Of a stretch of 44,794 bases of DNA, positions 1 to 44,794 are shown piece by piece. Each line of letters starts with the position of its first letter. The stretch's first letter is position 1. The stretch spans positions 1 to 44,794 of the forward strand of contig JAPLNM010000046.1 in the NCBI GenBank assembly GCA_026692845.1, in the 5' to 3' direction. The notes below the pieces were generated by a model. The model ran no database searches. It saw only the letters and a program-made list of their open reading frames with translations, and was not told the origin of the DNA. The translations under genes were made by a program, and so were the position numbers. Source of the DNA: Planctomycetota bacterium (GTDB taxonomy: Bacteria > Planctomycetota > Planctomycetia > Pirellulales > Pirellulaceae).

Positions 1-1335
1 AGTGATGTTGTAGCTGAAGTCGTCGGTTTGACCGAAGGTCATTCCACCCTTGATTCCACCGCCAGCCATCCACATGCAAAAATTCCTCGGGTGGTGATCT
101 CGGCCATAGTTGTCCTTGGACAAGCCACCTTGGCTGTAGACAGTCCGCCCGAATTCACCGCCCCAGACGACCAACGTGTCTTGGAGCAGCCCTCGGCGTT
201 TAAGGTCCTTGATCAGGGCCGCGATGGGTTGATCGGTCTGCTTGCATTGGTTCCCAATCTGCCTTGGTAAGTCGCCGTGTTGGTCCCATCCGCGATGGAG
301 CAATTGAACGACGCGCACACCTCGCTCGACGAGGCGACGGGCTAGAAGGGCGCTGTGTGCGAACGAGCCAGGGTCTCGGACGGCCGGACCGTACATCTCG
401 AGCGTCTCTGCGGTTTCGGTTTCGATGTTGGTCAATTCCGGTACGCTGGCTTGCATCCGGAAGCCCATTTCGTACTGGGCGATGCGGGTGGCTGTTTCTG
501 GATCTCCGAATTCGGTCTGCGAACCTTGATTCAATGCCTGGAGCGAGTCGAGCATCAGACGGCGATCGTCGCGGCTGACACCTGTGGGATTCGGAAGGTA
601 CAAAACCGGATCCCCACTTCCCCTGAGGGCTACCCCATTAAAACGGGTGGGTAGAAACCCGCTGGCCCACATGCGGCTAAACAGGGCTTGTCCATTGCTG
701 TCTTCGGGGAATTTCGGCGTAAAGACAACAAAGGCCGGAAGGTCGTTGCTCTCGCTACCGAGACCATAGGCGAGCCATGAGCCGATACTCCCTTTGCCGG
801 GGACTTCCGACCCGGTCATGACAAACGTGCAGGCCGGATCGTGGTTGATCGCGTTGGTGAAAACGGATTTGACCAGTGCGATCTCATCGACGACTTCGCT
901 GGTATAAGGGAATAGATCGACGTTGGTCCACATCCCGCATTTCCCGCGCTGTTCGTATTTGAACTTCGATGGAGCTACGGGAAATCGGGTCTGACCGCTG
1001 GTCATCGTCGATAAGCGCTGACCGCCTTGGACGCTCGGTGGAAGGTCTTTATCGTAGTATTCAGCCAGCCCTGGTTTGTAGTCCCAGGTATCGATCTGGG
1101 AGGGTGCTCCATTCATGTGCAGATAGATGATGGATTTGGCTTTTGGAGGGAAATGAGGCAGACCTGGTAAAGCCGGGTGGATTCTCGAGGCCGGCTGCCC
1201 TGGATCGGCGAGCAATCGTGGCATTTGCGACTGGCTTGCAAGCAATGCGGTGGCAAGTCCGCCGAACCTGAGTCCCGACGAGCCGAAAAAATTTCTGCGG
1301 CTAAGCCGCATCTGCAGATCATGGAGGTCGTTCAT
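1..1335 (-). CDS. DUF1501 domain protein, 3' end beyond window
   Basis: The frame starts with ATG at 1335 and stays open to base 1, giving 445 codons without a stop, so the C-terminus lies outside the window. The N-terminus (MNDLHDLQMRLSRRNFFGSS) carries a Tat-like SRRNFF motif followed by a short hydrophobic stretch (GGLATALLAS), which suggests export. Further in are the hallmarks of DUF1501 (sulfatase/alkaline-phosphatase-like fold): IYLHMNGAPSQIDTWDYKP, FVMTGSEVPGKGSIGSWLAY, and VVWGGEFGRT with a following DHHPRNFCMW, the usual metal-site-like region. It begins 4 bases after the stop of the DUF1549/DUF1553 gene, so the two are surely co-transcribed. This pair is a standard planctomycete arrangement. 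The reaction and substrate of DUF1501 proteins are unknown to me; a role in degrading sulfated or complex glycans is only inferred from fold and genome context. Confidence 0.93.
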   Translation of the reverse strand, partial: MNDLHDLQMRLSRRNFFGSSGLRFGGLATALLASQSQMPRLLADPGQPASRIHPALPGLPHFPPKAKSIIYLHMNGAPSQIDTWDYKPGLAEYYDKDLPPSVQGGQRLSTMTSGQTRFPVAPSKFKYEQRGKCGMWTNVDLFPYTSEVVDEIALVKSVFTNAINHDPACTFVMTGSEVPGKGSIGSWLAYGLGSESNDLPAFVVFTPKFPEDSNGQALFSRMWASGFLPTRFNGVALRGSGDPVLYLPNPTGVSRDDRRLMLDSLQALNQGSQTEFGDPETATRIAQYEMGFRMQASVPELTNIETETAETLEMYGPAVRDPGSFAHSALLARRLVERGVRVVQLLHRGWDQHGDLPRQIGNQCKQTDQPIAALIKDLKRRGLLQDTLVVWGGEFGRTVYSQGGLSKDNYGRDHHPRNFCMWMAGGGIKGGMTFGQTDDFSYNIT

Positions 1336-1339
1336 GGGA

Positions 1340-4300
1340 TCAGTTTCGCGTAAGGGTTTCGTCCATGTTGAGAATGGTGCTGGCTGCCAGGGTGTAGGCA
1401 GCAAGTTCTGCGGGAGTTAAATCCGCATTGGGTTTGGATTCACCGAGCTGGATCAATTGCTGAGCGTCCTGCGGTGCTCCCTGGTAGCGTTGCATGTGCG
1501 TTGCGATCTGCTTTTCGAGCAACTCGATCTCCTTTGCCGTCGGATTTCGAGAAAGAACGGTCTTAAAGAGGAATTCGATCCGGGCCTGCGGGTTCTTTTC
1601 TCCCAAGGTAAGCACCCGCTGTGCGAGTCCGCGAGCGGCCTCGACGTGCTGAACATCGTTGAGCAACTGGAGGGCTTGAAGCGGAGTATTGCTTCGTTCG
1701 CGACGCGTGCAGGATTGTTCGCGGTTGGGCGCATCGAAATTCACCATGAAAGGGGGTGGTGCTGTCCGCTTGTAAAAAGTGTACAGACTCCTTCGATACA
1801 GCGCTGATCCTTTGTCTTGTTGGTAAAACCGAGTATTGGATCCAACAAAACCGACCGGCTCCCAAACATTGGGTGGTTGGTAGGGCTTGACCCCCTTACC
1901 CCCGAGAGTCAGATCGATCAGCCCACCGACATACAAGGCATTGTCGCGGATCTGCTCGGCGTCGAGCCGAAGTCGCGGCGCATGGGACACGAGTCGATTC
2001 TCTGGGTCTTTCTCCAACGCCTCGGTGGAGATTCGCGAGCTTTGCTTGAACGTCGACGAAGTTAGCATCAACCGCATCAAGGATTTGACATCCCAGCCGG
2101 AGTCTTCGAATTGAATCGCTAGCCAATCGAGCAACTCCGGATGCGAGGGCGATTCACCTTGAGTTCCAAAATCGCCGCTGGTCTTGACCAAACCGATCCC
2201 AAAGACCTGTTGCCAGTATCGATTGACGGCCACTCGTGACGTCAGCGGATGCCTCGGTGAAACCAACCATTCGGCAAGGTCCATGCGATTGAGTTGGCGA
2301 GACTCGTGCTTTTGGATCGCTGGCAGAACCGAGAGCACACCGGGCTGTACCTTATCGCCGGGTTGGTTGTATTGGCCTCGCAGCATTACGAAGCTTTCCC
2401 GGGGGGTAGGGTTGTCCTTGTAGACAAAGGTACTGGGAATCGCGTTGTAAAAACTCTCGCGTTCGCTTCGAATGCGATCGACTTGGCCAACCCATTCGTT
2501 CAACGCTGGCTTGGTCTCGGTACAAATCCGGCTTAGGTAGTAGTCTTTGAGCCTTGCAACGGAACCTGCATCCGAAGCCGGTTCAATGCCAGCCTTGGCG
2601 ATGTTGTTTAAGTCGCCAGGCAAACCCGGCGTATCCTTCCCCTTAGCCGCTTTGGACCAAGCGACAAAAGATCGGAGCGGATCGTTCGCAGGATCGCTTA
2701 CTCCCACCACACCGATTTTGTCCCAATAGACCGTCCCACCGAATTGGGTGGTTGCAAATCCCGTCAGGTTATCGCCGGTGTTGAGACCTAGTTTGTCGGC
2801 TGGGATTTCTAATCGTACCCATTGCCCGGTCGCTGGAAGTTCGCCCATGTGGACGCGTTCAGCAGTGTTCGGTGCCCCCCATTGAATCGCATCGTACTGA
2901 CCCCACACGGCTCGGTGTTGCCAGCCACTTCGGTGGTATTGCAACATAATCGCCTTTGGAACATTCGCAGGATCGATGTAAACGTTTGCAAACAACGTGG
3001 CCTGGGAAGGAACCGTCACGGGGGTTTTCGATTGGTCCCACACGTCTTGAGACAGCCCAGCATCGGTGCGCTTCAGGGCCCGCTTGCCACTAAGTACTTT
3101 TTCACCCTGCTCGACAGTAACAAAAGTCGTCGGGTGCCCTGGAGCCCCAGCGACATTGCCTCCTGGTGGGTAATCGTCCTCCATCCATACCACTTCGGTT
3201 GAGGACGCCTCGGGCTTCGGGTCGGCCAACCCCGGATCTTGGTAGACGACTTTTCCAACCGCTTCATTAAGAGCTTTTTGGCCAGCAGTGATCTTTTGAT
3301 CGTAGTCGGCTAACTTGGCTTTCTCCTGCTCGGTTTCCAGTTTCAAAACCGGATTGGTAAGCAACGCATTACCGTCCATGGCTGGATCGGCCGACGCATT
3401 GAAAAATGCGTACATCGAATAGAATTCTTTGGCAGAGATGGGGTCGAATTTGTGGTCGTGGCACACCGCGCAGCCGGCCGTCAGTGCCAACCATGTCGAG
3501 GCCATCGTGCTGGTTCGATCGACTGCATAACGGTAGTAGAACTCCGAATCGATCGATCCACCTTCGCTCGTCGTGACGTTGCAGCGGTTGAAACCGGTCG
3601 CGATAAGTTGATCGATCGTCGGTTGGTCCAACAGGTCGCCCGCGAGTTGCTCGATGGTGAACTGGTCAAAGGGCATGTTGCGGTTGAAACTCTGGACGAC
3701 CCAATCGCGATAAGCCCACATCTGACGTTCGTTATCCAGATGCAAGCCGTGGGTGTCGGCGTACCTTGCAATGTCAAGCCAGTGCCTAGCCATCTCCTCG
3801 CCGTAGCGATTCGACTGCAAGTAACGGTCAACCATTTTCTCATAAGCGTCCGGCGAGGTATCGGACAGGTACGCCTGGGCCTCTTCGGCCGTCGGCGGTA
3901 ATCCGGTCAACGCGAAGGCCACGCGGCGGATCAAGGTCGATGGGTTGGCTTGCTCAGATAACTTCCAGCCCTGGGTCGCTAGGCGCTTGCCGATGAACGC
4001 ATCGATGGAATTCTTGCCGCCGAGGACTTGAGCCGGCACCTCAGACTCCACCGGAGCTTCGAAAGCCCAGTGCTTTTGATACTTGGCCCCCTCTTGGATC
4101 CAACGACCTAGCAATTCGATTTCTGCCGGTGTGAGCTCCTTGTGACTCTCTGGCGGAGGCATTTTCGTATCCGGATCGGACGTGTGCAGGCGATCCCAAA
4201 GCAGACTTTGACTCGTATCCCCAGGGGCGATAGCCCTCTTGGAATCCCGCTCTAAGGTCGCTCCATCGAACGTATCGAGCCGCAGGCCAGCCTCGCGTTT

Positions 4301-4450
4301 CTTCTCGTCGAAACCATGGCAAGCAAAGCATTTGTCGGCCAGAATCGGTCTGATATCGCGGTTGTAACTGATCGGGGGCTGTGCCATCAGAGCACCAACA
4401 AAACAACCCATCGATCCAAACGCAATCGCTTGGGTAAAAAATCGTTTCAT
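1340..4450 (-). CDS. Secreted DUF1549/DUF1553 Planctomycete cytochrome-type protein
   Basis: About 1036 residues from ATG at 4450 (MKRFFTQ); an ATG four codons upstream (4462) is possible, but the MKRFF start gives a normal signal peptide ending near MAQPP. Domain order: PSCyt1 haem-like domain with CFACHG (about 41-46) and a distal MPPP motif; DUF1549 (about 145-350) with HWLDIARYADTHG and a second CxxCH motif (CAVCH, about 327-331); an inserted beta-rich region (about 420-580) that looks like a carbohydrate-binding or concanavalin-like module (Gly/Trp/aromatic-rich, ending in FGGTVYWDKIGVVG); then DUF1553/PSD1 (about 690-950) with LAEWLVSPRHPLTSRVAVNR. The family is abundant in Planctomycetes and usually paired with DUF1501, as here. 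It is probably periplasmic. Haem attachment is suggested by the CxxCH motifs but not proven, and the reaction is unknown. Confidence 0.95.
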   Translation of the reverse strand: MKRFFTQAIAFGSMGCFVGALMAQPPISYNRDIRPILADKCFACHGFDEKKREAGLRLDTFDGATLERDSKRAIAPGDTSQSLLWDRLHTSDPDTKMPPPESHKELTPAEIELLGRWIQEGAKYQKHWAFEAPVESEVPAQVLGGKNSIDAFIGKRLATQGWKLSEQANPSTLIRRVAFALTGLPPTAEEAQAYLSDTSPDAYEKMVDRYLQSNRYGEEMARHWLDIARYADTHGLHLDNERQMWAYRDWVVQSFNRNMPFDQFTIEQLAGDLLDQPTIDQLIATGFNRCNVTTSEGGSIDSEFYYRYAVDRTSTMASTWLALTAGCAVCHDHKFDPISAKEFYSMYAFFNASADPAMDGNALLTNPVLKLETEQEKAKLADYDQKITAGQKALNEAVGKVVYQDPGLADPKPEASSTEVVWMEDDYPPGGNVAGAPGHPTTFVTVEQGEKVLSGKRALKRTDAGLSQDVWDQSKTPVTVPSQATLFANVYIDPANVPKAIMLQYHRSGWQHRAVWGQYDAIQWGAPNTAERVHMGELPATGQWVRLEIPADKLGLNTGDNLTGFATTQFGGTVYWDKIGVVGVSDPANDPLRSFVAWSKAAKGKDTPGLPGDLNNIAKAGIEPASDAGSVARLKDYYLSRICTETKPALNEWVGQVDRIRSERESFYNAIPSTFVYKDNPTPRESFVMLRGQYNQPGDKVQPGVLSVLPAIQKHESRQLNRMDLAEWLVSPRHPLTSRVAVNRYWQQVFGIGLVKTSGDFGTQGESPSHPELLDWLAIQFEDSGWDVKSLMRLMLTSSTFKQSSRISTEALEKDPENRLVSHAPRLRLDAEQIRDNALYVGGLIDLTLGGKGVKPYQPPNVWEPVGFVGSNTRFYQQDKGSALYRRSLYTFYKRTAPPPFMVNFDAPNREQSCTRRERSNTPLQALQLLNDVQHVEAARGLAQRVLTLGEKNPQARIEFLFKTVLSRNPTAKEIELLEKQIATHMQRYQGAPQDAQQLIQLGESKPNADLTPAELAAYTLAASTILNMDETLTRN

Positions 4451-4714
4451 GTTCCGTACCAATCGAGGGGATCGAGGCGGGAAAAGGCACCAGCAGGCTT
4501 AGATTCAGCCCGCAAAAAGGAACTTGATTATAACCACTCGATCGGCTCCCCATAAGAGACACAAGGGGATGGAAAAACGCTGTTTCTTACGGTTTAGCCA
4601 TCAAACTCCCCTCTCGATTCCAGGCAAATACCGAGAATATCATTGATCCGATACAACCCCGAAAGGCGATACAAACTCTACAGATTATCACTCTTTTTTG
4701 GTTGGGATCTCACA
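4451..4714. other. Divergent intergenic region
   Basis: This 264-base region separates the divergently read DUF1553 gene and the porin gene, so promoters for both should lie here. I see a direct repeat of GATACAA (near 4650 and 4669) and AT-rich stretches (for example CTCTTTTTTG at 4691) just before the porin, but no promoter pair convincing enough to name and no gene. Confidence 0.4.
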
Positions 4715-6064
4715 ATGAATGCTAGCTCTCGCGGTTTCCGCATTCGTCTGCTGGGCTTGATGTTTTTGGGATTTGCCCAGACGGGCATCCCCGCAGACCC
4801 ACCTGCACCAACCGAGGTCCTTCTAAGCCCTAGCGAACCGGCACCGGTTGCTGAAAAGAAACTGCCGAGCGTCCAACTCAGCGGAGTTTTTCAAGCCGAC
4901 GGAGTCGCCTTCGATCAGAATGACGCGAGTCGCCTGGCCTACGGGCGAATCGAAAGCGGTGCCGATTTTCGACGCGCTCGACTCGGTGCCAAAGGCTCAT
5001 TGACCGACCGCATGGACTATTTTATGCAAATGGACTTTGCGTTCTTCGGTCGTCCCACTTTCACAGACCTCTGGGTAGATTTCAAAGAAGTGGGACCTCT
5101 GGGAACCGTCCGCGTAGGACAGTGGAAGCAACCTTTTTCCCTCGAAGCCGTCAGTAGCTTTCGCTACACGACGTTTATGGAACGTGCTGGGGTATTTCAA
5201 GCGTTCGTTCCCTTTCGGCACATGGGTATCGGGTTCTATGACCACTCCAAGGACGAGCGATGGACATGGGCTGGCTCGTACCTAAGGACCGGGCAAGACC
5301 AATTCGGCGGATCGCTCAGCACCGATCAAGGAAATGGCCTTGCTGGTCGACTGACTCACTTGGCATGGTCCAATCCTGAAGGCAACGATTACCTCCACTT
5401 GGGCTTCGGCTACTACCTGAACGCACCCTCGAATGGACGCATCCGCTCTAGAAGCGTTCCGGAAATCTATGTAGGCGAGTACGTCTCGCCAGCGGGTGAA
5501 CCCAATGGGACCAGTGGGCAACCGGTAGGAACGATCGCAAATGGAACGCCGTTCTTCGTCGATACCGGCTTGCTGTCCGACGTGAGCTTGGTCAACACGT
5601 ATGGAACGGAACAATTATGGGTAACGGGCCCCTTGTCGATTCAATCCGAATGGATGGCTCAGCACATCGACAGTTCAGTGATCTCGAATGGATTGCTCTG
5701 GGGTGGGTATTCCCAAGTGGGTTATTTCCTGACGGGGGAACATCGCCCCTACGATCGCAAGTCTGGAACCATCGATCGTGTCAAACCCTTGAGCAGCGTA
5801 ACGAAGTCCGGCGGGATAGGGGCATGGGAAGTGGCCCTCAGATGGTCCTATCTGGACTTGCTCGATCGTCAAATTCGAGGAGGAGAAATGGAAAACATTA
5901 CGGCGGGATTGAACTGGTATGTCAATCCAAACTGCAAGTGTGTCTTCAACTACATCCACTGCGACGCGATGGCCCGCAGTTCTCGCAACGGCATCATCAC
6001 AGGCAACGATTTGATCGCATCGACAACCCACGCTTTCGGACTGAGATGCCAAATCGATTTCTAG
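4715..6064 (+). CDS. Phosphate-selective porin O/P (OprP/OprO-like) outer-membrane protein
   Basis: About 449 residues. ATG at 4715 (MNASSRGFRIRLLGLMFLGF) is preferred over an upstream ATG at 4643 because it places a positively charged, hydrophobic signal peptide at the very N-terminus, cleaved near GIPADPP. A short Pro-rich linker follows, then a beta-strand-rich barrel that begins VQLSGVFQADGVAFDQND and contains the family's typical RRARLGAKGSLTDRMDYFMQMDFA and LWVDFKEVGPLGTVRVGQWKQPFSLE segments. The C-terminus ends in the aromatic GLRCQIDF, the sort of terminal strand recognised by the BAM machinery. The protein should sit in the outer membrane and allow diffusion of anions or small solutes; phosphate specificity cannot be read from sequence. 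The gene stands alone between a divergent and a convergent neighbour. Confidence 0.9.
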   Translation: MNASSRGFRIRLLGLMFLGFAQTGIPADPPAPTEVLLSPSEPAPVAEKKLPSVQLSGVFQADGVAFDQNDASRLAYGRIESGADFRRARLGAKGSLTDRMDYFMQMDFAFFGRPTFTDLWVDFKEVGPLGTVRVGQWKQPFSLEAVSSFRYTTFMERAGVFQAFVPFRHMGIGFYDHSKDERWTWAGSYLRTGQDQFGGSLSTDQGNGLAGRLTHLAWSNPEGNDYLHLGFGYYLNAPSNGRIRSRSVPEIYVGEYVSPAGEPNGTSGQPVGTIANGTPFFVDTGLLSDVSLVNTYGTEQLWVTGPLSIQSEWMAQHIDSSVISNGLLWGGYSQVGYFLTGEHRPYDRKSGTIDRVKPLSSVTKSGGIGAWEVALRWSYLDLLDRQIRGGEMENITAGLNWYVNPNCKCVFNYIHCDAMARSSRNGIITGNDLIASTTHAFGLRCQIDF

Positions 6065-6110
6065 TGTTAGCGGTCGAAGCAGGACCTAGATATAGCCTCT
6101 AGCGCTCGAC

Positions 6111-6494
6111 CTAGAACGGTGCGTCGCCTGCATCGTCGGAAGAAGCTTGAGAAAACTCATCATTGATCGATCCGCTCGATCCACCGGATTCACCAGCTCC
6201 CTCAGCCGATCGACGGTACGACAAGGCCTCTGCGCTGAGGAAGTACTTGACCTCACTCTGTGGATCTCGTTGCCACTTGCGGCCCGAAAGCCTGTAGTTG
6301 ACGGTGATGTCGTCGCCGACACTCAACGCATCGGCGCTATCGCAAGCATCTCCGATGAAATCCAAGGGGATGTAGTTGGTGAATCGACCCAGGTTTTGTT
6401 CGAGCACGACGGTCCGCTTGCGGAAACCTTTTTGCCCGAAGGTTTTTGTATCCTCGATCAAATGGACGATGCCTCGGAGTGTAGCGTTTGACAT
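6111..6494 (-). CDS. DUF3127 domain protein
   Basis: 127 residues from ATG at 6494 (MSNATLRGIVHLIEDTKTFG); the frame is open further upstream to 6593 but that extension has no family resemblance. The body (GFRKRTVVLEQ, FTNYIPLDFIGDACD, LSVGDDITVNYRLSGRKW) matches the small beta-barrel DUF3127 family, whose OB-like pattern suggests single-stranded nucleic-acid binding. The tail (about 95-127) is a Gly/Ser/Asp-rich acidic extension ending DDAGDAPF, reminiscent of the acidic tips of SSB proteins; this similarity and any SSB-like role are inference. It lies 122 bases downstream of the MutS-like gene on the same strand and ends 46 bases from the convergent porin gene. Confidence 0.85.
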   Translation of the reverse strand: MSNATLRGIVHLIEDTKTFGQKGFRKRTVVLEQNLGRFTNYIPLDFIGDACDSADALSVGDDITVNYRLSGRKWQRDPQSEVKYFLSAEALSYRRSAEGAGESGGSSGSINDEFSQASSDDAGDAPF

Positions 6495-6616
6495 AGCAAG
6501 CGAGCTTTCGAGTGAAAAACGAAGGACCAGATGGACGATCTGGGGGGAAATTCTACGCGTTATTTCCTCGATTGGAATAGCACCGCGTCGCATTGACTAC
6601 GACGAGCCCTTGACCA

Positions 6617-8506
6617 TCAAGGCTTCTGGGATCGCTTCGACAGCCCGACCATCTCCAAGAGCTTGAGCGCATTGGTCGTCGGGGTCACTCCAGCCCTCAT
6701 TTTGTAATCGAAACGCATCTGCTCGACTCCGTCGATCGACTCAAAATACTCTCGAAAATGAACCACTTGGGCCACCCTGGCGATCCCCTGGCAATTGGCC
6801 AACTCCAAATCGTGCGTGCTGGCCACGACCAACGCTCCGAGCTGGACGAATTGATCGAGAACCTGCTCGACGGCGATTTGTCGCTCGCGCGAGTTGGTCC
6901 CTTGGAGGATTTCATCGAGCAGGACCAAGGACACGCGATTGCCCCCGGAGGCTTGATGCTCACGGGTCGCATCGGTGATCGACCGGAGACGCTTGAGCTC
7001 GGCCATAAAAAACGATACGCCGTCGGCTAAACTGTCTTGGACACGGATGCTCGAGGCAAGCGCGCAATTCGGACCGACCCAAGAACTGCAAGCGACGCGA
7101 CTTCCGAGCCGACCCAAAACCGTATTGATCCCAAGGGACCGGAGCAACGTCGACTTGCCTGCCATATTGCTGCCGGTTACGAGCAGCAACGGGTGACTCT
7201 CAGCAATATGCACATCGTTAAGCACCCGATGGGTATCGGGGATCAACGGGTGTCCCAATTCCGTAACCCTCAAGTCTCGGCTGGAAACATCATTGCATTT
7301 CGGGTACTTCCAATGAGGATATTCGTCCGAGACGGCAGCACCGCTGACCAAGGCCTCGATCTGTCCAAGCCCTTCGATCCAAGCCTCGACCTTTGTCCCA
7401 TGGCGAGCCTTCCACGCCTCGAGCGATTCCAAAACCCGTGCGTCCCAAAACAGGGTCAGCTGAACGAACCAATACGGTATAAAGAGCAATGGATTGCGCT
7501 GAATGCCAGCCCACCGCATGCGTCGCTGAAGGTTCGCAATCGCGTCGGTCGCCGGTATTTCTCCTACGAAAAATCGTTTCCGTAACTCGACCAATAATAT
7601 CGACTCGGGCTCGAGCTTTTCGACGAGTCCAAACAGCTCTTTGAGCGACGAAAGTTCACGATTCGCGTTTCCAATTTGGACGAACAAATCATGGATTCGA
7701 CCGATGATCGAAACGGTGACGAGCAAATTGATCGTCACGGCCGCTAGGAATGCGAAAAAACCGATACTGAAGACAGATGCCTGAGCCGTCAGGATCCCCG
7801 CAATCATGACAGCAATTGCGATCAGCACGCCGATCGGTCCGATCCACGTCAGCGGTCGCAGCCAAGCTCGATCGTCGAAGAGTCCTGGAAATTTACCCCA
7901 GGCCGCTATCCTCTCGGGCGAAGTATCGCAACCTCGAAACCCTAATGCCGCATCCCAAAACGACTCGCGCCAAACGCGCTGGTGAGCAAGCTCCTCGACG
8001 GCTTGCTGACGGTCGGCAATCGCTGAAAATGCAGACCAGTTGCCCATCCACTCGGCGATGGTTTTCGCTCCCGATTCGGTCACGGCCAGCGAAAACCAAC
8101 GAAATAACGATCGATCGCCGAAAAGATCCAGATCCTTGGACAACTCATTTGCATAGCCTATTGCCGCTTGCTCGGTGGGCAACGCAGGAAGTTCACTCCA
8201 ATCCCTTATGCAACGGGCCTGCATCCGGCGGTAAAAATTTCGCTTTTGAATCGACCAATCCAGCCGGTCTCGGAGCACTTCTTGCCATGATGCTAACGCC
8301 AAAAATGCAACGATCAGCAGCAACCCGAACTGCCAAACCAAGCTGGGCAATTGAGGCTCACTGAAACCGGCAATGGCCAACAACAGACCCGGCAATGCCG
8401 TAGCCAAGCGCCCCATACTGAGCTTCTTGGAAAGCGCTTCCCCCTTGGAAATGCTAGCTTCAAGTTTTTCCTTGTTTCGCTCGTAGTCAGACTGTGCTGT
8501 TCCCAA
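6617..8506 (-). CDS. Membrane-anchored MutS-like ATPase
   Basis: 629 residues. The start codon is TTG at 8506; an in-frame TGA lies only two codons upstream, and the resulting N-terminus (SDYERNKEKLEASISKGEAL) has the helical pattern seen in this subfamily, so it is preferred over ATG at 8416. Two hydrophobic pairs (about 33-49/56-74 and 218-240/244-268) predict four membrane helices. A MutS lever/clamp-like helical region follows (about 270-390), then the MutS-type ABC ATPase: Walker A TGSNMAGKST (about 444-453) and Walker B LVLLDEILQGTNSRER (about 527-542) with the downstream ASTHD switch. It lacks the mismatch-recognition N-terminal domain of true MutS, so mismatch repair is not expected. 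Starts 24 bases after the end of ftsY. Its substrate is unknown. Confidence 0.9.
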   Translation of the reverse strand: MGTAQSDYERNKEKLEASISKGEALSKKLSMGRLATALPGLLLAIAGFSEPQLPSLVWQFGLLLIVAFLALASWQEVLRDRLDWSIQKRNFYRRMQARCIRDWSELPALPTEQAAIGYANELSKDLDLFGDRSLFRWFSLAVTESGAKTIAEWMGNWSAFSAIADRQQAVEELAHQRVWRESFWDAALGFRGCDTSPERIAAWGKFPGLFDDRAWLRPLTWIGPIGVLIAIAVMIAGILTAQASVFSIGFFAFLAAVTINLLVTVSIIGRIHDLFVQIGNANRELSSLKELFGLVEKLEPESILLVELRKRFFVGEIPATDAIANLQRRMRWAGIQRNPLLFIPYWFVQLTLFWDARVLESLEAWKARHGTKVEAWIEGLGQIEALVSGAAVSDEYPHWKYPKCNDVSSRDLRVTELGHPLIPDTHRVLNDVHIAESHPLLLVTGSNMAGKSTLLRSLGINTVLGRLGSRVACSSWVGPNCALASSIRVQDSLADGVSFFMAELKRLRSITDATREHQASGGNRVSLVLLDEILQGTNSRERQIAVEQVLDQFVQLGALVVASTHDLELANCQGIARVAQVVHFREYFESIDGVEQMRFDYKMRAGVTPTTNALKLLEMVGLSKRSQKP

Positions 8507-8530
8507 AATTCACTCACTGGCATTCGGATT

Positions 8531-9667
8531 TCAGGAGAACAATGCAGCAGCGAAATCGTCGGGCGAGAACTCCTGAAGGTCCGGTAGCTTCTCGCCGATT
8601 CCAATAAACTTCACCGGCAGACCAAACTGTTCGGCGATCGGGATGATCACCCCCCCTTTGGCCGTACCATCGAGCTTCGATAGGACAATCCCGGTGCACC
8701 CGGCAGCTTCGGAAAAACCCTTGGCCTGACTGATCGCATTTTGGCCTGCTGTCGCGTCGAGGACCAACAAAACCTCATGGGGGGCAGTCTCAACGTGCTT
8801 TTGTAAGACGCGTTTGATTTTCTCAAGCTGCTGCATCAGATGGCTCTGCGTTTGCAATCGACCGGCCGTGTCGACGATGCAAACATCGTAACCCTCAGCC
8901 ACTGCGCGCTGCATGGCTTTGAAGGCGACCGAAGCCGGATCGGAACCCTGTTCCCCCATGACAATATCGCATCCGATCCGATCGGCCCATATTCTAAGCT
9001 GCTCGACGGCCGCTGCCCGAAAGGTATCCCCTGCAGCCAATAACACACGCTTGCCCTGACGTGTCAAGCGATGCGCAATTTTCGCGATCGATGTGGTTTT
9101 TCCCGATCCATTAACCCCGACGACTAGAATTACCGCAGGCTTGGTATTCGGAAGATTGAGCGTCCCACCCTTGCTCTTGAGCGATTCGGCTACCCGGTCG
9201 CGGATGATCCTCAAGACATCTTCTTGATGGACTTTCCGAGCCCGATACTGATCGTGAATCGAATCCTTGATTTTCGTCGCCATGCTCGGACCCATATCGG
9301 TCCGGATCAAGATCGCATAGAGATTCGACAGAAACGCCTCGTCGACCAACTCGCCTTCGGATTTCCACAAGTCGCGGATATCGGTACGAAGCAGGTCGTT
9401 GGTCTTTTGCAATGCCCGCCGGAACCAACTGACCTTGGCGGCTGAAGTCTCTGCTGAACTCTCCGACAAACTCTCAACCGAAGGCTCCGTCGAGGCGAGG
9501 TCTGACTGGCCCACGTCGGACACCGTCTGGGTCCGGGAATCCTGCGTCTGAGCATCCAAAGTCCGCAAATCCGCAATGGGGCTCTCTTGTGCGTGCCCGG
9601 AAGCTTCCTCAGGTATATTGGAGGTGACGGCGTCCGAAGCCGACTTCTTTTTCTTCCAGAAAATCAT
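8531..9667 (-). CDS. ftsY: Signal recognition particle receptor FtsY
   Basis: 378 residues from ATG at 9667 (MIFWKKKKSASD), a better fit than the ATG at 9733 because the family typically starts with a short aromatic/basic segment. The N-terminal about 75 residues are the variable acidic linker (rich in E, S, T, Q). The N domain follows (WFRRALQKTNDLLRTDI), then the SRP GTPase G domain with P-loop GVNGSGKTTSIAKIA, the DTFRAAAVEQL motif, DTAGRLQTQ and SKLDGTAKGG. The C-terminal GIGEKLPDLQEFSPDDFAAALF is diagnostic of FtsY rather than Ffh or FlhF. It docks SRP-bound ribosomes at the inner membrane for co-translational insertion. Downstream and probably co-transcribed is a MutS-like membrane ATPase. 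Confidence 0.97.
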   Translation of the reverse strand: MIFWKKKKSASDAVTSNIPEEASGHAQESPIADLRTLDAQTQDSRTQTVSDVGQSDLASTEPSVESLSESSAETSAAKVSWFRRALQKTNDLLRTDIRDLWKSEGELVDEAFLSNLYAILIRTDMGPSMATKIKDSIHDQYRARKVHQEDVLRIIRDRVAESLKSKGGTLNLPNTKPAVILVVGVNGSGKTTSIAKIAHRLTRQGKRVLLAAGDTFRAAAVEQLRIWADRIGCDIVMGEQGSDPASVAFKAMQRAVAEGYDVCIVDTAGRLQTQSHLMQQLEKIKRVLQKHVETAPHEVLLVLDATAGQNAISQAKGFSEAAGCTGIVLSKLDGTAKGGVIIPIAEQFGLPVKFIGIGEKLPDLQEFSPDDFAAALFS

Positions 9668-9785
9668 GGGTACAAGGGTCCTTAATCGGGAGTGCCAGCC
9701 CAAGGTTTTAGTCGGGGCGATTCGAGTCGACAAGGGAGAATCGATGCGGCCGGGTGGCTTCTGTCTTTTTTAGGTAAAAAACCCA

Positions 9786-10196
9786 ATGATTCGCTACGAA
9801 AACGAACCGGATTTGCCCTCAGCGGAATTCATCGACTGCTTGATTCGATCGACCCTAGCCCAACGGCGTCCGGTCAACGATCCGAAGCGGATCGAAGGGA
9901 TGCTTCGCCATGCCGATGTGGTCCTTACAGCCAGAAACCCAACAGGCCTGCTCGTGGGTGTGGCGCGCGCAATCAGCGATTTTCACTACTGCACGTATCT
10001 GTCGGACCTAGCCGTCGATGCCCAGTTTCAAAGACAAGGGATCGGCAAAGAGCTCATCGCAAGAACGCACCGAGCAGCCGGTTCGCATACGACCCTGATC
10101 CTGCTCTCTGCCCCAAAAGCACAGACTTACTATCCCCATATCGGACTCATCCAACACCTCAGCGCCTGGACCATCCCACCGACGCCTAACGCCTAA
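9786..10196 (+). CDS. GNAT-family N-acetyltransferase
   Basis: 136 residues beginning [19 protein letters not shown]. The acetyl-CoA binding motif A is visible as [18 protein letters not shown] (about 78-95), followed by the alternating strand [18 protein letters not shown] that closes the GNAT fold. The length is that of a minimal single-domain GNAT. The [19 protein letters not shown] beginning resembles the YjdJ/PA-type small GNATs, but the acceptor substrate cannot be inferred. The gene diverges from ftsY (118-base gap) and converges on the BMC gene (18-base gap). No clear ribosome-binding site precedes the ATG. Confidence 0.88.
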
Positions 10197-10214
10197 CGTC
10201 TCAAGCCTCAAGCC

Positions 10215-10880
10215 TTATTTCGGCAGCAGTCCAAGGGCGGCGGTCGAAGGCCGAGCGATGACGTGGCAAGCGATCAGCTTACCAAGGCCCTCGACTTTCG
10301 GCTTGGCCGCTTCGATCGCTGCGCTGACCGCAGCGACATCGCCGCGAATGACCACCGTGACGTATCCGCCACCGAGTTTTTCTTTACCGACCACATCGAC
10401 CGATGCAGCCTTGCACGCCGTGTCGATCGCTTCAAAGACGGCCGTGAAGCCTTGGGTTTCGATAAAGCCTAGAGCTTGACCATTCGAATTGGACATAATT
10501 TCAGATTCCGAAAGAGGTTGTTTGACGACGGCTTGCTCTATCAGAGCGTTAAATTCAGGGGGGCTGATGATCGCCCTGAGCGCGTCGCGATCAGGGCTGT
10601 GGATGAAATGACTCGAACGGTACTGCTGCATCGACTTGGCCGCCTGCGCGCCGGCCTCGATGGCCGACTGCACGTCGCTGGGCGATCCGAAGATCTTAAG
10701 AACCGCGCCTAGCATGTCGTTCCACTCGGCTTGGATCACCGAGATGTTGGCCGATTTGGCCATCGCATCGCAAGCGACCATGCCGGAAGTCCAGCCGTTG
10801 GTCTCAAGGATCCCGATCGAGGGGAAACCGTTTTCGTTTCCCGGTCCCCAAGCGGAGCGGTCGGTCAGCGAACTAGCCAT
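10215..10880 (-). CDS. Tandem BMC-domain microcompartment shell protein (BMC-T type)
   Basis: 221 residues holding two Pfam00936-type BMC domains. Domain 1 (about 18-100) starts PSIGILETNGWTSGMVACDA and has a divergent pore region (EWNDMLGAVLKIFGS). Domain 2 (about 134-212) is canonical: ALGFIETQGFTAVFEAIDTA, then KLGGGYVTVVIRGDVAAVSA, close to the pore loop and core strand of hexameric shell proteins. Two fused domains normally trimerise to a pseudohexameric tile (BMC-T). Known planctomycete compartments oxidise aldehydes from fucose/rhamnose, but no aldolase, aldehyde dehydrogenase, PduL or BMC-P pentamer gene lies within this window, so this shell gene is an orphan or satellite. Its neighbours are a GNAT protein (convergent) and a TIM-barrel isomerase (111 bases upstream, same strand). 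Confidence 0.93.
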   Translation of the reverse strand: MASSLTDRSAWGPGNENGFPSIGILETNGWTSGMVACDAMAKSANISVIQAEWNDMLGAVLKIFGSPSDVQSAIEAGAQAAKSMQQYRSSHFIHSPDRDALRAIISPPEFNALIEQAVVKQPLSESEIMSNSNGQALGFIETQGFTAVFEAIDTACKAASVDVVGKEKLGGGYVTVVIRGDVAAVSAAIEAAKPKVEGLGKLIACHVIARPSTAALGLLPK

Positions 10881-10991
10881 CTGTTTGGGTTTTCAGGGAA
10901 AATAGTTGCGAAGTTCGGTTCAAGCCTCAACACGGATCAGGCCCGTTGATGAAGAGTTTGCCCGTTGGGTTAAGGCTAGTTCCTGAAATCC

Positions 10992-11924
10992 TCATGTCAA
11001 AGCGTCAAGTGATTTTTTTATTTCTTGCACCCATCGCGGAACGGCTTCGATCGCTGGCTCCTCGGCTTCGTACTCCAAAGCCACCCAGCCGCTGTAGTTG
11101 GATTCCTTGAGAATTTTTAAAATCCGGCCTAAATCGGCCATCTCCCGTTTGCCTCCGGGAAACATTTCGACCTTGATTTGCGCGTTGATCGCATAAGGAG
11201 CGATCGCGGCAAGCTCGACGTAGGGATCGTCCGTCGAGCGAAAATTCCCCGAATCGAAATTCACCCCAAAACTCGGGGCTTGCACCCGGCGAACGATCTC
11301 CAATAGCCCGTCGGCTCGGGCCGTGACTCCGCCGTGATTCTCAAGTGCCAGAAAAACCCCTCGGGTATGGGCGTACTTGCAAACTTCCTCGAGAGCCCCG
11401 ATGCACCGATCGCGCGTCGCAGGCCAAGCCTCATCCTTGGGCTGGTTTCCGGCAAATACCCGTATGGCACCCGCACCGAGCAACGCATAGCGATCGATCC
11501 AAAGCTTGGTGTGCTCGATATCTCGGCTTCGCTTTGCATCGTCTCTCTGACAGAAATCGTTTGCAATTGCCCCTCCGGAAATGCTCACTCCGCGCCTTCG
11601 ACAGTGCTCTTTGAGCTCGACAATATAAGCATCGGTCAGATCGGCTGGAAAGTAATAGCTTGTCAGCTCAGCCCCGGGAATCGCATGGGCATGGCAGTAA
11701 TCGACAAATTTGAAAAGGTCCCATCCGTCCTTGTTGTCTTTGAGCCAATCGCGAAGCGAATAGGCCGCCAAGCTCAATTGCATGCGGCCAGGAGCGATCC
11801 TGGCGATGGGTTCAATTCCCAAGGCCCGAGTCGACAGGCCACAAGGTCGGTCCCAGGCGAGCATGGCAGTCCAAACCGCAAGCGATCCGAGAACCTTCCG
11901 GCGATTAGCGATGGTTGTCGTCAT
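10992..11924 (-). CDS. Tat-exported sugar phosphate isomerase/epimerase-like TIM barrel
   Basis: 310 residues. ATG at 11924 is preceded by AAGGA with a six-base spacer (11931-11935). The N-terminus has a Tat-like NRRKVLGSLAVWTAMLAW signal. The remainder is an AP-endonuclease-2/xylose-isomerase-like TIM barrel: QLSLAAYSLRDWL, VDYCHAHAIPGAEL, GGAIANDFC, RVFAGNQP, LALENHGGVTARADGLLEI, FGVNFDSGNF, AQIKVEMFP and a final SGWVALEYEAEEPA. The Glu of LALENHGG, the Asp of NFDSGN and the Glu of ALEYE match the usual divalent-metal ligands. Members act as sugar isomerases, epimerases or inositol-pathway enzymes; the substrate here is unknown. It sits 35 bases downstream of a DUF1501 gene, likely in the same transcript. 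Confidence 0.9.
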   Translation of the reverse strand: MTTTIANRRKVLGSLAVWTAMLAWDRPCGLSTRALGIEPIARIAPGRMQLSLAAYSLRDWLKDNKDGWDLFKFVDYCHAHAIPGAELTSYYFPADLTDAYIVELKEHCRRRGVSISGGAIANDFCQRDDAKRSRDIEHTKLWIDRYALLGAGAIRVFAGNQPKDEAWPATRDRCIGALEEVCKYAHTRGVFLALENHGGVTARADGLLEIVRRVQAPSFGVNFDSGNFRSTDDPYVELAAIAPYAINAQIKVEMFPGGKREMADLGRILKILKESNYSGWVALEYEAEEPAIEAVPRWVQEIKKSLDALT

Positions 11925-11959
11925 GGATTTTCCTTGGGATCAAAGGTCCCTTCGGGAGC

Positions 11960-13354
11960 TTAGGTTGCAACGATATCGGTAATGACTTTTCCGGTCGAAA
12001 TTCGATGCGGGCGGTTCTCGCGATCCAGCAGCATCGCGGAACTGTCGATCCCCATTTGATGCAGAATCGTCGCGGCGAAATCTTGAGGTGATACAGGATT
12101 CAAGCTAGGGTAAGCCGCATGGCGATCGCTTTGGCCATAGACGGCTCCCTTGGCAATCCCGCCACCGGCGAGGATCCCGCTATAGCAATAGGGCCAATGC
12201 TCTCGGCCTGCATTTTGTGCGGTGATCTGGGGTTTGCGTCCGAACTCACCGACCCAAGCGATGATCGTATCGTCGAGCATCCCACGGGCTTCGAGGTCTT
12301 CGATTAACGCAGATAAAGCCGCATCGGCCGGCGGGATCAAATCGTTTTTCAAACGGTTGAAGTTGTTTCCGTGGGTGTCCCAAAAATTTTGGCCATCGTT
12401 TTGCCAGTTGACCGAAACGAGCGAAACTCCATGTTCAATGAGCCGTCGGGCCATTAGGACGCATTGGCCATGGATGTTCCGACCGTAGCGATCCCGAGTC
12501 TGAGCCGACTCCTGATTCAAATCGAACGCTTGGCGGACCTTGGGACTCGATAGCATCTCGAAGGCTTGGAGTTGTTGTTGGTTCAAAGCTCCGGTTTCAG
12601 CGAGTTGTCTCATGGACCGATGCTGCGACTCGATCGTCTTGAGCAGTTGCGATCGCGATTCGAGCCGTTCGAGGGTGACATCTGCTGGGAGCGAAAGGGC
12701 CTGAGGTTTCCACTCGGGGTGATTCAAATCCCCCTTCAAGAGCAGACCGCTGTAGGATGGACCGAGCCAGCCACCGTGTTGACCGGGTGCTTCGCCACCG
12801 GGAGCCGCCGGATGCAGGGCCTTCCAAGGCATCGCGACAAAGGAGGGCAGTCCGTCGGCGTTGGGCCTAAGCTTCGTAAGCAGGCTTCCCAAGTGCGGCG
12901 AGTCCTTTTCGCTCGGAGGATCCGCGTCGCTTTTGAGCACAGGAGCCAAGTTCCCGGTGAGGGTCGCATGACCGCTAGAAAGATGCGCCGGGTCGTCGTG
13001 GGCAAGCGAACGCACAATGGTAAGTCGATCGGTCAACTTCGCAAGCTTTGTAAAATGCTCGCAGATTTGCATGCCCGGCACGGCGGTCGAAATCGGACGA
13101 AATTCACCGCGAATCTCTGCGGGTGCGTCAGGCTTCAAATCAAACGTATCGAGTTGGCTCGGCCCACCCCACATGAAGATAAAAATGCACCGCTTGGCCC
13201 GAATCGGAAGCGGGCTGGCCTGATCGCTTCGAACGGTCCGAAGCGTCGGGATCGAACCGAGCCCCAGGAGCGACAAAGCCCCAGCCTGGAGCACTTGCCT
13301 GCGGTTGCTCTGAAGAACTCGGTGGAAATCGGAACAGTACGGTGAAGGTCGCAT
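11960..13354 (-). CDS. DUF1501 domain protein
   Basis: 464 residues with a Tat-like N-terminus (NRRQVLQAGALSLLGLGS). Family motifs are all present: RCIFIFMWGGPSQLDTFDLKPDAP, PGMQICEHFTKLAKLTDRLTIVRSLAHDD, SSGHATLTG, SLVSVNWQNDG, and IIAWVGEFGRKPQITAQNAGREHWPYCYSGILAGGGI. It is full length, unlike the paralogue at the left edge, and comes from a different subgroup (the HD pair sits in LAHDDPAHLSSGH). It is exported, by inference from the signal. The downstream gene is a Tat-exported TIM-barrel isomerase, so the two may serve one extracytoplasmic sugar pathway; no substrate is known. Confidence 0.94.
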   Translation of the reverse strand: MRPSPYCSDFHRVLQSNRRQVLQAGALSLLGLGSIPTLRTVRSDQASPLPIRAKRCIFIFMWGGPSQLDTFDLKPDAPAEIRGEFRPISTAVPGMQICEHFTKLAKLTDRLTIVRSLAHDDPAHLSSGHATLTGNLAPVLKSDADPPSEKDSPHLGSLLTKLRPNADGLPSFVAMPWKALHPAAPGGEAPGQHGGWLGPSYSGLLLKGDLNHPEWKPQALSLPADVTLERLESRSQLLKTIESQHRSMRQLAETGALNQQQLQAFEMLSSPKVRQAFDLNQESAQTRDRYGRNIHGQCVLMARRLIEHGVSLVSVNWQNDGQNFWDTHGNNFNRLKNDLIPPADAALSALIEDLEARGMLDDTIIAWVGEFGRKPQITAQNAGREHWPYCYSGILAGGGIAKGAVYGQSDRHAAYPSLNPVSPQDFAATILHQMGIDSSAMLLDRENRPHRISTGKVITDIVAT

Positions 13355-13577
13355 CCGTGTTGGGGTCGCCTAAGGTGGGAGTCAAAACCGGAAAATGCAA
13401 GGCAGGGCAGGAGCGGCAGGCTCAGGGCCCAAACCCCGCCGAGGGCCTTTTGGACAAGCAGTGCCGCAGGTTGATTATAGCACAACAAAATCCACCAGAT
13501 CGGTCGAATCGTAGCCATCCGCTGCCAAGCGGTGGACAGCGGCGCGAGAAAACCCTCCACCGTCTGGCGACAGGTGG
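13355..13577. other. Intergenic region with dispersed double-hairpin repeat
   Basis: A 223-base gap between the ribBA stop and the start of the downstream DUF1501 gene, both on the minus strand. Its left part is the repeat copy A listed separately. The rest (13385-13510) contains no ORF with family resemblance; promoter elements for the DUF1501 gene are expected near 13360-13420 but I cannot identify them. Confidence 0.5.
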
Positions 13578-13584
13578 CTACGGC
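13511..13584 (+). repeat. Dispersed double-hairpin repeat, copy A
   Basis: The element is bounded by GTAGCCA (13511-13517) and its inverted copy TGGCTAC (13575-13581). Hairpin 1 is CCGCT-GCCA-AGCGG (13519-13532). Hairpin 2 is CCACCGTC-TGGC-GAC-A-GGTGG (13557-13577), an eight-pair stem with one bulged base. Both loops read GCCA on one strand. A second copy in the opposite orientation lies at 44234-44308; 29 bases (13556-13584) and 18 bases (13518-13535) are identical between the copies, with a variable spacer between them. The ribBA stop codon TAG (13578-13580) is supplied by the element. REP/MITE-like or a bidirectional terminator; no transposase is nearby. Confidence 0.85.
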
Positions 13585-14786
13585 AATTTGTGGCCCATCT
13601 TGTCTCGCTTGGTCGCTAAGTACTGCGCGTTGTGCTCGTTGGGCGGACAGATGATAGGGACTTGGTCGACCACCGTGATATCGAAACCCCGCAGATTAAA
13701 CGCCTCGGTTTTCTTCGGGTTGTTCGTCAGCAACCGAACCTTCTTCAGGCCTAGGTCTTTGAGAATCTGAAGTCCAACTCCGTAATCGCGCATATCGGAC
13801 TTGAATCCCAAGCGGTGGTTGGCTTCGACCGTATCGAGTCCCTCGTCTTGAAGCGCATAAGCTTTGATTTTCTGCGCCAGACCGATCCCGCGGCCCTCCT
13901 GCGGAAGATACACCAATACTCCCCGCTGCTCTTTGGAAATCGCTTCGAGCGCTAAATGCAATTGATCTCCGCAATCGCAACGCAGCGACGAGAGCAAATC
14001 TCCAGTAAAACAACTGCTGTGCATGCGCACTAACGGCGGTTTTTCCAAGTCCGCTTCCAAATCGCCAAAGGCCAATGCGATGGGCTCTTGACTCTCATAC
14101 TGAACTCCGTAAACCACCACGCGAAATTCGCCAAATCGGGTCGGAAGCTTGCACTGTGCCGATCGCGTAACGAGCTTTTCGTTGACGCGTCGATGCGCTA
14201 TCAACTGCTCGACGGTGATGATCTCCAGGCCATGCTGCGTTGCGATCTGCACGAGTTCATCCCGGGTGGCTCGATCCCCAGTCGAATTGAGGATTTCACA
14301 AAGGACCCCGGCCGGAGTCAGGCCAGCCATCCGCGCAAGATCCATCGACGCCTCGGTGTGTCCGGCACGACGCAACACCCCACCTTCCATCGCCAATAAA
14401 GGGAACACATGTCCAGGCTTGACGAAGTCCTTCGACTCGGTCGTCTCACAAGCCAACCGGCGAATCGTCTCGGATCTCTCCGCAGCGGTAATCCCTGTCT
14501 TACAACCAGCAAAATCTACGGGGGTCAAAAATGCAGTCGAAAGCGGCGAGGTATTCGTCTCGACCATCGGACGTAAATCCATACGCTGGGCGGCCGACGG
14601 CAGGATCGAACAGCATAACTGTCCATGGCCAGCGAGCATGAAATTGACCAACTCGGGCGAGATTCGGTCGGCTGCACAAACGAAATCCCCTTCGTTTTCC
14701 CGGTCCTCGTCATCGAGCACGATCACGACTTTGCCAGCCGCAATCGCTTCGACGGCCGCTTGGATAGTGCTAAATCGATCCGTCAT
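13578..14786 (-). CDS. ribBA: Bifunctional DHBP synthase / GTP cyclohydrolase II
   Basis: 402 residues; ATG at 14786 has a strong AGGAGA site seven bases upstream (14794-14799). The N-terminal half is 3,4-dihydroxy-2-butanone 4-phosphate synthase (RibB): VVIVLDDEDRENEGDFV with the acidic metal-binding cluster, DFAGCKTGITAAERSETI, and PGHVFPLLAMEGGVLRRAGHTEA. The C-terminal half is GTP cyclohydrolase II (RibA): MHSSCFTGDLLSSLRCDCGDQL with the three zinc cysteines, LPQEGRGIGLAQKIKAYALQ, and RLLTNNPKKTEA. The fused enzyme makes both precursors of riboflavin from ribulose 5-phosphate and GTP in the cytosol. I see no FMN riboswitch: only 39 bases separate it from the sigma-54 activator gene upstream. 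The last codon runs into the dispersed repeat. Confidence 0.97.
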   Translation of the reverse strand: MTDRFSTIQAAVEAIAAGKVVIVLDDEDRENEGDFVCAADRISPELVNFMLAGHGQLCCSILPSAAQRMDLRPMVETNTSPLSTAFLTPVDFAGCKTGITAAERSETIRRLACETTESKDFVKPGHVFPLLAMEGGVLRRAGHTEASMDLARMAGLTPAGVLCEILNSTGDRATRDELVQIATQHGLEIITVEQLIAHRRVNEKLVTRSAQCKLPTRFGEFRVVVYGVQYESQEPIALAFGDLEADLEKPPLVRMHSSCFTGDLLSSLRCDCGDQLHLALEAISKEQRGVLVYLPQEGRGIGLAQKIKAYALQDEGLDTVEANHRLGFKSDMRDYGVGLQILKDLGLKKVRLLTNNPKKTEAFNLRGFDITVVDQVPIICPPNEHNAQYLATKRDKMGHKLP

Positions 14787-14825
14787 ACTGGGCTCTCCTG
14801 GAAATTTCTTAACCGAATAGTGGAA

Positions 14826-15920
14826 TCAGGACTCGGAGGACTCATCCCCTTCGAGGTTGTAATCTTTCAACTTCTTATGGAGCGTGTTGCGGTTGATCCC
14901 GAGCTTCAATGCCGTCTTGGTCTGTATCTGACTACACGTTTGCAATACCTGAACGATCAACTCGCGCTCGACCTTGTCGACCACCCGCGAGTGCAAGTCA
15001 TTGCTGTCGTTGGGTGCCAACCGCAAACCCTCGGCAACAAGCAACTTGGCCAAACTCTCAAAGTCCGGAGGAATCGCTGCATTTGCGACGGAAAAATCAT
15101 GGGCCGGTTGGCTGCCGGTGATGACTCCCGGCAGAAGTTCGATCGTCAGCTCATCGGTGTCGGACATGACCACGGCCCGCTCGACGTAGTTTTGCAATTC
15201 CCGAACGTTGCCGGGCCAATGATAATCCTGCATCGCGGCCATCGCCTCGCGCTGAATATGTACAACATAACGCTCGTTTTGCTCGTTGTAATGCTTGAGA
15301 AAAAACGAGACGAGCAACGGTATATCCTCTCGGCGTTTCCTCAGTGGAGGAAGCTCGATCGGCACGACATTCAAACGCCAATACAAATCCTCTCGAAACC
15401 GCTCGGAGCGAATCTCCTCGGCCAAGTTCCGGTTGCTCGCGGCAATCAAGCGCGTATCGACGGTAACCGTTTCGGTGTCCCCTACTCTCTCGAATTGCTT
15501 CTGCTGCAAGACACGCAGCAGTTTGACCTGCAGGTGCATCGAGGTACTGTTGATCTCATCGAGAAATATCGTCCCGGTGTGGGCTGCTTCGAAGCGCCCC
15601 GCCCGGTTTCCAACCGCACCAGTAAAAGCACCCCGGACGTGCCCGAACAATTCGCTCTCAAGCAAACTCTCGCTAAGCGCCCCACAATTGACCTTCACAA
15701 AAGGTCCCGATACCCGATTGCTCAGTTGATGAATCGCATTGGCGATGACCTCCTTGCCCGTCCCGGTCTCGCCTAACAAAAGAACCGATGCGTTGGTCCT
15801 AGCGACCCGTTTGGTGATGTGCGCGACTTCCTGCATCGCCGGAGAGGACCCGATAACGCCGGGCAAATGCTCTCCTAACGATCTGGCTAGCCTGCCGTTC
15901 GTGCGAACGTCTCCTGACAT
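14826..15920 (-). CDS. Sigma-54-dependent transcriptional activator without receiver domain
   Basis: 364 residues. After only about 20 unstructured residues the AAA+ core starts at GVIGSSPAMQEV: Walker A LGETGTGKEV (about 49-58), the sigma-54 contact loop GAFTGA (97-102), Walker B TIFLDEI (117-123), sensor I AASNRNL and the arginine finger region FREDLYWRLNVVP. A linker and a Fis-type helix-turn-helix (about 322-356, TKTALKLGINRNTLHKKLKDY) close the protein. NtrC-type activators usually carry an N-terminal receiver, PAS or GAF domain; its absence here resembles PspF, whose activity is controlled by a partner protein in trans. The neighbouring gene upstream (48-base gap, same strand) encodes an exported protein with a degenerate receiver-like domain. 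Targets are unknown. Confidence 0.94.
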   Translation of the reverse strand: MSGDVRTNGRLARSLGEHLPGVIGSSPAMQEVAHITKRVARTNASVLLLGETGTGKEVIANAIHQLSNRVSGPFVKVNCGALSESLLESELFGHVRGAFTGAVGNRAGRFEAAHTGTIFLDEINSTSMHLQVKLLRVLQQKQFERVGDTETVTVDTRLIAASNRNLAEEIRSERFREDLYWRLNVVPIELPPLRKRREDIPLLVSFFLKHYNEQNERYVVHIQREAMAAMQDYHWPGNVRELQNYVERAVVMSDTDELTIELLPGVITGSQPAHDFSVANAAIPPDFESLAKLLVAEGLRLAPNDSNDLHSRVVDKVERELIVQVLQTCSQIQTKTALKLGINRNTLHKKLKDYNLEGDESSES

Positions 15921-15968
15921 CGACTCATCCGGTTTGAAGGATTCGAGCCGGTCGGACCGTGGAAACGT

Positions 15969-18527
15969 TTAAGGCTGGGGATCCGAAGCTGAACGCCCAT
16001 AGACCTCATCGATGGCGTCCAAGATTTGGCCCATCACCAAGCGGGTGACCGGCTCGGTTTCCCCGCGAGTGTTATAAGCATCGTACTGCCCATTGAGCGT
16101 ATCGGAAGAGATCAAAAGTCCAAATCGACGAATCGATTGCACAAAAATTTGGCTAGCCTGCTCTCGCTGACGGGGCGTCTGACCGGCGTCTCCGACAACC
16201 CGCAAAAGGTTGTTTTGCTCCTCTTGGGTATCGGCCAACCGGATCGAGACGCCTGAGTTGGGCAAGCTCGGATTTTCGGGGTGCGCAGCCCGTAAGTAGT
16301 TCACGGCGTTGTCTTTCCAGAGGATTCGATCCTCGGGAGTCGCTCTGGGATACGCGAGCATTTGGTTCATTCGGGAGAGAATATCCCCCAAGCCATCGAT
16401 CGAAGGGGGAACACTCCCCACTACCACCCCATGGTCGGCGGCGGCCACTAGATGCTCACCGCTGCTGAGATTCTCAGCAAGCAGTGCGATCGGGACCGTC
16501 GAGGTCGACGGGTTGGATCGGATTCGCTGTATAAGCTGCCCTAAATCTAGGTCTCGCAAATGATCGACAATCACAATGCCTTCGATCGGAACGGCATTCC
16601 TCAAGCCATTGAAGACGTCTTCGACCGAGGAAGCTTCCCAGTACCGCAGCCCCATCAAACTCAGCAGGTCGTGGGAATGGGAGCGCAGCGAGGCACTTGC
16701 TCCGACGATCATGACCATGGGATCGGCCATGAGTTGCTGCATTTCCCGAGCGTTGAAGTCGACTCGGCTGGCCCCTTGGAATCCCCCGTCGAGGTACCCG
16801 CGTTGGTCGAATCCTAATTGAGCATCCCCTCGGAGGGCAGAACGGCCAGTGCGAGCCGATCGATCTGCAAACCGTCGCGTGGCTGCCGCTTGCGAAACAT
16901 CCTCGATAGCCCCTACTGGATTTGCCTTTAGTGCGTCGGTGTTTTCAGACGGTTCTGCATCGCCTTGCTCCTTGGAAACTGGGATAAGATTTCTTTGGTC
17001 CAGGAGTGAATTCATCAGAGCGATCGTCGCTGGATATCGTACGCTTGGGTGACCGGATTTTGCGGCCATTGCCAAGCGATCCCGAACGGGGTTTGGCATC
17101 AAGGCCCCTTGCCATCGGGCGAGATTCACGGTCGCTAGGGCTTGAGCACCTGGTAAGCGTTCCTCGCTGGCTGCATCCGAGATCAGGCAAGCGAACTCGT
17201 GGCTATCGCGAAGCGATTCCGGGAGAAGCGATTGGAAGACGGTCGATTTCGACAGGTCGGTCGCGTTGTTTCTGGAGAGTTCTTCGAGGTAGGTCGCAAG
17301 AGCTCGCGCCGAGACCGTATCGCCGAGCGGGGCGGTTCGAAGCGCCTGAATTGCAGCTTGGGATGCTCTTGCCAGAGATTCATCGGCGCTGTTTCCTGGA
17401 CGGGTCACAACCCCGTGCCCATCTTGGTTCAACGTCCATACGTTGCGGGTGTCGACATCGTTGAGGGCAGAGAGTTGTCGGAACTGCTCGAGCGATTTAT
17501 CGAGTGTTGCGATGTTGTAATCGTAGGCCTGTTTTGGCTCGGGGACTGCTTTACCGCGATCGGCAAGCGAGCTGCGGATTCCTGCTTTGGTCGATTCTGA
17601 GAGAGTTGGGTCATGGATCGCGGTCAATAGTTCCGGGCCCATCGAGGGTTTCGGTGCTCGACTAACCAGTTGGATCAGCCGATCGCGGACTTCATTGTGC
17701 GGAGAGGTCATCGCGGTGTGCCAAGCGGCCGTGGCGGAGGGACCCATGAGCGAAAAAGCTTCGATCATCGAGGGGCTCGGGGTCAGGCCGTTGGTGCGCA
17801 TGACCGCATCGAGCACAGCCGCGATCCCCGAATCGCCTGCGGCCCGCAGCGCGTCGAAGCCGACGAGTCGGTCGGCTTGATTGGGGCTGGTCAAACGATT
17901 GACTTGCGCTGCGAGATTCGCGGGCGAATGGACTTCGTCATCGGCAAGCTTTCGGAGCCTAGCGATCCATTGCAGTTGTTCGGTCTTGAAGGCACCTGCG
18001 TTGGCATCGATGTCAGCCCAGGTTCTCGGACCAGCAGCTCGGAGAATTTCCAAGGCGATAGGACCGTCGAGCTCCAACTTACTGATCCGATCGAGCCATC
18101 GAGCCGTTTCGTCCCAACGACGGATTCGGGTCATCAGCCCCACGGCTTGTGCCAGTTCGCTAGGAGTCGATGGCGGATTGGCCCGAAGCGACCGTACCAC
18201 CGCGTTGGTTTCGTTCGCATCGATCCCTGAGTCGGCACCTTGATTGATTCGCGAAGCGACTGGAGCGGGTGAATTGCCAAGCTCCCCGAATGGGTCTTGG
18301 GCAATGGCCCGTGAGCCCAAGGATCCGTCTAGAGAAGCACCGAGCGATATACCCAGGACCAAGACGGCCGACTTCGACAGCGTCACAACAACGCGACGAC
18401 AACTAGGAAGACGAAATCCAAGGATAGGTTCAGAACGGGGCAGAAAGCAGTTCATGGGAACAATTTGGCTAGGCAGTTGCGTCATGATGAGGGAAGGCCG
18501 TTCGAAGGCCTCCGAAAATTTTACCAT
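15969..18527 (-). CDS. Exported helical-repeat protein with degenerate receiver-like domain
   Basis: 852 residues from ATG at 18527; ATGs at 18485 or 18455 are equally possible, and the last puts a signal peptide (RRVVVTLSKSAVLVLGISLG, cleaved near RAIAQDPFG) closest to the N-terminus. Residues about 105-510 are alpha-helical and repeat-like (HEAT-type pattern, e.g. NQADRLVGFDALRAAGDSGIAAVLDAV, NEVRDRLIQLVSRA). Residues about 603-722 follow the receiver-domain pattern: hydrophobic strand VMIVGAS, helix, strand GIVIVDHLRD with an Asp at the phosphorylation position, and strand VPIALLAE. The acidic pair of strand 1 is missing (VGAS), the Thr/Ser of strand 4 is Ala and no conserved Lys is seen, so phosphotransfer is unlikely. 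Function unknown. Divergent from recQ. Confidence 0.82.
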   Translation of the reverse strand: MVKFSEAFERPSLIMTQLPSQIVPMNCFLPRSEPILGFRLPSCRRVVVTLSKSAVLVLGISLGASLDGSLGSRAIAQDPFGELGNSPAPVASRINQGADSGIDANETNAVVRSLRANPPSTPSELAQAVGLMTRIRRWDETARWLDRISKLELDGPIALEILRAAGPRTWADIDANAGAFKTEQLQWIARLRKLADDEVHSPANLAAQVNRLTSPNQADRLVGFDALRAAGDSGIAAVLDAVMRTNGLTPSPSMIEAFSLMGPSATAAWHTAMTSPHNEVRDRLIQLVSRAPKPSMGPELLTAIHDPTLSESTKAGIRSSLADRGKAVPEPKQAYDYNIATLDKSLEQFRQLSALNDVDTRNVWTLNQDGHGVVTRPGNSADESLARASQAAIQALRTAPLGDTVSARALATYLEELSRNNATDLSKSTVFQSLLPESLRDSHEFACLISDAASEERLPGAQALATVNLARWQGALMPNPVRDRLAMAAKSGHPSVRYPATIALMNSLLDQRNLIPVSKEQGDAEPSENTDALKANPVGAIEDVSQAAATRRFADRSARTGRSALRGDAQLGFDQRGYLDGGFQGASRVDFNAREMQQLMADPMVMIVGASASLRSHSHDLLSLMGLRYWEASSVEDVFNGLRNAVPIEGIVIVDHLRDLDLGQLIQRIRSNPSTSTVPIALLAENLSSGEHLVAAADHGVVVGSVPPSIDGLGDILSRMNQMLAYPRATPEDRILWKDNAVNYLRAAHPENPSLPNSGVSIRLADTQEEQNNLLRVVGDAGQTPRQREQASQIFVQSIRRFGLLISSDTLNGQYDAYNTRGETEPVTRLVMGQILDAIDEVYGRSASDPQP

Positions 18528-18740
18528 GGTCTGCGCAGGTCCCCCAACTGTCCAAGTCGGTTTATCCGGGAAAGTTTTCCCCGGCCGCTTCGGCTTGTCC
18601 AGGTTCGAAACGGGGATTTACCTCACGAAAACAGTGGCTTGCCCGGCGGGTTGCTGTTGCTTGCGTCCGAATCCGTTAAACTACGGCAGAGTGTGCCGCA
18701 GGTCCACCTAGTCCTATTTTCGCCTTTCAACGCTTGGCTC
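18528..18740. other. Divergent promoter region between recQ and the exported repeat protein
   Basis: A 213-base gap between two divergent genes. The recQ frame is open through it (up to 18465) but that extension would overlap the other gene and resembles no RecQ sequence, so it is treated as non-coding. The strand pair of promoters must be here; I cannot identify convincing boxes. Confidence 0.4.
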
Positions 18741-21659
18741 ATGACAGTATCCGAAAGTGCGCTGGATTTATCGGCAGCTTTAGCCAAGTTCGGCCTACAG
18801 AGTTTTCGGCGTGGGCAAAAGGAAGTGATTGAGCACATCATTTCCGGCAAGGATTGCCTGTGCGTCATGCCCACTGGGGGCGGAAAAAGCCTTTGCTATC
18901 AGCTACCGAGTTTGGTCCGGCCGGGGATGACGATCGTCGTCTCACCTCTTATTGCCCTGATGAAAGACCAAGTCGACGGGCTAGAGCGACGGGGGATCTC
19001 GGCAACCTTGATCAACAGCTCGCTTTCGCTCCAGGAGCAATCCGATCGGCTCGATCAGGTTTCAGCCGGGAAGTTTTCGATGGTCTATGTCGCTCCGGAG
19101 CGATTGCGAAACCCTAGGTTTTTGGACGCCATCCGAGCCACTCCCGTCCAGCTTTTGGCGATCGACGAAGCCCACTGCATCAGCGAATGGGGGCATGATT
19201 TCCGACCCGACTACCATCGGCTCGGGAAATTCCGAGAAGCGCTTGGGAACGTTCAAACCATCGCCTTAACCGCCACAGCCACGCCTCGGGTGCGAGCCGA
19301 CATCCTCGATAGCCTTCAGCTCAAAAATGCCAGGACTTTCATCACGGGCTTTGCTCGCGACAACCTCTACTTCGGCTCGGCTTTTTGCATGAGCGACCGG
19401 GATAAAGACAAGCATCTGTCGGATTTCCTCACCGGTCGAGACGAATCGGGGATCATCTATGTAGCGACTCGCAAGCGCTGTGAAGCGTTGGTCGAACAGA
19501 TCGGTAAAGAATTCAAAATCTCCGTGGGTGCTTACCATGCCGGCTTACTGCCTGAGCAGCGGAAATTGATCCAAGAGAAGTTCATGGCCGGCGAGCTCAA
19601 AGCGATCGTCGCGACCAATGCCTTTGGGATGGGAATCGACAAATCGGACCTCAGGTACGTCATCCACTACAACATGCCCGGAACCCTCGAAGCCTACTAC
19701 CAAGAGGCAGGCCGTGCGGGCCGAGATGGACTGCTCTCGCAATGCGTCCTGCTTTTTAGTCCCCAGGACCGCTACATCCAAGAATTCTTCATCGAGAACG
19801 CCAACCCCTCGAAGGATCTGCTCCGTTCGGTCTACAACTTTTTGGCCTCCTGTCCGGAGGATCCCATCGAGTTGACCGCCGAGGAAATCAAAGAGCAAAT
19901 CCCCCAATCTGCCACCTCCGAAGCGGTCAACTCTGCATTACAAATTCTAGGTCGTACAGGGGTTCTCGAGCGACTCGAGGTCGCTAGCGGACTTGCCATG
20001 TTCCGCCTTTCAAACCGCATGAACACCTTCGTCGATCTGTTACCTCGCGATGCGACACAGCGCAGGCACGTGCTGCGAACGGTCGAAAAAGCGATCGGCG
20101 ATCGGCGGGACGAAGCCGTCTACATTCATCCCCGATGGCTGACCGAACAGCTCGGAATGGACCGCGAGCAAATGGTTCGACATTTAAGAGAACTGTGCAA
20201 ACTCGAAGACTTCGAGTACGTCCCTCCGTTCCGCGGACGCGCGATCCATTTCCGCCGCAAAAACGTCCATTTCGACGACCTGAAGATCGATCATGCCACG
20301 CTCGATGCGCGCCGAAAAGCCGACTACGAGAAACTCGATCAAATGGTCGGTTATGCTCGCACCAAAACCTGCCGACAAAAAACCATCCTCCTGTATTTCG
20401 GCGATACCACCGCTTCGGATTGCAAGATCTGCGACCGGTGCCAAGGCCGATCGGGCTGGCCCAAGCTTCCAAAGCAGCCGGCCAAAGCAACAATCGCCAA
20501 ACTTGCGTCTCCGAAATCCACCGATCAGCAAGCGACCAATCTAGAACCTTTAGCGATCCCTCAAAAAGAACCGTTCGATCCACACGAATCAAACATTCTT
20601 GCGAACCTGCAGGAAAAACCCAAATCCGAGATCAGCGCACCGTCTACAGATAAACCGATACAGGCAAAAGCGGCCCCTGTTGCTGCCACCAATCCAGCAG
20701 CTAGCCCGGTGGCCGTAAAGCCTGCGGCGAACAAAAAGTCGACCAAGAAGTCCGACGCACCGCCGACGCAGGAGATCCTTCGCAAAAGCATCCAATCCCT
20801 GCAGATGATCTTGGCGGCAATCGAAAGAACCCATGGGTATTTGAGCAAAACCGTGCTGGCTCAGCATTTCGCAGGGACAGCTAGCAAGGCCGTGATGGGA
20901 CTGAGGCTCGAACGGCTCGCCGAGTTCGGAATGCTCAATGCTTGGAAAAAAGCCCATGCATCGCAGATGATCGAGACCTTGATCGAGCATCAATTGCTCG
21001 CTCCAAGGGAACTCAAGCTCGGTAAGCAGACGATCGCCATCACCGAGTTAGGTAAAACGTGCATCCAGACGGCCGACTCAATCCCACGAGCGGTCATCGA
21101 TTTTACCGCTGCAGCTTGGACAGCCAGCAGCCAGCCCGATGCTCAGTTCGACGCAGCGCCCCTGACGGGCAAGCAACGCGACGCGGTGTGGGCCGACAAG
21201 CCGCCGAGCCCTGCGAACAACACTGTCACCAACAACACTGTCACCAACAACACCGCTAGCACTAGGCCAACGATCACCGAGAGCATCGATACGGTACGGT
21301 CCTCGGAACGGTTACCTGCTGTGCAGAACTCGGATGCCAACTCCCACTCGACGACCCAATCGATCCTATCGGATTGGCAGTGGACGCTCCGATTGGTCCG
21401 GCATGGCTATCGGTTGGGTGAATGCGCATTGATCCGTGGCAAAACCCCCGATGGGATCCTCGCAGACCTTACGATCGCGCTGCAGATGGACCAAATCGTT
21501 CCCCTCGAACACTTGTTCGACGCTCGCACGTTGCTTACGATCCAAGAGCTGTCGCGGCACGATAGCCTCCCGGATCGGCCACCGACGATGCTGTTGGTTT
21601 TTTCTGGATTGTGGGATTTCGTTCAGGAATGGTTGACCAACGATCGCAAAAAAAACTGA
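18741..21659 (+). CDS. recQ: RecQ-family ATP-dependent DNA helicase, long C-terminal extension
   Basis: 972 residues from ATG at 18741 (MTVSESALDLSAALAKFGLQ). Helicase core: motif 0 FGLQSFRRGQKEVI, Walker A MPTGGGKS (about 43-50), DEAH (142-145), motif III TATATPRV, and QEAGRAGRDG (about 321-330). The order after the core is unusual: a winged-helix-like segment (about 365-510) precedes the zinc module CRQKTILLYFG...CKICDRC (about 544-567), whereas E. coli RecQ has zinc then winged helix. A low-complexity Ala/Lys/Pro linker (570-665), a second helical/winged segment, an NNTVT repeat (21216-21254) and an HTH_40-like end (LRLVRHGYRLGECALIRGKT) complete it. It unwinds 3'-overhang DNA in recombination and repair. 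First gene of the recQ-rlmN-purF run; 22 bases to rlmN. Confidence 0.95.
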   Translation: MTVSESALDLSAALAKFGLQSFRRGQKEVIEHIISGKDCLCVMPTGGGKSLCYQLPSLVRPGMTIVVSPLIALMKDQVDGLERRGISATLINSSLSLQEQSDRLDQVSAGKFSMVYVAPERLRNPRFLDAIRATPVQLLAIDEAHCISEWGHDFRPDYHRLGKFREALGNVQTIALTATATPRVRADILDSLQLKNARTFITGFARDNLYFGSAFCMSDRDKDKHLSDFLTGRDESGIIYVATRKRCEALVEQIGKEFKISVGAYHAGLLPEQRKLIQEKFMAGELKAIVATNAFGMGIDKSDLRYVIHYNMPGTLEAYYQEAGRAGRDGLLSQCVLLFSPQDRYIQEFFIENANPSKDLLRSVYNFLASCPEDPIELTAEEIKEQIPQSATSEAVNSALQILGRTGVLERLEVASGLAMFRLSNRMNTFVDLLPRDATQRRHVLRTVEKAIGDRRDEAVYIHPRWLTEQLGMDREQMVRHLRELCKLEDFEYVPPFRGRAIHFRRKNVHFDDLKIDHATLDARRKADYEKLDQMVGYARTKTCRQKTILLYFGDTTASDCKICDRCQGRSGWPKLPKQPAKATIAKLASPKSTDQQATNLEPLAIPQKEPFDPHESNILANLQEKPKSEISAPSTDKPIQAKAAPVAATNPAASPVAVKPAANKKSTKKSDAPPTQEILRKSIQSLQMILAAIERTHGYLSKTVLAQHFAGTASKAVMGLRLERLAEFGMLNAWKKAHASQMIETLIEHQLLAPRELKLGKQTIAITELGKTCIQTADSIPRAVIDFTAAAWTASSQPDAQFDAAPLTGKQRDAVWADKPPSPANNTVTNNTVTNNTASTRPTITESIDTVRSSERLPAVQNSDANSHSTTQSILSDWQWTLRLVRHGYRLGECALIRGKTPDGILADLTIALQMDQIVPLEHLFDARTLLTIQELSRHDSLPDRPPTMLLVFSGLWDFVQEWLTNDRKKN
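21216..21254 (+). repeat. 15-base direct repeat inside recQ
   Basis: Two exact copies of AACAACACTGTCACC (21216-21230 and 21231-21245) plus a partial third (21246-21254) encode the NNTVTNNTVTNNTA low-complexity linker near the RecQ C-terminus. Copy number in such in-frame repeats commonly varies between strains. Confidence 0.9.
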
Positions 21660-21681
21660 TAAAAACTTACCAAAGACTTCC

Positions 21682-22812
21682 ATGAGCGAACTACCCATCG
21701 AAATCGATCCGCCTAGCACCGAATCGGCAAAAGAGTCCGAGCATGCGCATTTGCTCGATTGGACTACCGAGGAGCTTGCAAGCTGGCTTGTCGAGCGAGG
21801 GATTCCAAAATTCCGATCGGCACAAATCCAGCGATGGGTTTATCAGCGGCGAGCCAAGCGGTTCGACGAGATGACCGATTTGCCCAAGGATCTTCGTATG
21901 CTGCTCGATGAGCATTTCGATCTGTTTCGCACCACAACGGCCACTTGCCAACAAGCAGCCGACGGGACCGAGAAACTGCTCCTGCAGTTGGCAGACGGAG
22001 GACGGATCGAATGTGTATTGCTCCGGGATGGACCTCGACGGTCCATCTGTGTTAGCAGCCAAGTCGGTTGCGCGATGGGCTGTGTGTTTTGCGCAAGTGG
22101 GCTCGATGGCGTCGAGCGAAACCTCACGCGAGGCGAAATCCTAGAGCAGATGCTCAAGCTCCAGCATTTGCTCGAACCCGACGAGAGACTCAGTCACATC
22201 GTCATGATGGGCATGGGCGAGCCCCTTGCAAACCTACCGCAAGTCCTAGCGGCCTTGACGATCGCCAAGGATGCCCAGTTCGGCCTGGGAATCAGTCCTC
22301 GGCGGATCACCATCAGCACCGTGGGCTTGCCGCCGGCGATCGATAAACTGGCCGCTGCCGATGCCCCTTACCATTTGGCCATCAGTTTGCATGCTCCGAA
22401 CGATCCGCTGCGGAACCGATTGGTCCCGGTCAATAAAACCATTGGAATCCAAGCGATTCTCGACGCAGCCGACAGGTATTTCGATAAAACGAAGCGTCGA
22501 CTGACCTTCGAGTACGTGCTGCTCGGGGGACTGAACGATTCGGTACAATGCGCCAAGGAGTTAGTTCAACTGCTCCGGCACCGGACTGCGATGCTCAATG
22601 TGATTCCCTACAACCCGGTCCCCGGACTACCTTATCTTACCCCCAGCCCAAGCGCCGTGCTGCAGTTTCGCCGGACCTTGCTCGACGGCGGCATCAATGC
22701 CATGTTTCGTCAACGCAAGGGGGACGAAATCCAGGCCGCATGCGGCCAACTTCGCAGGCTCCGGGAACGCGAACCCCAAGTCGTATCGATTCAATCGGCG
22801 AAAACCAGTTAG
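21682..22812 (+). CDS. rlmN: 23S rRNA (adenine2503-C2)-methyltransferase / tRNA m2A methyltransferase
   Basis: 376 residues starting MSELPIEIDPPSTESAKESE. The radical-SAM cluster motif CxxxCxxC is seen as CAMGCVFC (130-137), following RRSICVSSQVG, and the family's GEILEQML, SHIVMMGMGEPLANLP, ISPRRITISTVGLPPAI and HLAISLHAPND segments come in the correct order. The C-terminal GINAMFRQRKGDEIQAACGQLR holds the second catalytic cysteine of RlmN (in AACGQLR) that carries the methylene intermediate; the upstream thiyl cysteine position is the conserved FRQRKGDEI-AACGQL arrangement. It methylates A2503 in the peptidyl-transferase centre, and A37 in some tRNAs. It lies 22 bases after recQ and 80 before purF, so co-transcription is likely. 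Confidence 0.97.
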   Translation: MSELPIEIDPPSTESAKESEHAHLLDWTTEELASWLVERGIPKFRSAQIQRWVYQRRAKRFDEMTDLPKDLRMLLDEHFDLFRTTTATCQQAADGTEKLLLQLADGGRIECVLLRDGPRRSICVSSQVGCAMGCVFCASGLDGVERNLTRGEILEQMLKLQHLLEPDERLSHIVMMGMGEPLANLPQVLAALTIAKDAQFGLGISPRRITISTVGLPPAIDKLAAADAPYHLAISLHAPNDPLRNRLVPVNKTIGIQAILDAADRYFDKTKRRLTFEYVLLGGLNDSVQCAKELVQLLRHRTAMLNVIPYNPVPGLPYLTPSPSAVLQFRRTLLDGGINAMFRQRKGDEIQAACGQLRRLREREPQVVSIQSAKTS

Positions 22813-22892
22813 CCGTTTCCCATGGTTCGTCGATCCTGTAAGATACGGTCCGATTTGCAAGCGGTTCCTTGGTTCTCATCCGGCGGAGTGTT

Positions 22893-24470
22893 ATGAGCGA
22901 ACTGTATCACGAGTGTGGGGTTGCTGCCGTCTACCATCTGCCATCGGCGTCCGAAAGCCCTCTGTGTGTCGGTATTGGCATGGATGCAGCCTCGACACTC
23001 ATGCCCCGAATGCTTCAGGATATCCAAAACCGAGGCCAGTTGGCAGCGGGAATGACCAGCTACAACCCCAAGCGTTCGTTGCTGCTCGAAACCCACAAGG
23101 ATATCGGCACGGTCAGCGAAGTCTTTCGCCTCTCGCATCGCGGCAAGCACGAAGCGATCATGCAGCAGCTTGTCGGCTCGGCAGCCATCGGACATGTGCG
23201 CTATGCAACCTGTGGACAAGACGATAAAAACTACGCGCAGCCCTTCGAGCGTCAGCACATCCACAAACACAAGTGGTTCAGTTTTTGTTTCAACGGCCAA
23301 TTGGCCAACTACCAAGAGCTCAAAGAAAAACTCACCCGCGAGGGGGACCACCATTTGGCTCGCGATACCGACACGGAGATCATCCTGCATGAAATCGGTC
23401 GCGAGCTTACGATCAATCCAAACCTCTCGTTGATCGATGTCTTTGCCAACGCAGCAAAGAGCTTCGATGGCGCTTATTCGCTAGCCCTCCTTACGGCCAA
23501 AGGAGAATTGCTCGTGGCCCGGGACCCACGTGGGATCAAGCCCCTTTGCTATGCGTTCGATGGTTCTTTGTTTGCCGCAGCAAGCGAAAGCGTCGCACTG
23601 CTGAATCTTGGCTTCGACCGCTCGCTGATCAAATCCGTGCAACCCGGTACCTGCATGATGATCACTCCCGAGGGGATCGAGGAACGACGATTCGTTGAGA
23701 AAATCAATCCGTCCCATTGTTTTTTCGAATGGGTTTACTTTGCCAACGTCGCCAGCACACTCGATGAGCGAAGCGTATACCTATCCCGCACTCGATTGGG
23801 CGAGGAGCTTGCTCGAATCGAACTTGCGCGGAACGAAATCACTATCGACTCCGACACGATTATCGTACCCGTCCCAGACACGAGCAAAGCTGCCGCCGAT
23901 GCGATGGCATTTCGTTTGCGAATCCCTTGCCGCGAAGGCTTGATCCGAAATCGGTATTCCGGTCGAACATTCATCGAAGGCAACCGCGCTCGCAAGGTTT
24001 CGGCTGCGATGAAATACACGCCGCTGCGAGAAGTCCTCGAAGGAAAACGCGTGATCCTCGTCGAGGATTCGATCGTGCGCTCGACAACCATGAAAGTCCT
24101 CCTCAAGCGAATCCGAGACTTGGGCGGCGCCAAAGAAATCCACGTCCGTGTCGCTTGCCCGCCGATCGTTGCTCCTTGCTTTTACGGCATCGATATGTCC
24201 ACGATCGATGAGCTCTACGCTCCGAAGTTCCTCGGAACCGACGGGTTGACCGAAGAGGCCCAAAAGCGGATGGCCGAAAATCTCGAATGCGATTCCTTAA
24301 GATACCTGCCGATCGACTCGATCGCCCGAGCGATCGAACTACCTAAAGATCATCTATGCCAAGCTTGCATCACCGGCGAATATCCAACCCCATTTGGCCA
24401 AAAGCTCTACGGCATCGCGCGAACAAACTACGTAACCGGATGCGCCGCTAAACGAACGTACGATTCCTAA
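22893..24470 (+). CDS. purF: Amidophosphoribosyltransferase
   Basis: 525 residues from ATG at 22893 (MSELYHECGVAAVYHLPSAS); the in-frame start at 22869 has no counterpart in the family. The N-terminal glutaminase nucleophile is Cys8 of ECGVAAVY, so a seven-residue propeptide must be removed, as in the B. subtilis type. Other glutaminase motifs: IGHVRYATCG and FCFNGQLANYQEL, then RDPRGIKPLCYA. The PRTase half has the PRPP loop VILVEDSIVRSTTMKVLL. Cysteines in HCFFEWVYFAN, APCFYGID and LCQACITGEYPT match the 4Fe-4S ligands of the B. subtilis enzyme. It converts PRPP and glutamine to phosphoribosylamine, the first step of purine synthesis. No purine riboswitch is visible in the 80-base leader. 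DUF1080 follows after 16 bases. Confidence 0.96.
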   Translation: MSELYHECGVAAVYHLPSASESPLCVGIGMDAASTLMPRMLQDIQNRGQLAAGMTSYNPKRSLLLETHKDIGTVSEVFRLSHRGKHEAIMQQLVGSAAIGHVRYATCGQDDKNYAQPFERQHIHKHKWFSFCFNGQLANYQELKEKLTREGDHHLARDTDTEIILHEIGRELTINPNLSLIDVFANAAKSFDGAYSLALLTAKGELLVARDPRGIKPLCYAFDGSLFAAASESVALLNLGFDRSLIKSVQPGTCMMITPEGIEERRFVEKINPSHCFFEWVYFANVASTLDERSVYLSRTRLGEELARIELARNEITIDSDTIIVPVPDTSKAAADAMAFRLRIPCREGLIRNRYSGRTFIEGNRARKVSAAMKYTPLREVLEGKRVILVEDSIVRSTTMKVLLKRIRDLGGAKEIHVRVACPPIVAPCFYGIDMSTIDELYAPKFLGTDGLTEEAQKRMAENLECDSLRYLPIDSIARAIELPKDHLCQACITGEYPTPFGQKLYGIARTNYVTGCAAKRTYDS

Positions 24471-24486
24471 CTCTTCAGATTCCATC

Positions 24487-25257
24487 ATGAAAAAGCCTTT
24501 CGCAGTCCTCCTTGCTGCTTTGATTTCTCTTGCTTGCCTTTCCAAGCCGACGGTCGCACAAGACGCACTGCCGAGCATCGTCGAAAAAACGCCCGCCGAA
24601 GAGGTTGCAAACTCCAAGGCCCTGTTCAACGGCAAGGATCTAAGCGGTTGGGACGGCGATCCGGATTTGTGGTCGGTCAAAGACGGAATCATCCACGGAG
24701 AGACTACTGCTGAGCATCCCGCCAATGGAAATACATTCCTGATTTGGACCGGAGGCAAACCAGCGGATTTCGAATTGCGATTCACCTTCCGATGCAATGA
24801 CGCAAACAACTCAGGGGTCCAGTACCGCTCGAAACATATCGAAAATCCCCAGGCCAAAAACAAGTGGGTCGTACGTGGCTACCAGCACGAGATTCGCAAC
24901 GAGAGCAAACAGCCCAACGTCGCAGGATTTATCTACGACGAGGGTGGAAAACGAGGCCGCCTGTGCCTCGCGGGCGAAAAGTCCGTTTGGGAACAGGGTG
25001 CCAAGAAGCTCATCGGACAATGCATCACGGCCGACGAATTTGCATCCTTGTTCCGGTTGAACGATTGGAACGATGCGGTGATCGTCGCCCAAGGCAACAG
25101 GATTAAACATTATTTAAACGGGCGACTGATCCTCGATTTTACCGACAACGATCCAGACCTGGCGCTTCGCGAAGGTGTTCTGGCACTCCAACTCCACGCC
25201 GGCAAACCGATGTGGGCCGAGTTCAAGAACATCAAACTCCGGGAACTGGCCAAGTAG
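24487..25257 (+). CDS. Secreted DUF1080 (3-keto-disaccharide hydrolase-like) protein
   Basis: 256 residues with a clear signal peptide (MKKPFAVLLAALISLACL, cleavage near TVAQ). One DUF1080 domain fills the rest: ALFNGKDLSGWDGDPDLWSVKDGIIHGETT, FELRFTFRCNDANNSGVQYRSKH, GYQHEIRNE, RGRLCLAGEKSVWEQGAK, NDWNDAVIVAQGNRIKHYLNGRLILDFTDND and WAEFKNIKLREL. The fold is a laminin-G/concanavalin-like sandwich; some relatives hydrolyse 3-keto-glycosides or bind glycans. It ends 33 bases before rdgB and follows purF by 16, yet has no obvious metabolic link to them, so the neighbours may only share transcription. Periplasmic location is inferred from the signal peptide. Confidence 0.93.
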   Translation: MKKPFAVLLAALISLACLSKPTVAQDALPSIVEKTPAEEVANSKALFNGKDLSGWDGDPDLWSVKDGIIHGETTAEHPANGNTFLIWTGGKPADFELRFTFRCNDANNSGVQYRSKHIENPQAKNKWVVRGYQHEIRNESKQPNVAGFIYDEGGKRGRLCLAGEKSVWEQGAKKLIGQCITADEFASLFRLNDWNDAVIVAQGNRIKHYLNGRLILDFTDNDPDLALREGVLALQLHAGKPMWAEFKNIKLRELAK

Positions 25258-25290
25258 CAATCACTCCTTTTTCTAGAGTGCAAGGCCGTT

Positions 25291-25947
25291 ATGGATTGGT
25301 CCACGTTAAAGAGCTCCAGAAAACTGCTGCTCGGCACAACGAATCGCAAGAAGCTCATCGAACTCAACGCGCATTTGCAACCGCGAGGATTCGAACTTCT
25401 GACGCTGGCCGATATGCCCAGCTTCATTGATGTCGAAGAAACAGGCACAACGTTTCTAGAGAATGCCAGGCTCAAAGGCAAAGCCCAATCCGTCGCGCAG
25501 GGACTCTGGACCGTCGGCGAGGACAGTGGCCTGTGCGTCCCAGCGTTAGCTGGAGATCCGGGCATTTATTCTGCCAGATACTCGCTCCAACCAGGCCAAA
25601 ACGCCGATGCGACCGAGAGGGCGGTCATCGACCAAGACAACAATGACAAGCTGCTCCGAGAAATGCATTCGGTGCCCGACCCCCAGCGCGATGCCTATTA
25701 CGTTTCGGCGATTGTATTGTGTGATCCATCAGGGAATGTGGTGCTGGAGGTCCAGGGTCAGTGTTGGGGCCGAATCTTACGCCAACGACGCGGGACCCAA
25801 GGATTTGGATACGACCCTCTGTTCGAGGTGATAGAATACCACCAGACGTTTGCTGAATTGGGATTGAACGTCAAGCGAGCGATCAGTCACCGGTCTTGCG
25901 CACTGCGCGAGTTTCTAAGGCAACTGGACGTCAAACTTGATCGCTAG
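25291..25947 (+). CDS. rdgB: Non-canonical purine NTP pyrophosphatase (RdgB/HAM1)
   Basis: 218 residues; ATG at 25291 follows AAGG in a short leader. The start MDWSTLKSSRKLLLGTTNRKKLIEL contains the family's T-x-N-x-x-K (TTNRKK) motif. Further signatures are FLENARLKGKAQS, GEDSGLCVPALAGDPGIYSARYS (catalytic Asp), RRGTQGFGYDPLFEV and AISHRSCALREF. It hydrolyses ITP, dITP and XTP to monophosphates, keeping deaminated purines out of nucleic acids. The position after purF and recQ fits a nucleotide-pool and DNA-repair theme, though that may be coincidence. An AT-poor repeated spacer (25964-26011) follows. Confidence 0.96.
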   Translation: MDWSTLKSSRKLLLGTTNRKKLIELNAHLQPRGFELLTLADMPSFIDVEETGTTFLENARLKGKAQSVAQGLWTVGEDSGLCVPALAGDPGIYSARYSLQPGQNADATERAVIDQDNNDKLLREMHSVPDPQRDAYYVSAIVLCDPSGNVVLEVQGQCWGRILRQRRGTQGFGYDPLFEVIEYHQTFAELGLNVKRAISHRSCALREFLRQLDVKLDR

Positions 25948-25963
25948 ATCCTGCGATCCAACA

Positions 25964-26011
25964 CCGATTCGATCCAACCTCGATTCGATCCAAAACCGAC
26001 TCGATCCGACC
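25964..26011 (+). repeat. Three imperfect 16-base direct repeats
   Basis: Adjacent copies CCGATTCGATCCAACCT, CGATTCGATCCAAAAC and CGACTCGATCCGACC lie between rdgB and the redox fusion gene, with a fainter GCGATCCAAC just before them. No hairpin of note; could be a protein-binding cluster or a slippage product. Confidence 0.75.
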
Positions 26012-26040
26012 ACTTCGGATCTGCAGAGAATTCCTAAAAT

Positions 26041-27636
26041 ATGACACAACAGCCAACTTGGCCGCAGAGGGTACTCCAAGCTGCAGCGATCTACAATCTT
26101 GTTTGGGGGGCTTGGGTTGTCTTGTTCCCAAACCACTGGTTCGACCTTACCGGAATTCCCCATCCGAACTACCCTGGGATATGGCAATGCGTCGGGATGA
26201 TTGTCGGCGTTTATGGACTGGGGTATTGGTGGGCATCGCGAGACTTTGCCACGCATTGGCCGGTAATCGCGGTAGGGTTCCTGGGTAAGATTTTTGGACC
26301 GATCGGTTTTCTCCAATCGGTTCTCCAAGGTGCCCTACCGTGGAGCTGGGGTTGGATGATCTTGACGAACGATCTGATTTGGTGGTTGCCCTTTGGTGCG
26401 ATGTTGTATCTGGCATTCAAACAACATTCGGATCCGCAGCGGCAAGCCGCAGCAACAGGAAAACAAGCTGCCGAGGAATGGAGTTTAATCGAGGCCAATA
26501 CCTTGGCCCGAACAGCCCAGGGCCAGACGATTGGCCAACTCAGCGAAAAAAAAGATGTGCTGTTGGTATTCCTGCGACATGCAGGATGTACGTTCTGTCG
26601 CGAAACGCTCGATGAGCTCCGAAAGTCGCGCCAAACCTGGGAAAAGCGCGGATTGCAACCTGTCGTGGTTCACATGGGGAGCAACGAACAGGGGCTCAAG
26701 ATGATGGACCAGTACCAGCTTGAAGACTGTCCTGTGATCAGCGATCCGGACTGCCGAATCTTTCGGTCGTATCAGCTACCTCGGGGCACTTGGCGGCAAC
26801 TGTTTGGATTGAGGATCTGGATCGAGGGGTTTAAGGCAGCGATCCTCAAGGGTTATGGTTTTGGGAAGCTCGTCGGAGATGGTTTTCAGATGTCAGGGGC
26901 ATTTCTTGTTCGAGACGGTAGGATCGTCGCGGCTTATCCATCCAAGGATGCGGCCGATGGCTGTTCGTGGAAACCGGCACTCCAGGCTATGGTTCTGCTG
27001 AGCCTGACCCTTCTTGGGTTGGGTAACAAACCAGTCTTTGCCCAACCAACGCGTCCACTGCCCGATCCGCAACTCTCGGGTCCAAATCAACAGGGAGTTA
27101 ACACGATGATCGATTGCGAGATGTTGCAGATACAGCAAGGAGATCGCATCGAATTTGTGACCGGGACAAGAACCGGTGAGTTTTGGATGATCGACATCCA
27201 CAGCGAGCGCGGGATCGGCGGATTTACCCTGCGCCGGCGGGTAGAAAAATGGCCAGCTCACATGCGCGTTCGAGTGCATACGAGGGGACTTGAGCAGATC
27301 CAATTGGTTATCGGTTTGCAAACGCAGGCAGGCGCAATGACCACAACCTACTCTGGCGAGTACGGCACGACTCGATTGAAAGAGGTTTGGTCAGAGATCC
27401 AACGGCACTCCGATGCCAACGGGGAGATCAAAACAACGACGAGAGAAATGAAGTTGCCCAAGGAGTTCGGGAACACGTCTTTACGGCTGATGGATGCATC
27501 GGGGAAGGAACTCGAGAAGGTGCGGCTCCCGTTGGAGGCAGGCGAATATTTCGAGTGGACGGTACCGAACGAATGGCTCACGAAGGAGAACCCAGAGATG
27601 GTTCAAATCAAGTGGGTCGATTTCTGGAGAAACTAG
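26041..27636 (+). CDS. Four-helix membrane / peroxiredoxin-like (CxxC) / exported-domain fusion protein
   Basis: 531 residues. Residues about 10-125 hold about four hydrophobic helices (LQAAAIYNLVWGAWVVLFP; IWQCVGMIVGVYGLGYW; WPVIAVGFLGKIFGPIGFLQSVL; ILTNDLIWWLPFGAMLYLAF). Residues about 145-315 look like the AhpC/TSA_2 (SelL/PRXL2-like) thioredoxin fold: VLLVFLRHAGCTFCRETLDEL with the CxxC at 183-186, then VVVHMGS, CPVISDPDCRIFRSY and GAFLVRDGRIVAAYPSKDAAD. A hydrophobic stretch ending FAQ (about 315-335) reads like an internal signal peptide or anchor, followed by about 195 residues of an unrecognised beta-rich domain. The cysteines suggest a membrane-tethered thiol oxidoreductase. All three parts are one continuous frame. 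A start downstream of the CxxC domain cannot be ruled out. Confidence 0.83.
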   Translation: MTQQPTWPQRVLQAAAIYNLVWGAWVVLFPNHWFDLTGIPHPNYPGIWQCVGMIVGVYGLGYWWASRDFATHWPVIAVGFLGKIFGPIGFLQSVLQGALPWSWGWMILTNDLIWWLPFGAMLYLAFKQHSDPQRQAAATGKQAAEEWSLIEANTLARTAQGQTIGQLSEKKDVLLVFLRHAGCTFCRETLDELRKSRQTWEKRGLQPVVVHMGSNEQGLKMMDQYQLEDCPVISDPDCRIFRSYQLPRGTWRQLFGLRIWIEGFKAAILKGYGFGKLVGDGFQMSGAFLVRDGRIVAAYPSKDAADGCSWKPALQAMVLLSLTLLGLGNKPVFAQPTRPLPDPQLSGPNQQGVNTMIDCEMLQIQQGDRIEFVTGTRTGEFWMIDIHSERGIGGFTLRRRVEKWPAHMRVRVHTRGLEQIQLVIGLQTQAGAMTTTYSGEYGTTRLKEVWSEIQRHSDANGEIKTTTREMKLPKEFGNTSLRLMDASGKELEKVRLPLEAGEYFEWTVPNEWLTKENPEMVQIKWVDFWRN

Positions 27637-27653
27637 CCTTTCTGCTGGATAAG

Positions 27654-27694
27654 TGCTCAACGAAAATCCACGCTGGCCACGAGGTCGTTGAGCA
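27654..27694. terminator. Perfect 10-base-pair hairpin after the redox fusion gene
   Basis: TGCTCAACGA (27654-27663) is followed 21 bases later by its exact inverted copy TCGTTGAGCA (27685-27694). The position, 18 bases after the stop codon, fits transcription termination, although no long T run follows (only A-rich DNA on the plus strand), so it may instead protect the mRNA end or bind a protein. Confidence 0.55.
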
Positions 27695-27893
27695 AAACTC
27701 TTCTAGAAAACGGCCTCGTCAAGGCAGGACATACAGGAGTCAATTTCAGGCGTCTTTCCTGTTCACGGTTTCTCGATCTTGATAACGATCAACCGTTCCA
27801 ATGTTCTCCTTGTCCAATTATGATGCTTTGAGCAAACGGGGTGCCTTGTAGGCCGGAAACCGTTGCAAACGAACGGGGTTGCATCCTGGTAAC

Positions 27894-27903
27894 GAAGGGA
27901 AGG
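27894..27903 (+). promoter_or_regulatory. Ribosome-binding site fixing the GTG start at 27910
   Basis: GAAGGGAAGG ends six bases before GTG at 27910. This purine run favours GTG over an in-frame start at 27841 that has no such site and would add 23 residues without family similarity. Confidence 0.75.
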
Positions 27904-27909
27904 TTCAAC

Positions 27910-29148
27910 GTGAAGCCCAAGGCTGTGTTGGCTTATTGTCGCGAAAAGGGGATCAAGGCCGTCGACATCCGGTTCCCAGACGGGTTAGGGCGTTGGCGGC
28001 ACTTTACGATGCCCGTCGCGGGGCTGACGGAAAGTGTCTTCGAAACAGGCTTAGGTCACGAATCCTGCGGGTTTCAACGCGGCGCGAAAGATCATGCTCC
28101 CTGGGTCGTTATTCCGATCCCTGAGTCCAAATACATCGATCCCCTCCAAAGCCAACCGACCCTGGTCCTCATGGCCTCGATCCAGGAAGCTTGGACAGGA
28201 GAGGAAGCGTGGTTCGATGTTCGCTCGTTGGCCGGGCGGACCCTCGAAGCGTTCCGAGGATCCGGAATAGCCGACGATGTCCTTGTGGCAACCACCCTGC
28301 CCTTCAACTTGACGCATCCGTCGAATTCACTCGACGTCCCGGAGGGCTCACTGGCTGCTGCCCCCGCGTCGCAATCGCAATTCGAAGGGGGTCGATTCGA
28401 TCCAGACGCCAGTTTTCGATCCGACCTGATGCATGTGGCCGTTGATTCAGGCCTTGCAATCGATCGACACTATCGCGGTCGGCAATCCACCAGCGAATTT
28501 TCGCTTGGAGCAAGATCTCTCGTTCAAGCTTGCGATGATCAGTTGATGTTGCGGTCGTTGATGGAAACCAACGCCCAGCAGCAAGGCGTAGGAATCGGCC
28601 CAGGAGCAACGCTTTTCTCGAAGTCGGCTTGGATGTTCGCGAAAAACTCCGAACCTATCTTTGCAGGATCGCGCGCATTTGGTTTGAGCGATGTAGGTTG
28701 GTACGCGGCCGGTGGCCTGCTCAAACACGCGACGGCACTCACTGCCATCGCAGCGAGTTTTCCAACAGTTCCAGTCGCTTCCAAGCCCGATTGCCAAGTG
28801 TTGCTCTCGGATCGGAATCTCGAAAGCTTCCTTGGAGTCGAACCGCAAGCCAATGACCCTCGATACCCCTCGCTTGTCGTCCGTTCGATGCCTGCCTTGG
28901 CTTGCCCTTACCTGACACTTTCGGCCGTAGCGATGGCGATGCTCGACGGCATCATCCAAAAAATAGCGCCGGTAACCGAGATTTCGCCACGAATGAATAC
29001 ACCCGAGAGCCAAGCGGCAAATCCAATCTCAAATAGCCAGCTTGCCGAGTGCTTGGTCGTAGACTCCGGGTTCCTGATGCACGCGGAGGTCTTCTCCGAG
29101 CCATTGATCCAATCGCTCTATCAGCATCTCTCAAACACCAATCATTGA
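27910..29148 (+). CDS. Glutamine synthetase-fold protein lacking catalytic residues (pseudo-GS)
   Basis: 412 residues from GTG at 27910. The N-terminus follows the beta-grasp of type I glutamine synthetase: VLAYCREKGIKAVDIRFPDGLGRWRHFTMPV. The C-terminal half also keeps the fold pattern: FAGSRAFGLSDVGWYAAGGLLKHATALTAIA (GS: nLFaGd.y.gLSe.al.yigGilkHa.al.Ala) and PALACPYLTLSAVAMAMLDGIIQKI (GS: sANPYLAfaAmLmAGLDGI). The catalytic landmarks are gone: DGSS is HESC, the ExE metal pair is replaced in LVATTLPFN, HEVATAGQNEI is RGRQSTSEFSL, and NGSGMHVHQS is SKSAWMFAKNS. No ATP or metal site can be traced. It should not make glutamine; a scaffold, sensor or ligand-binding role is inference. An aminopeptidase gene follows after 43 bases. 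Confidence 0.85.
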   Translation: MKPKAVLAYCREKGIKAVDIRFPDGLGRWRHFTMPVAGLTESVFETGLGHESCGFQRGAKDHAPWVVIPIPESKYIDPLQSQPTLVLMASIQEAWTGEEAWFDVRSLAGRTLEAFRGSGIADDVLVATTLPFNLTHPSNSLDVPEGSLAAAPASQSQFEGGRFDPDASFRSDLMHVAVDSGLAIDRHYRGRQSTSEFSLGARSLVQACDDQLMLRSLMETNAQQQGVGIGPGATLFSKSAWMFAKNSEPIFAGSRAFGLSDVGWYAAGGLLKHATALTAIAASFPTVPVASKPDCQVLLSDRNLESFLGVEPQANDPRYPSLVVRSMPALACPYLTLSAVAMAMLDGIIQKIAPVTEISPRMNTPESQAANPISNSQLAECLVVDSGFLMHAEVFSEPLIQSLYQHLSNTNH

Positions 29149-29191
29149 TCTCCCTTCAAGCACCCTAGTTCTTCAGCACAGCGAACACCTG

Positions 29192-30313
29192 ATGGTCACC
29201 AACAAAAAGCTTGCACCGGACTATTCCAAACGCCGCGATCGGGTCTTGCGTGGACTCAAAGCCCAGGGGGCAAAAAACCTCTTGGTAACCTCACCGCACA
29301 ACGTCAGCTACCTGACAGGTTTCACGGGCGAAGACAGTTTTCTGTGGCTCACGCCAAAAGAAGTGATTCTTTTGAGCGATGCTCGCTATGAAGAGCAAAT
29401 CCAATCGGAGGTCCAGGACGTCGAGTTGCTCATACGCCCAGCGAGTGCCACGATTATCGATGCGGCTGCAAGCGTTTTGGACACACGCCACGAGAGCGAA
29501 ATCTGGGTAGAAGCGGCAAGCACTAGCGTCGCACAATGGGAACGACTTCGCAATCGATTGCCGAATAAAACACTTGCAAGCTTTTCGGGAGCCGTCGAAC
29601 GGCTTCGGGAAATCAAGGATGCTTACGAACTGAATCTAATCCAGGATTCGATCCATATTGCGGAGCGGGCATTCAAAGCCACCACGGAGTTACTCCAGCC
29701 GGAAATGTCTGAAAAACAAATCGCAGACGACCTGGAGTTTGCGATGCGAAGGCTCGGAGCCGAATCGGCTGCATTCAAGATCATCGTTGGTGTAGGCGAG
29801 CGCAGCGCGTTGCCCCACGGACGACCGTCAAATAAATTGCTCCGCGACTCTTCCTTTGTATTGATCGATTGGGGGGCCAAGAAAAACGGTTATCTGAGCG
29901 ATTTGACAAGGATGTTTTTCACCAACAAGCCACCGACACGACTGGAGAAAATGTATCGCGCGGTTCTCCAAGCGCAAACGGATGCGATCGAAGCGATCAA
30001 GCCTGGTGTTTTGATGAGCCAGATCGATGCGGTAGCTCGCAAGGCACTCGAAAAAGCGGGACTTGAAAAACGATTCACCCACGGCTTAGGGCATTCGTTT
30101 GGCCTGGAAATCCACGAATCGGTTCGGCTGGGTAAAGGCCAAGATCGCCAGCTCGAAGCCGGAATGGTCGTGACGGTCGAACCTGGGGTCTATGTTCCCG
30201 GTTTCGGAGGGGTCCGCATCGAGGACGATATTCTGGTGACCGAATCGGGCCACCAAGTATTGACCTCTCTTGCGAAACATTGGGATGAGGTCCTCGGCGC
30301 TAGATTTCGCTGA
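29192..30313 (+). CDS. M24B metallopeptidase, Xaa-Pro aminopeptidase/dipeptidase type
   Basis: 373 residues from ATG at 29192. The creatinase-like N domain (YSKRRDRVLRGLKAQGAKNLLVTSPHNVSYLTGF) is followed by the pita-bread catalytic domain. The five metal ligands are visible: Asp226 and Asp237 (LIDWGAKKNGYLSDLTR), His301 (HGLGHSFGL), Glu330 (VTVEPGVYVPG) and Glu344 (VRIEDDILVT). Length equals that of bacterial PepP/PepQ short forms (about 360). It hydrolyses the bond after an N-terminal residue next to proline, in the cytosol. It overlaps the convergent Gfo/Idh gene by 14 bases (30300-30313). Whether it works with the upstream pseudo-GS protein is unknown; the spacing favours co-transcription. 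Confidence 0.95.
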   Translation: MVTNKKLAPDYSKRRDRVLRGLKAQGAKNLLVTSPHNVSYLTGFTGEDSFLWLTPKEVILLSDARYEEQIQSEVQDVELLIRPASATIIDAAASVLDTRHESEIWVEAASTSVAQWERLRNRLPNKTLASFSGAVERLREIKDAYELNLIQDSIHIAERAFKATTELLQPEMSEKQIADDLEFAMRRLGAESAAFKIIVGVGERSALPHGRPSNKLLRDSSFVLIDWGAKKNGYLSDLTRMFFTNKPPTRLEKMYRAVLQAQTDAIEAIKPGVLMSQIDAVARKALEKAGLEKRFTHGLGHSFGLEIHESVRLGKGQDRQLEAGMVVTVEPGVYVPGFGGVRIEDDILVTESGHQVLTSLAKHWDEVLGARFR

Positions 30314-31592
30314 CGAGCTTCTCCCAACTCGGATCGTACTCGCGTCGCCAGAGTCCTTCAGGCAGATCGTTATCGAGCAAACGACCACTTGCTGGATCGG
30401 TGTGAATGACACGACCGGTACGATGGGCGATGTTTCCAAGGTGGCATAGCAGCGTGCTTTGGTGACCACTCAATATCGGTTGTCGCAACCTGCTCGGATC
30501 GTTGGCCCTGACGGCTTCGATAAAGTTCCCGACGTGTTCCTTTTGACCCCAATCGGTTTTTGGGGAGGTCTGAACAAGTTTATTGTCGTTGTCGAAGATC
30601 TGATATCCGCCATCGCTGTCGATTTCCATGTAACCCTCGTAGCCGTAGAACGATACGAAGGGACCATTCGGATGCTTCGTGTGCGAAAGGCCTTGGTAGT
30701 CGATCTGCTTTCCACCCTCAAATTCCCAGCTAACATTGTGCGTATCGGGGGTTTCTTGGTCATCGTCGTAGCGATACCTTCCGGCCGCCGAAACGGTGCG
30801 AATCGGATATTGAACTTGAAGTCCCCAGCGGCAAAGGTCCAGGCCGTGCGGTCCGTTATTGCCAAGCTCGCCGTTTCCCCAGTGCCAGAACCAGTGCCAG
30901 TTGTAGTGAACGACATTCTTTCGATAAGCGCGCCTCGGCGCCGGACCTTGCCACATCTCGTAATCGAGATATTCCGGCGGCATTGCATCGCGCTCGGTGC
31001 CAATCGGCCCGCGGATACGATGAAAGAACGTACGGCCGAGATAGACTTTGCCGATCGCCCCGGCATGCAACTTACCAATCGCTTCGCGATAACCGGCACT
31101 GCTGCGACGCTGATTGCCCACTTGCACACAACGCTGGTACTTATTGGCCGCTTGGACCATCCACTCTCCTTCCTGCGGATTGTGCGATGCAGGCTTTTCT
31201 ACGTAAACATGCTTGCCTGCTTTGCATCCTAAGATCGCAGCAGGTCCATGCCAATGATTGGGAGCAGCGCATACCAATGCATCGACAGTCGGATCGTCCA
31301 AGACCTTGCGAAAATCGCCGACCCACTGCGCACTTCCTCCGACCTCGGCGACCCGGCCAACTCCAGACTCTCCACGCTGACGATCGGTCTCGCAGATGTA
31401 CTTGATGATCACGCCAGGGATCTTCATCATTTCCTCGGCCAGGTCCCTACCGCGACTATAACCCATGACTCCGACGATGACCGGTTTGGGCTCCTGTGCA
31501 ACGGGCTCTTGGGAGTGCACAGCGCCAGGGACCCAAGCACTAGCCGTCGCGGTGACAGCGACGGTACCTTGGATAAAGGATCGACGTTTCAT
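30300..31592 (-). CDS. Tat-exported Gfo/Idh/MocA family oxidoreductase
   Basis: 430 residues from ATG at 31592 (MKRRSFIQGTVAVTATASAW), preferred over 31679 since the twin-arginine-type signal then sits at the terminus. The NAD(P)-binding half begins VIVGVMGYSRGRDLAEEM and contains VDALVCAAPNHWHGPAAILGCKAGKHVYVEKPASHN with the EKP motif (catalytic Lys). The C-terminal half carries the substrate face, including DLCRWGLQVQYPIRTVSAAGRY and a histidine-rich NVVHYNWHWFWHWGNGELGNNGPHG. Such exported Gfo/Idh proteins are numerous in Planctomycetes and may oxidise or modify glycosides outside the cytoplasm; no substrate can be assigned. It follows the DUF1080 gene by 37 bases on the same strand, probably as one transcript. 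Confidence 0.94.
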   Translation of the reverse strand: MKRRSFIQGTVAVTATASAWVPGAVHSQEPVAQEPKPVIVGVMGYSRGRDLAEEMMKIPGVIIKYICETDRQRGESGVGRVAEVGGSAQWVGDFRKVLDDPTVDALVCAAPNHWHGPAAILGCKAGKHVYVEKPASHNPQEGEWMVQAANKYQRCVQVGNQRRSSAGYREAIGKLHAGAIGKVYLGRTFFHRIRGPIGTERDAMPPEYLDYEMWQGPAPRRAYRKNVVHYNWHWFWHWGNGELGNNGPHGLDLCRWGLQVQYPIRTVSAAGRYRYDDDQETPDTHNVSWEFEGGKQIDYQGLSHTKHPNGPFVSFYGYEGYMEIDSDGGYQIFDNDNKLVQTSPKTDWGQKEHVGNFIEAVRANDPSRLRQPILSGHQSTLLCHLGNIAHRTGRVIHTDPASGRLLDNDLPEGLWRREYDPSWEKLVSEI

Positions 31593-31629
31593 ATTGCATT
31601 TCCAATCGGTGGTTGAATGGTCGTTCAGG

Positions 31630-32343
31630 TTAGCAGTTTGGCTCAAACGAGGTGAATTGAAAGTTTCGGTAGTGCACATCGCTTCCGTGATCGGTCAGCA
31701 TGATGCGTCCGCAACGGTTTTCGCCGAACTTCTCGGCGTCGTTGAATTTGCTCTGTGCGATCTTTTGTTTCCATTGGTTATCGCTTACGGTCGCCATGAC
31801 GACTCGCGATCCATTGAGCCAGTGCTCGATCTTGCCTTCACGCACGGAAATCTTAGCCGAGTTCCACTGCCCTACCGGAAGCGATTGGATCGATTCGTCA
31901 GGCTCATAAAGATCGTAGAGCGACGCGGTCTTGTTCTTGCCATCGACCTTTTGGCCATTGGGGTCATAGATTTGGTATTCGCAACCCAGCATGCGATCGC
32001 CGTACTTGCGTACCCGGTACTTGATGCCACTGTTGCCCCCTTTGGCGATCTTCCAATCAAAGCTCAATTCAAAGTCGCCGAATTCTTTGCGGGTGATGAT
32101 GTGCCCGGCCCGCAGCAACCCTCGCTTGAGAAAAATCTCGCCCCCTTTGGCTTGCCACCCGGTCCTGACAACTTGGCCCTCGAGCGTCATCCAACCGTCG
32201 AGCGATTCGCCCTTGAAAACGCTCGAATCCTCTTGGAGTGCCCCTTGAGAAATCCTCGTTAAAAAGCTCCATTGGGCCGCTCCGATCAACGAAGTCGCTA
32301 GGAACGCGCGCCGGTGCGATCGAAAGTTTGGGTGCTCGGTCAT
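31630..32343 (-). CDS. Exported DUF1080 (3-keto-disaccharide hydrolase-like) protein
   Basis: 237 residues from ATG at 32343 (MTEHPNFRSHRRAFLATSLI); the ATG at 32370 would only add nine residues. HRRAFLATSLIGAAQWSFL resembles a Tat signal. The DUF1080 domain is intact: VFKGESLDGWMTLEGQ, GEIFLKRGLLRAGHIITRKEFGDFELSFDWKIAKGGNSGIKYRV, MLGCEYQIYD, WNSAKISVREGKIEHWLNGSRVVMATV and GRIMLTDHGSDVHYRNFQF. It differs clearly from the DUF1080 protein at 24487 (the two are not recent duplicates). Pairing with a Gfo/Idh oxidoreductase is common in Planctomycetes and would suit a keto-sugar route in which the oxidoreductase makes the 3-keto glycoside and the DUF1080 protein cleaves it; this is inference. 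Confidence 0.92.
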   Translation of the reverse strand: MTEHPNFRSHRRAFLATSLIGAAQWSFLTRISQGALQEDSSVFKGESLDGWMTLEGQVVRTGWQAKGGEIFLKRGLLRAGHIITRKEFGDFELSFDWKIAKGGNSGIKYRVRKYGDRMLGCEYQIYDPNGQKVDGKNKTASLYDLYEPDESIQSLPVGQWNSAKISVREGKIEHWLNGSRVVMATVSDNQWKQKIAQSKFNDAEKFGENRCGRIMLTDHGSDVHYRNFQFTSFEPNC

Positions 32344-32437
32344 CGCTTCCTCGCGTGGGGTATCTATCACTTTTTGAGAAAATTCTTTATCCTACGACGA
32401 TCGATTCGCTAGACCCACGGCATTTTCCCATATTTTG

Positions 32438-32782
32438 ATGGACGTCGCAACAATGAGCTCGCCGAAACAGCATTTGTCTCACATGGTTTACTTTACCCTC
32501 CATGACGCTTCTGCTCCCAAGGTGCAGGAGCTCCTTGAGGCCTGCCATAAGTACCTGACCGGACACACTGGAACGGTTTACTTTTCCGTCGGAACCCTCA
32601 ACCGCGACCTGGCTCGACCCGTCAATGACCTCGGCTACGACGTGACGATCAATGTCGTTTTCGAAAGCCGAGAAGCCCATGATATTTACCAGACCGAACC
32701 CAGACACCTGAAATTCATCGAAGAACAAAAACCGAACTGGAAGCAAGTTCGGGTGTTCGATTCCGACTTGGTGCACGCATGA
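32438..32782 (+). CDS. Dabb (stress-responsive A/B barrel) domain protein
   Basis: 114 residues from ATG at 32438; ATG at 32453 is an equally possible start. The sequence follows the dimeric alpha/beta barrel pattern: HLSHMVYFTLHDASAPKVQELLEACHKYLTG, VYFSVGTLNRDL, YDVTINVVFESREAHDIYQTEPRHLKFIEEQKPNWKQVRVFDSDL. Dabb proteins are small dimers of mostly unknown role. The stop overlaps the trpC start as ATGA (32779-32782), so the two are translationally coupled, which suggests the protein is needed with, or merely tied to, tryptophan synthesis. Confidence 0.9.
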   Translation: MDVATMSSPKQHLSHMVYFTLHDASAPKVQELLEACHKYLTGHTGTVYFSVGTLNRDLARPVNDLGYDVTINVVFESREAHDIYQTEPRHLKFIEEQKPNWKQVRVFDSDLVHA

Positions 32783-33582
32783 GTTCGATCCTTCTGAAGA
32801 TCGTCGAAAAAAAACGCCAAGAGGTCGAGCAGGCCAAGTTGCTTCGTCCCCTGCGTGAGCTTCAAACCGATGCGACCGAGGCTCCGGCTCCAAGAAACCT
32901 CCTCAAAGCCGTGCAGGGATATCCGCAGATACGGCTGATCGCCGAGGTGAAAAAAGCCAGTCCTTCCAAAGGTGTCATCCGCCAGGATTTCGATCCCGTC
33001 GCCATCGCGAAAGCTTACGAATCGGCCGGCGCGGCGGCTCTGAGCGTGCTGACCGATGAGCATTTCTTCCAAGGCCACTTAGAATACCTTCGTGAAATTC
33101 GCAAACAGGTGTCCTTGCCAATCCTCCGCAAGGACTTCATCATCGATGAATACCAAATCTGGGAAGCTCGCGCTGCGGGAGCCGATGCGGTCCTTCTGAT
33201 CGCCGAATGCCTCACGGAAAACAAACTCAAGGATCTCCTGAGGCTCACGCACGAACTCGACATGACCGCGCTGGTGGAATTCCATGCCGCCGAACGACTA
33301 CCGGCGGTTCTCGATGCACAGCCCCTACTGATCGGTGTCAACAACCGCGATCTAAACACCTTCGAGGTCGATCTCGGCCATGTCGTTCGCCTCCGCTCGA
33401 AAATCCCCAAGGAGCTCGCCGTCGTCGGCGAAAGCGGCATCGCAACACGAAACGATGCGATGTACCTGCAAGAAAATCAAATCGATGCAATGCTCGTAGG
33501 CGAATCCCTGATGCGCAGCAAAGACGTCGCTTCTGCGGTTCGAAATTTACTGGGCAAAAGCCTCGATAATCTCAGCTCGTAA
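32779..33582 (+). CDS. trpC: Indole-3-glycerol phosphate synthase
   Basis: 267 residues. Family signatures in order: SSILLKIVEKKRQEVEQAK, RLIAEVKKASPSKGVIRQDFDPVAIAKAYESAGAAALSVLTDEHFFQG, PILRKDFIIDEYQIWEARAAGADAVLLIAECL, LPAVLDAQPLLIGVNNRDLNTFEVDL and VVGESGIATRNDAMYLQENQIDAMLVGESLMR. The catalytic Lys of EVKKASPSKG and the Lys of LRKDF are present, as is the Glu of VEFHA. A TIM-barrel enzyme of tryptophan synthesis that closes the indole ring of CdRP. Other trp genes are not in the window, as is common for a scattered pathway. Its stop codon TAA falls at the edge of an eight-base tandem repeat. Confidence 0.97.
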   Translation: MSSILLKIVEKKRQEVEQAKLLRPLRELQTDATEAPAPRNLLKAVQGYPQIRLIAEVKKASPSKGVIRQDFDPVAIAKAYESAGAAALSVLTDEHFFQGHLEYLREIRKQVSLPILRKDFIIDEYQIWEARAAGADAVLLIAECLTENKLKDLLRLTHELDMTALVEFHAAERLPAVLDAQPLLIGVNNRDLNTFEVDLGHVVRLRSKIPKELAVVGESGIATRNDAMYLQENQIDAMLVGESLMRSKDVASAVRNLLGKSLDNLSS

Positions 33583-33621
33583 TCAACTAATCAACTAATC
33601 AACTAATCGACTAATCGACTA
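33582..33621. repeat. Five tandem 8-base repeats between trpC and the PP2C gene
   Basis: ATCAACTA three times (33582-33605) then ATCGACTA twice (33606-33621). The trpC stop (33580-33582) touches its left end and the stop of the convergent PP2C gene (33611-33613) lies within it. Each unit carries TA-rich stop-like triplets in several frames. Confidence 0.9.
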
Positions 33622-34885
33622 ACTCGACGATGATCGCCGTGGTATTGTCCCGACCCGATTCGGAAATTGCCGTGCTGACAAGCCGCTCTGCGGCAGGAAT
33701 CTGATCGTCTTGGGCCTGCGTATCGGAAACCAAATCGCGAATCGCATGATCCCATAACCCTTCGATCACCCCGTCGGTGCATAACAACAATCGCTCTCCG
33801 GGGCTCAAGATGAATGATCCGATCTGCGGTTCGACAAACTGATGGCCGGCACCTAAGGCCTGAGACAGAACATTTTTCCTGGGATGAAACCGAGCCTGGC
33901 GCTCATTGATCTGCCCCGTTCGTCGCAACCATCCAACAAACGTATGGTCCTCGGAGATCTGCGTCATTTTTAACGGATAAGTGCTCTCCCCCTCGGCTCG
34001 AACCAATCGATACAAACGCGTATCACCAATATGAGCATACATGGCCAATCGTCCATGAATCCACACGACCGTAAACGTTGAACCCATGTTGCGACAGTGC
34101 ACGTCAAAACCAATGCGATCCAACTCTCTGTGTATCGACAGAAAAAGCTCTTTTAAGATCTGAGGATAAGTCTCTGCCAAAATCCCCTTGCTCAAGGCTT
34201 GTGCTTTGGGCAGCATCCGTGTCAGCTCATCGGTGGCGATCTTGCCTGCAAGCTCTCCGGAGCGTTCACCACCCATCCCGTCGGCAACGGCAAAAACCGT
34301 ATCTCCATCGGCTGTCGAAGCGCAACCTACTTTGCCAAGGTACCGTACGCCGTGTCGATTGGAGATCACCCCAAGAAAACGGTCTTCGTTGTTGCTTCGA
34401 AACGTTCCCGGATGAGAATAAGCACTCCACCGGATCTTCACGCCACTTTCCATCGCCAATTTGGTCGATTGCTGATCGGCCGCGTTGGTCTCGAGTTCCT
34501 GCGGCACTTTGTCGTCGAGGATCGTCGAAAACTCGAAATCGATGATGCAAAAACGGCCATCGGACGATCGATAGGTTATGTTGCGAAGGAAGGCATCGTC
34601 GTGTCGCACTCCAAAGACCTCAAGCTCGGCAAAGCGCTCCTTGATCCGAGCCTCGTTCATGTGCTCGACCCTAGCACCGCAATTGCTCGTGATGATTTCG
34701 AGCGTTTGGGGATCCGATCCGAGCAGCCGAGGAACAAAAGAACATCCCCGGCCTTCGAGGTGCTTTAAAACCCGGCACTCGTTCTCGAAACGTTCTTGCG
34801 CCTTGGGACCGAGAAACTGTTTATGCACACGTCCGTCATACCCAATTCGCACCACGGCGCGCTGGGTATTCTTGGCTTCTAACAT
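33611..34885 (-). CDS. Kinase-like domain fused to PP2C-type protein phosphatase
   Basis: 424 residues from ATG at 34885. Residues 1-130 look like a compact protein-kinase-like (RIO/LPS-kinase-like) domain: KQFLG with Lys22, ENECRVLKHLE as a helix C, then HDDAFLRNI (Asp97 and Asn102 in the HxDxxxxN spacing) and IIDFEFS (DFG-type metal motif as DFE, 116-118). The glycine-rich loop is poor, so activity is uncertain. Residues about 145-424 are a full PP2C/PPM phosphatase: RSNNEDRF (Asp168), FAVADGMGGERSGELA (Asp202), GSTFTVVWI, HIGDTRLYRL, LLLCTDGVIEGL and ESGRDNTTAIIVEL. It dephosphorylates Ser/Thr residues in the cytosol, metal-dependent. Last gene of the ABC/GldG/DUF4340 run, 33 bases after DUF4340. 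Substrate unknown. Confidence 0.85.
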   Translation of the reverse strand: MLEAKNTQRAVVRIGYDGRVHKQFLGPKAQERFENECRVLKHLEGRGCSFVPRLLGSDPQTLEIITSNCGARVEHMNEARIKERFAELEVFGVRHDDAFLRNITYRSSDGRFCIIDFEFSTILDDKVPQELETNAADQQSTKLAMESGVKIRWSAYSHPGTFRSNNEDRFLGVISNRHGVRYLGKVGCASTADGDTVFAVADGMGGERSGELAGKIATDELTRMLPKAQALSKGILAETYPQILKELFLSIHRELDRIGFDVHCRNMGSTFTVVWIHGRLAMYAHIGDTRLYRLVRAEGESTYPLKMTQISEDHTFVGWLRRTGQINERQARFHPRKNVLSQALGAGHQFVEPQIGSFILSPGERLLLCTDGVIEGLWDHAIRDLVSDTQAQDDQIPAAERLVSTAISESGRDNTTAIIVELVD

Positions 34886-34918
34886 GAAGTTTGCTTCGAG
34901 GGTCAGGGAAAGGATGGC

Positions 34919-36829
34919 CTACTGCTGAGGCAACCCTGGAATGTTAAGCCCTTGGAAGCCTCCTGGCAAACCCCCTGGCAATCCAGCCGGTCCACCACTA
35001 GGCAATCCCACACCCTTCTTGGCGACCAGGTCGACTAGTTCAATCTTCAACCGCTGGAACTCGGTATCGCTGACGATGTAGTACCAATCGGCAAACCGCG
35101 CGTTGAGTTCCGCAACGCGTTTTTTGGCCGCCTCGTATCGGTCCTTACGCAAATCGATCTTCCTTTGGTTTTCCTTGTTGATGCGCTCTTTTTCCGCCTC
35201 AAGCCGTTCTGCCCACTCCTGGTCGGTCAACTCCTTGGCAGCTTCCTGTGCTGGTGGATCTGCTGCGGGCACTTCGCCGAGCGGTGCCGTTGTGAGTGCC
35301 GGTGTTGGATCCTGCAACGAAACGAATTTGATCGCCGAACCGTTCCTAGGCGCCGAAGCTTTATTCTCAGGGTTGCCAGGCTCAGTCGGTGCAGCAGGCT
35401 CAGTCGGTGCAGTAGGCTCAGTCGGTGCAGCAGGCTCAGTCGGTGCAGCAGGCTCAGTCGGTGCAGCAGGCTCAGTCGGTGCAGCAGGCTCAGTCGGTGC
35501 AGCAGGCTCAGTCGGCTCGGTTGCTTCAGGGATCGGAACTTGGACGGGGGGCTTGGGGGCCAAGGCTGCCTTTTTCGCTGCCTCAAGTGCCTTGAGCTCT
35601 TCGACGCTCTGGGGAACACGATCGAGTTCGGGTTGTGGGAACTTTGCCTCGTCGATCCGAGTCGTGACCATCAAGAATCGGTTGAGCGAAACTTTCTTTT
35701 GGCCCTCTTCGGTCGAATCTTCGGCCTCCGTAGGTTCGAAGCTAGCGCCTGCCCCTTTCCCGAATCGTAACAGGTACTGAACGCCGTCCTTGAGAGTGAC
35801 CTGAAGATCGCCATTCATGGAGAAAATTTCGTAGCCGTTGCCTGACGTACCTTTTTGAGCAAAGAAACCGCGACGTTGCAAAGCCAGTTTGGTTTCGTCG
35901 CCGAGTTGCTCGACTTTAAGATCCGCTGCAACGCCCGTTGGCTTTCGGGAAACATTGACAATACGAAGATTGTCCAAAGCGCTTTTCATTTCGTTGAGCT
36001 TCGTGGAATTGAGTTCCTCGCTCATCTCGAGAAGCTTCGGAGTTGGCTTGCCATCTTGGTAGACGGTCATCGACGTTGGATTCCACTTCGCATCGCGGAC
36101 GCTGTAAGTGATATCGGCATCGTAGTTCGGGGCGAATTCGAGGGTGTTTTGATTCGTCGGCCGGAGCGAATAATTTCGAATTCCCAAGACTTCGATGTCG
36201 TTTGCACTTAGCTTGAGCAGGTCCGATTCGATCCACTGCTTAAAGTCGGTGCTCAGCGGGGCGGTATTGACCTCGGCGACATAGATCACGTCCTCGGAGG
36301 GGATACGAACGAACCGCTTTTTGGGATCTTGTGCATCCTCTTTACCGATGATGAGGTCGACGAGCGAATCCCCTTTGGTGTTGCGGAATTGGACGAGCAT
36401 CCCGACCCCTTCGCCCCCTTCGGCTTCCTTTTTCTTATCGGGTTCGCCAACACCATAAAGTTTTTGATCATCCCGCTTTTCGCTTGCGACATTGAGCACC
36501 TTGAGGCCGACGAAAAGATTCGCTGCCTCGCTCATTTGCTTGTTGGCATCGGCTGGATAACTTTCGTTGGATGGGATGGTCCAAACGCCGTTGCGGTTGT
36601 CCTTGGCGACCTCGAACTCTTGGTACTGCTCCGAGTCGGTATCGTACTTGAGGATCTTCAGCGAGGCGGCTTGGAGTGGATCGGTGAACTTCTCAAAGAG
36701 GACTTGGTTGACCCGCGCCGTGGCGTTGGATTCCGACGTGGTGAAATTACGAGTCGTCGTGGACCAAGCTAGCAAGGCCGTCAGTGCAGCTGCTGCCGCG
36801 AAGATCCCAGTTTTTGCCGATTCAGACAC
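34919..36829 (-). CDS. DUF4340 domain protein with PTEPAA repeat
   Basis: 636 residues. GTG at 36829 is the first codon after an in-frame TGA and is preceded by GGAGAG seven bases away (36837-36842). One N-terminal hydrophobic helix (GIFAAAAALTALLAWSTTT, about 8-26) anchors the protein, followed by the periplasmic beta-rich DUF4340 region (NGVWTIPSNESYPADAN, LVDLIIGKEDAQDPKKRFVR, WIESDLLKLSANDIEVLGIRNY). Residues about 438-484 are a seven-fold PTEPAA repeat, a rigid Pro-rich spacer, then a charged coiled coil and a Gly/Pro-rich tail (GGLPGGFQGLNIPGLPQQ). DUF4340 proteins commonly sit next to GldG-type ABC genes, as here. Their role is unknown, likely in the envelope. Confidence 0.92.
   Translation of the reverse strand: MSESAKTGIFAAAAALTALLAWSTTTRNFTTSESNATARVNQVLFEKFTDPLQAASLKILKYDTDSEQYQEFEVAKDNRNGVWTIPSNESYPADANKQMSEAANLFVGLKVLNVASEKRDDQKLYGVGEPDKKKEAEGGEGVGMLVQFRNTKGDSLVDLIIGKEDAQDPKKRFVRIPSEDVIYVAEVNTAPLSTDFKQWIESDLLKLSANDIEVLGIRNYSLRPTNQNTLEFAPNYDADITYSVRDAKWNPTSMTVYQDGKPTPKLLEMSEELNSTKLNEMKSALDNLRIVNVSRKPTGVAADLKVEQLGDETKLALQRRGFFAQKGTSGNGYEIFSMNGDLQVTLKDGVQYLLRFGKGAGASFEPTEAEDSTEEGQKKVSLNRFLMVTTRIDEAKFPQPELDRVPQSVEELKALEAAKKAALAPKPPVQVPIPEATEPTEPAAPTEPAAPTEPAAPTEPAAPTEPAAPTEPTAPTEPAAPTEPGNPENKASAPRNGSAIKFVSLQDPTPALTTAPLGEVPAADPPAQEAAKELTDQEWAERLEAEKERINKENQRKIDLRKDRYEAAKKRVAELNARFADWYYIVSDTEFQRLKIELVDLVAKKGVGLPSGGPAGLPGGLPGGFQGLNIPGLPQQ
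35379..35515 (-). repeat. 18-base tandem repeat encoding PTEPAA units
   Basis: Seven 18-base units, 35379-35396 through 35487-35504, plus a partial eighth. Units are nearly identical; one has TA for CA (35397-35414), giving PTEPTA. The reading frame is kept, so unit gain or loss would change only spacer length. The high identity points to recent expansion. Confidence 0.95.
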
Positions 36830-36836
36830 TGCTCAG

Positions 36837-36842
36837 CTCTCC
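36837..36842 (-). promoter_or_regulatory. Ribosome-binding site for the GTG start at 36829
   Basis: GGAGAG lies seven bases upstream of the GTG start; an in-frame TGA between them rules out an earlier start. Confidence 0.75.
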
Positions 36843-36894
36843 GTAGATGGATTCGATCGATTGGTTCAGTTTGCGTTTTCGTCGGCCCAAAAGG

Positions 36895-39762
36895 CTAACG
36901 TAAACGGGTTTTCGAAATACCTTCGCGCTCCCTTAGGCGTCGCGAAACCCAGACGACGACTCCAACGATCAGCGGTGGAATCGCTGGTAGGAACACCGCC
37001 AAGGTCTTGTAGTCGTTTTGCGTTTTACGGATGGCATCATCGGTATTGCGACGTGCCTCTCGGATGTTGCGATCGCGTTCCCGGCGCAGTTTCTCATCCT
37101 CGACTTCGAGCTTACGAGCCAACTGGGCTTCCTTCATCTGGTACTCGGTGATTCGTTGGATGAGCTCTTGTTGCTTTGAAACATCGATGGCACCCTCGGA
37201 CTGCAACTTATCGACCGCCTCTTTGAATTGACGCTTAGCCTTGGTGCTGGCGTCTTCGAGTTCGGCCTTTTTGGTGTTGTAGCCTTCGTTAGCTGCTCGT
37301 TGTAGTTCGGCTTCGTCACGTTTTTGCTCATCGGCGCGGGCTTCGACCAACTTCAATGTGCTGTAGGTAGGGATATGGCGTCGGATCGCAGGATACTTGT
37401 TTTCGCCGCACAAAATATCGATCACATTCAGAACGAAAGTGATGTTTTGGAATTGGAATTCGACGGCTTCGAGTTGCGAGGGGTTTTTGCGGATATCGAC
37501 GAATACGCCTGACATACAATCAAGATCCGACACATAGACGACCTTGAGCGCTTTGGCAGCCGTCGCGTTCGGAGCACCTTCGATCGCCGCGGGCAGTTTC
37601 GATTCGATCAATGCGGCTATGGTTTGAACCCCTAGCGTTTTGCCTCTTCGGTTGCGGATCTCGGTGCTTCGATCGAGCGTGGTTCGTTGCATGTTTCGAA
37701 GCTCACTGATCGGCATGGTTCCAGCGACATCCCCGGTCGAGACCAACGGAGTGAATTCATTCTTGGTTCCATTTTTGGGTTTGATGGTTCCTGCAAAAAG
37801 GAACATCAACTCCTTGAGGCCCTTGGTGATTTCGTTTTCCTGATTGAATGCATCCTTGCCTCCAGGAGCTTCCTGACGGACGAAGATCCACAGATCGTTC
37901 GACTGCTGCATCGATTCGAGGATTGGATAAGGGTTGTACTGTTGCCAAGCAAGATCTGGAGCCACAAATCCCATGGGGCTAGGCTGGCCAGGTACATCGA
38001 TTTCCAAAAGATCCCAGAGCGATTGAATCGCTCCTTTGGGGGGTGGAGCTCCGCCCCCACCGAACATTCCTCCACCGGCCGCAGGCCGTGGATCCCCCGT
38101 GCCTGGTATCGACGGATTGATCGCCGATTGGGGGTCTTCGAAAATCGCGGTTGGCAATCCCGCCCTGACGGCCGCGATGAAGTTGTTTAGCTCTTCGGGT
38201 GCCAAGGAGGAGGGCTGAACGGCCAAGATCGCATCGAGCCGTTCGACATCGATCGGCGAGGCCGGATTGACGTCGATGAGTTCGAACTCCTTGCCGAGCT
38301 CTTCGACAATCGGCTCTTGGGGGGTCTGTTGGAACGATCGCATGTCGACCCCACCCATCATCTTGGCTTCGGTCTTGAGGATCCCAAGTTTCTTTCGGGC
38401 GGGTTTAGCCACCGTGGTCAAGGATCTTGCCAGCTCGTACTCGACGGGAATCCCTGGCTCAAAAAAGGGAATAACGATCTTTTGAAGCCCGCTTCGGAAC
38501 GCAGCTCCAAGCATGATCGGTTGGTCGGCAATCGCGCCGCGTTCGCGAACACGTACGATCTGAGGAGTGATCCCGTACTGCTGTTCGGCTTGTTTCTCCT
38601 CTTCGCTCGAAGGCGAGATCGAATCATAGATGCGAACTTGCATCGGTACCCCGGCACCCTTGGCCGTCGACTCGAACTCTTTGAGCAAACTGATCAACTC
38701 GTACTTGGTCTTTGCGTAAGCCTCTGGAACATCTGAAGAAATGTAGGCGTCGACGACCACGTCTCGGTCCTTGCCCATCCCGCGGATCAAACCGGTCGTG
38801 ACGTCCGAGAGCGAACTGACCTTCAGTTCGGTCGCATCGTAACGCTTGTCTTTGTTCATGAAAAACACGCTAGCACCCAGGACGATCGCCGCTAAGCAAA
38901 TGGCACGAAGGATGTAATGCGCTAGCTTTTCATTCCCGTTTTTGCCACTGCTCCAGTGCCGTTTGCCGATCAGGATCATGCATAGGTAGAGCCCTAGAAC
39001 CGTCAGCAGTAGGTAGTAGCCAACGCCCGAGAGGCTGATCACACCGCGTCCAAAATCATCGAACCGTTCGGACAGGCTGAATGCTTTGATTTCGCGGGAG
39101 TATTCTCTCCCGAAGACCGCATCGGCACTTGCGGCGAAAGCCAAAGGAGCATTAAACAGCGCCCCGAGAATGAATCCTACCGTCAAATTATTCGTAAGGA
39201 ACGAAGCGACCATCCCGATGGCGATCATCGCCAATCCGATCAACCAATACCCTAGATAGTTGCAGAAAAACAGCCCTGTGTCGACTTCGCCGAGAGTCAG
39301 TGCTGCAAGAACGACAAAGGTTGAAAGTTGCGAGAACAGAAGCGACACGGAGTAAATGGCCGCAGCGGCTGAGTACTTGCCGATGACAATATCAAAGTCG
39401 GTCGCAGGGAGCGTCAAAAGAAGCTCGTCGGTCCCTTGTCGGCGCTCGTCGGCCCAGATGCTCATCGTAATGGCCGGGATGAAAAAGAGCATGATGTAGG
39501 TAAACCACTTGTTGAGCTGGCTTAGGGTCCCTAAATTCGAGTTGAAAAACTCGTAGGGCCAAAAAGCAGCCATGCTCGTCAGCAGCACAAAGAGGCACAA
39601 AAAGACGTAACCGGTCGGGTTGGCGAAGTACCCGTAAAAATTGCGCTTTAGGACCGCGTAGGCCACGGGCCTTTGACGAGCCATGAGCAAGATGATTCCG
39701 AGCAAGACACCCAAGGAGATGATGTCGAGCAAGAGCAATCGAAGCAGAGCACTTGCAATCAC
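36895..39762 (-). CDS. Fused ABC-2 permease and GldG-like protein
   Basis: 955 residues from GTG at 39762, which has AAGAAGGA upstream (39772-39779) with a nine-base spacer; a start at 39858 (TTG) has none. The N-terminal third is an ABC-2 permease (GldF-like) with about six or seven membrane helices: YFANPTGYVFLCLFVLLTSMAAFWP, FTYIMLFFIPAITMSIWADERRQGTDELLLTLP. A helix near residue 295 (CLAAIVLGASVFFMN) leads to the GldG-like periplasmic region, about 310-800, with the typical IPVEYELARSLTTVAKPARKKLGIL and LAVQPSSLAPEELNNFIAAVRAGLPTAIFEDPQ. A long charged coiled coil (about 800-920) and a final helix end the protein. With the upstream ATPase it should form an exporter of unknown cargo. Confidence 0.94.
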   Translation of the reverse strand: MIASALLRLLLLDIISLGVLLGIILLMARQRPVAYAVLKRNFYGYFANPTGYVFLCLFVLLTSMAAFWPYEFFNSNLGTLSQLNKWFTYIMLFFIPAITMSIWADERRQGTDELLLTLPATDFDIVIGKYSAAAAIYSVSLLFSQLSTFVVLAALTLGEVDTGLFFCNYLGYWLIGLAMIAIGMVASFLTNNLTVGFILGALFNAPLAFAASADAVFGREYSREIKAFSLSERFDDFGRGVISLSGVGYYLLLTVLGLYLCMILIGKRHWSSGKNGNEKLAHYILRAICLAAIVLGASVFFMNKDKRYDATELKVSSLSDVTTGLIRGMGKDRDVVVDAYISSDVPEAYAKTKYELISLLKEFESTAKGAGVPMQVRIYDSISPSSEEEKQAEQQYGITPQIVRVRERGAIADQPIMLGAAFRSGLQKIVIPFFEPGIPVEYELARSLTTVAKPARKKLGILKTEAKMMGGVDMRSFQQTPQEPIVEELGKEFELIDVNPASPIDVERLDAILAVQPSSLAPEELNNFIAAVRAGLPTAIFEDPQSAINPSIPGTGDPRPAAGGGMFGGGGAPPPKGAIQSLWDLLEIDVPGQPSPMGFVAPDLAWQQYNPYPILESMQQSNDLWIFVRQEAPGGKDAFNQENEITKGLKELMFLFAGTIKPKNGTKNEFTPLVSTGDVAGTMPISELRNMQRTTLDRSTEIRNRRGKTLGVQTIAALIESKLPAAIEGAPNATAAKALKVVYVSDLDCMSGVFVDIRKNPSQLEAVEFQFQNITFVLNVIDILCGENKYPAIRRHIPTYSTLKLVEARADEQKRDEAELQRAANEGYNTKKAELEDASTKAKRQFKEAVDKLQSEGAIDVSKQQELIQRITEYQMKEAQLARKLEVEDEKLRRERDRNIREARRNTDDAIRKTQNDYKTLAVFLPAIPPLIVGVVVWVSRRLREREGISKTRLR

Positions 39763-39771
39763 TTTCGAATA

Positions 39772-39779
39772 TCCTTCTT
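39772..39779 (-). promoter_or_regulatory. Ribosome-binding site fixing the GTG start at 39762
   Basis: AAGAAGGA ends nine bases before GTG at 39762, giving the fused permease/GldG a hydrophobic helix (ALLRLLLLDIISLGVLLGII) at its N-terminus, sensible for a membrane protein. Confidence 0.7.
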
Positions 39780-39881
39780 CAAACCGAAATGGAACTTTGG
39801 ACTGAAACAAAAAAACTCCGAAGACCTCTTCTCGAGGCGCTCCGTTTGCAGAACGCAAGGAAGCGTTCTAAAGGAAACACA

Positions 39882-40625
39882 TCAGGCCGCTGCGCCAGTG
39901 AGCTTGTGGAACGCGTCGGTCAAGTCCCCACGCACTTTCTTGAGGTCCTCGACCGAACCTTCGAATACCTTGCGGCCTTCGTTGATCATGATCACGCGAC
40001 TTGCCATCGCTTCGACCTCCTGGAGAATGTGTGTCGAGAGCAAAATGGTCTTGGTCTCACCAAGTTTTCGCATCGTGTTTCTGACCTCGCGAATCTGATT
40101 CGGGTCGAGACCTGCAGTCGGCTCGTCCAAAATCAATACGTCGGGCTCATGCAGCAGTGCCTGTGCCATCCCCACACGCTGGCGAAAACCCTTGGATAAC
40201 TTGCTGATAGCCTTGTGCAATACGGACTTCAAATCGCACATTTCGACCACCGCCTCGATCCTGGAGGCTTTGTAACCTTTTTCCATGCCTCGGGCGTCGC
40301 CGAAGAAACTCAGCAAGCCATGAGGGGTCATGTCCGGATAGAGCGGGCCGTTTTCAGGAAGGTAGCCCAAGTGCTTCGAGCCGGCGATCCGGTCCGCAAA
40401 CATATCGTGACCGGCGATCTTCGCTGAGCCTTCGCTGGGCGAAAGGTATCCGGTGAGCATCTTCATGGTGGTGCTTTTACCCGCGCCGTTGGGGCCCAGA
40501 AATGCGACCAACTCCCCGCGATTGACCTTGAAGGAAATCTCTCGCGCGGCTGCAAAAGGCCCGTAAAACTTCGATAAACCTATCGCTTCGATCATCGGCT
40601 GTGTGTTCGCAGCTTTGTCACCCAT
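39882..40625 (-). CDS. ABC transporter ATP-binding protein (GldA-like)
   Basis: 247 residues; ATG at 40625 follows AAGAAGAG with a nine-base spacer (40635-40642). All ABC motifs are in place: Walker A FLGPNGAGKSTTMKMLTG, Q-loop region GYLPENGPLYPDMTPHGLLSFFG, signature LSKGFRQRVGMAQALL, Walker B VLILDEPTAGLD and the switch ILLSTHILQEVEAMA. The subfamily is the GldA/YhaQ-like ATPase that drives ABC-2 permeases. It is 119 bases upstream of its permease partner on the same strand, with nothing recognisable between. Cytosolic face of the inner membrane. Cargo unknown. Confidence 0.97.
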   Translation of the reverse strand: MGDKAANTQPMIEAIGLSKFYGPFAAAREISFKVNRGELVAFLGPNGAGKSTTMKMLTGYLSPSEGSAKIAGHDMFADRIAGSKHLGYLPENGPLYPDMTPHGLLSFFGDARGMEKGYKASRIEAVVEMCDLKSVLHKAISKLSKGFRQRVGMAQALLHEPDVLILDEPTAGLDPNQIREVRNTMRKLGETKTILLSTHILQEVEAMASRVIMINEGRKVFEGSVEDLKKVRGDLTDAFHKLTGAAA

Positions 40626-40816
40626 CGTCCGTTACTCTTCTTGGTAAGTTGCTGATAGTAAGTGGCAGTTAAGGTAAACCTCACCCTGAGATTCTCGGAG
40701 GTCCTGAACCCAACTCGGATCACCGACCGCAAACAAAGTATAACGAAATCCCAGGTTACGTCAGTACGGGTCGCTTTGAGTTTCGGTTCGTGGATTGCCG
40801 TCAAAGCCAACGAAAA

Positions 40817-41725
40817 TCAATGGATTTTGCGACGAAGTGCCTCATTGTCCGTCCCGGGGGATTCCTCGTTATTTTGCCCGAAAGTCAAGCGAGCCTCGGA
40901 GGGCTCGCCGGATTGGACTCTCGCGGCGGCTTTCGTCGCATTGACGCCCCGTGCAAAGACCACCGCATCGACTTGCCGAGCCCCAGCCCTGCGAAATGCC
41001 CGGGCTGCCTCCTGCAACGTCGCCCCCGAAGTCATCACGTCATCGATCAGCAGGAAACTTCGGTACCTGACCGACTCGATGCGGGGAACCTCAAAAGCTC
41101 CCACAAGATTCTCTCGCCGCTCGCTGATCGTTTTCATCCCCTGCTTTTGGGTCCAACGATTGCGCCGAAGCACCGTCTCGCAAAGGGACATATCCAAAGC
41201 CTTGGCCAATCGCTCCGCGAGCGTCGTGGCTTGGTTGTACCGTTGTGCCAATCGCCTAAGCCAATGCTGCGGTATCGGCACAATGGCATCGTAAGCCACC
41301 GGGTTGAAACTCTCGTCGGCTTTGAGCCATTGAGCTAGCATGTCACCGATGCTCTGGGTAAGCGACTCGCAGTGGGCATCTTTCATCAAACGCACCGCCC
41401 TGGCCCCCGCCGAATCGTATACCGTATAGGACCAGACCCTCCCAAACTCCCATCGCTGGTCCTTGCAAAATCTACACCCCGCCAATCTTGCCTTTCGCAT
41501 CGGTCGCTTCGATTGCGTCCCAAGAACCGTTGGCCCAGAACCCATCAGCATCCCCTGGCTCTTTTGCATTGGTGCCCCACACCGCTGGCAACCGCAGTCG
41601 ATCGGCACAAGTTGTTCCTGACAATGGCTACAAAGCGACGCGGATCGCTCCTCGACGACCAATCGACGACAGAGCAAACACGACCTAGGAAATAGCAAAT
41701 CAAGAAACTGCCGCCATCCGTGCAT
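40817..41725 (-). CDS. ComF-family phosphoribosyltransferase-like protein
   Basis: 302 residues from ATG at 41725 (MHGWRQFLDLLFPRSCLLCR); the frame is open to 41803 but overlaps the previous gene without resemblance. The N-terminus has a zinc-ribbon-like set of CxxC pairs (CLLC, CSHC, CQRC, CRFC). The C-terminal PRTase fold includes YDAIVPIPQHWLRRLAQRYNQATTLAERLAKAL and the PRPP-type loop SFLLIDDVMTSGATLQEAARAFRRAG. ComF proteins are linked to DNA uptake in naturally transformable bacteria, but wide distribution suggests a more general DNA or nucleotide role. 34 bases after the quinone oxidoreductase gene; 191 bases to the ABC ATPase. Confidence 0.94.
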   Translation of the reverse strand: MHGWRQFLDLLFPRSCLLCRRLVVEERSASLCSHCQEQLVPIDCGCQRCGAPMQKSQGMLMGSGPTVLGTQSKRPMRKARLAGCRFCKDQRWEFGRVWSYTVYDSAGARAVRLMKDAHCESLTQSIGDMLAQWLKADESFNPVAYDAIVPIPQHWLRRLAQRYNQATTLAERLAKALDMSLCETVLRRNRWTQKQGMKTISERRENLVGAFEVPRIESVRYRSFLLIDDVMTSGATLQEAARAFRRAGARQVDAVVFARGVNATKAAARVQSGEPSEARLTFGQNNEESPGTDNEALRRKIH

Positions 41726-41759
41726 GCCCTGGTTCCCTCCCTCAAATCCACCCTCTGCT

Positions 41760-42770
41760 TCAAGCGTCCTTGGGATGCTCGATACGAAGCACGAGTTTGC
41801 CATGCAAAACCCCCGATTTGCTTATCGTATTGGATTCCTGCAGCCGATGGGCTTCTGCGGCCTGATCGAGCGGCAAAATTCGATCGATTTGAGCCCGAAG
41901 CTTACCCGTCTGCATCCAATGATTGATGTCCTCGGCGGCCTTGCGCTGCACCTCGGGTGAAGCATTGAACATCGCAAATCCCAAAACCGAGCAACCTTTG
42001 ACATAGAACGGACCGACCGGGAATTCCGGCCGCGCATCGCGGCCTGCCATCAGCACCATGCGTCCGTTGGGAGCCATGGAGCGGACGGCTAAATCAAAGT
42101 CCGGCTCGCGCAGCGTCTCCCAAAAAACATCCATTCCCCCTGGGAATTCACCCGCCAGAACCTCCGATACGGATTCCTCATGGTACCGAATCACTCGATC
42201 GGCTCCGAGATCTCGGCATCGTTGGGCTTTTTCCGAATTGCCCGCCGTCGTGACGACCCTGGCCCCGATGGCTTTGGCCATCTGCAAGACCATCGCTCCA
42301 ACACCTCCGGTCCCGCCTCGTACGAAAATCGTTTCCCCAGGCCTTAATCGGGCCCGATCGAAAAGCCCCAGGTGCGCGGTGATCCCCACCAAAGCGTTGG
42401 CGGCAAGATCCGGATCGCTCACCGAGTCGGGCGATGCGTATAGCCAGACCGGATCGATGACGGCTTGCTCGGCGAATGTTCCTTGACGACCCATCAAACC
42501 CTGATTGGATCCCCAAACGCGCTGCCCGATTTTCCAATCGCGCACATGGGCACCCGTCGCGATGATTCGACCCGCAAAATCCGAACCGATCACATAAGGA
42601 TTCGGCAGAGGCCAAAAGTTAGCCCCATTGCGAATATAGGTGTCGATCGGATTGACCGATACGGCGTGTATCTCGACCAAGACCGAATTTTTGTCCAACA
42701 CCGGCGAAGGTATCTGGCCGACTTCAATGCACTCCGGACCGCCCGTTTTTCGAAAATATGCCGCCTTCAT
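41760..42770 (-). CDS. Quinone oxidoreductase-like (zinc-free MDR) protein
   Basis: 336 residues from ATG at 42770, with GAGG just upstream. MDR-superfamily layout: GroES-like N domain (PVLDKNSVLVEIHAVSVNPIDTYIRNG, YVIGSDFAGRIIATGAHV) and Rossmann NADPH domain (LRPGETIFVRGGTGGVGAMVLQMAKAIGARVVTTAGN). NPID replaces the zinc-ligand Cys region of alcohol dehydrogenases, so it is of the zinc-free QOR type. It probably reduces quinones or enones with NADPH in the cytosol; the true substrate is unknown. It follows the OleA-like gene by only 24 bases, so the two probably share a transcript. Confidence 0.93.
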   Translation of the reverse strand: MKAAYFRKTGGPECIEVGQIPSPVLDKNSVLVEIHAVSVNPIDTYIRNGANFWPLPNPYVIGSDFAGRIIATGAHVRDWKIGQRVWGSNQGLMGRQGTFAEQAVIDPVWLYASPDSVSDPDLAANALVGITAHLGLFDRARLRPGETIFVRGGTGGVGAMVLQMAKAIGARVVTTAGNSEKAQRCRDLGADRVIRYHEESVSEVLAGEFPGGMDVFWETLREPDFDLAVRSMAPNGRMVLMAGRDARPEFPVGPFYVKGCSVLGFAMFNASPEVQRKAAEDINHWMQTGKLRAQIDRILPLDQAAEAHRLQESNTISKSGVLHGKLVLRIEHPKDA

Positions 42771-42794
42771 CCAAGCCTCGTTGATCGCTTCAAG

Positions 42795-43916
42795 TTACCG
42801 AATCAATCCCATTTCAGCCAAACCCAAAGATTCACTGGCATGCTCAACGGCAATCGATCCACCGTGCATCCCTAGCATCAAGGAATTGACTCCCGAGCCG
42901 ATCCCGAGCAAAGCTCCCTTGCAAGAATCCTTCCAAGCTCCCGCCTCGATGGCTTGGCCTAACGCGATCGGCAGGGCCACCGAACCGGTATTGCCCCACT
43001 TGGAAAACGTCGCGTAGTCGTTCTCAGGGCCAAGCCCCAGGGTCTCTAAAATCCGGCGCCGATGGGTAGCTCCCACCTGATGGCAGACGCTTTGCTCAAC
43101 ATCTGAGCCAGTCCAGTTTAGCTCGGAGAGCAGCTCGACATAAGCTTCCTTGCCAGTGCTCAATCCGGCCTCGAGCAACATCTCAGAATCGGTGTTCATC
43201 GTCGGCAACATCGCCGATCCGGCTTGATCGGTATCGCTTTGGCATAACCCGTGATGCTCGGTCCTAGCGATTGCCACGGCTCCGAGCACGTCGCTTCCTC
43301 GATCGCTAAAATTCTGCCGATACCAGTCGGTCTTGGCCAACAACCAAGCGCAACTTCCCGAGCCGATCGTCAGGGAGGCAAAGGCAGGTTTGATCGATTG
43401 ACGAGTCAGATTCCCGTCCTGGATGAGTTGATCGAGTGTCGCTTTCAAAAGCCCTCGCGAATCCTCGGTGCCGACGACCAAACCGGCGCGAATGCAACCC
43501 GATTCAATCAGCTGCGCGATTTGCACCGCTCCGTTGAGCATCCCTAAACAGGCATTGCTCACGTCGTAAACCCACGATTTAGCGGGCAACCCCAGCAAGT
43601 GATGAACGCGGCATGCGGTGGCCGGTTCGAGGTACTCTCGGCATACGCTCGCATGGATCAAACACCCTAGATCGCTTGCTTTAAGGCCAGCAGCACGGAT
43701 CGCCATTCTTCCACTGGCCACACTGCAATCGCTGAGCCTTACTCCGTCGCTCCAAATTCGGCGGCTTTGGATGCCGCTCATCCCCTCGAGCCGACCCTCG
43801 GGCAGCCGCAAACGCTGATACTGACTAGACAACTGCTGCTCGATCCACTCCGAGGTGATCTCGACCTCGGGGACCAAGTAGCCGATCGATGCTAGACAAA
43901 CAGATTCAAATCGCAT
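42795..43916 (-). CDS. OleA-like thiolase-fold 3-oxoacyl synthase
   Basis: 373 residues. KAS III-type thiolase: nucleophile Cys123 in YDVSNACLGM, His in SVCHQVGATHRRRI and Asn in KWGNTGSVALP. It resembles OleA, the enzyme of head-to-head Claisen condensation in olefin biosynthesis, more than FabH: ASVCREYLEPATA carries the Glu (97) exactly 26 residues before the Cys, the spacing between Glu117 and Cys143 of Xanthomonas OleA, and the ends ALLGIGSGVN and MSGIQSRRIW match too. OleA makes a beta-keto acid from two fatty acyl-CoAs. No OleB, OleC or OleD gene is in the window. No ribosome-binding site is clear; a short ORF ends three bases before the start. Confidence 0.88.
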   Translation of the reverse strand: MRFESVCLASIGYLVPEVEITSEWIEQQLSSQYQRLRLPEGRLEGMSGIQSRRIWSDGVRLSDCSVASGRMAIRAAGLKASDLGCLIHASVCREYLEPATACRVHHLLGLPAKSWVYDVSNACLGMLNGAVQIAQLIESGCIRAGLVVGTEDSRGLLKATLDQLIQDGNLTRQSIKPAFASLTIGSGSCAWLLAKTDWYRQNFSDRGSDVLGAVAIARTEHHGLCQSDTDQAGSAMLPTMNTDSEMLLEAGLSTGKEAYVELLSELNWTGSDVEQSVCHQVGATHRRRILETLGLGPENDYATFSKWGNTGSVALPIALGQAIEAGAWKDSCKGALLGIGSGVNSLMLGMHGGSIAVEHASESLGLAEMGLIR

Positions 43917-43919
43917 GGA

Positions 43920-44111
43920 TTAGAGCCCAAGGGATCCGCAAGCGGTGAAAGGAGATTCCAGGGTTGACAACGCACCGACGGCGACTTTGGTGTACCCTTC
44001 GCGGTACGCGTACCCGATCGGCTCCTCGATCGAAAGAGTATACCGTGAACCGAGGCGTTGGGTGATGGTGCGGTTCGAAAAGAAAGGCCCCCCCGTCAGG
44101 CAAGTGATCAT
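43920..44111 (-). CDS. Possible small protein, 63 aa
   Basis: ATG at 44111 to TAA at 43920, ending three bases before the OleA-like start. Composition is protein-like (RLGSRYTLSIEEPIGYAYRE, TKVAVGALSTLESPF) and the frame is closed on the same strand, but I recognise no family and see no ribosome-binding site. It could be a leader that couples translation to the thiolase gene, or chance. Confidence 0.3.
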   Translation of the reverse strand: MITCLTGGPFFSNRTITQRLGSRYTLSIEEPIGYAYREGYTKVAVGALSTLESPFTACGSLGL

Positions 44112-44130
44112 GGGCCGGATCCGTTATCCC

Positions 44131-44230
44131 CTTTTTTTAACCACGGAATTTTAACCACGGAATACGCAGAATACACGGAAAAGGAGCTCAGATTCTAGTG
44201 GGTCTTGTTTCCGTGTGTTCCGTGTGTTCT
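44131..44230. repeat. CCACGGAA direct-repeat and palindromic element
   Basis: TTTTAACCACGGAAT occurs twice with a 14-base period (44135-44163), followed by ATACGCAGAATACACGGAA (44162-44180). About 30 bases on, CCGTGTGTTCCGTGTGTTCT (44211-44230) is an imperfect inverted copy, so the RNA could form a long hairpin. Related ACACGGAA repeats are scattered in many environmental genomes. Confidence 0.8.
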
Positions 44231-44233
44231 CCG

Positions 44234-44308
44234 GCCGTAGCCACCTGTCGCCAGACGGTGGAAGCTTTACTCGCGCCACACCACCGCTTGGCAGCGGACG
44301 GTGATTAC
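44234..44308 (-). repeat. Dispersed double-hairpin repeat, copy B (inverted)
   Basis: Second copy of the 13511-13584 element in opposite orientation. Hairpins: CCACC-T-GTC-GCCA-GAC-GGTGG (44241-44261) and CCGCT-TGGC-AGCGG (44284-44297). 44234-44262 and 44281-44298 are identical to copy A. The outer end reads TGATTAC rather than TGGCTAC. The stop TAA (44305-44307) of the DUF1254-type gene lies at its edge. Confidence 0.85.
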
Positions 44309-44794
44309 TTCACCATCAGAACCTGCGGCGGCATCCAGGTACCGTCGAGTACGGGCTGCTCCGCCCAGTAGACGCGGATGTAGAGCGAGAACGTACCGTC
44401 CGGCGCAGGCACCCAGTTGCTTTCCTTGTCCTTGCCAGGAGACGTCGCGCCGAAATACAAGGTGAGCGAACCGTCTGGGTTGTACTTCTGGAACGATTTG
44501 CTCTTGGTGCCCAGCGAGTAGCGTTTCAGGGTGTTCGCATGGAAGACATGTTTTTCGTTGTAGAGAGTCAGCGACCAGAAGCCTTTGACCGGTGGTTCCT
44601 GGCCTTTGGCAAAGGTCACGGTGTAATTGTTCTGGCCGTGGAGTTGCTGGCCTTCGCTGTCGTAATCGCGGTAAATGTACTTCGTCTCGTCGGGCTTGTT
44701 GTCATACATGTTCGACTTGGCCGTGGCGGTGCGGTTGAGGTAGTCGGTGCCCCACTGCGCGTTGTTCACCGGTGAGTACCAGCCATTGCCAGCC
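44305..44794 (-). CDS. DUF1254/DUF1214 domain protein, 5' part beyond window
   Basis: The frame is open from the right window edge to TAA at 44305, 162 codons; the real start lies outside. In-frame residues [24 protein letters not shown] lead into the DUF1214 C-terminal domain: [83 protein letters not shown] and the terminal [10 protein letters not shown]. The family is usually a secreted or periplasmic two-domain protein of unknown function. Codon choice (AAC, GGC, ACC; few TCG/CGA) looks more GC-biased than that of nearby genes, so transfer is possible. It is separated from the OleA-like gene by repeat elements. Confidence 0.85.

What the first reader, a model, noticed from the sequence alone, without database searches (positions are those of the whole stretch)
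27910..29148. Glutamine synthetase-fold protein with all catalytic motifs replaced
The protein keeps the N-terminal beta-grasp and the C-terminal fold segments of type I glutamine synthetase (GLLKHATALTAIA; ACPYLTLSAVAMAMLDGIIQKI) but the DGSS, ExE, HEVATAGQNEI and NGSGMHVHQS motifs read HESC, ATTLP, RGRQSTSEFSL and SKSAWMFAKNS. Seen: loss of motifs over intact fold. Known: these residues bind metals, ATP and glutamate. Inferred: a pseudoenzyme, perhaps a scaffold or sensor, linked with an M24 peptidase gene. I recall no described planctomycete family of this kind.
Basis: partly seen in the sequence, partly recalled or inferred. Interest (0 to 1): 0.72.

Follow-up and report, generated by a model that had tools for sequence, protein, structure and literature searches.

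The report
Conserved dead glutamine synthetase in Pirellula
A genus of freshwater planctomycete bacteria keeps, under selection, a glutamine synthetase that has lost its active site, together with an equally damaged copy of the enzyme that normally regulates it, while a different glutamine synthetase probably does the chemistry.

The parts
27910..29148 (+). pseudo-glutamine synthetase (pGS), 412 aa, GTG start; type I GS fold with catalytic motifs lost
27894..27903 (+). putative ribosome binding site GAAGGGAAGG upstream of the GTG start
   Evidence: sequence upstream of the start printed; inference
27910..27954 (+). N-terminal segment MKPKAVLAYCREKGI, nearly invariant at protein level in the genus while codons vary
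28468..28470 (+). codon of H187, invariant in 24 of 24 pGS rows (36 of 39 canonical rows have Q in that column; the alignment has a two-residue gap close by)
28861..28863 (+). codon of R318, invariant in 24 of 24 pGS rows where 38 of 39 canonical rows have K
29192..30313 (+). M24 family peptidase (creatinase/prolidase type); neighbour in one clade of the genus, not a conserved pair

Best explanation
The gene encodes a pseudo-glutamine synthetase: a descendant of type I GlnA that keeps the GS fold but should no longer bind both metals or transfer phosphate. Glutamine synthesis in this genus has probably passed to a type II GS. The old GlnA stayed under purifying selection as a non-catalytic protein. 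Most likely it acts as a ring or scaffold in nitrogen-status signalling, perhaps still contacting the altered, catalytically silent GlnE. Shown here: fold, residue loss, retention in the genus, low dN/dS, no detected canonical GSI, a GSII with intact motifs, and loss of the GlnE site residues. Inferred: no catalytic activity of pGS or GlnE, ring formation, a part in nitrogen sensing, and binding to GlnE.
Against: No experiment. Nothing ties pGS to nitrogen control directly; its gene neighbours differ between clades. GlnE is also above cut-off in 19 of 25 family genomes picked for lacking GSI, where a GSI/pGS profile finds nothing (0 of those 25, which had no positive control for a far-diverged pGS). 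So GlnE has a role that needs no GS partner. G013 of the genus (93% complete) has GlnE but no detected pGS. GlnE and GSI decay are not strictly coupled: G032 (GSI with Tyr397F and N264F) and G041 (no GSI match) have GlnEs with all Asps intact. Rate covariation of pGS with GlnE is strong but hardly specific: partial r 0.88 given RlmN, against 0.83 for pGS with M24; each given the other three proteins, 0.59 against 0.40. E220, E357 and R359 persist in many copies, so ligand binding is possible. Active-site columns are not significantly less retained than other canonical invariant columns (0.19 against 0.34, p 0.087).
Confidence: 0.4

Rival explanations
1. pGS is a pseudoenzyme kept for a role unrelated to nitrogen, for example a structural or chaperone-like ring, as lengsin was recruited in the lens.
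For: Fold kept and catalytic residues lost; neighbours are mostly housekeeping genes that differ by clade; a GS-related lens protein implicated in intermediate filament reorganisation is known (passages of PMC2605723); GlnE persists without any GSI elsewhere.
Against: GlnE, the former regulator, is retained and altered in every genome of the genus; AmtB lies upstream in 3 of 21 loci examined.
Confidence: 0.35
2. pGS has a new catalytic activity with a rebuilt site, using E220, E357, R359, H187 and R318.
For: E220, E357 and R359 kept in 20, 17 and 18 of 24; H187 and R318 invariant in 24 of 24.
Against: Both metal sites lose two of three recalled ligands in 24 of 24, and the residues that are kept are not universal.
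Confidence: 0.12
3. The gene is a decaying remnant with no function.
For: Fast divergence: mean identity 45% where GSII has 88%; active-site loss; not detected in G003 and G013.
Against: No internal stop in the 25 matches of the genus and dN/dS 0.07-0.17 in close pairs; N-terminus nearly invariant.
Confidence: 0.05
4. pGS and the M24 peptidase form a functional pair.
For: M24 directly downstream in 11 of 25 genomes; pGS and M24 rates covary.
Against: In other clades the M24 orthologue lies elsewhere and other genes flank pGS.
Confidence: 0.06

Closest known systems
Type I glutamine synthetase (GlnA, TIGR00653)
   Same: Same fold over the whole length, collinear domains, nearest sequence relatives
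   Different: Catalytic motifs, Tyr397 and C-terminal tail lost; 101 bits against a cut-off of 429
Lengsin (LGSN), vertebrate lens GSI-like protein
   Same: A class I GS re-engineered for another role (title of a cited paper, seen; loss of activity is recalled)
   Different: Here bacterial and genus-wide, with decay of GlnE beside it; descent from lengsin's line was not tested
GlnE, glutamine synthetase adenylyltransferase/deadenylylase
   Same: The modifier of GlnA in canonical systems; a homologue is kept in 27 of 27 genomes of the genus
   Different: Site residues lost at the adenylylation site in 27 of 27 and at the deadenylylation site in 26 of 26 that show it
GS-TnrA, GS-GlnR peptide and archaeal GS-GlnK1 complexes
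   Same: GS taking part in nitrogen signalling through protein contacts (titles of 4s0r, 7tfa, 7tf9 and 8tge)
   Different: Those GSs are active enzymes (recalled); no such contact is shown here

Membership tests
Type I glutamine synthetase (GlnA) enzyme | GS fold with beta-grasp and catalytic domains | tested here: met
Type I glutamine synthetase (GlnA) enzyme | Curated family score (TIGR00653, 429 bits) | tested here: not met
   101 bits
Type I glutamine synthetase (GlnA) enzyme | Residues E129, E131, E212, H269, R339 | tested here: not met
   0 of 24 orthologues
Type I glutamine synthetase (GlnA) enzyme | Tyr397 adenylylation site | tested here: not met
   0 of 24 rows, four with a gap there
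Type I glutamine synthetase (GlnA) enzyme | Glutamine synthesis | not testable with these tools
   needs an enzyme assay
Conserved pseudoenzyme | Orthologues share the catalytic losses | tested here: met
Conserved pseudoenzyme | Purifying selection on the protein | tested here: met
   dN/dS 0.07-0.17 in 14 pairs
Conserved pseudoenzyme | No catalytic activity and an alternative function | not testable with these tools
   inferred only
GlnA-GlnE regulatory pair | Both partners retained together | tested here: inconclusive
   pGS in 25 of 27 and GlnE in 27 of 27 of the genus, but GlnE also in 19 of 25 genomes picked for lacking GSI
GlnA-GlnE regulatory pair | Intact AR and AT site residues in GlnE | tested here: not met
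   AT DxD lost in 27 of 27; no AR site with both Asps in 26 that show it
Lengsin family | Common descent with vertebrate lengsin | not tested
   no lengsin sequence compared

The most novel reading that the evidence does not exclude
A whole enzyme-regulator pair, GlnA and its adenylyltransferase GlnE, has been turned into a catalytically silent module. Both partners lost their active sites, both stay under purifying selection across a genus, and together they act as a non-enzymatic nitrogen-status complex (reading PII or glutamine) beside a new GSII.
Probability: 0.22. Interest if true: 0.85.

Novelty: new variant of a known kind. Interest (0 to 1): 0.62.

Why it matters
Glutamine synthetase is a central nitrogen enzyme, and its GlnE/PII control is a textbook cascade. 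Here the enzyme has lost its active site, its modifier has lost its own sites, and both proteins persist. Other genera of the same family show partial stages: GSI with a few losses, GSI heavily changed, GSI gone with GlnE half-lost. That gives a natural series for asking how a regulated enzyme becomes a regulator or scaffold. It also warns annotators: the Pfam model Gln-synt_C still passes its cut-off (71 against 24 bits) and would label this protein a glutamine synthetase.

Tried and rejected
One search read minus-strand loci unoriented and gave nonsense proteins; it was redone and not used.

M24 partnership: rejected as general. Decaying gene: disfavoured by dN/dS.

Selective loss of active-site columns: retention 0.19 against 0.34 for other canonical invariant columns, p 0.087, so not significant.

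Rate covariation as proof of a pGS-GlnE complex: hardly specific, because M24 correlates nearly as well. Only 16 genomes and three comparison proteins were used, and some GlnE frames were cut by contig or locus ends.

A hidden pGS in GSI-less genera: not found with profile A3 in the 25 genomes picked for lacking GSI, nor in G003 or G013; G041 and G083 matched. There was no positive control for a far-diverged pGS.

Literature: searches showed no bacterial pseudo-GS or silent GlnE in what was listed. Only the top rows were seen (for example 15 of 113 papers, 10 of 74); some returned nothing. Only open-licence PMC papers are held. Beyond listings I saw passages of PMC12409994 and PMC2605723.

Rows dropped or weak: L111 (Roseomonas, 26%) was left out of pGS counts; G025 (partial pGS) was left out of the alignments; L012 is cut by a contig end and was left out of the tree. 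The 39 canonical GSI rows hold four genes twice (L028/L060, L029/L125, L030/L126, L059/L130), so 35 genes.

Changed after checking: two of the six comparison GlnEs labelled GSI in my scripts come from G032 (changed GSI) and G041 (no GSI match). This weakens the coupling of the two decays, so I lowered the best explanation from 0.42 to 0.40 and the novel case from 0.25 to 0.22, and raised the unrelated-role rival from 0.33 to 0.35.

Full report

Orthologues. Among 147 related genomes the protein finds an orthologue in 25 of the 27 genomes of its own genus (one, G025, partial), 35 to 81% identical outside the window's own genome, one match each. Named records show freshwater Pirellula or Planctomycetota MAGs (19 of 20 loci; the twentieth, Roseomonas, was dropped). 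Of six matches from outside the genus aligned, five are canonical 470-residue GlnAs and one (L032, the same gene as L117) is partly changed. In the tree 23 pGS rows are split from the GSI rows by a branch of support 100/100. In 24 aligned pGS rows E129, E131, E212, H269 and R339 are kept in none, Tyr397 in none (four gaps), E220 in 20, E357 in 17 and R359 in 18; the comparison set is 39 canonical rows from 35 genes. The last ~50 residues of GlnA are missing in the 23 copies not cut by a contig end. Residue numbers and metal-ligand roles are recalled. Fourteen close pairs give NG86 dN/dS of 0.07-0.17, so the protein is under selection. The first 15 residues are nearly invariant while their codons vary. 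Active-site columns were not lost significantly more than other canonical invariant columns: 0.19 against 0.34 retention, p 0.087.

What makes glutamine. A search for Gln-synt_C in 27 genomes of the genus detected no canonical GSI; the best score was 84.6 bits, where canonical GSIs of the family mostly score over 400. It found a GSII in 23 of 27; the other four genomes are 76-83% complete. The GSII of the window's genome fits the GlnII model best (376 bits, under its cut-off of 500). All 23 GSIIs keep the DGSS, ExE, NGSGMH and arginine motifs. Their mean pairwise identity is 88%, against 45% for pGS in 21 of those genomes.

GlnE. The adenylyltransferase of GSI is above cut-off in 27 of 27 genomes of the genus, but changed. 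The GlnE model PRK11072 scores 122 bits for the window's genome against 661 for a relative with canonical GSI. Aligned copies from all 27 genomes show the adenylylation site NYHSDLD changed to NYHSDx(S/T/N/G/P). The second Asp is lost in 27 of 27, the first kept in 27 of 27, the third changed to Lys, Arg or His in 27 of 27, and a following Arg changed to Trp in 25 of 27. One copy (L140) lacks the deadenylylation region; none of the other 26 has both Asps there. A review seen in passages gives G-X11-D-X-D as the motif of the SidM domain, which resembles GS-ATase, and assigns AMPylation to the C-terminal and deAMPylation to the N-terminal GlnE domain (PMC12409994). Six GlnE pairs give dN/dS 0.07-0.21. 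Six comparison GlnEs keep all Asps at both sites: four from genomes with canonical GSI (G043, G045, G074, G100), one from G032, whose GSI is partly changed, and one from G041, which had no GSI match.

The pairing argument and its limits. Decay of both GlnA and GlnE with retention of both suggests a silent module. Four results weaken this. First, in 25 family genomes picked because they lacked GSI, GlnE is above cut-off in 19, while a profile of pGS and GSI finds nothing in any of the 25. In 14 of those GlnEs the first Asp of the deadenylylation site is lost in 14 and both adenylylation Asps are kept in 12. GlnE therefore has some role without GSI. Second, G013 (93% complete) has GlnE and no detected pGS. 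Third, rate covariation between pGS and GlnE is high (partial r 0.88 given RlmN) but nearly matched by pGS with M24 (0.83); given the other three proteins it is 0.59 against 0.40. Fourth, G032 and G041 keep an intact GlnE without an intact GSI. PII proteins are present in 27 of 27, so a PII-reading complex remains possible.

Neighbourhood. In 21 pGS loci, M24 is downstream in 7, EF-P and PCMT are upstream in 8 (with AmtB further upstream in 3 and Ham1 downstream in 4), an ABC transporter and an AMP-binding enzyme flank it in 5, and one is cut by a contig end. By the coordinates, M24 directly follows pGS in 11 of 25 genomes. M24 is therefore a clade-specific neighbour.

Other decays. GSIs in several other genera are partly changed. 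L117 (G065) has N264H, R344G and Tyr397D; L118 (G032) and L119 (G037) lose N264 and Tyr397; L120 (G058), L121 (G078) and L122/L128 (G084, G179) lose many catalytic residues. In the tree L117 sits with canonical L028 (100/97) and L121 with L122/L128 (80/90, long branches); the others are unresolved, all apart from the pGS rows. Of four GlnEs from G058, G065, G078 and G084, none has both deadenylylation Asps (G065 has D-x-E) and two keep both adenylylation Asps.

Verdict. The pseudoenzyme is well supported. In the listings of open papers that I searched I saw no bacterial case. The nearest known case is lengsin (recalled; passages). The function remains inferred: most likely a non-catalytic nitrogen-status protein, with an unrelated structural role close behind.

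Noticed in passing
L117, L118, L119, L120, L121, L122, L128: Other Pirellulaceae genera carry type I glutamine synthetases with partial loss of catalytic residues and of the Tyr397 adenylylation site, apparently decaying more than once.
   Followed up: partly
L212-L224, L231: Genomes picked for lacking a type I glutamine synthetase keep GlnE with a lost deadenylylation site (14 of 14) and both adenylylation Asps (12 of 14); its target there is unknown.
   Followed up: partly
GlnE of the genus, e.g. L162: The altered adenylylation site has a conserved make-up of its own (first Asp kept, third Asp changed to Lys/Arg/His in 27 of 27, an Arg changed to Trp in 25 of 27), which looks like remodelling rather than random decay.
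   Followed up: partly
L065 (G016) and L071 (G014): The Gln-synt_C match runs a few codons past the pGS stop codon (one TAG inside the match), perhaps a trace of the lost C-terminal part.
   Followed up: no
window 26041-27636: A 531-residue protein with a SelL-related redox domain (NCBIfam NF040769) inside a longer chain.
   Followed up: no
window 22869-24470: A PurF-like amidophosphoribosyltransferase that scores 331 bits, just under the curated purF cut-off of 350.
   Followed up: no
L103 1594-3156, L104 3044-4603, L107 4049-5416: An ammonium transporter gene lies a few genes upstream of the pseudo-glutamine synthetase in three loci.
   Followed up: partly
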